Source: Rubrobacter sp.
Lineage (GTDB): Bacteria > Chloroflexota > Chloroflexia > Thermobaculales > Thermobaculaceae
NCBI GenBank assembly: GCA_016781735.1
Contig: JADDPT010000092.1
Location: forward strand, 1 to 53,241
Length of the DNA: 53,241 nt
Direction: 5' to 3'
Position numbers and translations under genes: made by a program. Shown here in pieces: positions 1 through 53,241 of the stretch (positions are counted from its first letter, which is position 1; each line of letters opens with the position of its first letter). Below the pieces are notes generated by a model that saw only the letters and a list, made by a program, of their open reading frames with translations, had not been told where the DNA came from and did no database searches.

Positions 1-224
1 CCACCCAGGAACCGGGTGTCCTCAGTATACGAGGCTGTCATCACCTCGGGCCTGAGGGCGAGTGTGCGGAACATATTGGGGACGTTGTCTCGTTCCCTGC
101 GGAAGCGTTCGAATAGCTCTCGTGCCTCGGCCGGGGCCCCGTCTGTCTCCAGTGGTCGTACTCTTGGCAGGCTTGCTCCTTGCCTTTCCGCAGGCGTCGC
201 GCCAGCGTAGTGCAGATACATCAT
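1..224 (-). CDS. Carboxymuconolactone decarboxylase / AhpD-like protein, N-terminal part
   Basis: The gene runs off the left edge, so only about the first 74 codons are present and the catalytic CxxC or Cys region is not visible. The minus-strand frame is open from tandem ATG codons at 224/221 to the edge. It contains PRVRPLE followed by ELFERFRRERDNVPNMFRTL and then an LRPEV stretch, the typical N-terminus of CMD/AhpD-family peroxidase-related proteins. A CTG at 170 with an AAGGAG box at 176-181 would give a start that matches family proteins better than the upstream ATG pair. Family members are small oxidoreductases or decarboxylases that act on peroxides or aromatic intermediates; the substrate cannot be told. 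The family assignment is by motif memory. Confidence 0.6.
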   Translation of the reverse strand, partial: MMYLHYAGATPAERQGASLPRVRPLETDGAPAEARELFERFRRERDNVPNMFRTLALRPEVMTASYTEDTRFLG

Positions 225-313
225 AGCCTGTTCACCAACGGGGCGGCAGTAGTTGCGTGGAGACGGAGTCGCGCAACCTGCGCCCAGCAGGGCGGTCGGC
301 ATGCCCGGATGCT

Positions 314-343
314 TTGTCCGACAGGAGGCTGCGCTGTTATACT
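314..343 (+). promoter_or_regulatory. Sigma70-type promoter of the O-antigen-ligase-like gene
   Basis: TTGTCC at 314-319 and TATACT at 338-343 are separated by 18 bases. Transcription would start near 350, which excludes the upstream ATG codons at 253 and 301 as starts on this transcript and favours the TTG at 376. Confidence 0.5.
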
Positions 344-375
344 GCGGACGCATCACGGCTGGGAGGTTGGAAGCT

Positions 376-1863
376 TTGGGAGAGCGGTTCGAGGGTAGCC
401 GGTACCTACCCAGCTGGGCCGCTGGGCCGGACGACGACACGCGCCCACCGGCTCTACTGCTTCTCCCCGCAGGTCTGCTTGCTTTCTTCGCGCTTCCCGG
501 CTCCGTGGGTGTCCCGCTGGCGCTGTTCTGCTTTGCCGGGCTGACGGCAGCTGTACCCCTCGCCGCTCTCCTGGCGCTCCTCGCCCTTATCCCGCTGCAC
601 TTTGTGCTCCGCAGGCCGCTCGGTCCCGTGGAGCTATCAGTGCCTGAGATATCCCTGTTGGGAGCGGTACTCGGGCTAGTGGCCGCGTGGTACTGGACCG
701 CATTGCTTAGAGGTCGCTCTGCACTCGCGCTGCCGCTGCGGAGGGCAGTCCATAGTCCATACTTCTGGTCGGCTCTCCTGCTCCTGGTCGTGGCAACTGT
801 CTCACTGCTCTTCCCTACACAGTACCGGCGGGAGCGGCTGTTTGTCGGCCTGCGGCAGTACTCGCTACTAGTCGAGCCCGTCGCCGTCTACGTGCTGGTC
901 GTGACTTGCCTTCGGGACCGGCGCCGACTGTGGCTTGCGCTTGATGTGCTCTTCCTAAGTGCGATGGCAGTGACGCTCTTCGGCCTTGGACAAGCGCTGT
1001 GGTACGCTGTCGCGCCGCCTGAGAGCATCGGGGGATACTACCGAGCAACGAGTCTCTTCAACCACCCGAATACTTTTGCCCTGTATCTGAGCAGGGTCCT
1101 GCCTTTGTACGGCATGCTCGCACTGCTGCTCCATGGACGCGGTGGCCGAAGGCTGAGTTATGCCGGGGGCGCGGTCCTGATGGCGGTGGCCCTGCTGCTG
1201 TCCGGATCACGCGGTGGATGGCTTGCAGTGGCAGCGTCGGCCCTCTTCGCAGCGATGCTCACCAGACGCTTCAAGTGGTTGCTGCCCGCTGCACTCGCCG
1301 GGGCCAGCGGCCTCGCACTTCTAGTTCTATCCGGCCAGAACCGCCTGTCTGACGCACTAACCTCGGGACGGGGTTCCGCGGATACTCGGGAGCGCCTCTG
1401 GCGGGCAGCAGTCGATGAGATCGGCAAACAGCCATTGCGTGGGGCGGGCCTGGGTAACGTAGGCTGGATGCGACGCTACATACCCCGGCAGAGGCTAGTG
1501 GAGACCGAGCTAGTTGACGCTCACAACTTGGTGCTCGACTTGTGGTCGAAGATGGGTTTTCTGGCCGTTGTAGCGGTGCTGTGGCTGCTCGGTCGCTTCT
1601 ACTGGCTGGCGTGGCGGGGATCGAGACAGGGAGACGACACGACGAGCGCGGTTCTGACCGCGCTTCTCTGCGCTATGACCGCAGCCATTGTTCATGGCCT
1701 TGTCGACGCGTTCCTCTTTGGCCTACCACTCGCCGTGCTCTTCTGGTTTATGCTGGGGATGGCAGAGGTAGTAGTTCCGGATGCGCCAACGCCAGGTGCG
1801 GCGCAGCGTGGCACACGAACCGGCGACCGGGAAGTGCACTCACCTGCGACGCTATCCGGATAG
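376..1863 (+). CDS. O-antigen ligase / polymerase family membrane protein
   Basis: Polytopic inner-membrane protein of about 495 residues with ten or more hydrophobic segments. The family joins or polymerises lipid-linked oligosaccharides on the outer face of the membrane. The conserved part is the Wzy_C-type loop near the C-terminus: GAGLGNVGWMRRY, then a Leu/Val segment, then VDAHNLVLDLWSKMGFLAV, where the His in HN is typical. The start is set at TTG 376 because GGGAGG lies 9 bases upstream and a promoter ends near 343; the reading frame itself is open from ATG 253. It is not linked to the main polysaccharide operon at 18.8 kb, so its substrate is unknown. Its 3' end overlaps the convergent ispE by 116 bases. 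Confidence 0.8.
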   Translation: MGERFEGSRYLPSWAAGPDDDTRPPALLLLPAGLLAFFALPGSVGVPLALFCFAGLTAAVPLAALLALLALIPLHFVLRRPLGPVELSVPEISLLGAVLGLVAAWYWTALLRGRSALALPLRRAVHSPYFWSALLLLVVATVSLLFPTQYRRERLFVGLRQYSLLVEPVAVYVLVVTCLRDRRRLWLALDVLFLSAMAVTLFGLGQALWYAVAPPESIGGYYRATSLFNHPNTFALYLSRVLPLYGMLALLLHGRGGRRLSYAGGAVLMAVALLLSGSRGGWLAVAASALFAAMLTRRFKWLLPAALAGASGLALLVLSGQNRLSDALTSGRGSADTRERLWRAAVDEIGKQPLRGAGLGNVGWMRRYIPRQRLVETELVDAHNLVLDLWSKMGFLAVVAVLWLLGRFYWLAWRGSRQGDDTTSAVLTALLCAMTAAIVHGLVDAFLFGLPLAVLFWFMLGMAEVVVPDAPTPGAAQRGTRTGDREVHSPATLSG

Positions 1864-2683
1864 CGTCATCCTGGGTGGCGGCCAGCGTGAAGCACGTCGG
1901 TCCCGCGCCCGAAAGGGTCCAGCGACGGCCGGAGAGGTCCTGCAGAGTTTCCAGATATTCGGCCAGCGGCTCGAACGCAGCGCACGCGGAACCGAGGAGA
2001 GCGTTATGAAGGTCCTCCTGACGCAGTCTTTCCCCAGCGGCCAGCCTTCTTAGCAGCGCTCGTGTCACTGAGCCGTCGGAGTAATCTTCTTCTCTGACCC
2101 GTTGAAAGATCTGTGCGGTCTTGTCCGGAAGTTCGAACGGCGGCGTTGAGAGGACGAAGTGCAATGGCGGCCCTGCATCGGAGTCGCCTTCGTCTCCGTA
2201 CAGCTCCAGCGGGCGAATCTCGTCGCCCCTCCCTGTTCCGAGCGCGACGCCACCCCAGAGAAAGAACGGCACGTCTGCGCCGAGGGATCGAGCCAACTCT
2301 GCGAGCTCGCGTCGAACCAGCCCTGTCTCCCAATGCCGGTTAAGGAGAATCAATGCGGCTGCCGCGTCGCTGCTACCGCCGCCCAGCCCCGCGCCGGTGG
2401 GGATGCGCTTCTGTAGGTGAAGCCGCGCTCCGCGTGCGGGGGCGTAGCGGGCGACGGTCCTCGCGGCCTTCAGGACCAGGTTACCCTCACCGTGGGGAGC
2501 CTCCCCTTCCACCACGAGCTCGATCTCCGCTGCTGGTAGCACCTCCAGAACGTCATACAACGTCACGGCCTGGAATATCGTGTGCAGCTCGTGGTATCCG
2601 TCAGGACGCCGCCCCAGCACCTCCAGAGTGAGGTTGAGCTTTGCGGGCGCACGGATGGTCAGCTGTGGGGCAGATTTTGGCAT
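1748..2683 (-). CDS. ispE: 4-diphosphocytidyl-2-C-methyl-D-erythritol kinase
   Basis: Phosphorylates CDP-methylerythritol at the 2-hydroxyl with ATP in the cytosol, the fourth step of the MEP isoprenoid pathway; dxs of the same pathway is at 14.9 kb. The 311 residues match the family. The substrate-binding N-terminus RAPAKLNLTL is at 11-20, the GHMP-kinase ATP loop PTGAGLGGGSSDAAA at 95-109, and the LGADVPFFLWGG segment with the catalytic Asp follows. It overlaps the end of ksgA by 25 bases, so the two are probably translated from one mRNA, a pairing seen in many bacteria. Its 3' end runs 116 bases into the opposing membrane-protein gene. Confidence 0.96.
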   Translation of the reverse strand: MPKSAPQLTIRAPAKLNLTLEVLGRRPDGYHELHTIFQAVTLYDVLEVLPAAEIELVVEGEAPHGEGNLVLKAARTVARYAPARGARLHLQKRIPTGAGLGGGSSDAAAALILLNRHWETGLVRRELAELARSLGADVPFFLWGGVALGTGRGDEIRPLELYGDEGDSDAGPPLHFVLSTPPFELPDKTAQIFQRVREEDYSDGSVTRALLRRLAAGERLRQEDLHNALLGSACAAFEPLAEYLETLQDLSGRRWTLSGAGPTCFTLAATQDDAIRIASQVSALPGRRFVCHAAPHLALAHPELLPLPSPA

Positions 2684-3492
2684 AACCGTGCCCAGTCCTC
2701 CAATTTGAGCTCCTGTGCGCGCGCAAGGGGCTCGATCTGTGCTCCTTCCAGCGCAACCCGCACGTCCTCTTTCTGCAAGCCTAGGTTGGAAGACAGGGCG
2801 TTGATCAAACCCTTGCGTTTCTGCCCGAAGCCGGCTGAAGCAACCTCAAAGAATCGATCGCTCCCAATATCTGTAAACAGGGGGCTGGGCCTTAGCCGTA
2901 TACGCAACACCGCGGAGTCTACCTCTGGCCTTGGAATGAACGCCGCAGCAGGCACTGCCGCCGTCATCTCCGGGCAGCCATAAAGCTGTACCGCAACCGA
3001 CAGCAGGTTCATGTTGGGAGGCGTAGCAACCGCGCGTTCCGCTACCTCCTTCTGCACCATCACAACGATGAGGTCCGGCCGCGGCTCCGTCTCCAGCAGC
3101 CGTCGCAGCACGAAGGAGGTGATGTAATAGGGTAGGTTCGCGACGACCTTGTAGGGCCTCGCCGACGCACAATGCCGCTCGATCAGCGACGCGTGATCCA
3201 GCTTTAGTATGTCGCCTTCATGGAGGTGCAGGTTCTGTGTATCGCTCAGTTCGTTCCGCACTACGGACGCGAGGGCTGAGTCGAGCTCGACGGCGGTCAC
3301 GCATTGCGCTCGACGAGTCAGTTCTCTGGTCAGTACCCCCAGACCAGGGCCGATCTCCAGTATCGTGTCCGTAGGACGCAGCTCGGCGGCATCGAGCACA
3401 GCCTGGAGGGCCGGCGTGCTCACTAGAAAGTTCTGCCCGAGCTTATGCCTGGGCCGCAGATTGTACCTGCGGAGTAGTTGTTGAACGTCCAA
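2659..3492 (-). CDS. rsmA: 16S rRNA adenine(1518/1519)-N6-dimethyltransferase
   Basis: RsmA/KsgA dimethylates two adjacent adenines in the 3'-terminal hairpin of 16S rRNA during 30S maturation, using S-adenosylmethionine. Visible motifs are HKLGQNFL at 17-24, the SAM-binding EIGPGLG at 46-52, and the catalytic NLPYY at 119-123. The length of 277 is usual. The start is TTG at 3492. A TATAAT at 3535-3530 could be its -10 box, but I see no good -35, so the promoter is weakly supported. It is first in an operon with ispE and is divergent from the PimA-like gene. Confidence 0.96.
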   Translation of the reverse strand: MDVQQLLRRYNLRPRHKLGQNFLVSTPALQAVLDAAELRPTDTILEIGPGLGVLTRELTRRAQCVTAVELDSALASVVRNELSDTQNLHLHEGDILKLDHASLIERHCASARPYKVVANLPYYITSFVLRRLLETEPRPDLIVVMVQKEVAERAVATPPNMNLLSVAVQLYGCPEMTAAVPAAAFIPRPEVDSAVLRIRLRPSPLFTDIGSDRFFEVASAGFGQKRKGLINALSSNLGLQKEDVRVALEGAQIEPLARAQELKLEDWARLCQNLPHS

Positions 3493-3579
3493 GCGTGTCC
3501 AGTTTCTGCTATATTCGCCTCACGGCCGGATTATATCAGCGAGCGGCGACTGGCGTTTAGCGCCTTCGACCCGCCGTGC

Positions 3580-3668
3580 TATACTGCCTGTCACCCAAAG
3601 CGTAAAGAGTCGCAGCTCACCTCCGTAGAGCTGCGCGTCAGGCAGTACTGGGAGGCGTCACGTTTGGT
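3580..3668 (+). ncRNA. Candidate structured leader RNA with pseudoknot
   Basis: A TATACT at 3580-3585 would start transcription near 3592. The next 75 bases can form a closing helix of CCAAA-(G)-CGT at 3595-3603 with ACGTTTGG at 3660-3667 (8 pairs, one bulge). Inside it is a perfect 8-pair hairpin, CGCAGCTC 3611-3618 with GAGCTGCG 3628-3635. The hairpin loop CCTCC at 3620-3624 is exactly complementary to GGAGG at 3651-3655, giving a five-pair pseudoknot. A separate 9-base inverted repeat, TACTGCCTG 3582-3590 and CAGGCAGTA 3639-3647, overlaps the -10 box. I do not recognise a known riboswitch. The rest of the leader to 3867 holds no gene that I can support. Confidence 0.35.
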
Positions 3669-3867
3669 TCCTGTTGGGGCAGCTTTCGGTGAGGCTTAAC
3701 TCAGGATTAATGCGCGACACTGTGCCGGCCTACACAACTGAATCAACCGCGCGGCTATCAAATGCAGCGGTACTCCAGCGCCGGGCGCAGCCAGGCTCAT
3801 ACCCCCTTTGCGTCGCGAATACTGACCCCGCCGTACATCAGCACCGCCACAGAGGGCTTCAGCCACT

Positions 3868-5055
3868 ATGAAGATAGCCCTGGCGTCTCCTTACGACTTC
3901 GCCACCCATGGCGGCGTAAATCAGCACATCGCCCATCTTAAGACGGAGTTCGAGCGGTTGGGCCACCGTGTTGTGGTAATCGCGCCACTGTCCGAGTCCA
4001 ACTTAGACGTGGACAGGCCGGACTTCCACGGCTTTGGTGGAGTGCTGCCCGTCTCGGCTAACGGCAGCGTTGCTCGGATCAGCTTCTCACTGAACCTCCG
4101 AAGGAGGATCAAGCACCTGATGGAGCGGGAGCAGTTTGACATCGTGCACTGCCACGAGCCGCTGATGCCCGCCCTGCCCCTGGTTGTGCTCAACTACTCG
4201 CGCGCGGTGAACATAGGCACATTCCACGCCTACGCGGAGAGCAACCTGGGCTACTTCTACGCCCGGCCCGTGCTGCATCGCTTCTTCGATAGGCTGGACG
4301 GTCTTGTAGCGGTCAGTGAACCCGCTCGCGCGTTCGCGTCGCAATACTTCGAAGGCAACTGGCGCATCATCCCAAACGGGGTAGATACGTCGGCCTTCTC
4401 CCACCCCACCGAAACACTGCCCGAGTTGATGGACGGCAGGCCGAACATACTATTCATCGGGCGATTTGAGGAAGGACGAAAGGGGTTTAAATACCTGCTC
4501 AAGGCTATCCCGTGGGTTAAGGAAATCTTTCCGGACATCCGCCTCATAGTCATCGGACGTGGCAGCCCAGCGAAGTACACCAGCCGAATAGAGCGCTATG
4601 GCATCGAGGACAACGTGCTCTTTGCGGGTCCGGTTGCCGATGAGGTACGACTGCGTTACATGGCCGGCAGCCTTCTGCTGGTGGCGCCAAGCACGCACGG
4701 TGAGAGCCAGGGTGTCGTCCTGCTGGAAGCCATGGCGGGGGGGCTACCGGTGATCGGAGGTGACATACCTGGCTACAGCAGCATACTGTCCCACGGCCGC
4801 GAAGGTCTGCTCGTACCCACGCGTAGCGAGCACTCGATTGCGCTCGCGATAGTCCGGCTCCTGTCCGATGAGTCGCTTCGTACACAGATGTCGGCCTGGG
4901 GACGGACAAGAGCTGAGCAACACTCCTGGCCGAAGGTGGCCGCGCAACTGCTCGAGTACTACACCGACGAGTGCGACCGAAAGAGCTTCGAGGACCGGAG
5001 AGAGTCGCGTCGCGCGCATCTTCGGATCGTGCTCAAGCGAGCCCGCGGTGCTTAG
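3868..5055 (+). CDS. GT4 glycosyltransferase, PimA-like (phosphatidylinositol mannosyltransferase type)
   Basis: A 395-residue retaining glycosyltransferase of family GT4, cytosolic or membrane-associated, using a nucleotide sugar. The N-terminal loop PYDFATHGGVNQHI at 8-21 and the C-terminal donor-site block GVVLLEAMAGGLPVIGG are typical, with IPNGVDTSAF and FIGRFEEGRKGF between them. The order of elements most resembles PimA/PimB of Actinobacteria. The adjacent CDP-alcohol phosphatidyltransferase overlaps its stop codon, which supports a role in making a mannosylated or glycosylated inositol-type phospholipid. Acceptor and sugar are inferred, not shown. It is preceded by a leader of about 275 bases. 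No strong ribosome site is seen before the ATG; AGAGGG lies 11 bases away. Confidence 0.85.
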   Translation: MKIALASPYDFATHGGVNQHIAHLKTEFERLGHRVVVIAPLSESNLDVDRPDFHGFGGVLPVSANGSVARISFSLNLRRRIKHLMEREQFDIVHCHEPLMPALPLVVLNYSRAVNIGTFHAYAESNLGYFYARPVLHRFFDRLDGLVAVSEPARAFASQYFEGNWRIIPNGVDTSAFSHPTETLPELMDGRPNILFIGRFEEGRKGFKYLLKAIPWVKEIFPDIRLIVIGRGSPAKYTSRIERYGIEDNVLFAGPVADEVRLRYMAGSLLLVAPSTHGESQGVVLLEAMAGGLPVIGGDIPGYSSILSHGREGLLVPTRSEHSIALAIVRLLSDESLRTQMSAWGRTRAEQHSWPKVAAQLLEYYTDECDRKSFEDRRESRRAHLRIVLKRARGA

Positions 5056-5623
5056 CACGGCCCTCGGTGGGAGGGTACGCACGTGGATGAACGTTATAGG
5101 CGGCATACTCCACAAGCGAGGAGTCTCACCGAACACCGTCACCGTCGTCGGCTTATTACTCAATGCTCTCGTGGCTGTTGTGCTATCCGGCGGAAACTAC
5201 GTCTTGGGTGGGGTGCTGACGCTTGTTGCCGGCTCGTTCGACATGCTCGACGGAGCAGTTGCGCGGGCGGGGAACAGGGTTAGCCGGTTCGGTGGATTCC
5301 TCGATTCGACGCTCGACCGCTACTCTGAGGCGGTGATGCTGCTGGGTCTGTTGGTGCACTTCCTGCGTATCGACAGTCCGACGAACGTGTTCTTGATCTA
5401 TGTGACGACGGTAGGCTCGCTCATGATTTCTTACACGCGGGCACGCGCGGAGGCCGCCGGCATTCGCAACGAGGTCGGCCTGTTTGCGAGGCCGGAGCGG
5501 GTCATACTGTTGGGAGTGTGCCTTCTCTTCGGGAAACCAGAGGTTGCCCTCTGGATACTTGCCGTCGGCACGAACGTGACCGCCGTCCAGCGCGTGTATC
5601 ACGTGTACCGCACCGGACAGTAG
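5048..5623 (+). CDS. CDP-alcohol phosphatidyltransferase
   Basis: Integral membrane enzyme of about 191 residues that displaces CMP from CDP-diacylglycerol (or a CDP-diol equivalent) with an alcohol such as inositol phosphate or glycerol phosphate. The family signature DxxDGxxAR(x8)GxxxDxxxD is complete, running DMLDGAVAR then GGFLDSTLDRYSE. About five hydrophobic segments follow. The GTG at 5048 overlaps the stop of the upstream glycosyltransferase; the ATG at 5087 is an alternative. Pairing with a PimA-like enzyme mirrors the pgsA-pimA neighbourhood of Actinobacteria, so phosphatidylinositol phosphate synthase is the favoured reading. Phosphatidylglycerophosphate synthase is the alternative. 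Confidence 0.88.
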   Translation: MLSTALGGRVRTWMNVIGGILHKRGVSPNTVTVVGLLLNALVAVVLSGGNYVLGGVLTLVAGSFDMLDGAVARAGNRVSRFGGFLDSTLDRYSEAVMLLGLLVHFLRIDSPTNVFLIYVTTVGSLMISYTRARAEAAGIRNEVGLFARPERVILLGVCLLFGKPEVALWILAVGTNVTAVQRVYHVYRTGQ

Positions 5624-5838
5624 TGGTGTATTTCTCGGCGGGAATAGAGAGGGTACCCACTGCGTTGCGCTAGGCAAGTGGTCTACCAACCGTTGGGGAC
5701 ATAGCTCTGTGAAGCCGAAATGTTTGGCTGCCTGCTGTGGTAGGAATACGGACCGCGAGATGAGCGAGCGGCTGGTCCGGGACAGGTAGCGTATCCCCAT
5801 CATCCTGGGATTGATCGCAATATTGCGGCAGTGTTTCA
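5624..5838 (+). promoter_or_regulatory. cofD upstream region with hairpins and a perfect palindrome
   Basis: No gene is seen. The segment holds several possible hairpins: CGGACC 5749-5754 with GGTCCG 5774-5779, and AGCC/GGCT arms around 5713-5729. A perfect 12-base palindrome, CGCAATATTGCG at 5816-5827, ends 11 bases before the cofD ATG. It could be an operator for the F420 operon; no binding protein can be named. Confidence 0.3.
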
Positions 5839-6813
5839 ATGAGAGGAAAAGCGGTGCCGGGGACCGTAGCGCTGGCGGGCGGAGTAGGAGGGGCAAAGCT
5901 CGCGCATGGGCTGATGCTCGCCGTCGCTGATTCTCCCCTCTCCGTCGTGGTCAATACCGCAGACGACTTCAACATGTGGGGCTTGCGCATTTGCCCTGAC
6001 CTCGATACGGTCATGTACACACTCGCGGGCATAGCGAACCCTGACACCGGCTGGGGTGTCGCTGGCGATAGCTGGTCAGCGCTGGAGATGCTTCGAGCGT
6101 ACGGTCAAGACACCTGGTTTCGAATCGGTGACAGAGACCTGGCAACGCACGTGCTCCGCACGTCGCTGCTCGCTAGCGGCCAATCACTCACGCAGGCGAC
6201 GGCCCGCCTCTCGACGGAGCTCGGAATACCAGCATCCCTCCTCCCCATGTGCGACGAGCCGGTTGCTACAATTGTCGACACGCCGGACGGGCCGCTCGAG
6301 TTTCAGCAGTATTTCGTTGCGCGCCGCCACGCTCCAGTGGTTACCGGCATCACGTTCCAGGGATTAGACAAAGCTCGCCCGACCCCGGCGGTGATGGCTG
6401 CTCTGGAAGCCGCGGATGTTGTAGTTTTCTGCCCATCGAACCCATTTGTCAGCATAGGCCCGATACTCGCAGTGCCGAGTTTCACCCAGGCACTGCGAGG
6501 CTGTGACGCAGTGAAGGTTGCGGTGAGCCCCATAGTCGGAGGAGAAGCACTGAAGGGACCAGCCGCCGAGATGCTCACCTCATTGGGGCACGAGGTATCG
6601 GCTCTTGGAGTCGCTCGCCTATACATGGGCCTCGTCCAGGGGATGGTGATTGACGACGTCGACAGGGGGCTCCGCACAGCGATAGAGGACCTGGGTATGG
6701 ACGTGCTGGTGGCGAAGACGATCATGAGGGCCGAGGAAGATCGGCGCCACCTGGCGGAAGCAACGACGCAGTTCGCGCGCAGTCTCTCCCCGACTGCTGG
6801 TGTCCTGTCTTGA
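5839..6813 (+). CDS. cofD: 2-phospho-L-lactate transferase (F420 biosynthesis)
   Basis: CofD/FbiA transfers the phospholactate or phosphoenolpyruvate moiety from its GDP-activated form to the deazaflavin Fo, giving F420-0 or dehydro-F420-0. The 324-residue protein shows GGVGGAKLAHGL at 14-25, NTADDF at 39-44, and the LCPSNP-like segment FCPSNPFVSIGPI. It is followed by cofC with a 4-base overlap. A FbiB-type reductase lies downstream, so in this organism the PEP-derived dehydro route is more likely than free phospholactate. The genes for Fo synthase (CofG/H) and gamma-glutamyl ligase (CofE) are not in the window. Confidence 0.96.
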   Translation: MRGKAVPGTVALAGGVGGAKLAHGLMLAVADSPLSVVVNTADDFNMWGLRICPDLDTVMYTLAGIANPDTGWGVAGDSWSALEMLRAYGQDTWFRIGDRDLATHVLRTSLLASGQSLTQATARLSTELGIPASLLPMCDEPVATIVDTPDGPLEFQQYFVARRHAPVVTGITFQGLDKARPTPAVMAALEAADVVVFCPSNPFVSIGPILAVPSFTQALRGCDAVKVAVSPIVGGEALKGPAAEMLTSLGHEVSALGVARLYMGLVQGMVIDDVDRGLRTAIEDLGMDVLVAKTIMRAEEDRRHLAEATTQFARSLSPTAGVLS

Positions 6814-7472
6814 AAGCTGTCGCGCTCGTACCAGTGGGACATCTGTCGGCCGCCAAGACTCGGCTCTCAGGGGTGCTGACGCCTGTCGAGCGTTCTGAGC
6901 TGACACTCTGGATGCTTGGCCGGGTGATCGAAGCTTTGCGGTCGTCGGGGCGGCTGGCGAGTATCTACGTCGTGTCGCCTGACGAGACCGTATTGCGACA
7001 TTGCAAAGCGCTGGGAATCAGCGGCATCCATGACGGCGGGCGCGGGCTCAATTCGGCCCTGGAGTCGGCTGTCGACGAGGTCGCGATGGAGCCAGTCTCC
7101 GCGTGCCTGACGGTGCTGGCCGACCTTCCGTTCCTAGCCGGTAGCGAGATAGAAGAAATGTTCAAGCTCGCGACGGAGGTTGGGTCCAGTGTGGTTGCGC
7201 CGGATAGGCTTGGTACGGGCACCAACGGCTTGCTCCTCTTGCCGGCACGTGCCCTGACCTTCCGCTTCGGGCCGCGCTCACTCTCCCGGTACCGCGACGC
7301 GGTACGGGAAGCGGGAGTGGAACTGGCGACGTATCTCTCCCCCGGCACTAGCTTCGATGTGGACGAGCCGGCTGACCTTGCAGAGCTGGAAACTCGCCTG
7401 GGAGCCACCGGGTCAGTGCCTCCTTACTCTGCACGTATGTTCGCTGATGCGAGCCGGGCAGCGGACAGGTGA
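6810..7472 (+). CDS. cofC: 2-phospho-L-lactate / phosphoenolpyruvate guanylyltransferase
   Basis: Activates phospholactate or phosphoenolpyruvate with GTP for CofD. The 220-residue nucleotidyltransferase-fold protein begins LVPVGHLSAAKTRLSG, the family's nucleotide-binding loop, followed by VLTPVERSEL. Later motifs are VLADLPFL and PDRLGTGTNGLL. The start is TTG 6810, overlapping the cofD stop, so translation is coupled. Its position directly behind cofD makes the assignment secure. Whether it prefers PEP or phospholactate cannot be read from the sequence. Confidence 0.95.
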   Translation: MKAVALVPVGHLSAAKTRLSGVLTPVERSELTLWMLGRVIEALRSSGRLASIYVVSPDETVLRHCKALGISGIHDGGRGLNSALESAVDEVAMEPVSACLTVLADLPFLAGSEIEEMFKLATEVGSSVVAPDRLGTGTNGLLLLPARALTFRFGPRSLSRYRDAVREAGVELATYLSPGTSFDVDEPADLAELETRLGATGSVPPYSARMFADASRAADR

Positions 7473-7920
7473 AAGATACCCGCGCGGCATGAACACTCCG
7501 ACGAGGTCCGTACCCTGGCATTGGGCTCAGGGGGTTGGCTCGCTCTACAGGTCGACCGCACTATGCAAGCCGTAGCAAAAGTCGTCACATCAGGAGGTAA
7601 TTGATTCACGAAGGGATTATTAGCTGCGCCACGCGCTTCGAGAGCGGTCAGTTGAACCTTGCGACGCAGCACAACTGCAACGCCGAGGGCCTTGAGGCGT
7701 CGCCGAGTCTTGCGGGGCCGAAGAACGTCAAGCGTCCAGTTGGGTGCTCAGCGGATATGGTCGGCCATAGAGCCCGCGACCAGAACTATAAAGAACCGGG
7801 TTTCGAGGAAAAGTATGTGCACCAAACGGGCACGAACCTGGAGGTATCCATTATGGGGGTCGTACGGGTAATCGTACGCGAATTACGGCGGCGACAGGCT
7901 GCCGGCAGTGGGGGCTCGTC
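7473..7920. other. Gap of 448 bases inside the F420 gene cluster, no supported gene
   Basis: One frame is open from TTG 7601 to 7924 behind an AGGAGG at 7592-7597, but its composition does not look protein-like and I recognise no domain. A 13-codon mini-frame, ATG 7563 to TGA 7604, ends on the same TTG. TATAAA at about 7785-7790 could be a -10 box. CGTACG is repeated in inverted orientation at 7861-7866 and 7873-7878, giving a possible hairpin 43 bases before the next gene. The gap may hold a second promoter for the PPOX genes. Confidence 0.3.
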
Positions 7921-8322
7921 ATGACAAGGGACGAGGCGCTTGAATACTTGCGGGCGAATCACCGCGGCGTGCTTGCCACCCAGAAGAAGGACGGACGTCC
8001 GCAGCTGTCCAACGTAGCCTACATGCTGGACGACGATGGCACCGTGAAGATCTCCGTCACGAAGGACAGGGCGAAGACGCGAAACGTTCAGCGCGATCCC
8101 CGCGTGTCTATGGTTGCGCTCGGCTCCGACTGGTACCAGTACGTCGTTGCAGAGGGTGTCGGTGAGATCGTCGAGGAGAATGCGCTGGCTGAGCTGAGGC
8201 GCGTGTACGAGGCGGTATCGGGAAAGCCGCACCCAAACTGGGAGGAGTTCGATGAGGCCATGGTGCGCGACCGCCGGGTGGTGCTGCGCATCACGATCGA
8301 AAAGCTGTACCCCGTCGAGTGA
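7921..8322 (+). CDS. PPOX-class F420-dependent oxidoreductase (Rv1155-like)
   Basis: A 133-residue split beta-barrel flavin/deazaflavin protein. In this family reduced F420 is the hydride donor for substrates such as biliverdin. Motifs match the Rv1155 type: GVLATQKKDGRPQLSNVAY near the N-terminus, then DRAKTRNVQRDPRVSM, YVVAEG, and DRRVVLRITI at the C-terminus. Its location behind cofD-cofC and overlap with a second PPOX protein support F420 rather than FMN as cofactor. The physiological substrate is unknown. GGGGG lies 8-9 bases before the ATG as a weak ribosome site. Confidence 0.85.
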   Translation: MTRDEALEYLRANHRGVLATQKKDGRPQLSNVAYMLDDDGTVKISVTKDRAKTRNVQRDPRVSMVALGSDWYQYVVAEGVGEIVEENALAELRRVYEAVSGKPHPNWEEFDEAMVRDRRVVLRITIEKLYPVE

Positions 8323-9377
8323 TTGAAATGCGTGTGCTGACGGCCGAGGAGCGGGCTTTCGTTCAGGCACAGCGGGTCGCACATCTCTCGACCTCCAGCG
8401 CGGAAGGCGTTCCCGCTGTGGTGCCCGTCTGTTTTGTCTACCACGATGACTGCTTCTACTCACCCTTGGACGAGAAGCCAAAGTCGGTTGACGTTATGAA
8501 CCTCCGGAGAGTCCGGAACATCGCCGACAACCCGAAGGTCGCTCTGGTGGTGGACCGGTACACCGAGGACTGGGAAGAGCTGGGTTACCTGACGGTCAGG
8601 GGCGCTGCATCGCTCGTGGTCCCCGGCGAGGCTGAGCATCTTGCGGCTGTTGCGGCCCTCCGCCAGAAGTATTCTCAGTATCGGACCATGTCCATACACG
8701 AGCGGCCCCTCATCCGTATCGTGCCCGCCAAAGCCTCCAGGTGGGGCACGTTGCTGCCCGAGGAACGCCGAAGCCTGGACCTGCCCGCCCTTATGCGAGG
8801 CAGGCGCTCGGTTCGCCAATATACCCCGCAGCCTGTTCTACCGGAGCACGTGGAGGCCATACTGGAGGCTGGCAGGTGGGCACCGTCGCCCCATGGCCGG
8901 CAGCCGTGGCGCTTTGTGGTGCTGACCAGGGAGGAGCGAAAGCGACGGCTCGCCGACGCGATGGCGGAAGGATGGACTCGCCATCTCGAGATGGACAACC
9001 AGTCTTCTGAGATTATCGTTATTAGACTGAGTAAGGGCCGGCAACGCCTGATCGATGCCCCGGTGGCGGTAATCCTCTGCCTCTACCTGGCAGACCTGGA
9101 CAGGTATCCCGATGCCGCACGCCAGGAGGCGGAGGCAACCATGGCCATTCAGAGTCTCGGCGCCGCCGCACAGAACATGCTGCTCACGGCTCACAGCCTC
9201 GGGTTGGACGGCGGGTGGATGTGCGCGCCGCTCTTCTGCCCAGCGGTCGTGTGTGAGGCACTCGGCTTGAACCCCGATCTCATACCTCACGCCCTGCTTA
9301 CCTTCGGCTACGCGGCTGCTGATCCGAAGCGACGTGATCGGCTGACCGTGGAGGAACTTACGGAGCTGTACGACTAA
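8319..9377 (+). CDS. PPOX domain fused to FbiB-like nitroreductase (probable dehydro-F420 reductase)
   Basis: A 352-residue two-domain protein. Residues 1 to about 145 are a TIGR03668-like PPOX barrel with VAHLSTSSAEGVPAVVPVCF and NPKVALVVDRYTEDWEEL. Residues from about 150 to the end are a nitroreductase-fold domain with RRSVRQYTPQPV and AGRWAPSPHGRQPWRFVVL, closely resembling the C-terminal domain of actinobacterial FbiB. That domain reduces dehydro-F420-0 with FMN, and stand-alone nitroreductases do the same in Thermomicrobia. The context supports that role here. The fusion could let the barrel present F420 to the reductase, or the barrel could be a separate oxidoreductase. GTG 8319 overlaps the previous stop; ATG 8328 is an alternative. 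Confidence 0.85.
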   Translation: MIEMRVLTAEERAFVQAQRVAHLSTSSAEGVPAVVPVCFVYHDDCFYSPLDEKPKSVDVMNLRRVRNIADNPKVALVVDRYTEDWEELGYLTVRGAASLVVPGEAEHLAAVAALRQKYSQYRTMSIHERPLIRIVPAKASRWGTLLPEERRSLDLPALMRGRRSVRQYTPQPVLPEHVEAILEAGRWAPSPHGRQPWRFVVLTREERKRRLADAMAEGWTRHLEMDNQSSEIIVIRLSKGRQRLIDAPVAVILCLYLADLDRYPDAARQEAEATMAIQSLGAAAQNMLLTAHSLGLDGGWMCAPLFCPAVVCEALGLNPDLIPHALLTFGYAAADPKRRDRLTVEELTELYD

Positions 9378-9408
9378 GATGACACGCCCGGCTGTGGTGT
9401 CACTAACC

Positions 9409-9438
9409 TTGTAGCCTCGTCGCGGAGGCTGCTATACT
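9409..9438 (+). promoter_or_regulatory. Promoter of tRNA-Arg
   Basis: TTGTAG at 9409-9414 and TATACT at 9433-9438 are 18 bases apart and end 11 bases before the tRNA. A weak 6-base inverted repeat, TGACAC 9380-9385 with GTGTCA 9397-9402, between the F420 operon and this promoter might end the operon transcript; it lacks a T run. Confidence 0.5.
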
Positions 9439-9449
9439 CGGGCAAGCAG

Positions 9450-9526
<77 letters not shown>

Positions 9527-9534
9527 AGTAAGTC

Positions 9535-10464
9535 CTACGCTGGGCGCGCCGCTATCTCGTGATAGTACGCGACGGTACTGGCGAGCCCATCCTCAAAACT
9601 GACCTTCGGCTCCCAGTTGAGAATGTCCTTCGCCTTCGAAATGTCCAGGTAGAAGGTCCGCACATCACCCGGGCGCTTCGGCCCATACTGCGGCTCCACG
9701 TCGACCCCCATCTGCCGGCTCACCGCGTCGTATATAGCGTTTACGCTTAGCGGCTTACCTGTGCCGATGTTCAAGTGCTCGTTGTCTGCTTTTGTGAGAG
9801 CCGCCAGGTTCGCGGCAACGCAGTCGGAAACGTACAGGTAGTCCTTCGCTTGCTCACCGTCCCAGTGGATCGTAGGTGTCTTGCCGGCGAGCAGCATGTC
9901 GATGAACACCGTAATCACGTGCTCGCTGGAGGCATGATCGCGCGGCCCGAAAATGTTGGAGTAGCGAAGCGCGGTGTAGGTCATGCCTGTGGCGGACGCG
10001 AAGTAGCGAAGGTAGTGCTCACTCGCCATCTTCGTGATGCCGTACGGGCTCACCGGTGCGAGAGTTTCGGTCTCCTTGACGGGGAGATTCTCGGTATCTC
10101 CGTAGACGGTGCCGCCTGATGAGGCGAAGGTTACCTTGCGTACTCCTACCTCCGCGCATCCCTGCAGGAGGTTCAGCAGGCCCATGATGTTCACGTCCGC
10201 ATCGTATCGGGGATCGGCCGTCGACTTCTTGACGGTCGTCTGTGCGGCCTGGTGCACGACCACCTCCGGGCGCACGGATGCCAATACTTCCAAGAGACGC
10301 GGCGACCGAATATCTACTTCGTGGAACTCGACGTCCGTCCGCAGGTTAGCGCGGTCGCCCGTCACCAGATTGTCCACTACAACCGTCTCGTGGCCGCTCT
10401 CCACCAGCCCGTCGACGATGTGCGACCCAATGAAACCGGCTCCACCTGTAACTAGTACCTTCAA
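9535..10464 (-). CDS. NAD-dependent UDP-glucose 4-epimerase family protein
   Basis: An extended short-chain dehydrogenase/reductase of 309 residues that interconverts nucleotide sugars at C4 via a keto intermediate in the cytosol. The Rossmann loop GGAGFIGSH is at 7-15, the catalytic Ser is at 115-116 in ASSGGTVYG, and the YxxxK pair is Y141/K145 in SPYGITK. It resembles bacterial GalE-like enzymes of the short class. The start is TTG 10464 with GGAG 8 bases away. It lies 11 bases behind the gene at 10476-11084 and is likely co-transcribed with it. The exact sugar (glucose/galactose, GlcNAc or uronic acid) cannot be fixed. Confidence 0.9.
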
Positions 10465-10475
10465 CGACCCATCTC

Positions 10476-11084
10476 CTATTCCTCTACCGCCTCCCGGAAA
10501 CGCCGCATTGCCTCCTCGGCAGTCATCCGTTTGGAAGGGTCACGTCCCACAACCGTTGTCTCGTCGAAGTCGGGATGGTCAGCTTTGTGCCTGCGTACTG
10601 CAAGCCAGAACTCATTCCAGGTGGCGGCCTTCGGGGTCACGGCGGCCTCAACTGGTGGGACCGTCCGGCGGACAGCGCGCGGACGCGCCCGAGCGAGGTC
10701 GATTGGAGTATCCACGGGAGAGTTGATGCTGTCCGCATCCTCGTCGAATTCCGTTGCAAACTGCGTGCCATATCCCAGGCAGACCAGAGCACGGCCCAGG
10801 CTCTTCGTCTCCGTCTTCTCGTAGTACCCCGCCGGGAAGTCTCTGCGATACTGGAGCGCGTGCCCGGTCGCGCTGCCGCGGCCCGGAATCGAGACGCGTG
10901 ATCGAAACTTCACCCATGCGTCGTTGCCTTCGCCGCCGCTGGCTATCTCCTCCGTGGCGATCTCAGCATCGGGATGCTCCGTGCGCAGCCAAAGCAGGCG
11001 CCACTTCACTTCGAGGTACTTGCGTCCTCGGTGCTCTGTAAGATAGGCAGAAGGGTCAAAACTTCGCGGGCTGTCCTGCGGCAT
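10476..11084 (-). CDS. Uncharacterised protein, possibly Rad52/ERF-like single-strand annealing type
   Basis: A 202-residue protein of no recognised name. The N-terminal half has YLEVKWRLLWLRTEHPDAEI, and the central block ends ETKSLGRALVCLGYGTQF. This arrangement recalls phage ERF/Rad52-like annealing proteins, where an ETxxxGRAL(A)xLGYG segment is common, but the likeness is weak and from memory. The C-terminal third is rich in Arg and Pro and ends in a charged helix with WNEFW. The start is ATG 11084 with AGGAG 4-5 bases upstream, downstream of a good promoter. It is first in a unit with the epimerase and divergent from the LysM gene. Confidence 0.7.
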   Translation of the reverse strand: MPQDSPRSFDPSAYLTEHRGRKYLEVKWRLLWLRTEHPDAEIATEEIASGGEGNDAWVKFRSRVSIPGRGSATGHALQYRRDFPAGYYEKTETKSLGRALVCLGYGTQFATEFDEDADSINSPVDTPIDLARARPRAVRRTVPPVEAAVTPKAATWNEFWLAVRRHKADHPDFDETTVVGRDPSKRMTAEEAMRRFREAVEE

Positions 11085-11132
11085 GCTGTCTCCTGACCAG
11101 CCTCTCCGGCTGTGTCGGCTGTGTGCATCCCG

Positions 11133-11196
11133 ATGATAACTCGCGCTCGCCCGCGAGACAAGCTCGCTTGTGAGCGTCTTTGATGCTGTGTTACAC
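11133..11196. promoter_or_regulatory. Divergent promoter pair around an inverted repeat
   Basis: On the minus strand TTGTCT (11161-11156) and TATCAT (11138-11133) are 17 bases apart and serve the 202-residue protein. On the plus strand TTGTGA (11168-11173) and TTACAC (11191-11196) are 17 bases apart and serve the LysM protein. The two -35 boxes are the arms of the inverted repeat ACAAGC-TC-GCTTGT at 11158-11171, so one factor bound there could control both genes. Confidence 0.5.
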
Positions 11197-11277
11197 TCTT
11201 TGCGTTCCCGCAAGCGCGCACGGGTAAGTACGCGTGCCGCCGTCGGGCGTTACGCCCCTGGAGAGGAAACACGATCT

Positions 11278-12567
11278 GTGAGGGTACGGCGCGGCCGCGC
11301 TCCGGGCACGTTACTGGGCATCTTTATATTACTCCTAATATTGGTGGTTTCCGTGGGACGTTGCGGTCCGGGTACCGCAATAGAAGGGCGGGATAATGGT
11401 GCGCTGCCGTCTGCGACCACGCCCAACCTTGTCCCAGCAGCGTTGCCATCCCCCACAGCGGTGGCACTCATTCCCACTTCCGAGCCACAGGCTCCCACCT
11501 CGGGCAGCACGATGCCCACACCCGCTGTTGCGGACCCTACCTCCGGGAGTGCCCCAACCTCGCCGCCCGCGAAGCTGACGCCGACAGAGGTTGCGACCGT
11601 ACCCAGTGCGACCGCCACGACAGCGCCCACCAAGCAGCCGGCTACTGCCCAGCCAACAACTGAAAATTACACCGTCAGGCAGGGCGACACTCTCTGGGGT
11701 ATCAGTCGGGAGAAGGGAGTATCCGTTCAGGACCTGGCGCGCGCCAACGGATTGGATCCTGACGGGCAACTTGTGGTCGGTCAGCGGCTTCGCATCCCCC
11801 AGCCGGGCAGCCGCTCCGGTATCCAACTTCCCCCAATCCGAAACGGCCTCATGCCGCCTGCTTCACGTCCACTGAGAGAGCTTGCGCCTGCGGTCGTTCG
11901 ATATCTTGAGAGCCGGCAAGGACGAACCGGGGCAGCGGTCTACGATCCAGACGCGGATGTCTTATACGTGTACAACGGGGGCACTGCGTTCGAGACGGCG
12001 AGCGTCGTCAAGGTGCCTATTATGGTCACGCAGCTCACTAGGCAGCAGTCAGCTGGAGCGGCGGCGAGGCCCGAGCTGATGTCGCCGATGATCACGGTCA
12101 GTAGCAACGAAGCTGCAACCGCGCTGCTTGCCCAGGTAGGGGGACCACAGGCAGTTGATAACGAGTTGCGCGCGCGCGGCCTCAAGCAGACGCGCATTAG
12201 CTCTGAGGCCTGGGGTTTGAGCACTACGACGGCCAGCGACATGTCGATGCTATTGCGTAGCATTTACTACGGAGAGCGCCTGAATGAACGCCTGCGGTCT
12301 ACCGCTTTTGGCCTGCTGTCCGGTATCGTCGCTGAGCAGCGCTGGGGAGTGCCGGTCGGTTTGCCCCGGGGTGCGCCGGTTGCGTTCAAGGGAGGCTGGC
12401 TGCCGACGGATCAGGGCTGGTTGGTACATCAAATCGGAGTGACTGAATTGGACGGAAAGACATACGTTTTCGCATTTCTCACTGGTCAGGCGCCGACCTG
12501 GGACTACGGAAAAGTCACCCTGCGGGAGAGCGCGAGGATTCTCAGTACCCAGGTTGCCGACAAGTGA
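11278..12567 (+). CDS. LysM-anchored serine hydrolase-fold (class A beta-lactamase-like) cell-wall protein
   Basis: About 429 residues in this order: a basic N-terminus, one membrane helix at about 11-26, a Pro/Thr/Ala-rich linker at 42-129, a LysM peptidoglycan-binding domain at 130-174 (YTVRQGDTLWGIS to GQRLRIP), and a penicillin-binding/beta-lactamase fold. The fold shows S242-V-V-K245 (SxxK), S-S-N at 275-277 (SxN) and K-G-G at 371-373 (KTG position). The class A ExxLN omega-loop Glu is not evident, so a D,D-peptidase or wall-binding role is more likely than antibiotic resistance. GTG 11278 is chosen because the promoter ends at 11196 and GAGAGG lies 11 bases upstream of it; the frame itself is open from GTG 11170. 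Confidence 0.85.
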   Translation: MRVRRGRAPGTLLGIFILLLILVVSVGRCGPGTAIEGRDNGALPSATTPNLVPAALPSPTAVALIPTSEPQAPTSGSTMPTPAVADPTSGSAPTSPPAKLTPTEVATVPSATATTAPTKQPATAQPTTENYTVRQGDTLWGISREKGVSVQDLARANGLDPDGQLVVGQRLRIPQPGSRSGIQLPPIRNGLMPPASRPLRELAPAVVRYLESRQGRTGAAVYDPDADVLYVYNGGTAFETASVVKVPIMVTQLTRQQSAGAAARPELMSPMITVSSNEAATALLAQVGGPQAVDNELRARGLKQTRISSEAWGLSTTTASDMSMLLRSIYYGERLNERLRSTAFGLLSGIVAEQRWGVPVGLPRGAPVAFKGGWLPTDQGWLVHQIGVTELDGKTYVFAFLTGQAPTWDYGKVTLRESARILSTQVADK

Positions 12568-12875
12568 GATCGGGTCGGTTGACGGTAGGCGAGCTGCGCA
12601 GGCTCGCGCACGAGGGACGGATTGAGGCGCTTGCCACGCGTGACCCTATAGCCATCCGCATCGCGCATGGCCGCTGGCGGGTCGCCGAGCAGGCATTGGA
12701 GGGTAGGCCTGATGATGAGGTGATCAACCTGCACACGGCTACTATCGGAGTCAAACTCGCTGGCGAGGCGCTCGGATACACGCCACAACAAGTGCGCAAG
12801 CTTATACGGGAACGCAAGATCGCCGCGCAAAAGCAGGACGATCAGTGGCGGATCCCGCTCGATGCGATACTCTAA
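12564..12875 (+). CDS. Excisionase-like helix-turn-helix protein
   Basis: A small 103-residue protein whose second half, roughly residues 58-103, matches the MerR-like HTH_17/excisionase domain: a GEALGYTPQQVRKLIRERK helix-turn-helix followed by a wing QWRIPLDAIL. The first half looks like a shorter, diverged copy of the same plan (LTVGELRRLAHEGRIEAL, then GRWRVAEQAL). GTG 12564 overlaps the stop of the LysM protein, so it is co-translated with it, which argues for a cellular regulator rather than a phage Xis. Its DNA target is unknown. Confidence 0.7.
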   Translation: MRSGRLTVGELRRLAHEGRIEALATRDPIAIRIAHGRWRVAEQALEGRPDDEVINLHTATIGVKLAGEALGYTPQQVRKLIRERKIAAQKQDDQWRIPLDAIL

Positions 12876-13086
12876 ACTCTCTCTCCCGGCACAGGAGACG
12901 CTAGCTGCCTCGTACGGCGTTTTATATGGCGCACGAGCGGCCCACCTGTCGCTGGTACGGCGCCCCGGACAGGGCGCTGACTCGGATTCGCCACGCCTCC
13001 ATCCACAGCCTGGAACGGAATCGGCCGCACCAGAGCTGCTCAAGATGCGTTTCAGCGGTAATAAGAGTGCTGTGATGAACCGTCGG

Positions 13087-14616
13087 TCAGCGGCGGGCGA
13101 GTTCCCGCTTCAGTACCCGACTCGCGAGGAACAGCGCTACGACCGAGATGCCGATAGGCGCGAGCAGTAGCCACGGCTCCGGGTTCCTGCCCCTCAGCAT
13201 TACGTCCTGCAGCGTCATGAGTCCGTAGGTCACTGGCAAGCTAAAGGAGACGGATTGCACGTAGGGGAGCAGCGTTTCCAGCGGTAAGAAGAACCCGCTG
13301 AAGAATATGCTCGCAAGGAGCACAATCATTGAGAGCTGGACTGCCTGGCTCTCAGACTTACTCAGGGTGGATATAAGGAACCCTATCGAGAGGGAGGCAA
13401 GTACAAGCTCCGCGGTCACGAGTCCGAACATGAGGTATGAGCCATGGATCGGCACGCCGAGAATAAGGGTGAGGAGCAATGTCAGGATCAGACCGACCAA
13501 GAGGGTGATTGCAGTATAACCAAGGTACTTCCCAGTGAATATCTCGAATTTGCCGACGGGCGCGACGCGGAAGATCTCCAGGGCGCCAAGCAGTCGCTCC
13601 CGCACGATAGAGAGCGAGGACAGGGTTAGGGCGAGGTGTTGGAGTAGCAGCGCGAGCGCCCCCGGTACGTAGAACGCTACGAAGTTAGGCACGTTGGCCC
13701 TGTTGGTAGACTCTATGGTGAGCGGAGAGGCGAGCACCTCAGGTGGTATGCGGCTGATCCGTTCGGCTACCGGCATGGACGCGTCAACATCGCTGCGCAA
13801 GCGCGCCACGAGCTCCCTCTGGGTAGTAGGGTCGGTCTCACCCTCCTCCGAGCGCCGCCTGATCTCCGCGGCGTTCGCCCGCCCGCTTTCCAACCGCTCG
13901 CGTAGGTCCTGCGCCTCGCCTGTCTGCAGGGTCTCACCGGTCCCGCTAAGAACGCCGGCTGTTGCCAGTACGGCCTGCTCCATCGCTGTAAGCGCCACCT
14001 CTGCCTGTCCGGCGGAGTCTACCGTTGCCTCTGGATCTCCCGACTCAACCGCTGCTTCCAGGTTGTCCACCTGGGCGTCAACCTCGGAACGATGCGCCGC
14101 CACGTCGCCGGACTGCTCCTTCAAGCCGGCGACCGTGCGCTCGATGATGCGACGGTTAAGCTCGGCTCCCAGGACGTTGCCGAAGTACGGTATCCATCCT
14201 CCCTGGACGGGATCTATCTCGTTGTAGAGCAGGCGTAGTTGTGCACTCCTGCCGGACTCGATGGTCTCCACTGGGTTTGCCGGGAGGACGAATGCCACGT
14301 CCAAGGCGTTACTGTCCAGCCTAGCCGTCGCCGCTTCCTCGCTGTCCACTATCTCGCTGAGCACGAACGGAGGAGGAAGTCCCTGCTCATATCCGAAGAG
14401 CCGCAGCATCTCTCCCTTGTCTTTGGGCAGGTTTGACCCAGGCGGAATCACAAGAGCAGTGCGTAGGGGCGGCTGTGTCGAGTTATAACCGACCCCGAAC
14501 AGCAGCAGGATGAGGAACGGACCCAGGATCAGGCTGGCGATCAGGCGTGGCTGCCTTCGGACCTCTGCCAACTCCTTGGCCGCGAACGAGAGGATGCGTA
14601 CAAGACCTTTTACCAA
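13087..14616 (-). CDS. ABC-2 type transporter permease (no ATPase partner nearby)
   Basis: A 509-residue membrane protein. There is one hydrophobic helix at about 22-44, then a large outside domain of roughly 270 residues with an acidic, heptad-like stretch (EVDAQVDNLEAAVES), then five or six helices from about 325 to the end including FFSGFFLPLETLLPYVQ. This is the ABC2_membrane_3 plan, used for export of drugs, lipids or polymers. No ABC ATPase lies in the window, so its partner is encoded elsewhere. The start TTG 14616 overlaps the stop of an upstream mini-ORF; no good ribosome site of its own is seen, suggesting coupling. Confidence 0.85.
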   Translation of the reverse strand: MVKGLVRILSFAAKELAEVRRQPRLIASLILGPFLILLLFGVGYNSTQPPLRTALVIPPGSNLPKDKGEMLRLFGYEQGLPPPFVLSEIVDSEEAATARLDSNALDVAFVLPANPVETIESGRSAQLRLLYNEIDPVQGGWIPYFGNVLGAELNRRIIERTVAGLKEQSGDVAAHRSEVDAQVDNLEAAVESGDPEATVDSAGQAEVALTAMEQAVLATAGVLSGTGETLQTGEAQDLRERLESGRANAAEIRRRSEEGETDPTTQRELVARLRSDVDASMPVAERISRIPPEVLASPLTIESTNRANVPNFVAFYVPGALALLLQHLALTLSSLSIVRERLLGALEIFRVAPVGKFEIFTGKYLGYTAITLLVGLILTLLLTLILGVPIHGSYLMFGLVTAELVLASLSIGFLISTLSKSESQAVQLSMIVLLASIFFSGFFLPLETLLPYVQSVSFSLPVTYGLMTLQDVMLRGRNPEPWLLLAPIGISVVALFLASRVLKRELARR

Positions 14617-14672
14617 GTCTGGTTCGCTTCCTGCTGGACAACCGCCTCACGCATGGGATCAATCACGCGCAT
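14610..14672 (-). CDS. Candidate 20-codon leader ORF before the ABC-2 permease
   Basis: ATG 14672 to TAA 14610 would encode MRVIDPMREAVVQQEANQTW. AAGGAG lies three bases upstream, which is close. Its stop overlaps the TTG start of the permease, so ribosomes could reinitiate there. There is no evidence that the peptide itself matters. Confidence 0.3.
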   Translation of the reverse strand: MRVIDPMREAVVQQEANQTW

Positions 14673-14713
14673 TATCTCCTTATTTGTTGCAGTTCACGCA
14701 CGAGTTGAGCCAT
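14672..14713 (-). CDS. Candidate 13-codon leader ORF before the ABC-2 permease
   Basis: ATG 14713 to TAA 14672 would encode MAQLVRELQQIRR, with AAGGAG 12 bases upstream. The stop and the next ATG share one base (TAATG), the classic arrangement for translational coupling. Confidence 0.25.
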   Translation of the reverse strand: MAQLVRELQQIRR

Positions 14714-14808
14714 CGTTAGTTTCCGCTCCTTAGTATGTTTCCCCAGGCACGAAGTCCATTGCTGACGGACTTGGTACCTTGGCACTCTGCTTGCCAGGAA
14801 GACCTTAT

Positions 14809-14838
14809 TTGACCGGCTTTGCAAGGGGTTGTTATTAT
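14809..14838 (+). promoter_or_regulatory. Promoter of dxs
   Basis: TTGACC at 14809-14814 and TATTAT at 14833-14838 are 18 bases apart, each one mismatch from consensus. Transcription would begin near 14845, leaving a leader of about 55 bases. Confidence 0.65.
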
Positions 14839-14899
14839 CACCGTAGGTGGGTAGACGGGTTCCGCTAGTGGCCGGAGCCGGATTTGTCTTGGAGTGGTT

Positions 14900-16804
14900 A
14901 TGACTTTACTTGAAACTATCGAGTCTCCGCAACAGTTGAAGGAACTGAGTCAGGAGCAACTACAGCAGTTGGCGCAAGAGGTGCGGCAACGGTTGGTCGA
15001 GAGTATCACGGCAACCGGTGGGCACTACGCGTCCAACCTGGGCACGGTGGAACTCACGATCGCTTTGCACACCGTGTTTGACTCCCCTTACGACAAGATC
15101 ATCTGGGACGTCGGACACCAAGCCTACCCCCACAAGATACTCACCGGCCGCAATAAGCAGCTGCACACGATCCGAAAGCACGGAGGCATCAGCGGCTTCC
15201 TCCGCCGCGACGAGAGCCCTCACGACCACTTTGGCGCGGGACACGCAAGCACGAGCATATCCGCGGCGCTTGGCATGGCCGTCGCCCGGGACATGGAGGG
15301 CGGCGACCACGACGTTATCGCGGTAATTGGAGACGGCGCACTCACGGGCGGTATGGCGCTCGAGGCTCTCAACAACGCTGGGCACTTGCGTACTAAGCTT
15401 ATAGTGATCCTCAACGACAACGAAATGAGCATTTCACCGAACGTGGGCTCGGTTCCACGCCTGCTGACGAGGCTACGGACGCACCGGGCGTACAACCGGG
15501 CAAAGGACGATGTCGCGGGCCTGCTGTCCAGAATGCCGGCGGGCGATGCGCTCATGGAGTTGGGCAAGCGTTTCAAGGACGGCGTCAAAGAAGTTGTCCT
15601 GCCGAATATGATCTGGGAGGAGCTGGGTCTGACGTATCTTGGACCCGTAGACGGCCACAACCTCTCGGACCTGCAGGAGACGCTCACGCTTGCGCGGCAG
15701 ATCGACGGTCCGGTCTTCATCCATGCCATAACGGTCAAGGGTAAGGGCGTAGAGACCGCCGAGGCTGACAGGCTCAAGTGGCATGCTATCTCGCCCCCCT
15801 CGACTAGTAAGGGGCCTTCGGAGATGGCCCCGGCGGAGGGGGGGCCGAAGTACCAGGACGTGTTTGCACAGGCGCTCGTGCGGCTCGCGGAGGAGGACCC
15901 TCGAATAGTCGCGATTACCGCTGCCATGGCAACCGGTACGAGCCTGGACAAGTTCGCCAAGGTTTTTCCCGACCGGATGTACGACGTCGGTATAGCAGAG
16001 CAGCATGCCGTAACCTTCGCGGCAGGGCTTGCGGCGTCGGGCATGCGTCCGGTTGCTGCGATATACAGCACTTTCCTGCAGCGGGCGTACGACCAGGTGG
16101 TCCACGACGTCGCGATGCAGGATTTGCCTGTCACTCTATGCATGGACCGCGCCGGCCCCGCGGGAGACGACGGCCCCACCCATCACGGCGCTCTTGACAT
16201 AAGCTATCTGCGGTGCGTTCCCGGCATGACCTTGATGGCGCCCAAGGATGAGGATGAGCTTCAGCACCTTCTGAAGACTGCGTTGTCCCTTTCCGGTCCG
16301 TCGGCGCTACGTTACCCAAGGGGCGCCGGTTACGGCGTGCCGCTCTCGGAGACGATGTATACGATCCCGGTCGGCTCGTGGGAGAAGTTGCAGGAGGGTG
16401 AGGACGTGCTCATCCTGGCGACCGGCTTCCCGGTCTACCAGGCGATGGCGGCTGCGCGGAGCCTCGCTGGCAAGGGCATACACGCCACCGTTGTGAACTG
16501 CCGATTTATCAAGCCGATGGATGAGCAGATGCTGCTGGAACTTGCTGAGAAGCACAGATTTATCCTCACCGTTGAGGAGGGAGTAGTCCAGGGTGGCTTT
16601 GGTAGCGGGGTACTAGAGTTTCTCGCCGACCGCAACGCCATGCCCACGAAGCTCGTGCGCCTCGGAATGCCTGACCGGTACGTCGAGCACGGGAGCCAGC
16701 CACTGCTACGCAACCTTCTCGGCTTGGACGCCGACGGCATACAGCGTTCGGTACTCGACCTTGTGGGAGCGCCAGCTCTCGCCGGCCGCCGGACATCGCT
16801 CTAA
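14900..16804 (+). CDS. dxs: 1-deoxy-D-xylulose-5-phosphate synthase
   Basis: Thiamine-diphosphate enzyme that condenses pyruvate with glyceraldehyde 3-phosphate, the first step of the MEP pathway and also a source for thiamine and pyridoxal. The 634 residues match the family. Visible are GAGHASTSISAALGMA, the ThDP motif GDGALTGGMALEALNN through LNDNEMSISPNVG, and the second-domain active-site segment DRAGPAGDDGPTHHG. The C-terminal transketolase domain is complete. ATG 14900 has GGAG 5 bases upstream; GTG 14894 is in frame but lies on the ribosome site. rsmG follows closely on the same strand. Confidence 0.97.
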   Translation: MTLLETIESPQQLKELSQEQLQQLAQEVRQRLVESITATGGHYASNLGTVELTIALHTVFDSPYDKIIWDVGHQAYPHKILTGRNKQLHTIRKHGGISGFLRRDESPHDHFGAGHASTSISAALGMAVARDMEGGDHDVIAVIGDGALTGGMALEALNNAGHLRTKLIVILNDNEMSISPNVGSVPRLLTRLRTHRAYNRAKDDVAGLLSRMPAGDALMELGKRFKDGVKEVVLPNMIWEELGLTYLGPVDGHNLSDLQETLTLARQIDGPVFIHAITVKGKGVETAEADRLKWHAISPPSTSKGPSEMAPAEGGPKYQDVFAQALVRLAEEDPRIVAITAAMATGTSLDKFAKVFPDRMYDVGIAEQHAVTFAAGLAASGMRPVAAIYSTFLQRAYDQVVHDVAMQDLPVTLCMDRAGPAGDDGPTHHGALDISYLRCVPGMTLMAPKDEDELQHLLKTALSLSGPSALRYPRGAGYGVPLSETMYTIPVGSWEKLQEGEDVLILATGFPVYQAMAAARSLAGKGIHATVVNCRFIKPMDEQMLLELAEKHRFILTVEEGVVQGGFGSGVLEFLADRNAMPTKLVRLGMPDRYVEHGSQPLLRNLLGLDADGIQRSVLDLVGAPALAGRRTSL

Positions 16805-16829
16805 GACGCTCGATTTCAGAGGGAGCTTG

Positions 16830-17579
16830 ATGGTTGGTCGAGAGGCCGGCCAGTCGCTTGTCGGTTTGTCACGCGCTGTCGAATCGCTTGGTGTAGAGCT
16901 TACAGACGCTCAGCTAGCCCAGCTCGATGAGCTGGCTAGCCTGCTGCAGGAGTGGAACAGCCGCCTCAATCTGACCTCGATCACCGAGAGGGTTGAGATC
17001 GAGCGAAAGCATCTGGCCGACTCGCTGGCACCGGCGGCTCATGGCTGGCGCGCACTGTCTGGCAGACAACCGCACAGCCTGCTCGATGTAGGCAGCGGTG
17101 CTGGGTTCCCGGCACTGCCGCTTGCGATTGCCTTTCCCGACGTGCGGGTGACGGCGATGGAGAAGAGCCGGAAGAAAGCAGAGTTCATAGAGCTTGCGGC
17201 GGCCCACCTAGGCCTCGACGTGCGGGTCCTCCGCAGTCGAGCCGAGACCGAGGGACAGCGGCCGATCTGGCGAGAGACGTTCGATCTGGTGCTGGCCCGT
17301 GCAGTTGCTTATCTACCGACTCTCGCTGAGTATTGTTTGCCGCTCACCCGCGTTGGCGGCCACTTCATAGCGATGAAAAGTGAGTCGCTGGAAGAGGAGA
17401 TGAATGACGGTATCGCTGCCGTGGAGCATTTGGGAGGTCGCCTGCAGGAGCCGATAGCCTATGAGATCCCAGGCCTTACAGGTACGCGCTGGCTCCTAGT
17501 TGTCGAGAAGGTAGCCCGCACGCCGAAGGAGTACCCGCGGCTACCTGGTGTTCCAAAGAAGCGTCCACTCACCGGTTAG
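16830..17579 (+). CDS. rsmG: 16S rRNA (guanine527-N7)-methyltransferase
   Basis: Methylates G527 in the 530 loop of 16S rRNA with S-adenosylmethionine; loss in other bacteria gives low-level streptomycin resistance. About 249 residues. Key motifs are EWNSRLNLTSI, the SAM-binding LLDVGSGAGFPALPLAI, and RKKAEFIE with the following acidic loop, then ARAVAYLPTLAEYCLPL. ATG 16830 has AGAGGGAG about 5 bases upstream; the frame is open from 16761 within dxs. It is likely co-transcribed with dxs. It converges on ychF with only 25 bases between stops. Confidence 0.95.
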   Translation: MVGREAGQSLVGLSRAVESLGVELTDAQLAQLDELASLLQEWNSRLNLTSITERVEIERKHLADSLAPAAHGWRALSGRQPHSLLDVGSGAGFPALPLAIAFPDVRVTAMEKSRKKAEFIELAAAHLGLDVRVLRSRAETEGQRPIWRETFDLVLARAVAYLPTLAEYCLPLTRVGGHFIAMKSESLEEEMNDGIAAVEHLGGRLQEPIAYEIPGLTGTRWLLVVEKVARTPKEYPRLPGVPKKRPLTG

Positions 17580-17604
17580 GTGCGGGGCTGCGCTGTGGAC
17601 GAGG

Positions 17605-18657
17605 TTAGATGTTGCTGAGAAAGTGACAGATCTCGGCGTCCTTTACCCGGTAGGTTTTTCCCTCCAGGCGCAGCAGACCGAGTTTCTTAGCCTCCGTTAG
17701 TCCACCGGCCCGCACTAGGTCTTCAAAGGCTATCACTTCCGCCCGGATGAGGCCGCGCGCGATATCGGTGTGTATAGTCGCCGCTGCTTCGAGGGCTGTG
17801 GATCCGTCCGCTATCGTCCACGCGCGGACTTCGTCCGGGCCGACGGTAAAGAATGAGATGAGACGCGAGGAGCGGTATGCCAGCTGTATGACCCGGTCTA
17901 TGCCGGGCCTCTCGATGCCAAGGTCGTCAAGGAACGCCCGGGCATCCGCGGGCTCCAACTGAGCAATCTCCGACTCGATCTCGCCCGATACGGCAACCGT
18001 GGGCAGCCCGAGGTCCGGTAATGTCGCTTGATCCTGTAGCTGTTGTTCGGAAACATTGAGGATGACGAGGACCGGCTTGGCCGTCAGAAAGCCGTAGCCT
18101 CGAAGCAGCTTCTCCTCATCCCCGGACAGTTCCACCGCACGGAGGGGTGTGCCCTGCTCGAGTGTCTCCCGTAAGCGGGAGAGTAGCGACTGTTCTGCTT
18201 CGATCTGGGCCCGCTGAGCAGTGGGGCTCTTCTTCAAATCTGCGGTGAGGCGCTCCAGCCGCTTCTCTATCACCGACAGGTCGGCAAGATTGAGCTCCAA
18301 CTCGACCTCTTCCAGGTCGCTGGAAGGACCGGCAGTCGGCTCGTATGCGCCGAGCACTATCGCAAGCGCATCCACCTGCCTCGCCGCCGCTATCAGTGCC
18401 GTGCTGAAGCCGCCGGAGCCGCCATCTCCACTGCCTTTCAGCCCGCCAATATCCGCAAACTCTACGGTGGCATACACCGTCTTGCGCGGGTTGAACATGG
18501 GAGTGAGAGTGTCTATGCGCTCGTCGGGCACTTTCACTACTGCCACGTTCGGCTGGTCGCGCTTCCCTGAGAAGCCCGTGGCGACTCTCGCACCAGTCAG
18601 CGCGTTGAACATCGTACTCTTGCCGCTGGCCGGCAGACCGATCAATCCTATCCGCAA
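17605..18657 (-). CDS. ychF: Obg-family GTPase/ATPase YchF
   Basis: Ribosome-associated P-loop NTPase that in studied species prefers ATP. About 350 residues. The P loop GLPASGKST is at 7-15, followed by the switch DIGGLKGSG, a coiled-coil insertion (LADLSVIEKRLERLTADLK), NVSE at the base-specificity position where most homologues have NMNE, and a C-terminal TGS domain (ISFFTVGPDEVRAWTI to TYRVKDAEICHFL). The sequence is somewhat diverged from typical YchF. The start is TTG 18657, because the promoter at 18723-18694 starts transcription near 18688; the frame is open further upstream to 18789. Confidence 0.92.
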   Translation of the reverse strand: MRIGLIGLPASGKSTMFNALTGARVATGFSGKRDQPNVAVVKVPDERIDTLTPMFNPRKTVYATVEFADIGGLKGSGDGGSGGFSTALIAAARQVDALAIVLGAYEPTAGPSSDLEEVELELNLADLSVIEKRLERLTADLKKSPTAQRAQIEAEQSLLSRLRETLEQGTPLRAVELSGDEEKLLRGYGFLTAKPVLVILNVSEQQLQDQATLPDLGLPTVAVSGEIESEIAQLEPADARAFLDDLGIERPGIDRVIQLAYRSSRLISFFTVGPDEVRAWTIADGSTALEAAATIHTDIARGLIRAEVIAFEDLVRAGGLTEAKKLGLLRLEGKTYRVKDAEICHFLSNI

Positions 18658-18693
18658 TGCTGTTCCCGTCCCTCCATACCGTAAAGCCCGGCG

Positions 18694-18723
18694 ATTATAG
18701 GGCGCGTTTCCCCACGTCGTCAA
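18694..18723 (-). promoter_or_regulatory. Promoter of ychF
   Basis: TTGACG at 18723-18718 and a perfect TATAAT at 18699-18694, 18 bases apart. Confidence 0.75.
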
Positions 18724-18802
18724 ACAGATGTAGCGACAACTGGGGCGCCTTTCACGGCGGTAGTAGACTCCAAGGGGCGTCGCGGCCATCAGCCGACTGG
18801 CG

Positions 18803-18832
18803 TTGACAGCCTGTACGCGCGAACCCTATACT
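18803..18832 (+). promoter_or_regulatory. Promoter of the exopolysaccharide operon
   Basis: A perfect TTGACA at 18803-18808 and TATACT at 18827-18832, 18 bases apart, make this the best promoter match in the window. The predicted start is at about 18839-18840. Confidence 0.8.
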
Positions 18833-18840
18833 TTGCGGCA

Positions 18841-18858
18841 AGGGGGCTCGTGCCCCCT
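18841..18858 (+). promoter_or_regulatory. Hairpin at the 5' end of the exopolysaccharide mRNA
   Basis: AGGGGGC at 18841-18847, loop TCGT, GCCCCCT at 18852-18858: a perfect 7-pair stem beginning at or next to the predicted first transcribed base. It lacks a T run and sits 29 bases before the first start codon. It may stabilise the mRNA or be a binding site. Confidence 0.5.
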
Positions 18859-18887
18859 CGCTTTGTGTATGCAGGGGAACGGTTTTG

Positions 18888-20285
18888 GTGGCGATTGACT
18901 TGGCGCAATACCTCAGGATTCTGCTCCGGAATGTGTGGCTTATAGGCTTGCTTGGCCTCGGTGGCCTACTTGCAGGTCTCGCATACTCGTACACTCGCCC
19001 CACGATGTGGCAGAGCACCGTCACGTTGATAGTGAAGCCCGCTCCTGTGAACCTCAACATCTCTTCTCAGTCACTCGCTGAAGGTATCAACCCAGCCGTG
19101 AACAGCGTGATCCTGCCGGAGTTACCTGTGCGCTCTCTTCCTTCGCTTGTCAACAACAATTTGGAAGTCGAACGGGCGGTGCAGGAGAAGCTGGCCGAGC
19201 GAATTCCGGAAGGACTACGGGAGCCCGGCTCTCTAATGTCAAGTGTCACCGTGCAGGAGGTACAGGGCCGCCCGAACATACTCGAGGTGAATGCGACTGT
19301 TCGGGAGAACGCGGAGCTCTCGCGGCTGATCGCCAATACATGGGCTGAGGCAACTGTCGAGTCGATCAACTCCCTAGTTGGGGCGGGATACTTCAATGCA
19401 GAGCAGGCAGCCCCAGAGCTCGAAGCAGCTGCACGTGACGCGCAGCAGTCCGAACGGGCACTAATTGACTTCGAGGAGAGGAGCGACCTGACCGGAATGT
19501 CGTCGCGGCTCGCACAGAACTATGCCCGGATACGCGACTATAGCCAGCTAAGCAACCAGATACAGTTCAACCTGGAGAACACGGCTTCGCTACGTCGCCA
19601 GCTACAGGACGCGGAGCCGAGTGAGGCCTCCAGTCTGCCGCTGTTGCTGCTGAGCCTGTCCTCGTTCACTGCGCAAGCATCCGACGTGGACGTGTTACCT
19701 TTCCTTCCCGGTGTGGCGACCGGGGCTGGTTCTCAGGAATCGTCGGAAGGACAAACGGAGCGGGTCGCTACAAGCGAAGGCCGTGGACAGCAGGGAAGCT
19801 CGGTCGTCGTCCAGCCTACGCTGGAAGCGCTTAGCGCGCTAACGCCTCGGGAGCAGACCCAGTTCGTTGACTCACTCAGGCAGGTTCTGGAACGCAGGCA
19901 GAGCGAACTGACCGCTTCGATTGGGCAACTCACCAAGGAGAGCAGCTCGCTTAGAGCGGGCCTTGAGCGGGTCTCTGCCGAGCGGGAGCGCCTGGTAGCC
20001 GACCGCGACAACGATCAGCGGGACTACCAGAACCTCGCGACCCTGATCAAGCAGCAACAGGTCAGTTCTCGCATACAGAGTGGCAAGGTCGCGATAGCGG
20101 CGCCCGCCGTAGACCCCGTGCGGGCGGACCTGCGTGGCCTGTTGCTGCCGCTGCTTGGAGGGATCGCAGGATTACTGCTAGGGATCGCTGCCTCATTCGC
20201 GAGAGAGTTCTTGGGCAAGTCACGGTCACGTGCTGCTGCCCCGGGGGGCGTACGTGGGGTCGGAACGGCGGCGCCCGGACAATAG
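18888..20285 (+). CDS. Wzz/GumC-type polysaccharide chain-length determinant
   Basis: A polysaccharide co-polymerase of about 465 residues, which sets chain length together with Wzy. One membrane helix lies near the N-terminus (NVWLIGLLGLGGLLAGLAYS), a long periplasm-side coiled-coil region follows (for example LRQVLERRQSELTASIGQL), and the second helix is near the C-terminus (GLLLPLLGGIAGLLLGIAA). There is no tyrosine-kinase domain, so any kinase is separate. It is first in the operon. GTG 18888 or the adjacent TTG 18885 is the start. The gene for the next step begins 26 bases on. Confidence 0.85.
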   Translation: MAIDLAQYLRILLRNVWLIGLLGLGGLLAGLAYSYTRPTMWQSTVTLIVKPAPVNLNISSQSLAEGINPAVNSVILPELPVRSLPSLVNNNLEVERAVQEKLAERIPEGLREPGSLMSSVTVQEVQGRPNILEVNATVRENAELSRLIANTWAEATVESINSLVGAGYFNAEQAAPELEAAARDAQQSERALIDFEERSDLTGMSSRLAQNYARIRDYSQLSNQIQFNLENTASLRRQLQDAEPSEASSLPLLLLSLSSFTAQASDVDVLPFLPGVATGAGSQESSEGQTERVATSEGRGQQGSSVVVQPTLEALSALTPREQTQFVDSLRQVLERRQSELTASIGQLTKESSSLRAGLERVSAERERLVADRDNDQRDYQNLATLIKQQQVSSRIQSGKVAIAAPAVDPVRADLRGLLLPLLGGIAGLLLGIAASFAREFLGKSRSRAAAPGGVRGVGTAAPGQ

Positions 20286-20311
20286 GATTGCACACGGAGG
20301 GATAAGGCGTA

Positions 20312-21490
20312 ATGGCGATACTTGTTACAGGTGCCGATGGCTATATTGGCTGGCCCGCGATGCTCAGGCTGGCCCGCGAGTTTCCGACCGAGCGTATAGT
20401 CGGCGTGGATAACTTCGCGAGGCGGAAGTGGGTAGAGGAGATCGGCTCCGTCTCGGCGGTCCCGATCGCGACTATGCCCGAGCGGCTGGAGGCAGCCCGC
20501 GCGACTGGCATAAACAACCTCTCGTTCGTGGAGGGCGACCTCGTGGATCTGGCGTTCGTGCAGCAACTGTACTCGATCTACAAGCCCCGAGTGGTTCTGC
20601 ACCTGGCCGCACAGCCTTCCGCCCCGTACTCGGAAATCAATGGCGAGCGCGCAAACTACACGCAGCATAACAACACGCAGTCCACGCGCAACCTGCTGTG
20701 GGGGCTCAAGGAGAACAACCTGCTCGACTCCGTATTCGTCGAAACGACGACCACTGGGGTGTACGGCCAGCCCGGCTTTGATATACCCGAAGGATACATA
20801 GAGGTGGAGCGCAACGGTCGCAAGGACACTATCGTGTACCCGGGCATGGCCGGTTCGTGGTATCACATGAGCAAGTGTCACGACGTTAACAACCTATGGC
20901 TTGCCAACTCTAAGTGGAAGCTCTCCGTGGTGGACCTCCGGACGGCCATTACGTACGGTACCAAGACGGATGAGACGGCATCTGATCCCCGGCTCGCTAC
21001 GCGGTTCGACTTCGACTTCTACTTCGGCGTGGTGGTGAACCGCTTCGCCGCCCAGGCGCTTGCCGGCTTTCCAATCACCGTTTACGGAAAGGGTGACCTG
21101 AAGAGGCCTATGGTTGGCCTGCAGGACGCGGTAGATTCGATCGTAGCATGTGCCCGACGAGAGCCGAACCAGAAGTTCGACATATACAACCAGACGAGTG
21201 GCCCTGTGAGTATCAGCGATATGGCGACCTCTATCGAGCGTTCCGCGCGCGCCCTGGGTATTGACGTGGAGATAGAGCACCTGGTGAACCCCCGTGTGGA
21301 GAAGGAGGAGCACCAGATGGTGATGGAGAACGACAGGTTCATCGCCGATCTCCTACCTCGCTCGACGGTGGACATTGAGTCCGGTGTGCGAGACACCATC
21401 GAAAGCCTCGCGCCGTACAGAGATACACTTGTGGCATACAAGGATCGGTTCATCCCAGAGCAGTTGCTCAACCGCGTTGCGGTAAGCTAG
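20312..21490 (+). CDS. UDP-sulfoquinovose synthase family (SQD1/SqdB-like)
   Basis: A 392-residue extended SDR. SQD1 converts UDP-glucose and sulfite to UDP-sulfoquinovose. The marks are strong: GADGYIGWP at 7-15, SAPYS 103-107, YTQHNN 116-121, the Thr of TTTGVYG (about 147-148), Y184 and K188 in GSWYHMSKCHD, GTKTDETA, and NPRVEKEEHQ near the C-terminus. SQD1 uses an equivalent Thr/Tyr/Lys set. In plants and phototrophs the product feeds sulfolipid; here it lies in a Wzx/Wzy operon, so a sulfonated sugar in a surface glycan is inferred. GGAGG lies 9-10 bases before the ATG. Confidence 0.88.
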   Translation: MAILVTGADGYIGWPAMLRLAREFPTERIVGVDNFARRKWVEEIGSVSAVPIATMPERLEAARATGINNLSFVEGDLVDLAFVQQLYSIYKPRVVLHLAAQPSAPYSEINGERANYTQHNNTQSTRNLLWGLKENNLLDSVFVETTTTGVYGQPGFDIPEGYIEVERNGRKDTIVYPGMAGSWYHMSKCHDVNNLWLANSKWKLSVVDLRTAITYGTKTDETASDPRLATRFDFDFYFGVVVNRFAAQALAGFPITVYGKGDLKRPMVGLQDAVDSIVACARREPNQKFDIYNQTSGPVSISDMATSIERSARALGIDVEIEHLVNPRVEKEEHQMVMENDRFIADLLPRSTVDIESGVRDTIESLAPYRDTLVAYKDRFIPEQLLNRVAVS

Positions 21491-21518
21491 GGGTTTAGTA
21501 GAACCGGTTGTCCTTAGG

Positions 21519-21571
21519 ACCATGGGCGGCGGACTCGCTCGCCCTGACGACACGAGTCCACCACCCATGGT
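21519..21571 (+). repeat. Long interrupted inverted repeat inside the exopolysaccharide operon
   Basis: ACCATGGG 21519-21526 pairs with CCCATGGT 21564-21571, and GGACTCG 21531-21537 pairs with CGAGTCC 21553-21559, with a symmetric 4-by-4 internal loop and a 15-base end loop. It is followed by ATTTT, then the next gene 42 bases on. It could be a partial terminator, an RNase processing site or an attenuator that sets different expression of upstream and downstream genes. Confidence 0.6.
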
Positions 21572-21612
21572 ATTTTGGTGGGCAGTGAACCTACTATCGG
21601 AGGGTACGGACC

Positions 21613-22545
21613 TTGAAGGTATTGATAACGGGTGCTGCCGGCTTCATCGGCTCCACCCTCGTGGCCACGTTGCGGAACGACTATGACGTGAGGGCGATAG
21701 ACAACTTCTCCGTTGGACACGTACGGCGGATTGGGGACATAACCGTCGAGGAGATGGACGTGACTCAACTGGAGCACGTAGAGGAGATGGTGTGCGGGCG
21801 GGACGTCGTGGTGCATCTGGCCGGATATACGGGTATCCCGGCGTGCGAGAATGACCCTGAAGGCGCCGCTAGAAACATCCTGGTTGGCACCAAATACATA
21901 ACGGAGGCAAGCGTGCGCGCTGGCGTAAAGCAGCTTCTCTTCTCCTCGTCCTTTGCCGTATATGGTGATGCACCGACGCATGTGAGCGAGTGCTCCCCCG
22001 TTGCTCCTATAGGTATGTACGGAAATCTACGGGCGGCGAGCGAGTACGTACTTCTTGCGGCGCGCCATTTGGACGGACTAAACACTCTGATATTCCGGCA
22101 GACCAACGTCTATGGCAAGGGGGTCACTACCAAGCGCACGGTGGTGAATCTGCTTTCAGAGCAGGTGCTGAAGCGCGAGGCGATCACTGTATATGGAACG
22201 GGCGAGCAGGTCCGCAATTTCGTGCACGTGTTGGATACAGTTCGTGCCTACAAGCTTGCCATAGAGCGGGGCTCAGGGGGCCTCTATAATCTGGGGAGCG
22301 CTGAGACCTTATCGGTGAACGACATCGTCCGGACCGTCAACGATGCAAGCTATCACCTGCTCGGATATCAAGTGCCGGTGGAACACAAGCCGGACCGCGG
22401 TGCTGGGAAGCGCGAAATCGCATCCACGGAACTCGTTCTCGATGTAAGGAAGGTTCAACGTGAACTGGGTTGGACGGCGGAGCACACGGTTCGTGGGACC
22501 GTCGAACAGATGCTCGCCGCGCCTGCAACTGCCGGAGCGCGCTAG
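21613..22545 (+). CDS. NAD-dependent nucleotide-sugar epimerase/dehydratase with altered active site
   Basis: A 310-residue SDR-fold protein with GAAGFIGST at 7-15 and the catalytic Ser region SSSFAVYG at 111-118. Where the family has YxxxK this protein has Y136-G-N-L-R140; the codon at 22030-22032 is CGG, so the catalytic lysine is replaced by arginine. Other parts (NVYGKG, ITVYGTGEQVRNFVHV) are normal. It may act with Arg, have a different chemistry, or be inactive. The start is TTG 21613 with GGAGGG 9-10 bases upstream. Its end overlaps the next gene by 86 bases. Confidence 0.85.
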   Translation: MKVLITGAAGFIGSTLVATLRNDYDVRAIDNFSVGHVRRIGDITVEEMDVTQLEHVEEMVCGRDVVVHLAGYTGIPACENDPEGAARNILVGTKYITEASVRAGVKQLLFSSSFAVYGDAPTHVSECSPVAPIGMYGNLRAASEYVLLAARHLDGLNTLIFRQTNVYGKGVTTKRTVVNLLSEQVLKREAITVYGTGEQVRNFVHVLDTVRAYKLAIERGSGGLYNLGSAETLSVNDIVRTVNDASYHLLGYQVPVEHKPDRGAGKREIASTELVLDVRKVQRELGWTAEHTVRGTVEQMLAAPATAGAR

Positions 22546-23683
22546 CGTCCTGATCGTCATGGGTCCCGTGGCACAGGGCGGCGCAGAGTGGCAGATCCTG
22601 GAGTTGTTGCGCAGGCTCGACCGCGCGCGCTTCCGCCCTGTCCTCGCCAGTGTCGAGTTTCGCTCTTACAAGGAGTTGCGGATTGGGGCGGGCGATGACA
22701 CGATTCAGGCGCAGTACGCCGCTCTTGATGTCCCGCACTACAGGATTACCGGTCACTCCCGATACGGACTCGCCAATGCGCGCGACCTACTACGGGTCAT
22801 CCGACGTGAAAAAATAGATTTGGTCCACGCGAATCTGTTTGCGGGTGAGACATGGGGCAGGATCGTTGCTGTGATAGCACGTAAGCCCATCGTGACCCAC
22901 AAGCGCGGCATGCCATTCAAGAGCCGGCGGCCCCAGAACGTCGTCGTGGACTGGCTGCTAAACCTGCTCAGCTCTCGCATTATCGTCGTCACCCGCGCCA
23001 TACAGCGTGACCTGCAGAGACTGCAGAGACTGCCGGACGAGAAGTTCACGGTGGTGTATCCTGGCATTGAGCCTGCGCTCTGGGCGCGTGAGTCGGAGCT
23101 AGAAATCCTGCGGCTGAAGCGAGAGCTTGGTCTCGAGGGAGTCAAGGTCGTCACGGCGGTGGGAAGGATTCGCGCGCTGAAAGGACAGCGCTACCTGATT
23201 GACGCGGTCCCCTATGTGCTACAAAGCTGCCCGGACACCCATTTCCTACTGGTTGGGCACGGAGCGGAGGAAGCTGAGCTGCGTTCCAGAGTGCGGGAGG
23301 AAGGGCTCGAACGTCACGTGACCTTCCTGGGTGGCCGCTCAGACGTACGAAGCATACTTTCGTTGACAGATGTGTTCGTCCTGCCGTCGCTCTCGGAGGC
23401 CAGTCCAGTGGCCCTGATGGAGGCGGCCTTCATTGGTGTGCCGAGCGTTGCAACACGCGTCGGCGGCGTTCCGGAGATAGTGAAGGATGGCGAAACGGGC
23501 CTACTCGTCGCTCCGGCCGATGCTAACGGGCTCGCATCCGCCGTCGTGGACTTGCTTGGCAATCCGGATCTACGCATGCGGATGGGGGCCGCTGCTAAGG
23601 AATGGGCGCACGAGGCGTTCGATATTGAGCGGACCGTTCGACAGATCGAGACTGAATACGCGCGAGGAGCAGGAGCGCGATAG
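22460..23683 (+). CDS. GT4 family glycosyltransferase
   Basis: About 407 residues, GT-B fold, retaining, cytosolic face. The acceptor-side loop is GPVAQGGAEWQI, the hinge and donor domain begin TVVYPGIEPALW and AVGRIRALKGQRY, and the donor-site block is SPVALMEAAFIGVPSVA followed by GGVPEIVKDGETGLLV. It adds one sugar of the repeat unit; which one is unknown. GTG 22460 with AAGGAAGG 6 bases upstream gives an 86-base overlap with the preceding gene; GTG 22493 is an alternative, and the fold's first strand begins near residue 29. Confidence 0.9.
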   Translation: MNWVGRRSTRFVGPSNRCSPRLQLPERASVLIVMGPVAQGGAEWQILELLRRLDRARFRPVLASVEFRSYKELRIGAGDDTIQAQYAALDVPHYRITGHSRYGLANARDLLRVIRREKIDLVHANLFAGETWGRIVAVIARKPIVTHKRGMPFKSRRPQNVVVDWLLNLLSSRIIVVTRAIQRDLQRLQRLPDEKFTVVYPGIEPALWARESELEILRLKRELGLEGVKVVTAVGRIRALKGQRYLIDAVPYVLQSCPDTHFLLVGHGAEEAELRSRVREEGLERHVTFLGGRSDVRSILSLTDVFVLPSLSEASPVALMEAAFIGVPSVATRVGGVPEIVKDGETGLLVAPADANGLASAVVDLLGNPDLRMRMGAAAKEWAHEAFDIERTVRQIETEYARGAGAR

Positions 23684-23686
23684 GAC

Positions 23687-25015
23687 ATGTTAAGAGGCGC
23701 AGCTCTGGTCTTTCTCAGCCGCAACCTGCAGAAGGTGCTGGCGCTGGCGATCTACGCCGTCATTGGCTGGAAGCTGGGAGAGCGGGGCGTGGGTGTGTAC
23801 GGCCTCCTCGTCTGGGTCCCTGTGTTTGTCACAAACATTGCGGCCCTCGGTATCGGCCCGTCGCACGTATACTTTCGGGGGCAGGGGAGAATCGAGCTAC
23901 GGGAAGTGCTCGGTAACTCAGTTGCAGGGGCGGCCATCCTGGGCGGGCTCGCTATCCTCGCGTTCTCGCTTCTCAGGCCCGTGCTTCGAATGGACCTAGA
24001 CGAATTGAACCCGTGGCTGCTGACGATCGCGACTATCTCGTTTCCCTTTGTGATAATCCAGAGCTATGCTGACTATCTTTGGATCGGTGAGAACAGGATG
24101 GGCGTGTACAGCGCGCTCTACATCGCTCGTTTCCTTACGCTGCCAGTCTTGCTACTTGCTGGTCTCTCGGCTCCGGACCCGTACATCGGCCTTGCCGTTG
24201 CCGTGCTCGCGAACGTGGTATTGAGTGCGGCGGTCAACTTGTTCACGGCCCGACGTCTGTACCGGCTACGAGCGCGGTTCGACCGCGCGAAGTTCGCCTC
24301 GGTCATGCGCTACGGGCTCCGTATACAGCCGGGTACGGTCGCTCAGGCTATCGGGTATCGGTTCGATTACCTACTAATCAACATAATGATCGATACGAGA
24401 GCTACCGGCTTGTACATCGCCGCCACAAACCTGGCTGAGGCGCTCTGGATCGTTCCCGCCACGATATCTACGGTGCTGCTTCCTCGCGTCGCGACGAAGG
24501 AGGTAGGGACGGCACGCGCTCTGACTGCACGGACGTGTCGGGTGGTGTTCGCGACCAGCTTAGTGGGCGGGCTCGCAATCTTCGTAGCCGCCGAGTTCCT
24601 TCCGCAGGCGGTATATGGCAGGTCCTCGTTCGAGCAGGCGATCGCGCCGCTACGGATCCTGCTGATCGGCACCGTCGTCTTCTCCCTGCAGAAGGTGCTG
24701 GCGAACTACTTCATCGGCCAAGGTAAAGCCTCGTGGTTCCTGAGGGCTACATTGGTCTCAATGGCAATAAACTTGGGTCTCAACTTCTGGCTTATACCGA
24801 AGCCCGAATGGGGCATCCAGGGCGCGGCACTGGCCTCCGCGGTCAGCTATAGCCTGTCCACGATCGTGCTCGCGGTCCTGTTCCTTCGCGAAACAGGCAT
24901 GCGCCCCTTACAACTGCTCGTGCCGAATAGGACGGACCTCGCCGAGGCGGCCGGCCAGCTAGGGAAGCTCCGTGCCCGCGCGCGAGCCGCGACAACCCGG
25001 GGTGCGATGCCGTGA
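23687..25015 (+). CDS. Wzx-type polysaccharide flippase
   Basis: A 442-residue polytopic protein of the MOP superfamily (polysaccharide transporter branch) that moves lipid-linked repeat units across the inner membrane. About 12 to 14 hydrophobic segments are evident. It starts MLRGAALVFLSRNLQKVLAL and shows the family feel of FLRATLVSMAINLGLNFWLI in the later half. ATG 23687 follows an AGGAG about 13 bases upstream. Its stop overlaps the GTG of the polymerase gene by four bases, so the two are coupled. Confidence 0.9.
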   Translation: MLRGAALVFLSRNLQKVLALAIYAVIGWKLGERGVGVYGLLVWVPVFVTNIAALGIGPSHVYFRGQGRIELREVLGNSVAGAAILGGLAILAFSLLRPVLRMDLDELNPWLLTIATISFPFVIIQSYADYLWIGENRMGVYSALYIARFLTLPVLLLAGLSAPDPYIGLAVAVLANVVLSAAVNLFTARRLYRLRARFDRAKFASVMRYGLRIQPGTVAQAIGYRFDYLLINIMIDTRATGLYIAATNLAEALWIVPATISTVLLPRVATKEVGTARALTARTCRVVFATSLVGGLAIFVAAEFLPQAVYGRSSFEQAIAPLRILLIGTVVFSLQKVLANYFIGQGKASWFLRATLVSMAINLGLNFWLIPKPEWGIQGAALASAVSYSLSTIVLAVLFLRETGMRPLQLLVPNRTDLAEAAGQLGKLRARARAATTRGAMP

Positions 25016-26274
25016 GCACTCAGGACGAGCGTCCTACTCTTTCGGTTGACCCGGCCTCCGTTCCAATCTTGCTGCTGACGCTCGCGCTGATCGTCAACTT
25101 CTTCTGGCGTGCACAATTGTTCACCGGCAACAACCTTCCGCCCGTTGTTCTTCTCGCTCTCGCCTTCACAGGGATGTGGCTTCTCAACGGTCTCGGGGTC
25201 ACGGGAGTGCTTCCCGTGCGCATTCCGCGCGTATTCTGGCCCGTCGGCCTGTACGTATTCGCCGTCCTGTTTTCGATGGTGGTGCGCGGAGACTTCGCCG
25301 GTCGTACGATCCAGTTCGCGTTACGTTTGCTCGTACTCTTGTTGCTCGCGCTTCTGGTTACCAACCTAATACGGAGCTTGGGGACGCTGGAAGGCGCGAT
25401 CTACCTGCTCCTGGCCGGGTTCACGTTGGCCGCACTCTATGGGTTCGCTGACTATCTGATCAACGGCCGCTTCTTCCTCAACATCTTCGTCGGCATATCG
25501 AGGAAGAACGCATCCGGCTACTACTTCATGGCCGTTCTACCGTTCGCGTTGTTCTGCCTGCGATCCCCTTATATCTCACGGGCTGGTCGTCGCCTTCTGC
25601 TGGTCTCGATGCTGCTGTGCTTCTTCGCAATGCTGCTCACGCTTGCTCGAAGTGCGGTCGTGGGCCTAGTCGCTGGTCTCGCCGCCGTCTTCGCTCTGTA
25701 CGTGCGACGGGTGAACAAGGGGATAGTAGTTCTGCTGATCGTACTCGTCGCGATCTCGGCACTACTCGCGCCCGCTAGCGTGAAGCAGCGACTTGGAACT
25801 ACCTTCGACTTCGAGCAACGAGCAGCCACGTCCAACAGCAGCCGGCTCATCCTGCTTCAGGCCGGGCTGCGGATGGCGTGGGAGCATCCACTCGTCGGCG
25901 TGGGCATCGGCAGGTTCGATGAGAATCTGGAACTGTACACTTCTCCCCGTGAGCGCGCTCTCCTCGGGTTCGAAACATACGAGGCCTCGCACAATCAATA
26001 CGTGGCTGCATTGAACGATGGCGGGATTGTAGCACTGCTGGCGATACTGTGGTTGCTCTACGAGATGCTGTACGGGCTCCACCGCCGGTTGAAGGGGGCG
26101 GACCTGCCGCGTAGATATCTATTTCTAGCATTTGCTGCCTTCTGGTGGGCACAGGCTGCTCACTTCTTCGTCGAGTGGCAGCTGGCGCGAGAGTTGTTCT
26201 GGTTCATGGTGGGGCTCACCGGCGCGACCCTGCAGCTATCCAGTCCCGCACCAGGTAGGCCACGAGAGTTTTAA
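25012..26274 (+). CDS. O-antigen polymerase/ligase family protein (Wzy-like)
   Basis: A 420-residue membrane protein with about 11 hydrophobic segments and the Wzy_C loop GVGIGRFDENLELY followed by EASHNQYVAALNDGGIVALL, where the HN pair matches the family. It likely polymerises repeat units on the outer face using the glycan delivered by the flippase encoded just upstream. A ligase role is the alternative; the separate family member at 376-1863 would then do the other job. GTG 25012 overlaps the flippase stop. Confidence 0.88.
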   Translation: MSTQDERPTLSVDPASVPILLLTLALIVNFFWRAQLFTGNNLPPVVLLALAFTGMWLLNGLGVTGVLPVRIPRVFWPVGLYVFAVLFSMVVRGDFAGRTIQFALRLLVLLLLALLVTNLIRSLGTLEGAIYLLLAGFTLAALYGFADYLINGRFFLNIFVGISRKNASGYYFMAVLPFALFCLRSPYISRAGRRLLLVSMLLCFFAMLLTLARSAVVGLVAGLAAVFALYVRRVNKGIVVLLIVLVAISALLAPASVKQRLGTTFDFEQRAATSNSSRLILLQAGLRMAWEHPLVGVGIGRFDENLELYTSPRERALLGFETYEASHNQYVAALNDGGIVALLAILWLLYEMLYGLHRRLKGADLPRRYLFLAFAAFWWAQAAHFFVEWQLARELFWFMVGLTGATLQLSSPAPGRPREF

Positions 26275-26391
26275 CTTACTCAGTCCGGGGAGATTGAGAC
26301 GCCGATATAGACGCGGCCTTGGACCCATATCCCGTGCGCTGTGAACCACCGTCGCTTGTAAATTCAACGGGCATGCCGTCTTAAGGGGCTG

Positions 26392-26397
26392 TATAAT
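26392..26397 (+). promoter_or_regulatory. Internal -10 box before the second half of the exopolysaccharide cluster
   Basis: A perfect TATAAT lies in a 130-base gap between the polymerase gene and the epimerase gene. No convincing -35 is seen at 16-18 bases, so this is a weaker call. Confidence 0.4.
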
Positions 26398-26433
26398 AGG
26401 CGCTGGTTGCACTCAGTGGGGGTAAGTCACGGT

Positions 26434-27405
26434 TTGAAGATCCTTGTCACGGGCGGAGCAGGCTATATCGGGTCGCAACTTATACGCGACCTAGGAGAAG
26501 ACCCGCGGTTCGCCGGCTCGCAGGTTGTCATATACGACAGTATGAGGGATGAGCGCTTCCAGTCGCTCATGCACCTGCCAGAGTCCGGCAGGTATGATTT
26601 CCATTACGGCGACCTGCAGGACGCCGACGAGCTTATCGCCGCTGCACAGGACTGTGATGTCATCGTGCATTTGGCGGCACTCACCAACGCCGTAGTATCG
26701 TTTGGCCGGGCGGAGGAGACCGAAGAGGTCAACTACAACGGCACTGAGAACGTGCTCGCAGCCGCCGACCGTTCGCCGACTGTTCGGCGAGTGATCTACG
26801 CCTCGACGTGTAGCGTATACGGCGAGACCAGCGGCTGCGTGGACGAACGCTCCGAGTGCCACCCGGAGAGTCCATACGCGCGCTTCAAGCTACAAGGCGA
26901 GCGGTCAGTGCAGGCGCTGTCTGGGAGGACCTTTGGCCGAGTGCTCGGAACGTCCCTGCGCCTTGGCACGGTCTTCGGCTTAAGTCCAGGGTTGCGGGTG
27001 CATACTGTCGTCAACATCTTTGCTTTGCATGGCGCTCTCGGGATGCCCATCACGGTTTTCGGGACCGGAGACCAGTACCGGCCCTTCGTGCACGTGCGCG
27101 ACGCAAGCTCTGCGTTCCTCTTCGCGCTGACAACGCCGGAGACGCAGGAGCTTGTGCTCAACGTTGTCGGCGAGAACGCAACGGTAAACCAGATATTGTC
27201 GTACGTGAAGCCCCGTTTCCCAAAGCTGAAGGTGCGCCGAGAGCCGGGACGACACCTAAACCAGTTGTCGTACGAGGTCGACGGCTCGGCACTCAGACAG
27301 CTAGGCTGGCAGCCGGTGATAAACGTTCAGGACGGCATCGAGGAATTCGCAAGGCTTTGCTCCCCCTTCGCAACACAAACGTCTGGGGTGGTCATCGGTG
27401 GATAG
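26434..27405 (+). CDS. NAD-dependent nucleotide-sugar epimerase/dehydratase
   Basis: An SDR-fold enzyme of about 323 residues with GGAGYIGSQ at the N-terminus, STCSVYGE for the catalytic Ser region, and an intact YxxxK in SPYARFK. The C-terminal half has TVFGTGDQYRPFVHVRDA. It supplies an epimerised or dehydrated nucleotide sugar for the glycan; the sugar is unknown. TTG 26434 is preferred because the product then begins MKILVTGG like its relatives and it lies 37 bases after a TATAAT; GTG 26416 and TTG 26407 are in frame. It overlaps the next GTG by 8 bases. Confidence 0.88.
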   Translation: MKILVTGGAGYIGSQLIRDLGEDPRFAGSQVVIYDSMRDERFQSLMHLPESGRYDFHYGDLQDADELIAAAQDCDVIVHLAALTNAVVSFGRAEETEEVNYNGTENVLAAADRSPTVRRVIYASTCSVYGETSGCVDERSECHPESPYARFKLQGERSVQALSGRTFGRVLGTSLRLGTVFGLSPGLRVHTVVNIFALHGALGMPITVFGTGDQYRPFVHVRDASSAFLFALTTPETQELVLNVVGENATVNQILSYVKPRFPKLKVRREPGRHLNQLSYEVDGSALRQLGWQPVINVQDGIEEFARLCSPFATQTSGVVIGG

Positions 27406-28567
27406 GGGCTCGTCCCTGGTATCCCTTTCGGGACCGGCTAAGTTGCTGTTTTGGCTCAGCTCAGCCATCGTTGCCTACACCTGGGTAGGTTACCCACTTC
27501 TACTCAGACTTCTGCTCCTGCTGCACCGCAAACCACGTGCAGTGCCTGAGGCTATGCCCTCTGCGTCAATAGTCCTCGTGGTGCATAACGAGGAAGCAGT
27601 AGTACGGGAGGCGTTGGACGATCTGCTAGCGCTGGAGTATCCACGCGAGCTACTCGAAATCATTGTGGTGTCCGACGGCTCAACGGATCGAACGAACGAG
27701 ATAGTCCGCGAGTACGCGAGACACGGTGTGCGGCTTTTGCCTGTGCCCAGGGTTGGCCATACCGCCGGTGTGGCGCAGGGCGTGGCGAGCGCTAGCCATG
27801 AGATAATCATCCGAACTGATGCCGATACCCGGCACAATCGAAACTACCTGCGGTGCCTGCTGCGCCACTACGCTGAGCCCCGCGTCGGGTGCGTAGGTGG
27901 ACGCTTTAGCTTCAGGAACGAAGGGGAGACCGGGATCACCCGTAACGAAGGTCTCTACTGGAGATATGAGATGGCGCTGCGCAAGGCCGAGAGCGACCTC
28001 GGCGTACTCTCGACGACGAGCGGTGCAGTGATGAGCTTTCGCCGGCATATCTTCGAGCCTTTCTCGCACGTCTACAGTGAGGACGTGGTGATACCGAAAC
28101 TGGTCGTGAAGAAGGGTTATCGCGTGATACAGGAGCCGGCTGCCGTGGCGTACGAGGTGATGCCTCAGACGATCGGAGGCGAGTTCGCTGCCCGCCGGCG
28201 GATGGTGGCACGAGGCGTGACGGGGCTGTTGAGCGCCGATGGCGCGCTTAGCCCCATGCGGCATCCTGGACACTGGGCGAGCATTATGAGCCACAAACTG
28301 CTCCGCTGGTCAACGCCGGTGTTCTTACTCGCATCGTTTGCCGGGTCCGTAGCCTCCGCAAGGCATAAAATCTACGCGGTGGCGGCGTGCTGCCATCTCG
28401 GACTATACACCGCCGCCCTGCTGGGCTACGCCCTGGAGCGTCGGAACAAACACTTGCGCCCGCTCTCAGCCGCGTTCAGCTTCTGTCTGGCGAACCTGGG
28501 CTTTCTTGTCGGGCTTTGGGAAGCCCTGCGAGGGCGCCGAATCTCGGCGTACGGCTCCCAGAAGTGA
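27398..28567 (+). CDS. GT2 family membrane glycosyltransferase
   Basis: A 389-residue inverting GT-A enzyme. There is an N-terminal membrane helix, then the catalytic domain with ASIVLVVHNEE, the DGSTD nucleotide site, TDADT (DxD-type metal site), the SEDVV catalytic acid region and RRRMVARG in place of the usual QxxRW. Two to three membrane segments follow at about 310-380. This plan is shared with processive synthases and with single-transfer enzymes; which applies cannot be settled. GTG 27398 overlaps the preceding stop. Confidence 0.9.
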   Translation: MDRGSSLVSLSGPAKLLFWLSSAIVAYTWVGYPLLLRLLLLLHRKPRAVPEAMPSASIVLVVHNEEAVVREALDDLLALEYPRELLEIIVVSDGSTDRTNEIVREYARHGVRLLPVPRVGHTAGVAQGVASASHEIIIRTDADTRHNRNYLRCLLRHYAEPRVGCVGGRFSFRNEGETGITRNEGLYWRYEMALRKAESDLGVLSTTSGAVMSFRRHIFEPFSHVYSEDVVIPKLVVKKGYRVIQEPAAVAYEVMPQTIGGEFAARRRMVARGVTGLLSADGALSPMRHPGHWASIMSHKLLRWSTPVFLLASFAGSVASARHKIYAVAACCHLGLYTAALLGYALERRNKHLRPLSAAFSFCLANLGFLVGLWEALRGRRISAYGSQK

Positions 28568-28604
28568 GCGCACAGAATACCGAAGGGGCTTCAGGGCGGT
28601 AGGC

Positions 28605-29873
28605 ATGGTCGTGAACGAGATCCATAAAGACAGTGACGTTGCCGCTCGTCGGCGCGCTGCCAGTACGGCTCCATCATGGAAGGTAGGTCGGCTTCTCCTC
28701 GTCACGAGCGACTACCACTTCCATGAGGGTGATAAGATCCACACCACCAGTGCGTTCATGCGCTTCGTGCCTGAGTTACTCTCTCTCGCCAAAACTATTG
28801 AGGTATGTGCGCCCATCCATACAGTGTCTGCTGGCGAGCAAGGATTCGGAATTGAGAGTGAGGCTATTCGCTACAACCCGCTCCCACCGTCCAGGACGCT
28901 TGAGCAGTTCCTCCGCAAGTTGCCGGCTGACCTGCTGCCGATCCTGCGCGCGCTCTACGAAGCGGCGAGGCGGTCGGACCTCGTCTGGATCAACGGGCCA
29001 CACCCCTTGCTTCCGCTCGCCGCACTCGCGTGCCGGCTGGCAGGCAAGCCATATCTGTTGTGGATGCGGGGCGACATACTGGAGACAACCCGATCTAAGT
29101 ATGCGGGCTCCCGTCTGCGCAACCGTCTGGCGCTGCGGACGGCGTACTTCCTGGACAAGCTGATGCAGGCAGCAGCTAGGAATCGGGTGGTGTTCTACAC
29201 CGGCAGCGGACTCTCCCGCTACGCTGTGCTAGCATCCTACTCACAACCCGCACGAACGAGTTTGGTGAGCGAGACCGACGTGGCAGCGGGACCGAAGGGG
29301 CCGCTTCACAGACCTGTCCGCCTCCTCTGGGCGGGGCAGCTTCGACCGGTCAAGGGACTCAAATACCTTCTTGGGGCGCTGCGACTGCTTCTCGATGAGG
29401 GTTACGAGGTTTGCTTAACCCTGCTTGGCGATGGCGAGCAGCGCGACGAGCTCGAGGAAGAGGTCAAGCGGCTCGAGCTGCACGACCATGTCGCCCTCGC
29501 GGGATACGTGGCGCCCGGACCTTCTTTGTCCGCTTACTTCGAGAGCGCCGATCTGTTCGTGCTGCCGAGCCTGTCTGAAGGGGTGCCTAAGGTGCTGCTC
29601 GAGGCGATGGCGCATGGCCTACCCATTGTGGCGACTGCGGTCGGCGGCGTGCCGGACCTGATAAAGGACGGCGAGACCGGCGTTCTTGTACCGCCGCAAG
29701 CACCACGGCAGCTGACAGACGCTATAGTCAGACTCGTAGAGCACGACGACTTAAGGCGAAAGGTGTCGGAGCAAGCCGTCGCGTTCACACGCGAACATAC
29801 GACGGCGGCGGAGGTCGCTCGGATCGGAGAGGGAATGCAGCGGGCTTTCCCAAAGGTGATGGTGACTGCATGA
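28605..29873 (+). CDS. GT4 family glycosyltransferase
   Basis: About 422 residues, GT-B fold. The N-terminal domain begins RLLLVTSDYHFHEGDKIH and has WINGPHPLLPLAAL; the donor domain has LLWAGQLRPVKGLKYLL, and the signature SEGVPKVLLEAMAHGLPIV followed by GGVPDLIKDGETGVLV. It adds a further sugar to the repeat unit. ATG 28605 is used as start; the frame is open from 28506 within the upstream gene. Its end overlaps the sugar-phosphate transferase gene by 4 bases. Confidence 0.9.
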   Translation: MVVNEIHKDSDVAARRRAASTAPSWKVGRLLLVTSDYHFHEGDKIHTTSAFMRFVPELLSLAKTIEVCAPIHTVSAGEQGFGIESEAIRYNPLPPSRTLEQFLRKLPADLLPILRALYEAARRSDLVWINGPHPLLPLAALACRLAGKPYLLWMRGDILETTRSKYAGSRLRNRLALRTAYFLDKLMQAAARNRVVFYTGSGLSRYAVLASYSQPARTSLVSETDVAAGPKGPLHRPVRLLWAGQLRPVKGLKYLLGALRLLLDEGYEVCLTLLGDGEQRDELEEEVKRLELHDHVALAGYVAPGPSLSAYFESADLFVLPSLSEGVPKVLLEAMAHGLPIVATAVGGVPDLIKDGETGVLVPPQAPRQLTDAIVRLVEHDDLRRKVSEQAVAFTREHTTAAEVARIGEGMQRAFPKVMVTA

Positions 29874-31027
29874 GATTCACACGTCAGTCACTGGTCCTTC
29901 TTGACACACTCCTCATTGTCGCCGCGTTCCTGATCGCCTTCGCGATCCGTGTGCCCTTTCGCTTCCTCGATACGGAGCTGCCTCGCTTCCTGCCGCTGCT
30001 ACCCCCATTGATCTTCCTGCGTATCGCGATCTTCGCACTGTTCGGTTTGTATAGTCCGATCTGGGCAAACGCCGCGCTACGCGAGTCCGTGGCGGTGCTC
30101 GCTGCCGTGTCCTTTGGCTCTGTAGTAGCGATCTTGCTGCTTGTCTTCCAAGCGGTCGCTGCCGAAATAACGTCCTTCCCCCGACTAGTGTTGCTTATCG
30201 AGTGGGGGCTTACCCTTGCGCTGGTCGGAGGTGCCCGTTACTCGCTGCGCGTGCTCGACCTGCGCGATCTTGGCGCTGACCCCGAAGACGACGAGCAGGA
30301 GCGTCACCACCGCGTGCTGAAGGAGAAGCTCGCCCAGTGGCTGTACGACGCGCCCTGGGAAGTGCAGCGTTTGTGGGATGAGTCGCAGCGCTGGAGTTTT
30401 CGGAGGGTGGCTAAGCGCACGTTCGACATCCTGGCCTCGCTTTTCGCGCTCGTGCTGTTTGCAGTGCCACTGCTGATCATCGCTTTACTCGTCAAGCTTG
30501 AGACGCCGGGGCCGGTGCTGGCGGATACGCCGAAACGGGCGGGACGCGGGGGGACTGAGTTCCGCATGTACAAGTTCCGCGGCATGTTCGAGAACGCGCA
30601 CATGATGCTGGTCAACAACCCGCAACTGTGGGAGAAATACAAGAAGAACAATTTCAAGCTTGGTGACGACGACCCGCGGTTAACCCGCGTGGGCCGGTTT
30701 ATCCGTAAGACCAGCCTGGATGAGCTGCCCAACTTCATCAACGTGCTGCACGGCGAGATGAGCATCGTCGGTCCCCGTGCGCGTTACCCGTTCGAGGTCG
30801 TCGCGCAGGCCGAGCGTTTTCCTGAGACGCAGCCGGAGATCATCCGAATCTTGAGTGTGAAGCCGGGAGTGACCGGGCCGTGGCAAGTGGCGGGTAGGAG
30901 CAGGCTGGGGTATGAGGAGCGCACCCACCTGGAGGCACGATACGCAGAGGGCAATTCGCTGATGGGTGACATAATCATTTGCCTGAAGACAATTCCAACC
31001 GTCCTGAAGAAGGAGGGCGCGCACTAA
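29870..31027 (+). CDS. Undecaprenyl-phosphate sugar-1-phosphate transferase (WbaP/WcaJ type)
   Basis: Starts each repeat unit by moving a sugar-1-phosphate from a nucleotide sugar to undecaprenyl phosphate at the inner membrane. 385 residues. Four hydrophobic helices occupy about 8-135, a short charged linker about 135-175, the re-entrant helix DILASLFALVLFAVPLLIIA follows, and then the catalytic core with FRMYKFRGM, RKTSLDELPNFINVLHGE and MSIVGPRARYP, ending with PGVTGPWQVAGRS. The linker replaces the larger nucleotide-binding-like domain that full-length PHPT proteins usually carry. It is last in the operon and converges on glyS. Confidence 0.93.
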   Translation: MRFTRQSLVLLDTLLIVAAFLIAFAIRVPFRFLDTELPRFLPLLPPLIFLRIAIFALFGLYSPIWANAALRESVAVLAAVSFGSVVAILLLVFQAVAAEITSFPRLVLLIEWGLTLALVGGARYSLRVLDLRDLGADPEDDEQERHHRVLKEKLAQWLYDAPWEVQRLWDESQRWSFRRVAKRTFDILASLFALVLFAVPLLIIALLVKLETPGPVLADTPKRAGRGGTEFRMYKFRGMFENAHMMLVNNPQLWEKYKKNNFKLGDDDPRLTRVGRFIRKTSLDELPNFINVLHGEMSIVGPRARYPFEVVAQAERFPETQPEIIRILSVKPGVTGPWQVAGRSRLGYEERTHLEARYAEGNSLMGDIIICLKTIPTVLKKEGAH

Positions 31028-31098
31028 GCGCCGATACTCTAGCTCCCGGCGAACCGCGTGCGCCGCTGGCCCGCCAGCTCACTTCGCAGTTGACCGTC

Positions 31099-32457
31099 CT
31101 AGAAGCCGAGCTTGTCCCTCAATGCCTCATCAAGTTCCGCTAGGCTGACCCTGTCCTGCTCCATCGTGTCGCGGTTGCGGATCGTGACTGCGTTGTCTTC
31201 CGCGGTGTCGAAGTCTACAGTGACGCATAGTGGTGTGCCGATCTCGTCTTGTCGCCGGTATCGCTTTCCGATGCTGCCTGTCTCGTCGTACTCTACTGCG
31301 TAGCGCTCCGCGAGGCGGGCACGGAGCTCTCGTGCGGTGGTTGCCAGCGGCTCCTTCTTGGAGAGCGGCAGGACGGCCACCTTGACCGGTGCGAGCCTGG
31401 GGTGGAAGCGCAGGACGACTCGTGTGCCGTCCTTGTCAGCTTCCTCATCATACGCATCGAGAAGGAAGGTCAGAAAGGCGCGGTCCACGCCCAACGCCGG
31501 CTCTATAACGTAAGGCGTCACGTGCGTTTTAGTGGCCTCGTCGTAGTAGGTAAGCTCCTTGCCGCTGCCTGCGGAATGTGCCTTCAGGTCGAAGTCGGTC
31601 CGATTAGCCACTCCCCACAGTTCTCCCCATCCGAACGGAAAGCGGTACTCCAAATCGGTAGTACCCTTCGAGTAGTGCGAGAGGCCCTCGCGGGCGTGTT
31701 CGCGCAGGCGCAGGTTCTCAGGACGTACGCCAAGGCCCGTGAACCAGCTCACGGTGTAGTCGCGCCAGTACTCGTACCAGGTATCGTCCTCGCCCGGCAT
31801 CACAAAATACTCCAGCTCCATCTGCTCCAGTTCGCGGAGCCGGAAGATGAAGTTGCCGGCGGTTATCTCGTTCCGGAAGGCCTTGCCGATCTGAGCTATC
31901 CCAAAGGGCAGCTTGGCGCGGCTGGATGTTACAACGTTCGAGAACTGCACAAACATGGCCTGCGCGGTCTCGGGGCGCAGGTAGGCGACGGCGGCATCTT
32001 CCTCCACGGGGCCAACGTGTGTCTTGAACATGAGGTTGAAGGCACGCGGCTGGGTCATCTGATTCTTCTGGCCACAATTCGGACAGGCGATGCCCTCAAG
32101 TGGGTCAGCCTTACCCGCGTTGACGTTCTCCTCGTATCCGGGGAGATGATCAGCCCGAAAACGCTGCTTGCAGTTGCGGCAGTCGACCAGTGGGTCGGTG
32201 AAGTTCTCCAGATGGCCCGAGCTCTTCCAGACGTCCGGATGCATGATGATGCTGGCGTCCAGGCCGACTACCTCTTGTCGCTTGTGGACGATGTCCTTCC
32301 ACCAAGCATCCTTGATGTTCCGCTTCAGCTCCGCGCCGAGAGGGCCGTAGTCCCAGAAGCTAGCCCAGCCGCCGTATATCTCACTACTGGGGTACACAAA
32401 GCCTCGTCGCTTTGCCAGTGATACGATCGTGTCCATGCTTACTGCCTGTGCCTGCAT
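31099..32457 (-). CDS. glyS: Glycyl-tRNA synthetase, alpha2 type
   Basis: Class II synthetase that charges tRNA-Gly. 452 residues, the usual length for the homodimeric type. It starts with the KRRGFVYPSSEIYGG segment and WASFWDYGPLG, has the CRNCKQRFRADH and CPNCGQKNQMTQPRAFNLMF insertions with four Cys that may bind zinc, then motif 2 RLRELEQMELEYFV, motif 3 near ALGVDRAFLTFLLDAY, and a C-terminal anticodon-binding domain. The ATG at 32457 has AAGGAGG 6 bases upstream. Expression is controlled by a T-box leader. Confidence 0.97.
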   Translation of the reverse strand: MQAQAVSMDTIVSLAKRRGFVYPSSEIYGGWASFWDYGPLGAELKRNIKDAWWKDIVHKRQEVVGLDASIIMHPDVWKSSGHLENFTDPLVDCRNCKQRFRADHLPGYEENVNAGKADPLEGIACPNCGQKNQMTQPRAFNLMFKTHVGPVEEDAAVAYLRPETAQAMFVQFSNVVTSSRAKLPFGIAQIGKAFRNEITAGNFIFRLRELEQMELEYFVMPGEDDTWYEYWRDYTVSWFTGLGVRPENLRLREHAREGLSHYSKGTTDLEYRFPFGWGELWGVANRTDFDLKAHSAGSGKELTYYDEATKTHVTPYVIEPALGVDRAFLTFLLDAYDEEADKDGTRVVLRFHPRLAPVKVAVLPLSKKEPLATTARELRARLAERYAVEYDETGSIGKRYRRQDEIGTPLCVTVDFDTAEDNAVTIRNRDTMEQDRVSLAELDEALRDKLGF

Positions 32458-32470
32458 CCGTGCCCTCCTT

Positions 32471-32700
32471 AAAACAGTGGTGCCCCGTCCCTACGGGTCT
32501 AGGGACGGGGCACACCCCGCGGTTCCACCCTAGTTGACCGCCGTTAGGCGGCCCACTTCTGGTCACTTCCGGCTCAGAGTCGCCTTCTCCGTCTGCGTTC
32601 GCCTGGGGCTCTCAGCAAGGGACATACGCCCTGCCCGCTTCTCTGTAGGCACGCTGCACGGGTACTACTACTCGTCTACGCCGTTTTTCTGATTGTGTCG
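32471..32700 (-). promoter_or_regulatory. Glycine T-box riboswitch with terminator
   Basis: Read on the minus strand, the leader contains the T-box sequence AGGGTGGAACCGCG (32531-32518). A stem III hairpin GGCCGCC/GGCGGTC lies just upstream. Downstream is a terminator hairpin of 13 pairs (32513-32501 with 32492-32480) and TTTT at 32474-32471. The bulge UGGA would pair with UCCA, matching the U discriminator of tRNA-Gly. A GGC at 32603-32601 is a candidate specifier codon, not certain. Uncharged tRNA-Gly would favour the antiterminator and read-through into glyS. Confidence 0.9.
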
Positions 32701-32701
32701 T

Positions 32702-32902
32702 CTAGCTCTGGCGCTTGCCGGCGCCCAACCTGCCCTTGCCGGATGTGCGCAGGTACGCTACAAATCCGGGGGCTCGGCTAAGGCTTAGCTTGATCACCAT
32801 TTTACCATCGGGAGCCGGATATGCGTCCACCTGCGGAGCGCCGACCTTGTAGTATGCGAGACCGAGCAGCGACGCGAGCAGCACCATCAACCCAGGTCTC
32901 AA
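32702..32902 (-). CDS. Small single-helix membrane protein
   Basis: A 66-residue protein, unrecognised. TTG 32902 overlaps the xerD stop and has AGGAG 8 bases upstream, a good site, so it is probably translated with xerD. Residues 4-18 (GLMVLLASLLGLAYY) form a membrane helix, followed by a short soluble part with APDGKMVIKLSLSR and a basic tail. No function is offered. Its end abuts the T-box leader of glyS. Confidence 0.55.
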   Translation of the reverse strand: MRPGLMVLLASLLGLAYYKVGAPQVDAYPAPDGKMVIKLSLSRAPGFVAYLRTSGKGRLGAGKRQS

Positions 32903-33834
32903 CTCGTTGTCTCCTGGGCCTGGAGTCTGGCGCGCGGGTGAGCGGCGTCGTACACCTGATGCAGCCGGTCCGTATTCAGCTGCGTGTATATCTGTGTGGT
33001 GGAGATACTGGAATGTCCGAGCCACTCCTGGACCTTCCGCAGGTCCGTGCCGCCGTTGAGCATGTGGGTCGCGAAGGAGTGCCGCAGGGTGTGCGGCGTA
33101 ATGCCGTCAACCTTGGCGGCGGACGCGTATGACTTGAGGATCAACCAGAAGCCCTGTCGAGTGAGTCGCTGGCCACGGTGGTTGAGGAAGAGTGCATCGT
33201 CCTCCCTGCCGCGTAGAAGAGCCGGCCTGCCTGACTCCATGTATTCAGCTACTGCCTCGAGCGCCCTCGGATGCAGAGGCACCAAGCGCTCCTTCCGTCC
33301 CTTGCCGTGACACTTGAGGTACTGGCCCTCGTGGCTGATGTGGCAGACGTCCAGATTGACCAACTCGCTTACCCTGAGGCCGGAGGCGTAAAGCACCTCG
33401 AGCATTGCTCGGTCTCGCAAGCTTTCAGGCGATGTGCCCGCTGCCGCTGCCTGTAGCAGATCGTTTACCTGCTGAATCGTAATCGCCTTCGGCCAGTACT
33501 TCTGGACGCGAGGGGCGACAAGATCGGAGGTGGGGTCCTTGGCTACAGAGTTGTCGGCGGCAAGGAAGTGGAAGAAGCTCTTGATAGACGCCATCTTGCG
33601 CGCCTGGGTGCTCGGCGCGTAGGCCCGTTCGTCGCTACCTTTCAGATACATCAGGTAGTCTTGCACTTCCGACCGCTTGACGTCGGCCCAGGTCAACGCT
33701 CCGGTGTTTTTGTCGAGCCAGGAGTGGAACTGCGTGACATCGTTCCGGTAGGCTGCGATCGTGTTTGAGGAAAAGTGTCTCTCGGCGGTGAGGTGCGAAA
33801 TGAACTCTTTGATATCGGCTTGTCCGTCCAGCAC
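32899..33834 (-). CDS. xerD: Tyrosine recombinase XerD/XerC
   Basis: Site-specific recombinase that resolves chromosome dimers at dif. 311 residues. The N-terminal SAM-like DNA-binding domain covers about 8-95 (SSNTIAAYRNDVTQF). Catalytic residues are visible as SGLRVSELVNL (first Arg), GKGRKERLVPL (Lys), HTLRHSFATHML (His/Arg), LGHSSISTTQIYTQL (His and the Tyr nucleophile). It sits among housekeeping genes with no integrase-type context, so a Xer role is more likely than a mobile element. I cannot separate XerC from XerD. Confidence 0.92.
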   Translation of the reverse strand: MLDGQADIKEFISHLTAERHFSSNTIAAYRNDVTQFHSWLDKNTGALTWADVKRSEVQDYLMYLKGSDERAYAPSTQARKMASIKSFFHFLAADNSVAKDPTSDLVAPRVQKYWPKAITIQQVNDLLQAAAAGTSPESLRDRAMLEVLYASGLRVSELVNLDVCHISHEGQYLKCHGKGRKERLVPLHPRALEAVAEYMESGRPALLRGREDDALFLNHRGQRLTRQGFWLILKSYASAAKVDGITPHTLRHSFATHMLNGGTDLRKVQEWLGHSSISTTQIYTQLNTDRLHQVYDAAHPRARLQAQETTS

Positions 33835-33908
33835 GGCGTACTCCTAACTTGTGCGACCGCCCAATTCTAGCATGCCGGGGCAGGGTTGCAATGGATTTAT
33901 GACAATAC

Positions 33909-34763
33909 TTATATGTCGGAAGTGGCGCCCGGGTTCGTACTGCCATCCCGTGCAAGCCACTGCTGGTACAGGTCTCTGCGATCGCATCCCAGCTTCCCCG
34001 CCACGGTGCGCACGGCATGGCTCGACTTGATACCTGCGGCGACCAACCTTGCTACTTCCTCCAATGGGTCTACCTGCTGGGCCGCTGACTCCTCGGGCTG
34101 CATGCCCCCCAGCACTAAAGTGAACTCTCCTCGCGGATCGTTGTGGCGCCAGTACTCCAACTCTGCAAACACGTTGGACCGACGCACCTCCTCGTGCAAC
34201 TTCGTGAGCTCCCTGCAGACAGCCAGCGGACGATCTCCCAGGACTGCCCCTACGGCTTCGAGAGTACGCACAAGCCGGTGGGGCGCCTCGAAGAGCACGA
34301 TAGTGGTCTCGAGCGGTTTGATCTGCAACAGCTTGTCCTCCCGTTCGCGCGCACGTCGTGGCAGGAAGCCCAGGAATAAGAAGGTATCTGTTGGCAGGCC
34401 AGAGAGTACCAGCGCCGTCAGAACCGCCGACGGTCCTGGCAAGGCAGAGACGGATATGCCCTCCCCTACGGCCGCGCGCAGTATCTGGAGCCCTGGATCG
34501 GATACCGATGGCGTGCCTGCGTCCGTAACTAGCGCGACATCGGTATCCTGTACGGCCCTCAGCACGCGCTCCATCCTCTTGGGCGGCGAGTGCTCGTTGA
34601 AGCTCAGCAGGGGACAATGTATGTCGTAGTGGGTCAGCAGCTTCCGTGTGCGACGGGTATCCTCGGCGACCACCAGGCCCACCCGTCGCAACGTGTCGAG
34701 AGCGCGCACGCTAATGTCGCCCAGGTTACCGATAGGAGTGCTCACGAGGTAAAGGGTGCCCAC
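33909..34763 (-). CDS. rsmI: 16S rRNA (cytidine1402-2'-O)-methyltransferase
   Basis: RsmI adds a 2'-O-methyl to C1402 at the ribosomal decoding centre. About 284 residues. The TP-methylase fold shows GTLYLVSTPIGNLGDIS at the N-terminus, VAEDTRRTRKLL, ALVTDAGTPSVSDPG, ALPGPSAVLTALVLSG and FEAPHRLVRTLE. GTG 34763 is the best start by family alignment, and it coincides with the predicted transcription start: TATAAT lies at 34776-34771, only 7 bases upstream. The mRNA therefore looks leaderless. A longer frame to 34793 would run through the promoter. Confidence 0.95.
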   Translation of the reverse strand: MGTLYLVSTPIGNLGDISVRALDTLRRVGLVVAEDTRRTRKLLTHYDIHCPLLSFNEHSPPKRMERVLRAVQDTDVALVTDAGTPSVSDPGLQILRAAVGEGISVSALPGPSAVLTALVLSGLPTDTFLFLGFLPRRAREREDKLLQIKPLETTIVLFEAPHRLVRTLEAVGAVLGDRPLAVCRELTKLHEEVRRSNVFAELEYWRHNDPRGEFTLVLGGMQPEESAAQQVDPLEEVARLVAAGIKSSHAVRTVAGKLGCDRRDLYQQWLARDGSTNPGATSDI

Positions 34764-34770
34764 GCAACGG

Positions 34771-34779
34771 ATTATAGCA
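34771..34779 (-). promoter_or_regulatory. Extended -10 promoter of rsmI
   Basis: TGC-TATAAT on the minus strand is a perfect extended -10 motif, which fits the lack of a clear -35. It ends 7 bases before the GTG start codon. Confidence 0.65.
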
Positions 34780-34859
34780 GTGGGAGGCGGCACACCTTAT
34801 GCCACTGAGCCACGGCACCGTACGGTGTGTCAACAGTCAAGAGCACGGAGGAATAGCAC

Positions 34860-35069
34860 ATGCTCAATAACAACTCTTATAACATCGTATCCGCATTGAG
34901 CGAGAAATCTAAGGCGCTGCAGTTGTACGACACTTATGTGCAAGACGCACAGGAGGCCGGCTCAGAAGAGTGCGTACAGCTATTCCAGCAGCTCAAACAG
35001 CAGGACGAGCAGGCGGTCGAGCAGTTGAAACAGCACGTGCAGATGCTAGCCCAGCAAGGGAGGTTCTAA
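34860..35069 (+). CDS. Small Gln-rich helical protein of unknown function
   Basis: A 69-residue protein beginning MLNNNSYNIVSALSEKSKAL. It is almost certainly all helical and rich in Gln, with the repeated pattern QLKQQDEQAVEQLKQHV toward the end. There is no signal peptide or membrane helix. GGAGG lies 9 bases before the ATG, a strong ribosome site. The gene stands alone between divergent rsmI and the MFS gene. An imperfect hairpin, 35095-35105 with 35112-35122, follows it but lacks a T run. I do not know its function. Confidence 0.7.
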   Translation: MLNNNSYNIVSALSEKSKALQLYDTYVQDAQEAGSEECVQLFQQLKQQDEQAVEQLKQHVQMLAQQGRF

Positions 35070-35141
35070 TCCCGCATTTAGGACTTCGCACAGTCCAGGG
35101 CTCACAACGCCGTGGGCCCTGGGCTAGGGGGAGACCGTATG

Positions 35142-35150
35142 TGCGATAAT
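35142..35150 (+). promoter_or_regulatory. Extended -10 promoter of the MFS gene
   Basis: TGC-GATAAT, one mismatch in the hexamer, 28 bases before the TTG start. No clear -35. Confidence 0.45.
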
Positions 35151-35178
35151 GACAGGCAGCTGATTATGAGGTCTTAGT

Positions 35179-36453
35179 TTGAATCTACCCCGCAACGGGC
35201 TTGCGCGGCACCTGCCGTCCCAACAATGGGAGCGCAACGTCTACGCGATCCTGCTTGCGGTGTTCGTCGCGTTCAGCGGCTTCACAGTCGTGATGCCGTT
35301 CCTGCCGCTCTACGTCCGGCAATTGGGCGTCACCGATCCCGGACAGGTGGCCATCTGGTCCGGACTGATTTTCGGTGTATCTCCTGTGCTCGCGGGTCTG
35401 ATGGCGCCGGTCTGGGGTTCGGTTGCCGACCGCTATGGGCGAAAGCCGATGTTTGTCCGCGCTCTCGTCGCGTTCTTCTTCATATTTCTCCTCTCGGCGT
35501 TCGTGCAGAACGTCTACCAGATGCTGGCCCTCCGGGCGCTCGGTGGAGCCTTCGGGGGGTTCGGAGCGATGGCATTGGCGATGGTGTCCACATCGGCCCC
35601 TGAAGGGGAGGCGAGCAAAGCGATTGGCAGGCTCCAGTCCGTGCAGTTCCTCACGATGGCTTCCGGCCCTCTCTTCGGCGGTGTGCTGGCCAGCACAGTG
35701 GGGATCAGGAATACGTTCTTCGTGTCCGCGGCGATGTACGCGCTCGCGCTCGTGGCAGTTGTCAAGCTGTACAAGGAAGAGGATGTCCCGAAGGTGGAGC
35801 GTGAGAAGAAGGAGCACCTCCCGCTCCGCCAGGTGCTGTTGCTCCCCAACCTCCTGACCCTAGCGGTAGTGCTGTCGCTCGCGCAGTTCATGAACCGGGG
35901 ACTCGGACCAGTACTACCGCTATATGTTGAGTCTCTGGGCATGCCGCGTGGCGCCGTAGCTTTTTGGGCTGGTCTAATCGTCAGTTCGGGCGCCGTGGCG
36001 GCGGCTGTAGCGGCTGGCGTGGCTGGACGGCTTGGAAGTCGGAAGCCCTTGAGAATACTTCTCCTAGCGAGCCTATCAGGCGGAATCATCGCCAGCCTGC
36101 TACTCGCAGCCGTGCAGAACGTGCCGCAGTTGCTGGCGGCACGGGTAGCGCTTGGCATTCTCGCAGGGGGCACGCAGACGGTAGCCTTCAGCCTGGGAAG
36201 TCGGCTGCTCCCAAACGAGACGAGGGGAGCATCGTTCGGCTTCCTCTCCACAGGCGCTATGGTCGGTGGCGGCCTGAGCCCCTTCCTGGCAGGCGGCATC
36301 GCGGCTCTCAACCTGCGATTCGTATTCCTGGCCGGCGCCGTCTTCTACCTGGTGTGCTCGCTGATCGCGCTACGCCTGCCGAGTCCTAGCCCTACGGTCG
36401 ACGAGGAGGAGACCAGCGATACAGAGCAGCCTTCCCAGGTGGCGGCGCGTTAG
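35179..36453 (+). CDS. Major facilitator superfamily transporter
   Basis: A 424-residue inner-membrane protein with 12 predicted helices in two halves. The cytoplasmic loop between helices 2 and 3 has the MFS motif A form WGSVADRYGRKP, and a proline-glycine-rich region lies near helix 5. The plan resembles drug/proton antiporters of the DHA1 group with two six-helix bundles and a charged central loop (KEEDVPKVEREKKEHLP). The substrate is unknown. The start is TTG 35179 with GAGGT about 6 bases upstream. It converges on obg. Confidence 0.88.
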   Translation: MNLPRNGLARHLPSQQWERNVYAILLAVFVAFSGFTVVMPFLPLYVRQLGVTDPGQVAIWSGLIFGVSPVLAGLMAPVWGSVADRYGRKPMFVRALVAFFFIFLLSAFVQNVYQMLALRALGGAFGGFGAMALAMVSTSAPEGEASKAIGRLQSVQFLTMASGPLFGGVLASTVGIRNTFFVSAAMYALALVAVVKLYKEEDVPKVEREKKEHLPLRQVLLLPNLLTLAVVLSLAQFMNRGLGPVLPLYVESLGMPRGAVAFWAGLIVSSGAVAAAVAAGVAGRLGSRKPLRILLLASLSGGIIASLLLAAVQNVPQLLAARVALGILAGGTQTVAFSLGSRLLPNETRGASFGFLSTGAMVGGGLSPFLAGGIAALNLRFVFLAGAVFYLVCSLIALRLPSPSPTVDEEETSDTEQPSQVAAR

Positions 36454-36517
36454 GCCGCTTGAGCATTGCGGCCAAGCACGTGCGTGAGGCCCACAGCTCG
36501 TCGCCGGGCCGCACGAC

Positions 36518-37801
36518 CTAACCCCACTCGATCTCGACCGTGCCTATGCGCAGCGTGTGCCCCGGCTCAATGCCGGCCTTCTCCAACTCCTGGGTGATGC
36601 CCATGCGGTCCATCTCGCGTTCGAGCCGGCGAACGGCCTCGTCGTTCGAAAGGTCGGTCATCACGGCGATCCGCTCTATGGACGGACCATTCACTACCCA
36701 GGTCCGGCCGGTCTTACGGCGCACCTGGTATCGTGTGGTGTCTACCTCGAGCGGACGCAAGACATCCGTTTCCGCGGGCGGTGCAAAGCGACCTGGCGGT
36801 GGAGCGTTCTTCAGCTCCTCTGAGAGCCGCAGCACCAGCGAGTCCAGCCCAATTCGGGCGGCGCCGCTCACCGGAAGCGCGTCGGCCACGCGGGCCGAGA
36901 GCTGACTTTCCAGCTCCTCCCAGTTCTCCCTCGCCTCGGGCATATCGATCTTGTTGAAGGCCAGCACGCGCGCCCTTGTGGAGAGCTCCGGCCTGTACGC
37001 CTGTAGCTCCTTTTCGAGCACCTCCAAGTCCTCGGTGGGCGACCTGCCTTCCTGTCCGGAGCCGTCCAGCACGAAGAGCAACACACGCGTTCGTTCGATG
37101 TGCTTGAGAAACTGGTCCCCAAGCCCGACGCCCTGGTGCGCACCCTCCACGAGTCCCGGTATGTCCGCGATCACAAAGGAGTCCTCCGCCGCGCCGGGCA
37201 CCTGCACCACGCCAAGCTGCGGCTCGAGCGTAGTGAACGGGTAAGGTGCGATCTTCGGAGTTGCGGCCGTCAGTGCGGCGAGCAGGGTGCTCTTGCCGGC
37301 GTTCGGAAAGCCTACCAGCGCCACGTCGGCGAGCAAACGCAGCTCGAGTTGGAGAACACGCTCCTCGCCCGGCTCTCCCTTCTCTGCGAATCTCGGCGTC
37401 TGATACGTGCTTGTCGAGAAGTGAACATTCCCCAGCCCTCCGCGTCCTCCACGGGCCACGAGGGCGCGCTCGCCAGGCTCGGCTAGATCGGCAATCACCT
37501 GGCCGGTGACATCGTCGAGTACCACCGTGCCGACGGGCACCTGGAGCTCGAGGTCGTTCCCCGACTTCCCGTGCTGCTTCTGCTTCAGCCCCTGCCCGCC
37601 CGGCTGGGCCTTGAAGTGACGCTTGTACCTGTAGGCGAGGAGCGTGTTCAACTGTGGATCCGCGACGATATAAACGGAGCCACCGCGTCCGCCATCACCG
37701 CCATCCGGTCCCCCGCGGGGTGCGTTTTTCTCGTGACGAAGGCTTGCGCTTCCGTTTCCTCCCGCACCAGCCCGTATCTCAATAGTAGCTCGATCGTACA
37801 T
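36518..37801 (-). CDS. obg: GTPase Obg (ribosome assembly)
   Basis: An essential GTPase in late 50S assembly and stress control. 427 residues in three domains. The Gly-rich Obg fold is at about 1-157 (FYDRATIEIRAGAGGNG-like start, GGDGGRGGSVY), the G domain has GFPNAGKST, DIPGLVEGAH and FNKID, and the C-terminal OCT domain is at about 345-425 (YQVRRKTGRTWVVNG, ending TLRIGTVEIEWG). A TATAGT at 37855-37850 may be its -10 box. Confidence 0.97.
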   Translation of the reverse strand: MYDRATIEIRAGAGGNGSASLRHEKNAPRGGPDGGDGGRGGSVYIVADPQLNTLLAYRYKRHFKAQPGGQGLKQKQHGKSGNDLELQVPVGTVVLDDVTGQVIADLAEPGERALVARGGRGGLGNVHFSTSTYQTPRFAEKGEPGEERVLQLELRLLADVALVGFPNAGKSTLLAALTAATPKIAPYPFTTLEPQLGVVQVPGAAEDSFVIADIPGLVEGAHQGVGLGDQFLKHIERTRVLLFVLDGSGQEGRSPTEDLEVLEKELQAYRPELSTRARVLAFNKIDMPEARENWEELESQLSARVADALPVSGAARIGLDSLVLRLSEELKNAPPPGRFAPPAETDVLRPLEVDTTRYQVRRKTGRTWVVNGPSIERIAVMTDLSNDEAVRRLEREMDRMGITQELEKAGIEPGHTLRIGTVEIEWG

Positions 37802-38079
37802 CCTGCTCCGTCCCTGCTGAATGTGTACGTGTGCCGTTTGGATGAGACACTATACCGTGTGGCATCCAGCGTAGAGAAGCCGGAGTGGCGGCTAGGCGTG
37901 TATCAGCAGCTCAGTGAAAAGGGCAACAGCTTGAGTCATGGCCCCATCTGAACCGGCGTCCGACAGTAAGGTGGATTCGCCCGTCTATCCCGACGCACGA
38001 TCTCCCGCGCCACTTCGCGTCCAGTCGTCAAATCACCATAGGCAGGCGGCTTAACTGTATGGAGCACCCCGACACTACA

Positions 38080-38370
38080 TTATCTGGGTACGATGTAAAT
38101 GTACATCTCTATCTCGGTTCTATGACCGCCACTTATCACCGTTTCGGGCACCGTCACCAATCCAGCCCTCACCTCCGTGCCAATTGGTGGTAGGCGCGCC
38201 TCGCCGGGTAGTGCCAGGTACGTGCACTTTCGGTCAGCACCGTCCTGCACACAGGCCGTTCCATTCGCCTCGAACACATGGATCAGTCTCCCGCCTACGA
38301 CCTCGACGGGGTCTCCCCGTGCCCACCAAAGGGACAACGGCCACAGGATTATGATAAGGACAGCGAACAG
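38080..38370 (-). CDS. Small hypothetical membrane-anchored protein
   Basis: From TTG 38337 the frame gives 85 residues. Reading back without a stop to CTG 38370 adds a hydrophobic stretch (LFAVLIIILWPLSLWW) that makes a convincing membrane anchor, so translation may start at a non-ATG codon there. The soluble part has two Cys and a beta-rich look (VEVVGGRLIHVFE, then EIEMYIYIVPR). No known domain. A 7-codon frame ends two bases before the CTG, which could allow reinitiation. Its reality is uncertain. Confidence 0.4.
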   Translation of the reverse strand: MFAVLIIILWPLSLWWARGDPVEVVGGRLIHVFEANGTACVQDGADRKCTYLALPGEARLPPIGTEVRAGLVTVPETVISGGHRTEIEMYIYIVPR

Positions 38371-38392
38371 CCTTAGACCGACATCCCCTCAC

Positions 38393-38476
38393 TCATCTCC
38401 TATAGGGACTACCACGACCAACGCCATGCAGTACTGTAGTACAGATTGTTGGAGTACCCTTAGGTTTCTTGACCAT
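38393..38476 (-). CDS. Candidate 27-residue small protein
   Basis: ATG 38476 to TGA 38393 encodes a basic peptide (MVKKPKGTPTICTT, then VLHGVGRGSPYRR) with GGTGGAG six bases upstream, a strong ribosome site. Its stop overlaps the ATG of a 7-codon frame (38396-38373) that leads toward the small membrane protein. The 291 bases between that protein and rpoD hold nothing else that I can support. Confidence 0.3.
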   Translation of the reverse strand: MVKKPKGTPTICTTVLHGVGRGSPYRR

Positions 38477-38628
38477 CGATTGCTCCACCAAGTACCGGGT
38501 GGCGCTTTTCGGGCCTCTATTATGAACTCACTCGACGTAGAATCGACTAGGAGAGTGTCGGGAGCGGAGGGAGCGGCAGCTAACGGCAACAATGCCCCCG
38601 AGGGAGCGTCGTGTGCGGCGGCTGAGCC

Positions 38629-40419
38629 TCAATCCAGGTAGTCTTGAAGGTGCCTCTTGTAGTTCTCCCTCCGAAGCTTCCTCAGCGCCTTCGACTCGAT
38701 CTGCCGTATTCGCTCGCGGGTAACTCCGAATGCTCGCCCCACTTCTTCAAGAGTTCTCGGCTGCCCGGCGTCTAGTCCCAGCCGGAAGCGCATCAGGTCG
38801 CGCTCCTCCTCGGGCAGACTGTGCAGCGCGGTTGCCATGTACTCCTTAAGCCTCGCATCCTCCGCCTCAGCCTCAGGCTCGCTGAGGTTGTAGCGCGCAC
38901 CGAACTGACTCACACTTAGCGGCTTTCCGTCCTGGAGTCCGAAGCGAACGCAGGCAAGCTCGCGATCGCGCGCGGGCATCGCCTGCTCGGCAGCAAGCAG
39001 TACTTTCTCCTCGGCGGCGGCGACACGCTCGGCCGGTGTCTCCAGGATCGTGCGTACTTCCTCCCGCGATCGCGGCTCGTTGTCGAGGCCAAAGCGCAAT
39101 CGCAGCACGCTCCGCTCGCGCTCCGATAGTTGGTTCAGCACCCGGTCTATCTGCTCGCGCAAGCTTTTCTGAGAGGCGGCGTCCGCCGGCGCGGCGGCCT
39201 TAAAGTCAGGTATGAAGTCTCCGAGCGCCGAGTCGTCTTCCTCGCCAACGGGCGTCTCGAGTGAGACTGGCTCCTGCGCGATCTTCAGCACCTCGCGGAC
39301 TTTCTCAACGGTGATGCCTAGCTCTTCGGCGATCTCCTCCTGAGTAGGCTCGCGTCCGAGGTCCTGCAGCAGGCGGCGTGTCGTTTGCAGAACCTTGTTG
39401 ATCGCCTCGCCCATATGTACGGGTATTCGGATTGTGCGGGACTGGTCGGCGATGGCCCGTGTGATCGCTTGGCGGATCCACCATGTGGCGTACGTAGAGA
39501 ATTTGTAGCCCTTTTGGTGGCGGAACTTCTCGACGGCGCGGATGAGACCTATGTTGCCTTCCTGTACCAGGTCCAGGAGCGATATACCCCTGTTAGTGTA
39601 TTTCTTCGCGATGCTTACGACGAGCCGCAGGTTGGCCTGTATGAGGTGCTCCCGAGCTTGTTCGCCTGCGATGTGCCACTTTCTGACTTCCCGTTTCACC
39701 TGCTGGTCGTGCTCAGCGAGATACGTCATCATCGCTTGCCTGTCGGGCCAGTAGGAGTGTTCGTTGAGCAGCGCCGCCTCCTCAGGTGGCAGCAGCTCCC
39801 TCAGCAGGTCCAGCTCTATCGTGGCTGAGTCGAGATCGGACTCCGCGAGCTTCTCCTCGATGGGGTTGTCATCGACGGCCAGCTCAGGGGAGGACTCCTG
39901 CGGCTGTACGGCGCGCGTTATTAGTTCCAGACGGGTGGCCGGCAACTCCTCGTCGGGCCAGAGGCTGTTGAAACGAGCCGTGACCCTTTGCATCGAGTTC
40001 TCAAAACTGTTGAGTATCGCAAGACCGAGCTCGTCGGCCCCTAGAGCATCTCCGCCCTTCGGCAGCAACCGCTTGAGGTACTCGCCTCGCTCCAGGGCCC
40101 TGGCCTGCCGGGTCTCTTCTGAGTGCGACAGGAGGCTGACCTTACCAATCTCCCGGAGGTACATGCGCACCGGGTCATCAAGGCTGATGCCGTCGAGGTC
40201 CGCTGCGATATCCGCGCTCTCATCCGGCGGGTTGTCCTGCGCCCGGCCGTGGGACCAGCCACCGCCAGTGGAGGCGGTACCGTCGGGAGGCGGCGCCTCC
40301 TCATACCGTGCCCGCGAGCGCCTGCCGGCCGAGCTTACCTCGTCCGCCGAGTATTGGCGCTTCTCGCCGTCTGTGCCTGATCTCTGCGCCATACTTGCTG
40401 CCACGGTCCTTACAGTCAC
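38629..40419 (-). CDS. rpoD: Principal RNA polymerase sigma factor with three tandem region-4-like modules
   Basis: 596 residues. Acidic, Pro-rich N-terminus to about 75; region 1.2 at 80-115 ([17 protein letters not shown]); a non-conserved insertion to about 250; region 2 at 253-325 with [31 protein letters not shown] and [11 protein letters not shown]; region 3 at 333-405. Then come three region-4-like repeats: 429-478 ([16 protein letters not shown]), 480-531 ([16 protein letters not shown]), and 533-584 ([16 protein letters not shown]). Only the third keeps the -35-reading helix [21 protein letters not shown] 40419 has GAGGG 7 bases upstream. It is last in a dgt-dnaG-rpoD operon. Confidence 0.96.
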
Positions 40420-40504
40420 GGTGTCGCCCTCGCTCTCATTGTTATGCGGGGGCAGGAGCGAAGTTTAGAACAGTCTCTCCCGCCTGTCAACCGCTAATTC
40501 CGGT

Positions 40505-42361
40505 TTACTTCTCTCGCGAGTCCTTGAAGTACGGACTCCTGGGAGGATCAAGCTCCCTCACCTCGCCTGCCAGCACGGGCACTATCTCCAGCAGTGCCCG
40601 GACACCCGCCTCATCTCCGGCATTCATCGCTTCTTTCAGCAGCAGAGAGTGCTGGTTGATCTGCTCCTTCAGCCGCCGCATCCGAATGGTACGAAGCCGC
40701 CGCTCAAGCTCGATGGGCTGTTCAGTGCTAAGCAGCTCAGGCTGCGACTGTGTGAGCTCCACGAGCGAGGCTGCACTGCCCTTTAGCGTGTCGTCAACCG
40801 TGGACAGCAACCGGTCCGCGGTCAGCTCCGATCCTATCTCTCGCATCCGCTCGTACAGCTCTCGGTCCTGGCTCCTCTCCAGGCCGAGCATGAAGTCAGG
40901 AGGGACGCTGGGCAGTAGCCGAGGATGCTTGAGGAGCAGCGCAAGTGCGAGCTCCTCGGGCGTGACCTGGCTGATCACAGAGAAGTTCTGAGCCTCCTCC
41001 CTGCCTCGTTTGCCCCGACGGCTGCGGACGACGCCGTGTATCTCGTGCTCGTCTATGCCAACGAGTCGCGCCAGTTCGGCCTCGTAGTGCGCCCGCTCGA
41101 TGGGGTTGCCGAGGTCGGCCACGACGGGCGCGAGCTCCTCCACGGCCTGGGTGCGTCCTGCAGGCGTGCTGAGGTCGGCTGTTTCCCGCACCACGGTGAA
41201 GAAGTGATCCACGACCGTCCGCGCGTTCTCGACAAGATCGCGCCAGGTATCCGGGCTCTTGCGGATCAAGGTGTCGGGGTCTTCGCCCCGGGGCAGCCGG
41301 GCGATCCTCACGGTGAGCTCGAGCTCGCTGCCCGAGGATACGAGGCGTCCGCGCGACCGGATCTCCATCTTGCGTCGTTGCGCCGAGTCGCGTAACACCT
41401 CCCAGCCGCGCATCGCCGCCGTGTCTCCCGCAGCGTCGGCATCTAGGGCTAGGCAGACGTACCGGGTAAGCTTCGAGAGCGTACGGACGTGTGCGGGTGT
41501 AAGAGCGGTGCCTAACGTTGCCACAACGTTCTCGAACCCGTGGGCATGGGCGGCGACCGCGTCGATGTAGCCTTCTACAACAACAGCGCGGTTCTGTGTC
41601 TTGATCGCACCTTGAGCCAGGTCGAGACCGTACAGGTGCGCTCCCTTGACGAAAACGGGCGACTCCGGGCTGTTCAGGTACTTTGGCGTGTCGTCGCCCA
41701 TCGCCCGGCCGCCGAGGGCGACGTAGTTACCGTCCCTGTCACGGATTGGAAAGGTTATGCGCTTGCGGAACCGGTCGTAGTGTCCGCCACCCGCACGCTC
41801 GACTGCGAGCCCCGCAACCAGGATGTCCTGTGGTGCGTACCCACGTCCCTTCAGGAACTTCAGGGTAGTGTCCCAGGAATCCGGAGCGTAGCCCAGCATC
41901 CATAACTCCCAGCTCGCGCGCTCCACGCCACGACCCTCGAGGTACTTCCGCGCTGCTTCGGCCTCCGGTGAGTTCAGCAGCAGGTGGTTGTAGAACCTTG
42001 CAGCCAAACGGTTTATTTCGTGCAGCTTGCGGCGCTCTGCATCGTCTTCTGGCTGCGCCGGCTTTGGTTGCTCGTAGCTTACACCGGCGCGCTCCGCTAG
42101 TTGCCGCAGGGCGTCCTTGAACTCGATGTTTTCGGTGTCCATCAGGAACGAGATCACGTCACCACTCTTGCCGCAGCCGAAGCAGTGGTACGAGCCGCGC
42201 TCGGGGAAGACAACAAAGGACGGGGTCTTCTCCTGGTGGAAGGGGCACAGGCCCTTGAGATGCTTCCCAGCTCGGCGCAGCTCGACCTTAGAGCCGACCA
42301 GCTCGACAATATCAAGCCGGTCCTTGACCTCGTCAATCACCGTACGGCCGCTGGAGGTCAC
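40505..42361 (-). CDS. dnaG: DNA primase
   Basis: Makes RNA primers at the replication fork. About 618 residues. The zinc-binding domain has C39-P-F-H42 and C60-F-G-C63; the TOPRIM core follows with VVVEGYIDAVAAHAHG and CLALDADAAGD; the C-terminal helicase-binding part is helical and poorly conserved. AAGGAG sits one base before ATG 42367 but seven bases before GTG 42361, so GTG is preferred. It directly follows dgt and precedes rpoD by 85 bases, a form of the old macromolecular-synthesis operon. Confidence 0.96.
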   Translation of the reverse strand: MTSSGRTVIDEVKDRLDIVELVGSKVELRRAGKHLKGLCPFHQEKTPSFVVFPERGSYHCFGCGKSGDVISFLMDTENIEFKDALRQLAERAGVSYEQPKPAQPEDDAERRKLHEINRLAARFYNHLLLNSPEAEAARKYLEGRGVERASWELWMLGYAPDSWDTTLKFLKGRGYAPQDILVAGLAVERAGGGHYDRFRKRITFPIRDRDGNYVALGGRAMGDDTPKYLNSPESPVFVKGAHLYGLDLAQGAIKTQNRAVVVEGYIDAVAAHAHGFENVVATLGTALTPAHVRTLSKLTRYVCLALDADAAGDTAAMRGWEVLRDSAQRRKMEIRSRGRLVSSGSELELTVRIARLPRGEDPDTLIRKSPDTWRDLVENARTVVDHFFTVVRETADLSTPAGRTQAVEELAPVVADLGNPIERAHYEAELARLVGIDEHEIHGVVRSRRGKRGREEAQNFSVISQVTPEELALALLLKHPRLLPSVPPDFMLGLERSQDRELYERMREIGSELTADRLLSTVDDTLKGSAASLVELTQSQPELLSTEQPIELERRLRTIRMRRLKEQINQHSLLLKEAMNAGDEAGVRALLEIVPVLAGEVRELDPPRSPYFKDSREK

Positions 42362-42372
42362 GCTCATACTCC

Positions 42373-43425
42373 TTAGTACGCCCAAGGCTGGGGGGTGAAC
42401 AACTCAAGGAAGAGGGATGTGGCGTAACGGTCAGTCATTCCCGACACGTAGTCACACACGTTCCAGCCCTGCTCTCCGGACTCGACACGGGCACGGAGCT
42501 CGTCCGGATGTTTCTCGAAGTACTCGTACAGCTGAGTCACCACCATGCGGGCCTTCGTCGCTTCCCGTTCCACGTCCGGATGCTTATATACCTCGCGGAA
42601 CATGTAATCGCGCAGCGCGTCGGTCGCCGCGAGTACGTCGGGGCTCATCCGCACGCCGTCGCCTATCTCACCTGTCGCGATACCGTAGCTCTCGCAGATG
42701 ATGCCGTGCACCATCGCCTCTATACGTTCACTGTGCGAGATACCCAGCACCTGTCGGGATTTCTCGGGGAGCTCTTCGACGCGCATCAATCCCGCACGCA
42801 GTGCATCGTCTATATCCGCATTCAGGTACGCCACCGCATCACACATCCGCACCACCGTTCCCTCAACTGTGCCCGACGCGTTCAAGAGAGGCTGTGCAAC
42901 ACTCTCCTGATGCTTGGAGTGGTAGGCGATGCCGTCGCGCACCTCCCACGTAAGGTTGAGACCCTGGCCGTCCTTCTCAAGCGTGTCGAGCACCCTGAGG
43001 CTCTGCTGAGAGTGGACGAACCCCCCAGGGCAGAGGAGACCTAGCGCTTGCTCGCCTGCGTGGCCAAACGGTGCATGGCCGACGTCGTGACCGAGCGCTA
43101 CGGCCTCCGTGAGGTCCTCGTTCAATCGAAGGGCTCGCGCGATCGTTCGGGCAATCTGGGCAACTTCCAGCGTGTGCGTCAGTCGGGTGCGATAGTGGTC
43201 GCCCGACGGGGAGAAGAATACCTGGGTCTTGTACTTGAGCCGCCGGAATGCCTTAGAGTGGAGGATGCGGTCGCGATCGCGAGCGAAGGCCGTTCGGACC
43301 TGCGAGTCAGGCTCAGGAATACGTCGCCCCCGACTCCGGCCGCTCTTAGCCGCCAGCGGTGAGAGTTGTTCCTCTTCACACTGCTCGGTGCGCCGCCGTA
43401 TCTCGTCCAGCCGTGAGTTGTCCAC
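42373..43425 (-). CDS. dgt: Deoxyguanosinetriphosphate triphosphohydrolase-like protein
   Basis: An HD-domain dNTPase that releases tripolyphosphate from dNTPs and helps balance nucleotide pools. 350 residues. RDRILHSKAFRRLKYKTQVF lies near the N-terminus, followed by RTRLTHTLEVAQIARTIAR with the first metal His and GHDVGHAPFGHAGE with the HD pair. The start is GTG 43425. A TATACT at 43472-43467 is a likely -10 box. The stop lies 11 bases before the preferred dnaG start. Confidence 0.93.
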   Translation of the reverse strand: MDNSRLDEIRRRTEQCEEEQLSPLAAKSGRSRGRRIPEPDSQVRTAFARDRDRILHSKAFRRLKYKTQVFFSPSGDHYRTRLTHTLEVAQIARTIARALRLNEDLTEAVALGHDVGHAPFGHAGEQALGLLCPGGFVHSQQSLRVLDTLEKDGQGLNLTWEVRDGIAYHSKHQESVAQPLLNASGTVEGTVVRMCDAVAYLNADIDDALRAGLMRVEELPEKSRQVLGISHSERIEAMVHGIICESYGIATGEIGDGVRMSPDVLAATDALRDYMFREVYKHPDVEREATKARMVVTQLYEYFEKHPDELRARVESGEQGWNVCDYVSGMTDRYATSLFLELFTPQPWAY

Positions 43426-43589
43426 GCGAACTCCAGTCCGGCCCCCCGACAGAGCGACCTAATGGCAGTATAGAGGTCGCGCAGTGATAGTACAGGTGGG
43501 TTTAGCAGGTCATAAATAAACGTTGATTTCGGACTTGCCTGCGATCGCTGCTCGGCACGGTCGGCTACCGCGCGCGTGAGACGCAACAC

Positions 43590-43610
43590 GGCCCGCGTCG
43601 GACGCGGGCC
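43590..43610 (-). terminator. GC-rich hairpin after the MIP18 gene
   Basis: GGCCCGCGTC and GACGCGGGCC are perfect 10-base inverted arms around one base, which in RNA gives at least an 8-pair stem. It lies 35 bases past the MIP18-family stop. No T run follows, so it may be a Rho-aided or mRNA-protecting hairpin. Confidence 0.4.
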
Positions 43611-43644
43611 ATGCTCATAGCTACGCGCCAGTGATCGTGGGGGA

Positions 43645-43950
43645 TTACATGAATCCCAGCTCCATCTTGGCGTCCTCACTCATCATCTGTGGGTTCCACG
43701 GTGGGCTCCACACAATCTGGACGCTAACGTTCTGCACGCCGTCCAGCTCGGACACCGCCTCCTCCACCTGCTGTACGATCATGGGGCCCGCCGGACAGCC
43801 CATGGAGGTGAGGCTCATCTCAACGTTGACCTGCCCCTGCTCCTCGACATCCGCGTTGTACACCAGGCCGAGGTCAACGATGTTCACGCCGATCTCGGGA
43901 TCGTACACGTCCCTCAGTGCTTCCAGCACCTGTTCTTCGGTAGCCACCAC
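43645..43950 (-). CDS. MIP18/PaaD-like iron-sulfur assembly protein (SufT type)
   Basis: A DUF59-family protein of about 101 residues that helps mature Fe-S proteins. Diagnostic are YDPEIGVNIVDLGLVYN near the N-terminus and the Cys in MSLTSMGCPAGPMI. It ends with IVWSPPWNPQMMSEDAK, as in the short bacterial forms. GTG 43950 has AAGGAG 6 bases upstream, better than the longer frame to 44001. A TATACT at 43997-43992 may be the -10 box. It is a single gene here, without suf partners nearby. Confidence 0.92.
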   Translation of the reverse strand: MVATEEQVLEALRDVYDPEIGVNIVDLGLVYNADVEEQGQVNVEMSLTSMGCPAGPMIVQQVEEAVSELDGVQNVSVQIVWSPPWNPQMMSEDAKMELGFM

Positions 43951-44219
43951 GCACTTCTCCTTCGGTTGAGCGCCGCCTGTTCTTGACCGCAAGTATAACA
44001 CCGCCCCACCGCAGCCCGCCGGGATCGTTCGTTCGAGCTGCGCTACATAAGACCCCGCAGTGGTCGGTCGGGCGAGTGGTGGATATTACAGTCTTCAGCC
44101 AGATATCGCCTCGTGTCGCGAGTTAGTTTTGGGATTCGTTCCCTAGCATCGAGGCGCGAAACGCGGCCATACCAGACGCCACCAGCGACGTAGTCTCGAT
44201 TAGATCCGTCTGCGAGTGC

Positions 44220-44693
44220 CTAACCCTTCGTTGCAACGGATTCCGGCTGAATACTGCGCCTGATCAGCTCATAGTCCTCTTTGGGCAATCTATGGACGTT
44301 GCCCTGGAAGGCGAGCCTCCAATGTGCCTCCGGCCACTTCTTCGTGTGCTGCATGGGGGCCACAAGGTCCGCGGCAGGTACGTACTCGCCAGGCTCCGCG
44401 GCTGTTTCGAGCGTAACCGGGAAGCGATATGGATACACCTCTCCGTCCCTAGAGCTGGTCCAGATCGGTTCCTCCTGGTATTCAGCAGGGCCGGTCACCT
44501 CCGCCGTGCCGCCGAACGCCATCACACCGGTGAGGTAATAGACCACCTTGTCTCCGAGCCGCACTTCCGCCGCCTTCTTGCCGTGTCGTGACTTCATCCC
44601 CGCGATGTCGAACCCGCGCCTTCGGGATGTCTCGAAGTTCTCCGCGGAGGACACGAGCATCCAGTAAGTCGGTTCCTGGTTGTTGTTACTCAC
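44220..44693 (-). CDS. EVE-domain protein
   Basis: A 157-residue protein of the EVE/PUA-like fold (thymocyte nuclear protein 1 relatives), thought to bind modified nucleobases in DNA or RNA. It begins with a Trp-containing strand YWMLVSSAENFETSRRRGFD and has KKAAEVRLGDKVVYYLTG, then EPIWTSSRDGEVYPYRFPV and WRLAFQGNVHRLPKEDYELI. GTG 44693 shares one base with the ppdK stop, so it is translated with ppdK; a functional link is not obvious. The gap downstream to 44001 shows no gene. Confidence 0.88.
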   Translation of the reverse strand: MSNNNQEPTYWMLVSSAENFETSRRRGFDIAGMKSRHGKKAAEVRLGDKVVYYLTGVMAFGGTAEVTGPAEYQEEPIWTSSRDGEVYPYRFPVTLETAAEPGEYVPAADLVAPMQHTKKWPEAHWRLAFQGNVHRLPKEDYELIRRSIQPESVATKG

Positions 44694-47515
44694 TACCTGT
44701 CTCTCTCCTGCTCTCCAATCGCCGCCTGTGCGGCTGCAAGTCTTGCCACCGGAATTCTGTACGGGGAGCAGCTAACGTAGTCCAGCCCCAGCTGGTGACA
44801 AAACTCCACGCTGGAAGGGTCGCCACCATGCTCGCCGCAGATCCCGATCTTCAGGTCACGCCGCACGGCACGACCGTCCTTGACGGCGGCCCGCATGAGC
44901 CTCCCAACGCCCTCCCTGTCCAGAGTCTGGAACGGGTTCTCTGGCAGAATCTTTCGCTCCACGTACTCCAGGAGGAACTTGCCTTCCGCATCGTCGCGCG
45001 AGAAACCATAAGTCGTTTGGGTGAGATCGTTCGTGCCGAAGGAGAAGAACTCGGCGTCCTCCGCAATCTCGCCCGCCACGAGACATGCCCGCGGTAGCTC
45101 CATCATTGTGCCGAACTTGTAGGGAACGTCGACTCCGTACTGAGTCTGAGTTTCCTGGGCGGCCTTCTCCAGCTCCTGTCTCACAACCTTCAGCTCGTTT
45201 GGGTGGCCCACGAGCGGTATCATTATCTCCGGACGCACGTCCTTGCCTGCCTGGATGAGCTCGCATGCGGCTGCAATGAGCGCGCTCACCTGCATCCTGA
45301 CAATGGCGGGGTAGAGGATGCTGAGTCTCACCCCACGCAGGCCCAGCATCGGGTTCTGTTCCTGCAGCGCCTCAACGACTGCCAGCTCTTCCTCCGCCTC
45401 GGCGAGCTCCTTGCTGTCGGGTGCGCTCTCGTGCAACGCCTCCACCTTGAAGGCTAGCTCCTCGTGGCTTGGCAGGAACTCGTGAAGCGGAGGGTCGATG
45501 AGACGAACGACGACGCTCTTGCCTTCCATGACCTCCAGCAGCCCTCGGAAGTCGTTCTTCTGCACCTCGCCGAGGCGATCAAGTGCCTCATGGTACGCAG
45601 TCACAGCATCCGAAGCCTTCACCTTGCGTCTGGCCTCGTTTGCCTGCGCCTGCAGTCTCGGCTTGCGGGAAGGGTCGGCCGACGCGAGTGCCCGCTCGGC
45701 GTCCTGTAGCGCTCGTTCGAGGGCGACTGCCCTGCCGGCGCTCAGGATCATCCGGCGCACAACGGGTAGGCGCTCCGTCTCGAAGAACATGTGCTCTGTG
45801 CGGGCGAGACCTATGCCCTGTGCTCCGAAGCCAAGCGCCACTTCGGCGTCACGGGGATAGTCGGCGTTCGCCCATACCTCGAGCTCTCGAAGCTCGTCCG
45901 CCCAGCTCAGCAGCGTTAGCAAGTCGGGCTGCTCTCCTAGCTCACGTAGCACCGTTGGAAGCCGGCCGACGTACACCTCGCCGGTCGAGCCGTCAATGCT
46001 GATCTCCTCACCCTCACGCACGGTGATCGTCCCTGCCCGCATGCGTCGCTGTCGGGGCTGCACTAGCAAGGTCTCGGTACCCGCAACGCACGGCTTGCCG
46101 AGGCCGCGCGCCACCACGGCGGCGTGGCTAGTCGCTCCGCCTCGCGCCGTGAGTATGCCCTTTGCGGCGATCATCCCGTGCACGTCGTCGGGGTTTGTCT
46201 CGGGCCGGACGAGGATCACATCCTGGCCCCGCTCTCCGAGCTCCTTCGCTTTGTCGGCTGTGAAGATCGCCTTCCCTGTCGCAGCGCCCGGCGACGCATT
46301 CAGCCCCTTTGCCAGCATTTTGCCTTCGTCCCGCGCGGCCTCAACGGCTGCAGGTTCGAACTGCGGCATCAGCAGTTGGCTTATATCATCCGCCGCGATT
46401 CGACCGACCGCCTCGCGCTTCGAGAGAAGCCCCTCGCTGACCATGTCAACAGCCGTCTTCACCGCCGCCTGCACTGTGCGCTTCGCTGAGCGGGTCTGGA
46501 GCATGTAGAGCTTGCCGCGCTCCACCGTGAACTCCATGTCCTGCACGTCCTTGTAGTGCGCTTCCAGCCGGGCGGCTATGTCTGTGAGGCTTTCGTACAC
46601 CTCCGGGTAGTCCCGTTCCATCTCGGAGATGCTCTTCGGCGTCCGGGCGCCGCTGACCACGTCCTCCCCCTGGGCGTTCGCGAGGTACTCACCAAAGAGC
46701 TGCTTCTCCCCAGTGGACGGGTTTCGAGTGAAGGCAACGCCCGTGCCCGAATCCTCCCCCATGTTGCCGAAGACCATGGCCACCACGTTGACGGCGGTGC
46801 CCAGGTCATGTGGTATTTTCATCGCGTTGCGGTAAGCTACGGCGCGCTCCGTGTTCCAGCTATCGAACACTGCTTCTACCGCCAGACGTAGCTGCTGGAT
46901 CGGATCATCAGGGAACGGCTGACCTGCTCGTTCCTGAACGATCTGCTTGAAGGTTTCGACCAGGCCCTGAAGAGCCGTCTGGTCCAGGTCGGTATCCGAC
47001 TGAACACCCTTTTCTTCCTTGAGCCTCGAGAACGCGTCCTCGAAGAGCTCAGCATCCACGTGCATGACGACCTTGCCGAACATCTGTATGAAGCGACGGT
47101 AAGCGTCGTACGCGAAGCGGGCGCTTCCCGTCTGATTGGCGAGTCCCTGGACCGTGCTCTCATTGAGACCGAGGTTGAGCACTGTGTCCATCATCCCCGG
47201 CATGGAGAACTTCGCGCCTGAGCGGACCGAGACAAGTAATGGGTTCTCGACGTCGCCCAGCTTCTTGCCGCTGGCGCGCTCGAGATCGCGAAGCGCGGAG
47301 GTTATCTGCTGCCACAGCACGTCGGATATGGAACGGTCGAACGAGTCGTAATACGCCCGGCACGCCTCGGTCGTGATAGTGAAGCCCGGTGGAACCGGAA
47401 GGCCGGCTCGCGTCATGTCCGCAAGCCCGGCGCCCTTGCCTCCGAGCAGATCCCGACCGCCCCCGCCTTCCTCCTCGAAGCCGTACACCCACTTGTTGCG
47501 CGTAGTGACCGCCAT
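44693..47515 (-). CDS. ppdK: Pyruvate, phosphate dikinase
   Basis: Interconverts ATP, phosphate and pyruvate with AMP, diphosphate and PEP in the cytosol. 940 residues, somewhat longer than the usual 880 or so. The ATP-grasp N-domain has LLGGKGAGLADMTRAGLPVP, the phosphohistidine domain has GGATSHAAVVARGLGKPCV, and the C-terminal PEP domain includes ARTEHMFF, GTNDLTQTTYGFSRDDA and GICGEHGGDP. The ATG has AAGGAG about 11 bases upstream. An extended -10 TGC-TATCAT at 47570-47562 starts an mRNA whose 5' end can form a CCCCG/CGGGG hairpin (47556-47540). Confidence 0.96.
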   Translation of the reverse strand: MAVTTRNKWVYGFEEEGGGGRDLLGGKGAGLADMTRAGLPVPPGFTITTEACRAYYDSFDRSISDVLWQQITSALRDLERASGKKLGDVENPLLVSVRSGAKFSMPGMMDTVLNLGLNESTVQGLANQTGSARFAYDAYRRFIQMFGKVVMHVDAELFEDAFSRLKEEKGVQSDTDLDQTALQGLVETFKQIVQERAGQPFPDDPIQQLRLAVEAVFDSWNTERAVAYRNAMKIPHDLGTAVNVVAMVFGNMGEDSGTGVAFTRNPSTGEKQLFGEYLANAQGEDVVSGARTPKSISEMERDYPEVYESLTDIAARLEAHYKDVQDMEFTVERGKLYMLQTRSAKRTVQAAVKTAVDMVSEGLLSKREAVGRIAADDISQLLMPQFEPAAVEAARDEGKMLAKGLNASPGAATGKAIFTADKAKELGERGQDVILVRPETNPDDVHGMIAAKGILTARGGATSHAAVVARGLGKPCVAGTETLLVQPRQRRMRAGTITVREGEEISIDGSTGEVYVGRLPTVLRELGEQPDLLTLLSWADELRELEVWANADYPRDAEVALGFGAQGIGLARTEHMFFETERLPVVRRMILSAGRAVALERALQDAERALASADPSRKPRLQAQANEARRKVKASDAVTAYHEALDRLGEVQKNDFRGLLEVMEGKSVVVRLIDPPLHEFLPSHEELAFKVEALHESAPDSKELAEAEEELAVVEALQEQNPMLGLRGVRLSILYPAIVRMQVSALIAAACELIQAGKDVRPEIMIPLVGHPNELKVVRQELEKAAQETQTQYGVDVPYKFGTMMELPRACLVAGEIAEDAEFFSFGTNDLTQTTYGFSRDDAEGKFLLEYVERKILPENPFQTLDREGVGRLMRAAVKDGRAVRRDLKIGICGEHGGDPSSVEFCHQLGLDYVSCSPYRIPVARLAAAQAAIGEQERDR

Positions 47516-47561
47516 TTTAGGTCAGTCTCCTTTACTAGTCCCCGCCTGACACGGGGACCGT

Positions 47562-47570
47562 ATGATAGCA
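47562..47570 (-). promoter_or_regulatory. Extended -10 promoter of ppdK-EVE
   Basis: TGC-TATCAT on the minus strand, one mismatch in the hexamer. The first transcribed bases would lead directly into the hairpin CCCCG (7-base loop) CGGGG. Confidence 0.5.
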
Positions 47571-47727
47571 CAGCCGCCGCACGTGGGCAGCAAGATCCAT
47601 AGGAGTGGGCGAGGGACGTTCGCCGAGGAGCCGTCCCACAGCGGAGTTGATGAGCGGAAGCAACCCGTCACGTCAACGGACGACGCCGGCGCCAACTCTT
47701 GTCCGGATGCGTTGAGGGGCCAGTACG

Positions 47728-50004
47728 CTACGCCTTCTCCAGCTTGGCGAGGCTCGCTATGAGACGCTTCGTGACTCCACCACCGAACCGCACCTCGACC
47801 TCGGTGTCCCCGTGGTGCATCCGGACTTGCGTCACGATGCCCTCACCGAACGTCGGGTGTCTTACCGTCTCACCGGGGGAGAAGGTAGGACCAGCGCTCG
47901 CCGAAGGAGTAGCCCCCTGCGCTACCATACTCCTCACAGTCGGCGGCAGAGACGAGGGGCGGCTGAGCGTTTGTTGGCTGCCCAACTGCGCCCGGGGGGC
48001 GGCACTGCTCCGGGGAAGAAAGCCCCGCACGAGTGAGTCGGGTATCGAGTAGAGGAAGCGGGATGGCGGGTTGGACTGTGTTGAGCCGAAGATGGATCGG
48101 TGGAAGGCGTAGGAGATGTACAGCCGCTCCATCGCCCGAGTCACCCCCACGTAGGCCAGTCGGCACTCCTCCTCAACCTGCTTCACCGAGTCGAGCGAGC
48201 GAGAGTGAGGCAGCAGCCCCTCCTCTACCCCAGCGAGGAATACCACCTTGTATTCCAGCCCTTTCGCTGCGTGCAGCGTGATGAGCGTGACCGCATTACC
48301 CGTCGCTTTGACGGTGTCGAGGTCACTGAGGAGCGCGACCTCCTCCAGGAAGTGAGACAACGCCTCTTTCGGCTCCATACCGGAGTAGTCCTGTGCCACC
48401 GTCATTAGTTCCCGCGTGTTTTCGGTGCGCTCGAGCCCTTCTTCCGTGCCGTCGTTGAGCGCGGCGGCGTACCCGGTGCGGGTCAACACCGAGTCGATCA
48501 GCTGGGACAGCGGCAGATCCTTGCGCTGCCCACGAAGGTCGCGGATCACCCGAACAAGCTCGCTCAGACCGCTTCTCGCGCGTCCCGTTAGTCTCGGCGG
48601 CTCGGCGTAGCAGGCATTCGGAGAGAAGAACGCGGTGTCTGTCGCTGCGTGGTCACCTGTGGCGGCCACGATGGCGTCCCATAGCGGTGAATGCGCGGAC
48701 GCGGCGAACTGCTCGATCGAACCCATCGTGCTCTTGCCGATGCCTTTGCCCATGTGGGTCTGCTCCAGCACCCGGCGCAAGCTCGCAGTGTCGTACGGGT
48801 TATGCACTAGCCGGAGGAACGCGAGGACGTCCTTGACCTCTTTGCGCTCGTAGAACCGTGTGCCGCCGACGAGTTGGTATGGTATGCGGTAGCCTACAAG
48901 GCTCTCCTCCAGCGATCGGGACTGTGCGTTCGTGCGGTACATGACTGCGATGTCGGAGTAGTTGTAACCGCTGGAGCCAACGAGGCGATTGATCTCACGA
49001 CAGATGAACTGGGCCTCGTCGCCCTCGTCGTATGCCTCCCGGACCTCCACGGGAACACCGCCGGTCTTGTCTGTCCACAGCTTCTTTGGTGTCCTGCCGG
49101 GGTTCGCCGCGATGACGTGTCCCGCAACGTCGAGGATGCTCTGCGTTGACCGGTAGTTCTGTTCGAGCAGGAACACCTTCGCCTCAGGGTAGTCTCGCTC
49201 GAAGTTGAGGATGTTCGTGATGTCCGCTGCCCGCCACGAATAGATTCCCTGGTCCTCGTCGCCGACGGCGAACACGTTGCGGTGCTTCGCGGTCAGCAGT
49301 CGAACGAGTGTGTACTGGGCGTGATTGGTGTCCTGGTACTCGTCCACCAGCACGCGGCGCCAGCAATCCTGGTAGCGAGCCAGCACGTCGGGATACTTGC
49401 TCCACAGCACGGCGGTCTTCATCAGCAAGTCGTCGAAGTCTGCCGCTTGATTCTGCTCGAGCAACTCCTGGTACCTGCGGTAGACGCGTCCTGCTATCTC
49501 CTCGAAGTACGACCGGGCTCCGTTCGTGTACTCCTCGGGCGATAGCACAACGCTCTTCGCGGCGGTGATCCGGCTCTGCATTGCCCGAGCACCATACTGC
49601 TTCTCGTCGAGTCCTATGTCGGATATGGCCTGTTTCAGCAGGCGTATCTGATCGGCGTCGTCATAGATTACGAAGTCGGGGCCGAGGCCGACGGGCGCTC
49701 CATCGCGTCGCAGCACGCGTGCGCAGATCGCGTGGAAGGTGCCGACCGTGAGCGACCGTGCTCCGTATCCGATCAGGCGCTCCAGTCGTTCTCGCATCTC
49801 GCGGGCGGCCTTGTTCGTGAAGGTCACTGCCAGGATCTCGCTCGGGTCGGCGTGGAGCTCCGACAAAAGGTAGGCAATGCGGTGGGTAAGGACGCGCGTC
49901 TTGCCGGAACCGGGGCCGGCGAGCACCAGCACTGGTCCTTCCGGAGCGGCAACGGCCTCCCGCTGCTGGGAGTTTAGTCCGGCCAGGACAGGTGTCTGCG
50001 TCAT
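47728..50004 (-). CDS. pcrA: ATP-dependent DNA helicase PcrA/UvrD
   Basis: Superfamily 1A 3'-5' helicase in repair and plasmid replication. 758 residues with all helicase motifs in order: Q motif LNSQQREAV at 10-18, Walker A AGPGSGKT at 29-36, TFTNKAAREM, VGTFHAICARVLRR, DEYQDTN (II), VGDEDQGIYSWRAAD (III), LEQNYRST (IV), VTLITLHAAKGLEYKVVFLA (V) and RLAYVGVTRAMERLYI (VI). The C-terminal tail ends with a Tudor-like segment PTFGEGIVTQVRM. An extended -10 TGG-TAGAAT near 50052-50044 is a likely promoter. Confidence 0.97.
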   Translation of the reverse strand: MTQTPVLAGLNSQQREAVAAPEGPVLVLAGPGSGKTRVLTHRIAYLLSELHADPSEILAVTFTNKAAREMRERLERLIGYGARSLTVGTFHAICARVLRRDGAPVGLGPDFVIYDDADQIRLLKQAISDIGLDEKQYGARAMQSRITAAKSVVLSPEEYTNGARSYFEEIAGRVYRRYQELLEQNQAADFDDLLMKTAVLWSKYPDVLARYQDCWRRVLVDEYQDTNHAQYTLVRLLTAKHRNVFAVGDEDQGIYSWRAADITNILNFERDYPEAKVFLLEQNYRSTQSILDVAGHVIAANPGRTPKKLWTDKTGGVPVEVREAYDEGDEAQFICREINRLVGSSGYNYSDIAVMYRTNAQSRSLEESLVGYRIPYQLVGGTRFYERKEVKDVLAFLRLVHNPYDTASLRRVLEQTHMGKGIGKSTMGSIEQFAASAHSPLWDAIVAATGDHAATDTAFFSPNACYAEPPRLTGRARSGLSELVRVIRDLRGQRKDLPLSQLIDSVLTRTGYAAALNDGTEEGLERTENTRELMTVAQDYSGMEPKEALSHFLEEVALLSDLDTVKATGNAVTLITLHAAKGLEYKVVFLAGVEEGLLPHSRSLDSVKQVEEECRLAYVGVTRAMERLYISYAFHRSIFGSTQSNPPSRFLYSIPDSLVRGFLPRSSAAPRAQLGSQQTLSRPSSLPPTVRSMVAQGATPSASAGPTFSPGETVRHPTFGEGIVTQVRMHHGDTEVEVRFGGGVTKRLIASLAKLEKA

Positions 50005-50171
50005 CTCGATATCCTCGTCTATGTCAGGGTGGGCGGCTCGGTCATTCTACCAGCGGTCGGTGCGCGTCGCGACCTGTGTTGCGGGCGCGGTTCGGGTTTA
50101 GCTAACATGTGTAGCACACAGGCAATTCTCTCGCCTCCCAATCCGGTCTAACTGTCCCAAATGAGGTAGAT

Positions 50172-50483
50172 ATGCCCACGTACGACTACGAGTGCGCGTC
50201 ACCCGACCACCACCGCTTTGAGCGTTTCCAGCGCTTCTCCGACCCTCCTGTACAGGAGTGTCCCGAGTGCGGAGCGGCCGTCCGGCGGGTGATACATCCA
50301 GTGGGCGTCGTCTTCAAGGGACCGGGTTTCTACAAGACTGACACGCGTCCGAAGTCCGAGGCCGCTTCTGCTGAGAAGCCGGCTACCGATGGAAAGCCCG
50401 CCGAGGCGAAGGACGACTCCAAGAAGCCTGTTGAGAAGGCGAAGCCCCAGGAAACAACGCCGGCGACGACTCCCTCGGAGTAG
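50172..50483 (+). CDS. FmdB-family zinc-ribbon protein
   Basis: A 103-residue protein with an N-terminal zinc-ribbon (MPTYDYECASPDHHRFERFQ, then CPECGAAVRRVI) and a low-complexity Lys/Pro/Ala tail from about residue 60. The second CPEC pair is intact, but the first, usually CxxC, reads CASPDH, so His or Asp may take the place of one Cys. Such proteins are often called putative regulators; no direct role is proven. GAGG lies a few bases before the ATG. cysS follows 65 bases later. Confidence 0.9.
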   Translation: MPTYDYECASPDHHRFERFQRFSDPPVQECPECGAAVRRVIHPVGVVFKGPGFYKTDTRPKSEAASAEKPATDGKPAEAKDDSKKPVEKAKPQETTPATTPSE

Positions 50484-50548
50484 CCTCGTAGGCGAGAATG
50501 CGCCACTGGCCCTCAACCGTTCGTTTTTCGCCTCCAGGATGTGCTCGG

Positions 50549-51988
50549 GTGCTACAGATATACAACACACTCTCAGGCAGCAAAGAGCCTTTTGAGCCGC
50601 TCGATCCGGGCGAGGTCAAGATGTATGTCTGCGGCCCGACGGTGTACGATGCCGCGCACGTTGGGCACGCTCTTTCATACATCGTTTTCGACGTCGTCCG
50701 ACGTTACCTCGAGTACCGAGGCTATCGTGTGCGCCACGTCCAAAACTTCACTGATGTGGATGACAAGATCATCAATCGAGCACATCAGTTAGGGGTTCCG
50801 TGGGATGAGCTTTCACGGCGATACGCTGCAGAGTTTCTGAAGGATATGGAGGCTTTGAACGTCAAACAAGCCGATTCATATCCTAGAGCAAGCGAGACCA
50901 TACCAGCCATCATCGAGGACATCTCACGACTGATCGAGTGCGGACACGCCTATGAGGTGGAGGGCGATGTCTACTTCCGGGTTCTAAGTGATCCTGACTA
51001 TGGAAAGCTCTCTGGTCGTAGGCTGGAAGAGATGAACGCGGGTGCTCGAGTCGAACTCGACGAGCGCAAAGAACATCCAATGGACTTCGCCCTGTGGAAG
51101 GCCGCTAAGCCCGGCGAGCCCGCATGGGACAGTCCATGGGGCCAGGGACGTCCTGGCTGGCACATAGAGTGCACGTCAATGAGCACTCGGGAGTTGGGCC
51201 CGCAGCTGGACATCCACGGTGGCGGGAACGACTTGATATTCCCCCACCACGAAAACGAGATTGCCCAGAGTGAGGCCGTCACTGGCAAGCAGCCTTTTGC
51301 CCGGTACTGGATGCACAATGGATGGCTCACGCTCAATCAGCAGAAGATGGCGCGGTCAGAGGGTAACGTGCTCTCGGTGCCCGCAATCGTTGAGAAGTAC
51401 GGGGCCGATGCGTTCAGGTGGTTCGTACTATCGTCGCACTACACCCGTCCCTTGAGCTATTCAGACAAGGCTATGATCTCTGCTGTCAAGTCGGTTGACC
51501 GTTTGGTCCAGGCTGCCGCGCCGCGAACGCCGGAGGAGGAGGCAGGCGACAGCGTCGCGTCGCGCACCGCGCTCCCAGAGCATGCGGTCATCCAGCTCGA
51601 CAGCCTGCGTGGCGAATTCGAGGCGGCGATGGACGACGACTTCAATACTTCTCGCGCCTTAGCAGTGCTTGTCAAGCTTTCGAAAGAGGTTAACCGGCTG
51701 CGCGCAACGGGAGAGAGCGACACAGAGGCACTGGCTCTGCTTCGTGAGCTTGCCGGTGTGCTCGGGTTTACGCTCGCCCCACAGGACGGCGGGCGTCGCA
51801 GCAGCGGTGACGGGAGCGACGCTGCTGCAGACGTCGATGCCTACATAGAACTACTTGTAGCCATACGGGATGAGCTGCGTGCCGCGAAGCAGTGGAAGCT
51901 GTCCGACCGTGTCCGTGATGGCCTGCGAGAACTTGGCGTTGCACTGGAGGACACGGCAGAAGGCACGAAGTGGCGCGTGGACCGCTGA
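50549..51988 (+). CDS. cysS: Cysteinyl-tRNA synthetase
   Basis: Class I synthetase that charges tRNA-Cys. About 479 residues. The N-terminal Cys zinc ligand is in MYVCGPTVYD, the HIGH motif is HVGH, further zinc ligands lie in WHIECTSMS and FPHHENEIAQSEA, and the KMSKS loop is KMARS at about residue 266. GTG 50549 is preferred, giving the usual VLQIYNTLS start; the frame is open from 50498. A C-terminal DALR domain is followed by a short Gly/Ser-rich linker and a terminal helix. It overlaps rlmB by 19 bases. Confidence 0.96.
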   Translation: MLQIYNTLSGSKEPFEPLDPGEVKMYVCGPTVYDAAHVGHALSYIVFDVVRRYLEYRGYRVRHVQNFTDVDDKIINRAHQLGVPWDELSRRYAAEFLKDMEALNVKQADSYPRASETIPAIIEDISRLIECGHAYEVEGDVYFRVLSDPDYGKLSGRRLEEMNAGARVELDERKEHPMDFALWKAAKPGEPAWDSPWGQGRPGWHIECTSMSTRELGPQLDIHGGGNDLIFPHHENEIAQSEAVTGKQPFARYWMHNGWLTLNQQKMARSEGNVLSVPAIVEKYGADAFRWFVLSSHYTRPLSYSDKAMISAVKSVDRLVQAAAPRTPEEEAGDSVASRTALPEHAVIQLDSLRGEFEAAMDDDFNTSRALAVLVKLSKEVNRLRATGESDTEALALLRELAGVLGFTLAPQDGGRRSSGDGSDAAADVDAYIELLVAIRDELRAAKQWKLSDRVRDGLRELGVALEDTAEGTKWRVDR

Positions 51989-52797
51989 GGCCACGCAGGC
52001 AGCACGGGCGCGGCGTATCACAGGGCCAGCGCCGCGACGCTGGTGCTCCCGTTGGACTCGACACCCTCTATGGGAGGAACGCAGTCCGCGAGAGCCTTCG
52101 CGCCAGCCGGCGAAGACCGAAGCGCCTCCTCCTGGCCCGGGGTACGCTGACACACCAGCCGGTCAAGGAGTTGGCTGAGCTCGCGGAGACGATCGATCTA
52201 CCGGTCGAGGAAGCGGAGCGTTCCCAGCTAGACGAGCTTGCGACCGGTGCGAACCATCAGGGAGCCTGCCTGGTTTCGTCCCCCTACCCGTACGTATTCC
52301 TCTCCGAGCTACTTGGCTCCGAGACTCATCCCCTCTACCTGGTGCTCGACTCCCTCCAGGATCCGCAGAACCTGGGCAGCCTGCTACGAACGGCGGAGGC
52401 AGTAGGAGTGACCGGTGTCATCATTCCCGAGCATCGAGCCGTCGCTGTGACGCCCGCGGTGGTCAACGCATCGGCCGGAGCCGCAGAGTACATAAGAGTT
52501 GTAAGGGTGGCGAACCTCAGGCAGGCGCTGGAAGAGCTCAAAAAGAGCGGTGTCTGGGTGCTGGGGCTCGACGCCTCTCCCGACGCCGTGTCACTGTGGC
52601 AGGCGCCACTTGAAGGACCGGTGGCTCTTGTCGTAGGTAGCGAGGGAACCGGCATCCGCAGGCTCGTCCTGGAGGGTTGTGACATAATCGTGAGCCTGCC
52701 CCTGCTTGGTAGGGTGGAGTCCCTGAACGCAGCCGTGGCTGGTTCTGTCGCGCTCTACGAAGTGCTGCGCCGGCGGTCCGTGGACGGGGAGACTTAG
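51970..52797 (+). CDS. rlmB: 23S rRNA (guanosine2251-2'-O)-methyltransferase / TrmH family
   Basis: SPOUT-class methyltransferase, cytosolic. 275 residues. A basic N-terminal tail of about 28 residues precedes the substrate-binding domain (LDTLYGRNAVRESLRAS). The SPOUT core has motif 1 LDSLQDPQNLGSLLRTAEA, motif 2 LVVGSEGTGIRRLV and motif 3 SLPLLGRVESLNAAVAG. GTG 51970 lies inside cysS with AGAAGG six bases upstream. RlmB is favoured by the cysS neighbourhood, which is common, but other TrmH-family targets cannot be excluded. Confidence 0.92.
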   Translation: MARGPLRPRRQHGRGVSQGQRRDAGAPVGLDTLYGRNAVRESLRASRRRPKRLLLARGTLTHQPVKELAELAETIDLPVEEAERSQLDELATGANHQGACLVSSPYPYVFLSELLGSETHPLYLVLDSLQDPQNLGSLLRTAEAVGVTGVIIPEHRAVAVTPAVVNASAGAAEYIRVVRVANLRQALEELKKSGVWVLGLDASPDAVSLWQAPLEGPVALVVGSEGTGIRRLVLEGCDIIVSLPLLGRVESLNAAVAGSVALYEVLRRRSVDGET

Positions 52798-52857
52798 TCG
52801 CGTCACACCGCTGCTCTGGGCAGCTGTGATGCCGCGGCGTGCCAGGACGCATTTTGC

Positions 52858-52886
52858 TTGCGCATCCAGGTTGCGCTAAGTATAAT
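52858..52886 (+). promoter_or_regulatory. Promoter of the Thr-Tyr-Thr tRNA cluster
   Basis: TTGCGC at 52858-52863 and a perfect TATAAT at 52881-52886, 17 bases apart, ending 13 bases before the first tRNA. Confidence 0.7.
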
Positions 52887-52899
52887 TGTGCGGTCGCGG

Positions 52900-52971
52900 G
52901 CCGATGTAGCTCAATGGCAGAGCAACTGTTTTGTAAACAGTAGGTTGCGGGTTCGAATCCCACCGTCGGCT
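52900..52971 (+). tRNA. tRNA-Thr (anticodon TGT)
   Basis: Acceptor GCCGATG pairs with CGTCGGC, D arm GCTC/GAGC, anticodon stem ACTGT/ACAGT around TTTGTAA (anticodon TGT), T loop TTCGAAT. One C-A mismatch is seen in the T stem. The discriminator is T and CCA is not encoded. Confidence 0.96.
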
Positions 52972-52984
52972 CCGGGGAGTTCAT

Positions 52985-53067
52985 GGGTCGGTGCCAGAGC
53001 GGTCAATTGGACCTGGCTGTAAACCAGGCGGCGAAAGCCTACGGAGGTTCGAATCCTTCCCGGCCCA
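52985..53067 (+). tRNA. tRNA-Tyr (anticodon GTA)
   Basis: Acceptor GGGTCGG pairs with CCGGCCC, the anticodon loop is CTGTAAA with GTA, a long variable arm is present as expected for bacterial tRNA-Tyr, and the T loop is TTCGAAT. Discriminator A; CCA is not encoded. Confidence 0.96.
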
Positions 53068-53114
53068 CCCCACCAGAGCGAGAGGCCCGCGACACAGCGG
53101 CTCGCGAGCCCGGC

Positions 53115-53190
<76 letters not shown>

Positions 53191-53241
53191 TCGGGTTATC
53201 AAGACTTATATCAGCAGAAACACATCAGGAGTAAGAGTTGG

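Follow-up and report, generated by a model that had tools for sequence, protein, structure and literature searches.

Three tandem region 4 modules in the primary sigma factor of Thermobaculales

Few parts of the bacterial transcription machinery are as conserved as region 4 of the primary sigma factor, which contacts three sites simultaneously: the −35 box, the flap tip and the RNA exit channel. Exactly one region 4 is the usual RpoD architecture, though this is no requirement for group 1 membership. In the window considered here (the whole stretch of 53,241 nucleotides analysed), an initial annotation proposed that region 3 of the principal sigma factor is followed by three tandem region-4-like modules. 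Are the additional modules region 4, which of the three reads promoters, and what might the others do?

The gene and its locus

The gene, rpoD (sigA), is on the minus strand at 38629..40419; from its GTG start it encodes 596 aa, and the frame is open to 611 aa. Directly upstream on the same strand is dnaG, for DNA primase (40505..42385, minus), and this dnaG-rpoD order is also present in Thermobaculum terrenum and at loci L041–L043. Downstream of rpoD, again on the same strand, are an 85-aa ORF (38080-38337, minus) and an Obg-like GTPase ORF (36518-37801, minus). Pfam matches cover regions 1.2, 2, 3 and 4 of the protein, and the NCBIfam C-terminal signature TIGR02393 (RpoD_Cterm) scores 408.8 bits against a cut-off of 354. 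Region 1.1, which is poorly conserved in sequence generally, gave no Pfam match. Among the sigma factors listed for the window's genome, this is the only one whose alignment to the query begins at region 1.2. With regions 1.2 to 3, the RpoD C-terminal signature and the dnaG-rpoD housekeeping locus all present, it is on sequence grounds a group 1 sigma-70 factor, and promoters and contact residues indicate indirectly that it has a −35-reading region 4 at canonical geometry. What it lacks is the canonical architecture with exactly one region 4.

Evidence for three modules

Module 1 (M1; residues ~427–478, 38986..39141, minus strand) has a canonical region 4.1, recognisable over a 16-residue stretch, and a helix-turn-helix that is degenerate in the ten residues of the recognition segment. 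Module 2 (M2; residues ~479–531, 38827..38985, minus) is a fully degenerate region 4 without any −35 contact residue. Module 3 (M3; residues ~532–596 with its tail, the module itself being ~532–583; 38632..38826, minus) has an altered region 4.1 (again seen in a ten-residue stretch) followed by an intact region 4.2 and the C-terminal tail; its intact ten-residue −35 recognition helix is at 38695..38724 (minus). The conserved Leu of region 4.1 recurs at residues 431, 481 and 535. The ORF, residues and coordinates given at the outset hold, with two adjustments: successive modules begin at intervals of 50 and 54 residues (+104 in total), and the ten-residue M2 segment equivalent to the recognition helix of M3 lies one residue earlier than first given.

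The curated gathering cut-off of the Pfam family Sigma70_r4 (PF04545) is 24.1 bits. It is exceeded by M3 alone (residues 531–583, 65.7 bits) and by M1 alone (residues 427–474, 30.7 bits); M2 alone does not reach it and has no Pfam match. When the whole RpoD is searched with hmmscan, three PF04545 stretches are marked, of which that at 39280-39378 is probably the region 3 helix-turn-helix. M2 was recovered by profile-profile comparison. With hhalign profiles of six family members each (E-values being pairwise), M1 matches canonical Chloroflexia region 4 with P=98.5% and E=3e-15, M2 matches it with P=96.5% and E=1e-9, and M2 matches M1 with E=1e-6. The proposal that the extra modules arose by duplication is supported.

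In each of the three modules, AlphaFold modelling of residues 415–596 gave helices at good confidence (mean pLDDT 86, pTM 0.78), and a module's recognition helix continues as the first helix of the module that follows. M2 folded alone, from a 6-sequence alignment, had a pLDDT of 87. Its top 50 PDB matches in Foldseek are nearly all sigma-A or sigma-32 region 4 or holoenzyme sigma chains, and not unrelated helices (prob ~1.0, rmsd ~2.2 Å over 54–62 aa, TM ~0.6). With so small a domain the E-value of these matches reaches only ~1e-2, and it is therefore the agreement in fold that carries the assignment. Foldseek with the whole three-module model was uninformative, as it stitched region 4.1 of M1 to region 4.2 of M3. 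Profile comparison and predicted fold together identify M2 as a sigma region 4, and the three-module architecture of Thermobaculales RpoD is near certain.

Which genomes carry the triplication

All seven Thermobaculales genomes sampled (the window's genome and G001–G006, from five genera) have the triplication, as judged by a full-length match in a survey of the order. In G001–G006, 284–286 residues follow the WWIRQAI motif, in contrast to 180–181 in single-copy relatives, and the repeats align without a single indel across the seven genomes. One of the seven, G004, is presumably that of the cultured T. terrenum; NCBI places Thermobaculum in Thermobaculales, Chloroflexia. Thermomicrobia and their neighbours had been suggested as the group in which to look for the same feature. 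A survey of RpoD did find it throughout the sampled order, but the host is not one of the Thermomicrobia, and neither a probable Sphaerobacter nor any other canonical relative in the sample has it. In a 400-genome Chloroflexota sample, no genome outside Thermobaculales gave the full 112-column match, and partial matches of ~30 bits (L064–L066, L077) proved on inspection to have a single region 4. When 84,980 named species were scanned, five loci were returned, one of them annotated as Rubrobacter and the others as Thermobaculum, Chloroflexia or Chloroflexi; the motif used was family-specific, and independent duplications in other phyla could escape it. Contig JADDPP010000502.1, labelled Rubrobacter sp. 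LC5_2, encodes a Thermobaculaceae-type RpoD, and the name of that MAG is probably wrong.

An assembly artefact or chimera is ruled out by the same structure being present in seven genomes, one of them assembled in two contigs. The best explanation is that region 4 was tandemly triplicated before the Thermobaculales family radiated. Literature searches of open-access papers found no description of a tripled region 4 in a primary sigma factor, and this two-domain extension of a highly conserved part of RNA polymerase, in one family (Thermobaculaceae), appears to be undescribed.

Residue retention and selection

The first two copies had been thought to have lost the Arg and Gln which read the −35 box. 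The contact positions, which we take to be Arg584, Glu585, Arg586, Arg588 and Gln589 (E. coli numbering), show this to be fully so for M2, where no contact residue is conserved, and partly so for M1, where Arg584, Arg588 and mostly Gln589 are lost but the equivalents of Glu585 and Arg586 are kept in 6/7 genomes. M3 was correctly described as keeping its recognition helix: all five contacts are there, and its helix-turn-helix is invariant in the seven genomes. To judge by these residues, only M3 is able to read a −35 box. Retention in M1 and M3 is complementary. Region 4.1 is 63% identical to the canonical consensus in M1 versus 40% in M3, and for region 4.2 the corresponding values are 21–29% in M1 versus 80–97% in M3; the canonical 4.1 is that of M1 and the canonical 4.2 that of M3.

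Between congeners, dN/dS is 0.06–0.09 for M1, 0.03–0.15 for M2 and 0–0.01 for M3. Within the RpoD C-terminal region, M2 has diverged most. M1 and M2 are nevertheless both under purifying selection and are therefore not debris.

Promoter geometry

It had been suggested that the extra modules would change promoter geometry, and also remarked that promoters in the window look ordinary. Whole-genome spacer statistics refute the suggestion and bear out the remark. In T. terrenum, 816 upstream regions from 2.0 Mb of the genome were scanned for TTGACA/TATAAT pairs, with one mismatch per box and spacings of 0–130 bp. At 17 bp, 33 pairs were observed for 6.5 expected, and at 18 bp 28 for 6.5; no other spacing within the 0–130 bp scanned showed a comparable enrichment. 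Exact TTGACA-N-TANAAT sites in the seven family genomes number 135, of which 16, 28 and 60 have spacers of 16, 17 and 18 bp (104 together). The tRNA promoters of T. terrenum, which are expected to depend on the principal sigma factor, have their spacer peak at 18 bp. With spacers of 16–18 bp, the −35 box is read by a region 4 in its usual place, and only M3 is able to do this.

A lean towards 18 over 17 bp is seen in Thermobaculaceae and in some single-copy Chloroflexia (G000–G006, G028, G038). The 17:18 bp counts are 28:60 in the family versus at least 55 to at least 21 in distant relatives (p=2e-7); in nearer single-copy relatives they are 53:46 (p=0.04 with congeners removed). An 18-bp preference was dropped as a signature of the triplication, since nearer canonical relatives often use 18 bp too. 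T. terrenum also has a second RpoD-like sigma (L052, G004:C1:1151928-1153178), a protein of 467 aa in which region 1.2 is present and region 4 is single and canonical. Paralogous sigmas with one region 4, this protein included, could be partly using the same canonical-looking promoters.

The beta flap tip

In E. coli, region 4.1 is in the RNA exit channel and region 4.2 binds the flap-tip helix, and sigma region 4 counteracts pausing in initial transcription (PMC7948647). One residue of that helix, G907, belongs to the region contacted by AsiA (PMC6755090). The equivalent Gly is replaced by Ala or Ser in 6/6 family RpoB proteins and is Gly in the other relatives compared (~20 Chloroflexia and 29 across the phylum sample). 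All six Thermobaculaceae RpoB (L219, L223, L225–L228) have the flap-tip helix RAIF(A/S)EKAR, not RAIFGEKAR; a short, foreign-looking RpoB fragment from G002 (L229) has Lys at the position. Though it is one event on one branch, the change is in line with, and may hint at, an altered interface.

How the tripled region may work

The reading that we favour, with about an even chance of being right, is that region 4 was triplicated in Thermobaculales and its jobs were then divided. Region 4.1 of M1, continuous with region 3.2 and still canonical, would occupy the RNA exit channel as in other sigmas, and region 4.2 of M3 would dock on the flap tip and read the −35 box where it normally lies. What comes between (the M1 helix-turn-helix, M2 and region 4.1 of M3) would bulge out at the exit-channel mouth as a DNA-blind, sigma4-derived bridge. 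Such a bridge would be no promoter ruler; most likely it would offer a surface, built into the sigma factor, that contacts a regulator, the flap or nascent RNA and tunes how far region 4 occupies the flap in initial transcription and promoter escape. That 4.1 and 4.2 are retained in complementary fashion, taken with the family-specific flap-tip change, points to a role at the exit channel and flap over a passive spacer. The placement of M1 and M2 on the polymerase is here deduced from conservation. More tentative, and somewhat less probable than not, is the fuller version in which exit-channel (M1) and flap/−35 (M3) halves are separated by a cis-acting regulatory domain derived from region 4 and matched to the flap-tip change. 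M3 with its own 4.1 could instead act as a complete region 4, in which case that of M1 might be conserved for folding alone.

Two other functional readings are unlikely, to a like degree. M1 and M2 might be intramolecular decoys that compete with M3 for the flap tip and lower promoter binding until displaced, a built-in anti-sigma. The apparent keeping of the fold in all three copies, the high conservation of region 4.1 in M1 and the change in the Thermobaculaceae flap tip itself are consistent with this; however, 4.2, the part that binds the flap tip (PMC7948647), is the eroded half of both M1 and M2. Alternatively, a lineage-specific activator or anti-sigma factor might dock on the same modules, which would then bind proteins outside the polymerase. 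They keep the fold having lost DNA contacts, the surfaces of M2 vary fastest, and regulators such as AsiA, Rsd and WhiB often target region 4. WhiB-sigma4 complexes are among the Foldseek matches of M2, and the complex of sigma region 4 with AsiA has been described (PMC6755090). Yet no partner gene was identified, and the fast variation of M2 helices between genera is unlike a single conserved interface.

Non-functional persistence and a changed geometry can be given far less weight. A near-neutral relic, in which the duplication is tolerated and the modules do nothing but stay folded, would suit the divergence of M2, but the signs of purifying selection and the indel-free repeats across five genera make it very improbable. 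Hardly credible, lastly, is a division in which M1 stays on the flap and the −35 box read by M3 is shifted by as much as the array is long. In its favour, M1 is contiguous with region 3.2 and has the canonical 4.1, but both the seven genomes and the tRNA promoters show spacers of normal length and no further peak, and displaced geometry is ruled out on those statistics.

If the more tentative, fuller version is right, promoter escape would be regulated in a way so far unrecognised, and this in all the transcription of a bacterial order. With promoters normal and the 4.1 and 4.2 halves seemingly pulled apart by duplication, the Thermobaculales protein would be a natural case in which to separate their roles experimentally. 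Since the apparent T. terrenum of the sample is cultured, holoenzyme biochemistry and cryo-EM are feasible.

Comparison with known systems

With other group 1 sigma-70 factors (RpoD/SigA), the Thermobaculales protein has in common regions 1.2, 2 and 3, an intact −35 helix, the dnaG-rpoD order and −10/−35 promoters. It differs in the two extra modules of predicted sigma4 fold between canonical 4.1 and canonical 4.2, and in the altered flap tip of its partner subunit. ECF41 and other non-canonical ECF sigmas with C-terminal extensions are alike in having an extra regulatory domain fused near region 4. Their extensions are of a different fold and in alternative sigmas, whereas in Thermobaculales it is region 4 itself that is repeated, and in the primary sigma. 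Sigma region 4 and the flap-tip helix, with G907 among its residues, also take part in the appropriation of sigma by T4 AsiA (PMC6755090); AsiA, however, is a separate phage protein, and any such effect in Thermobaculales RpoD would be in cis.
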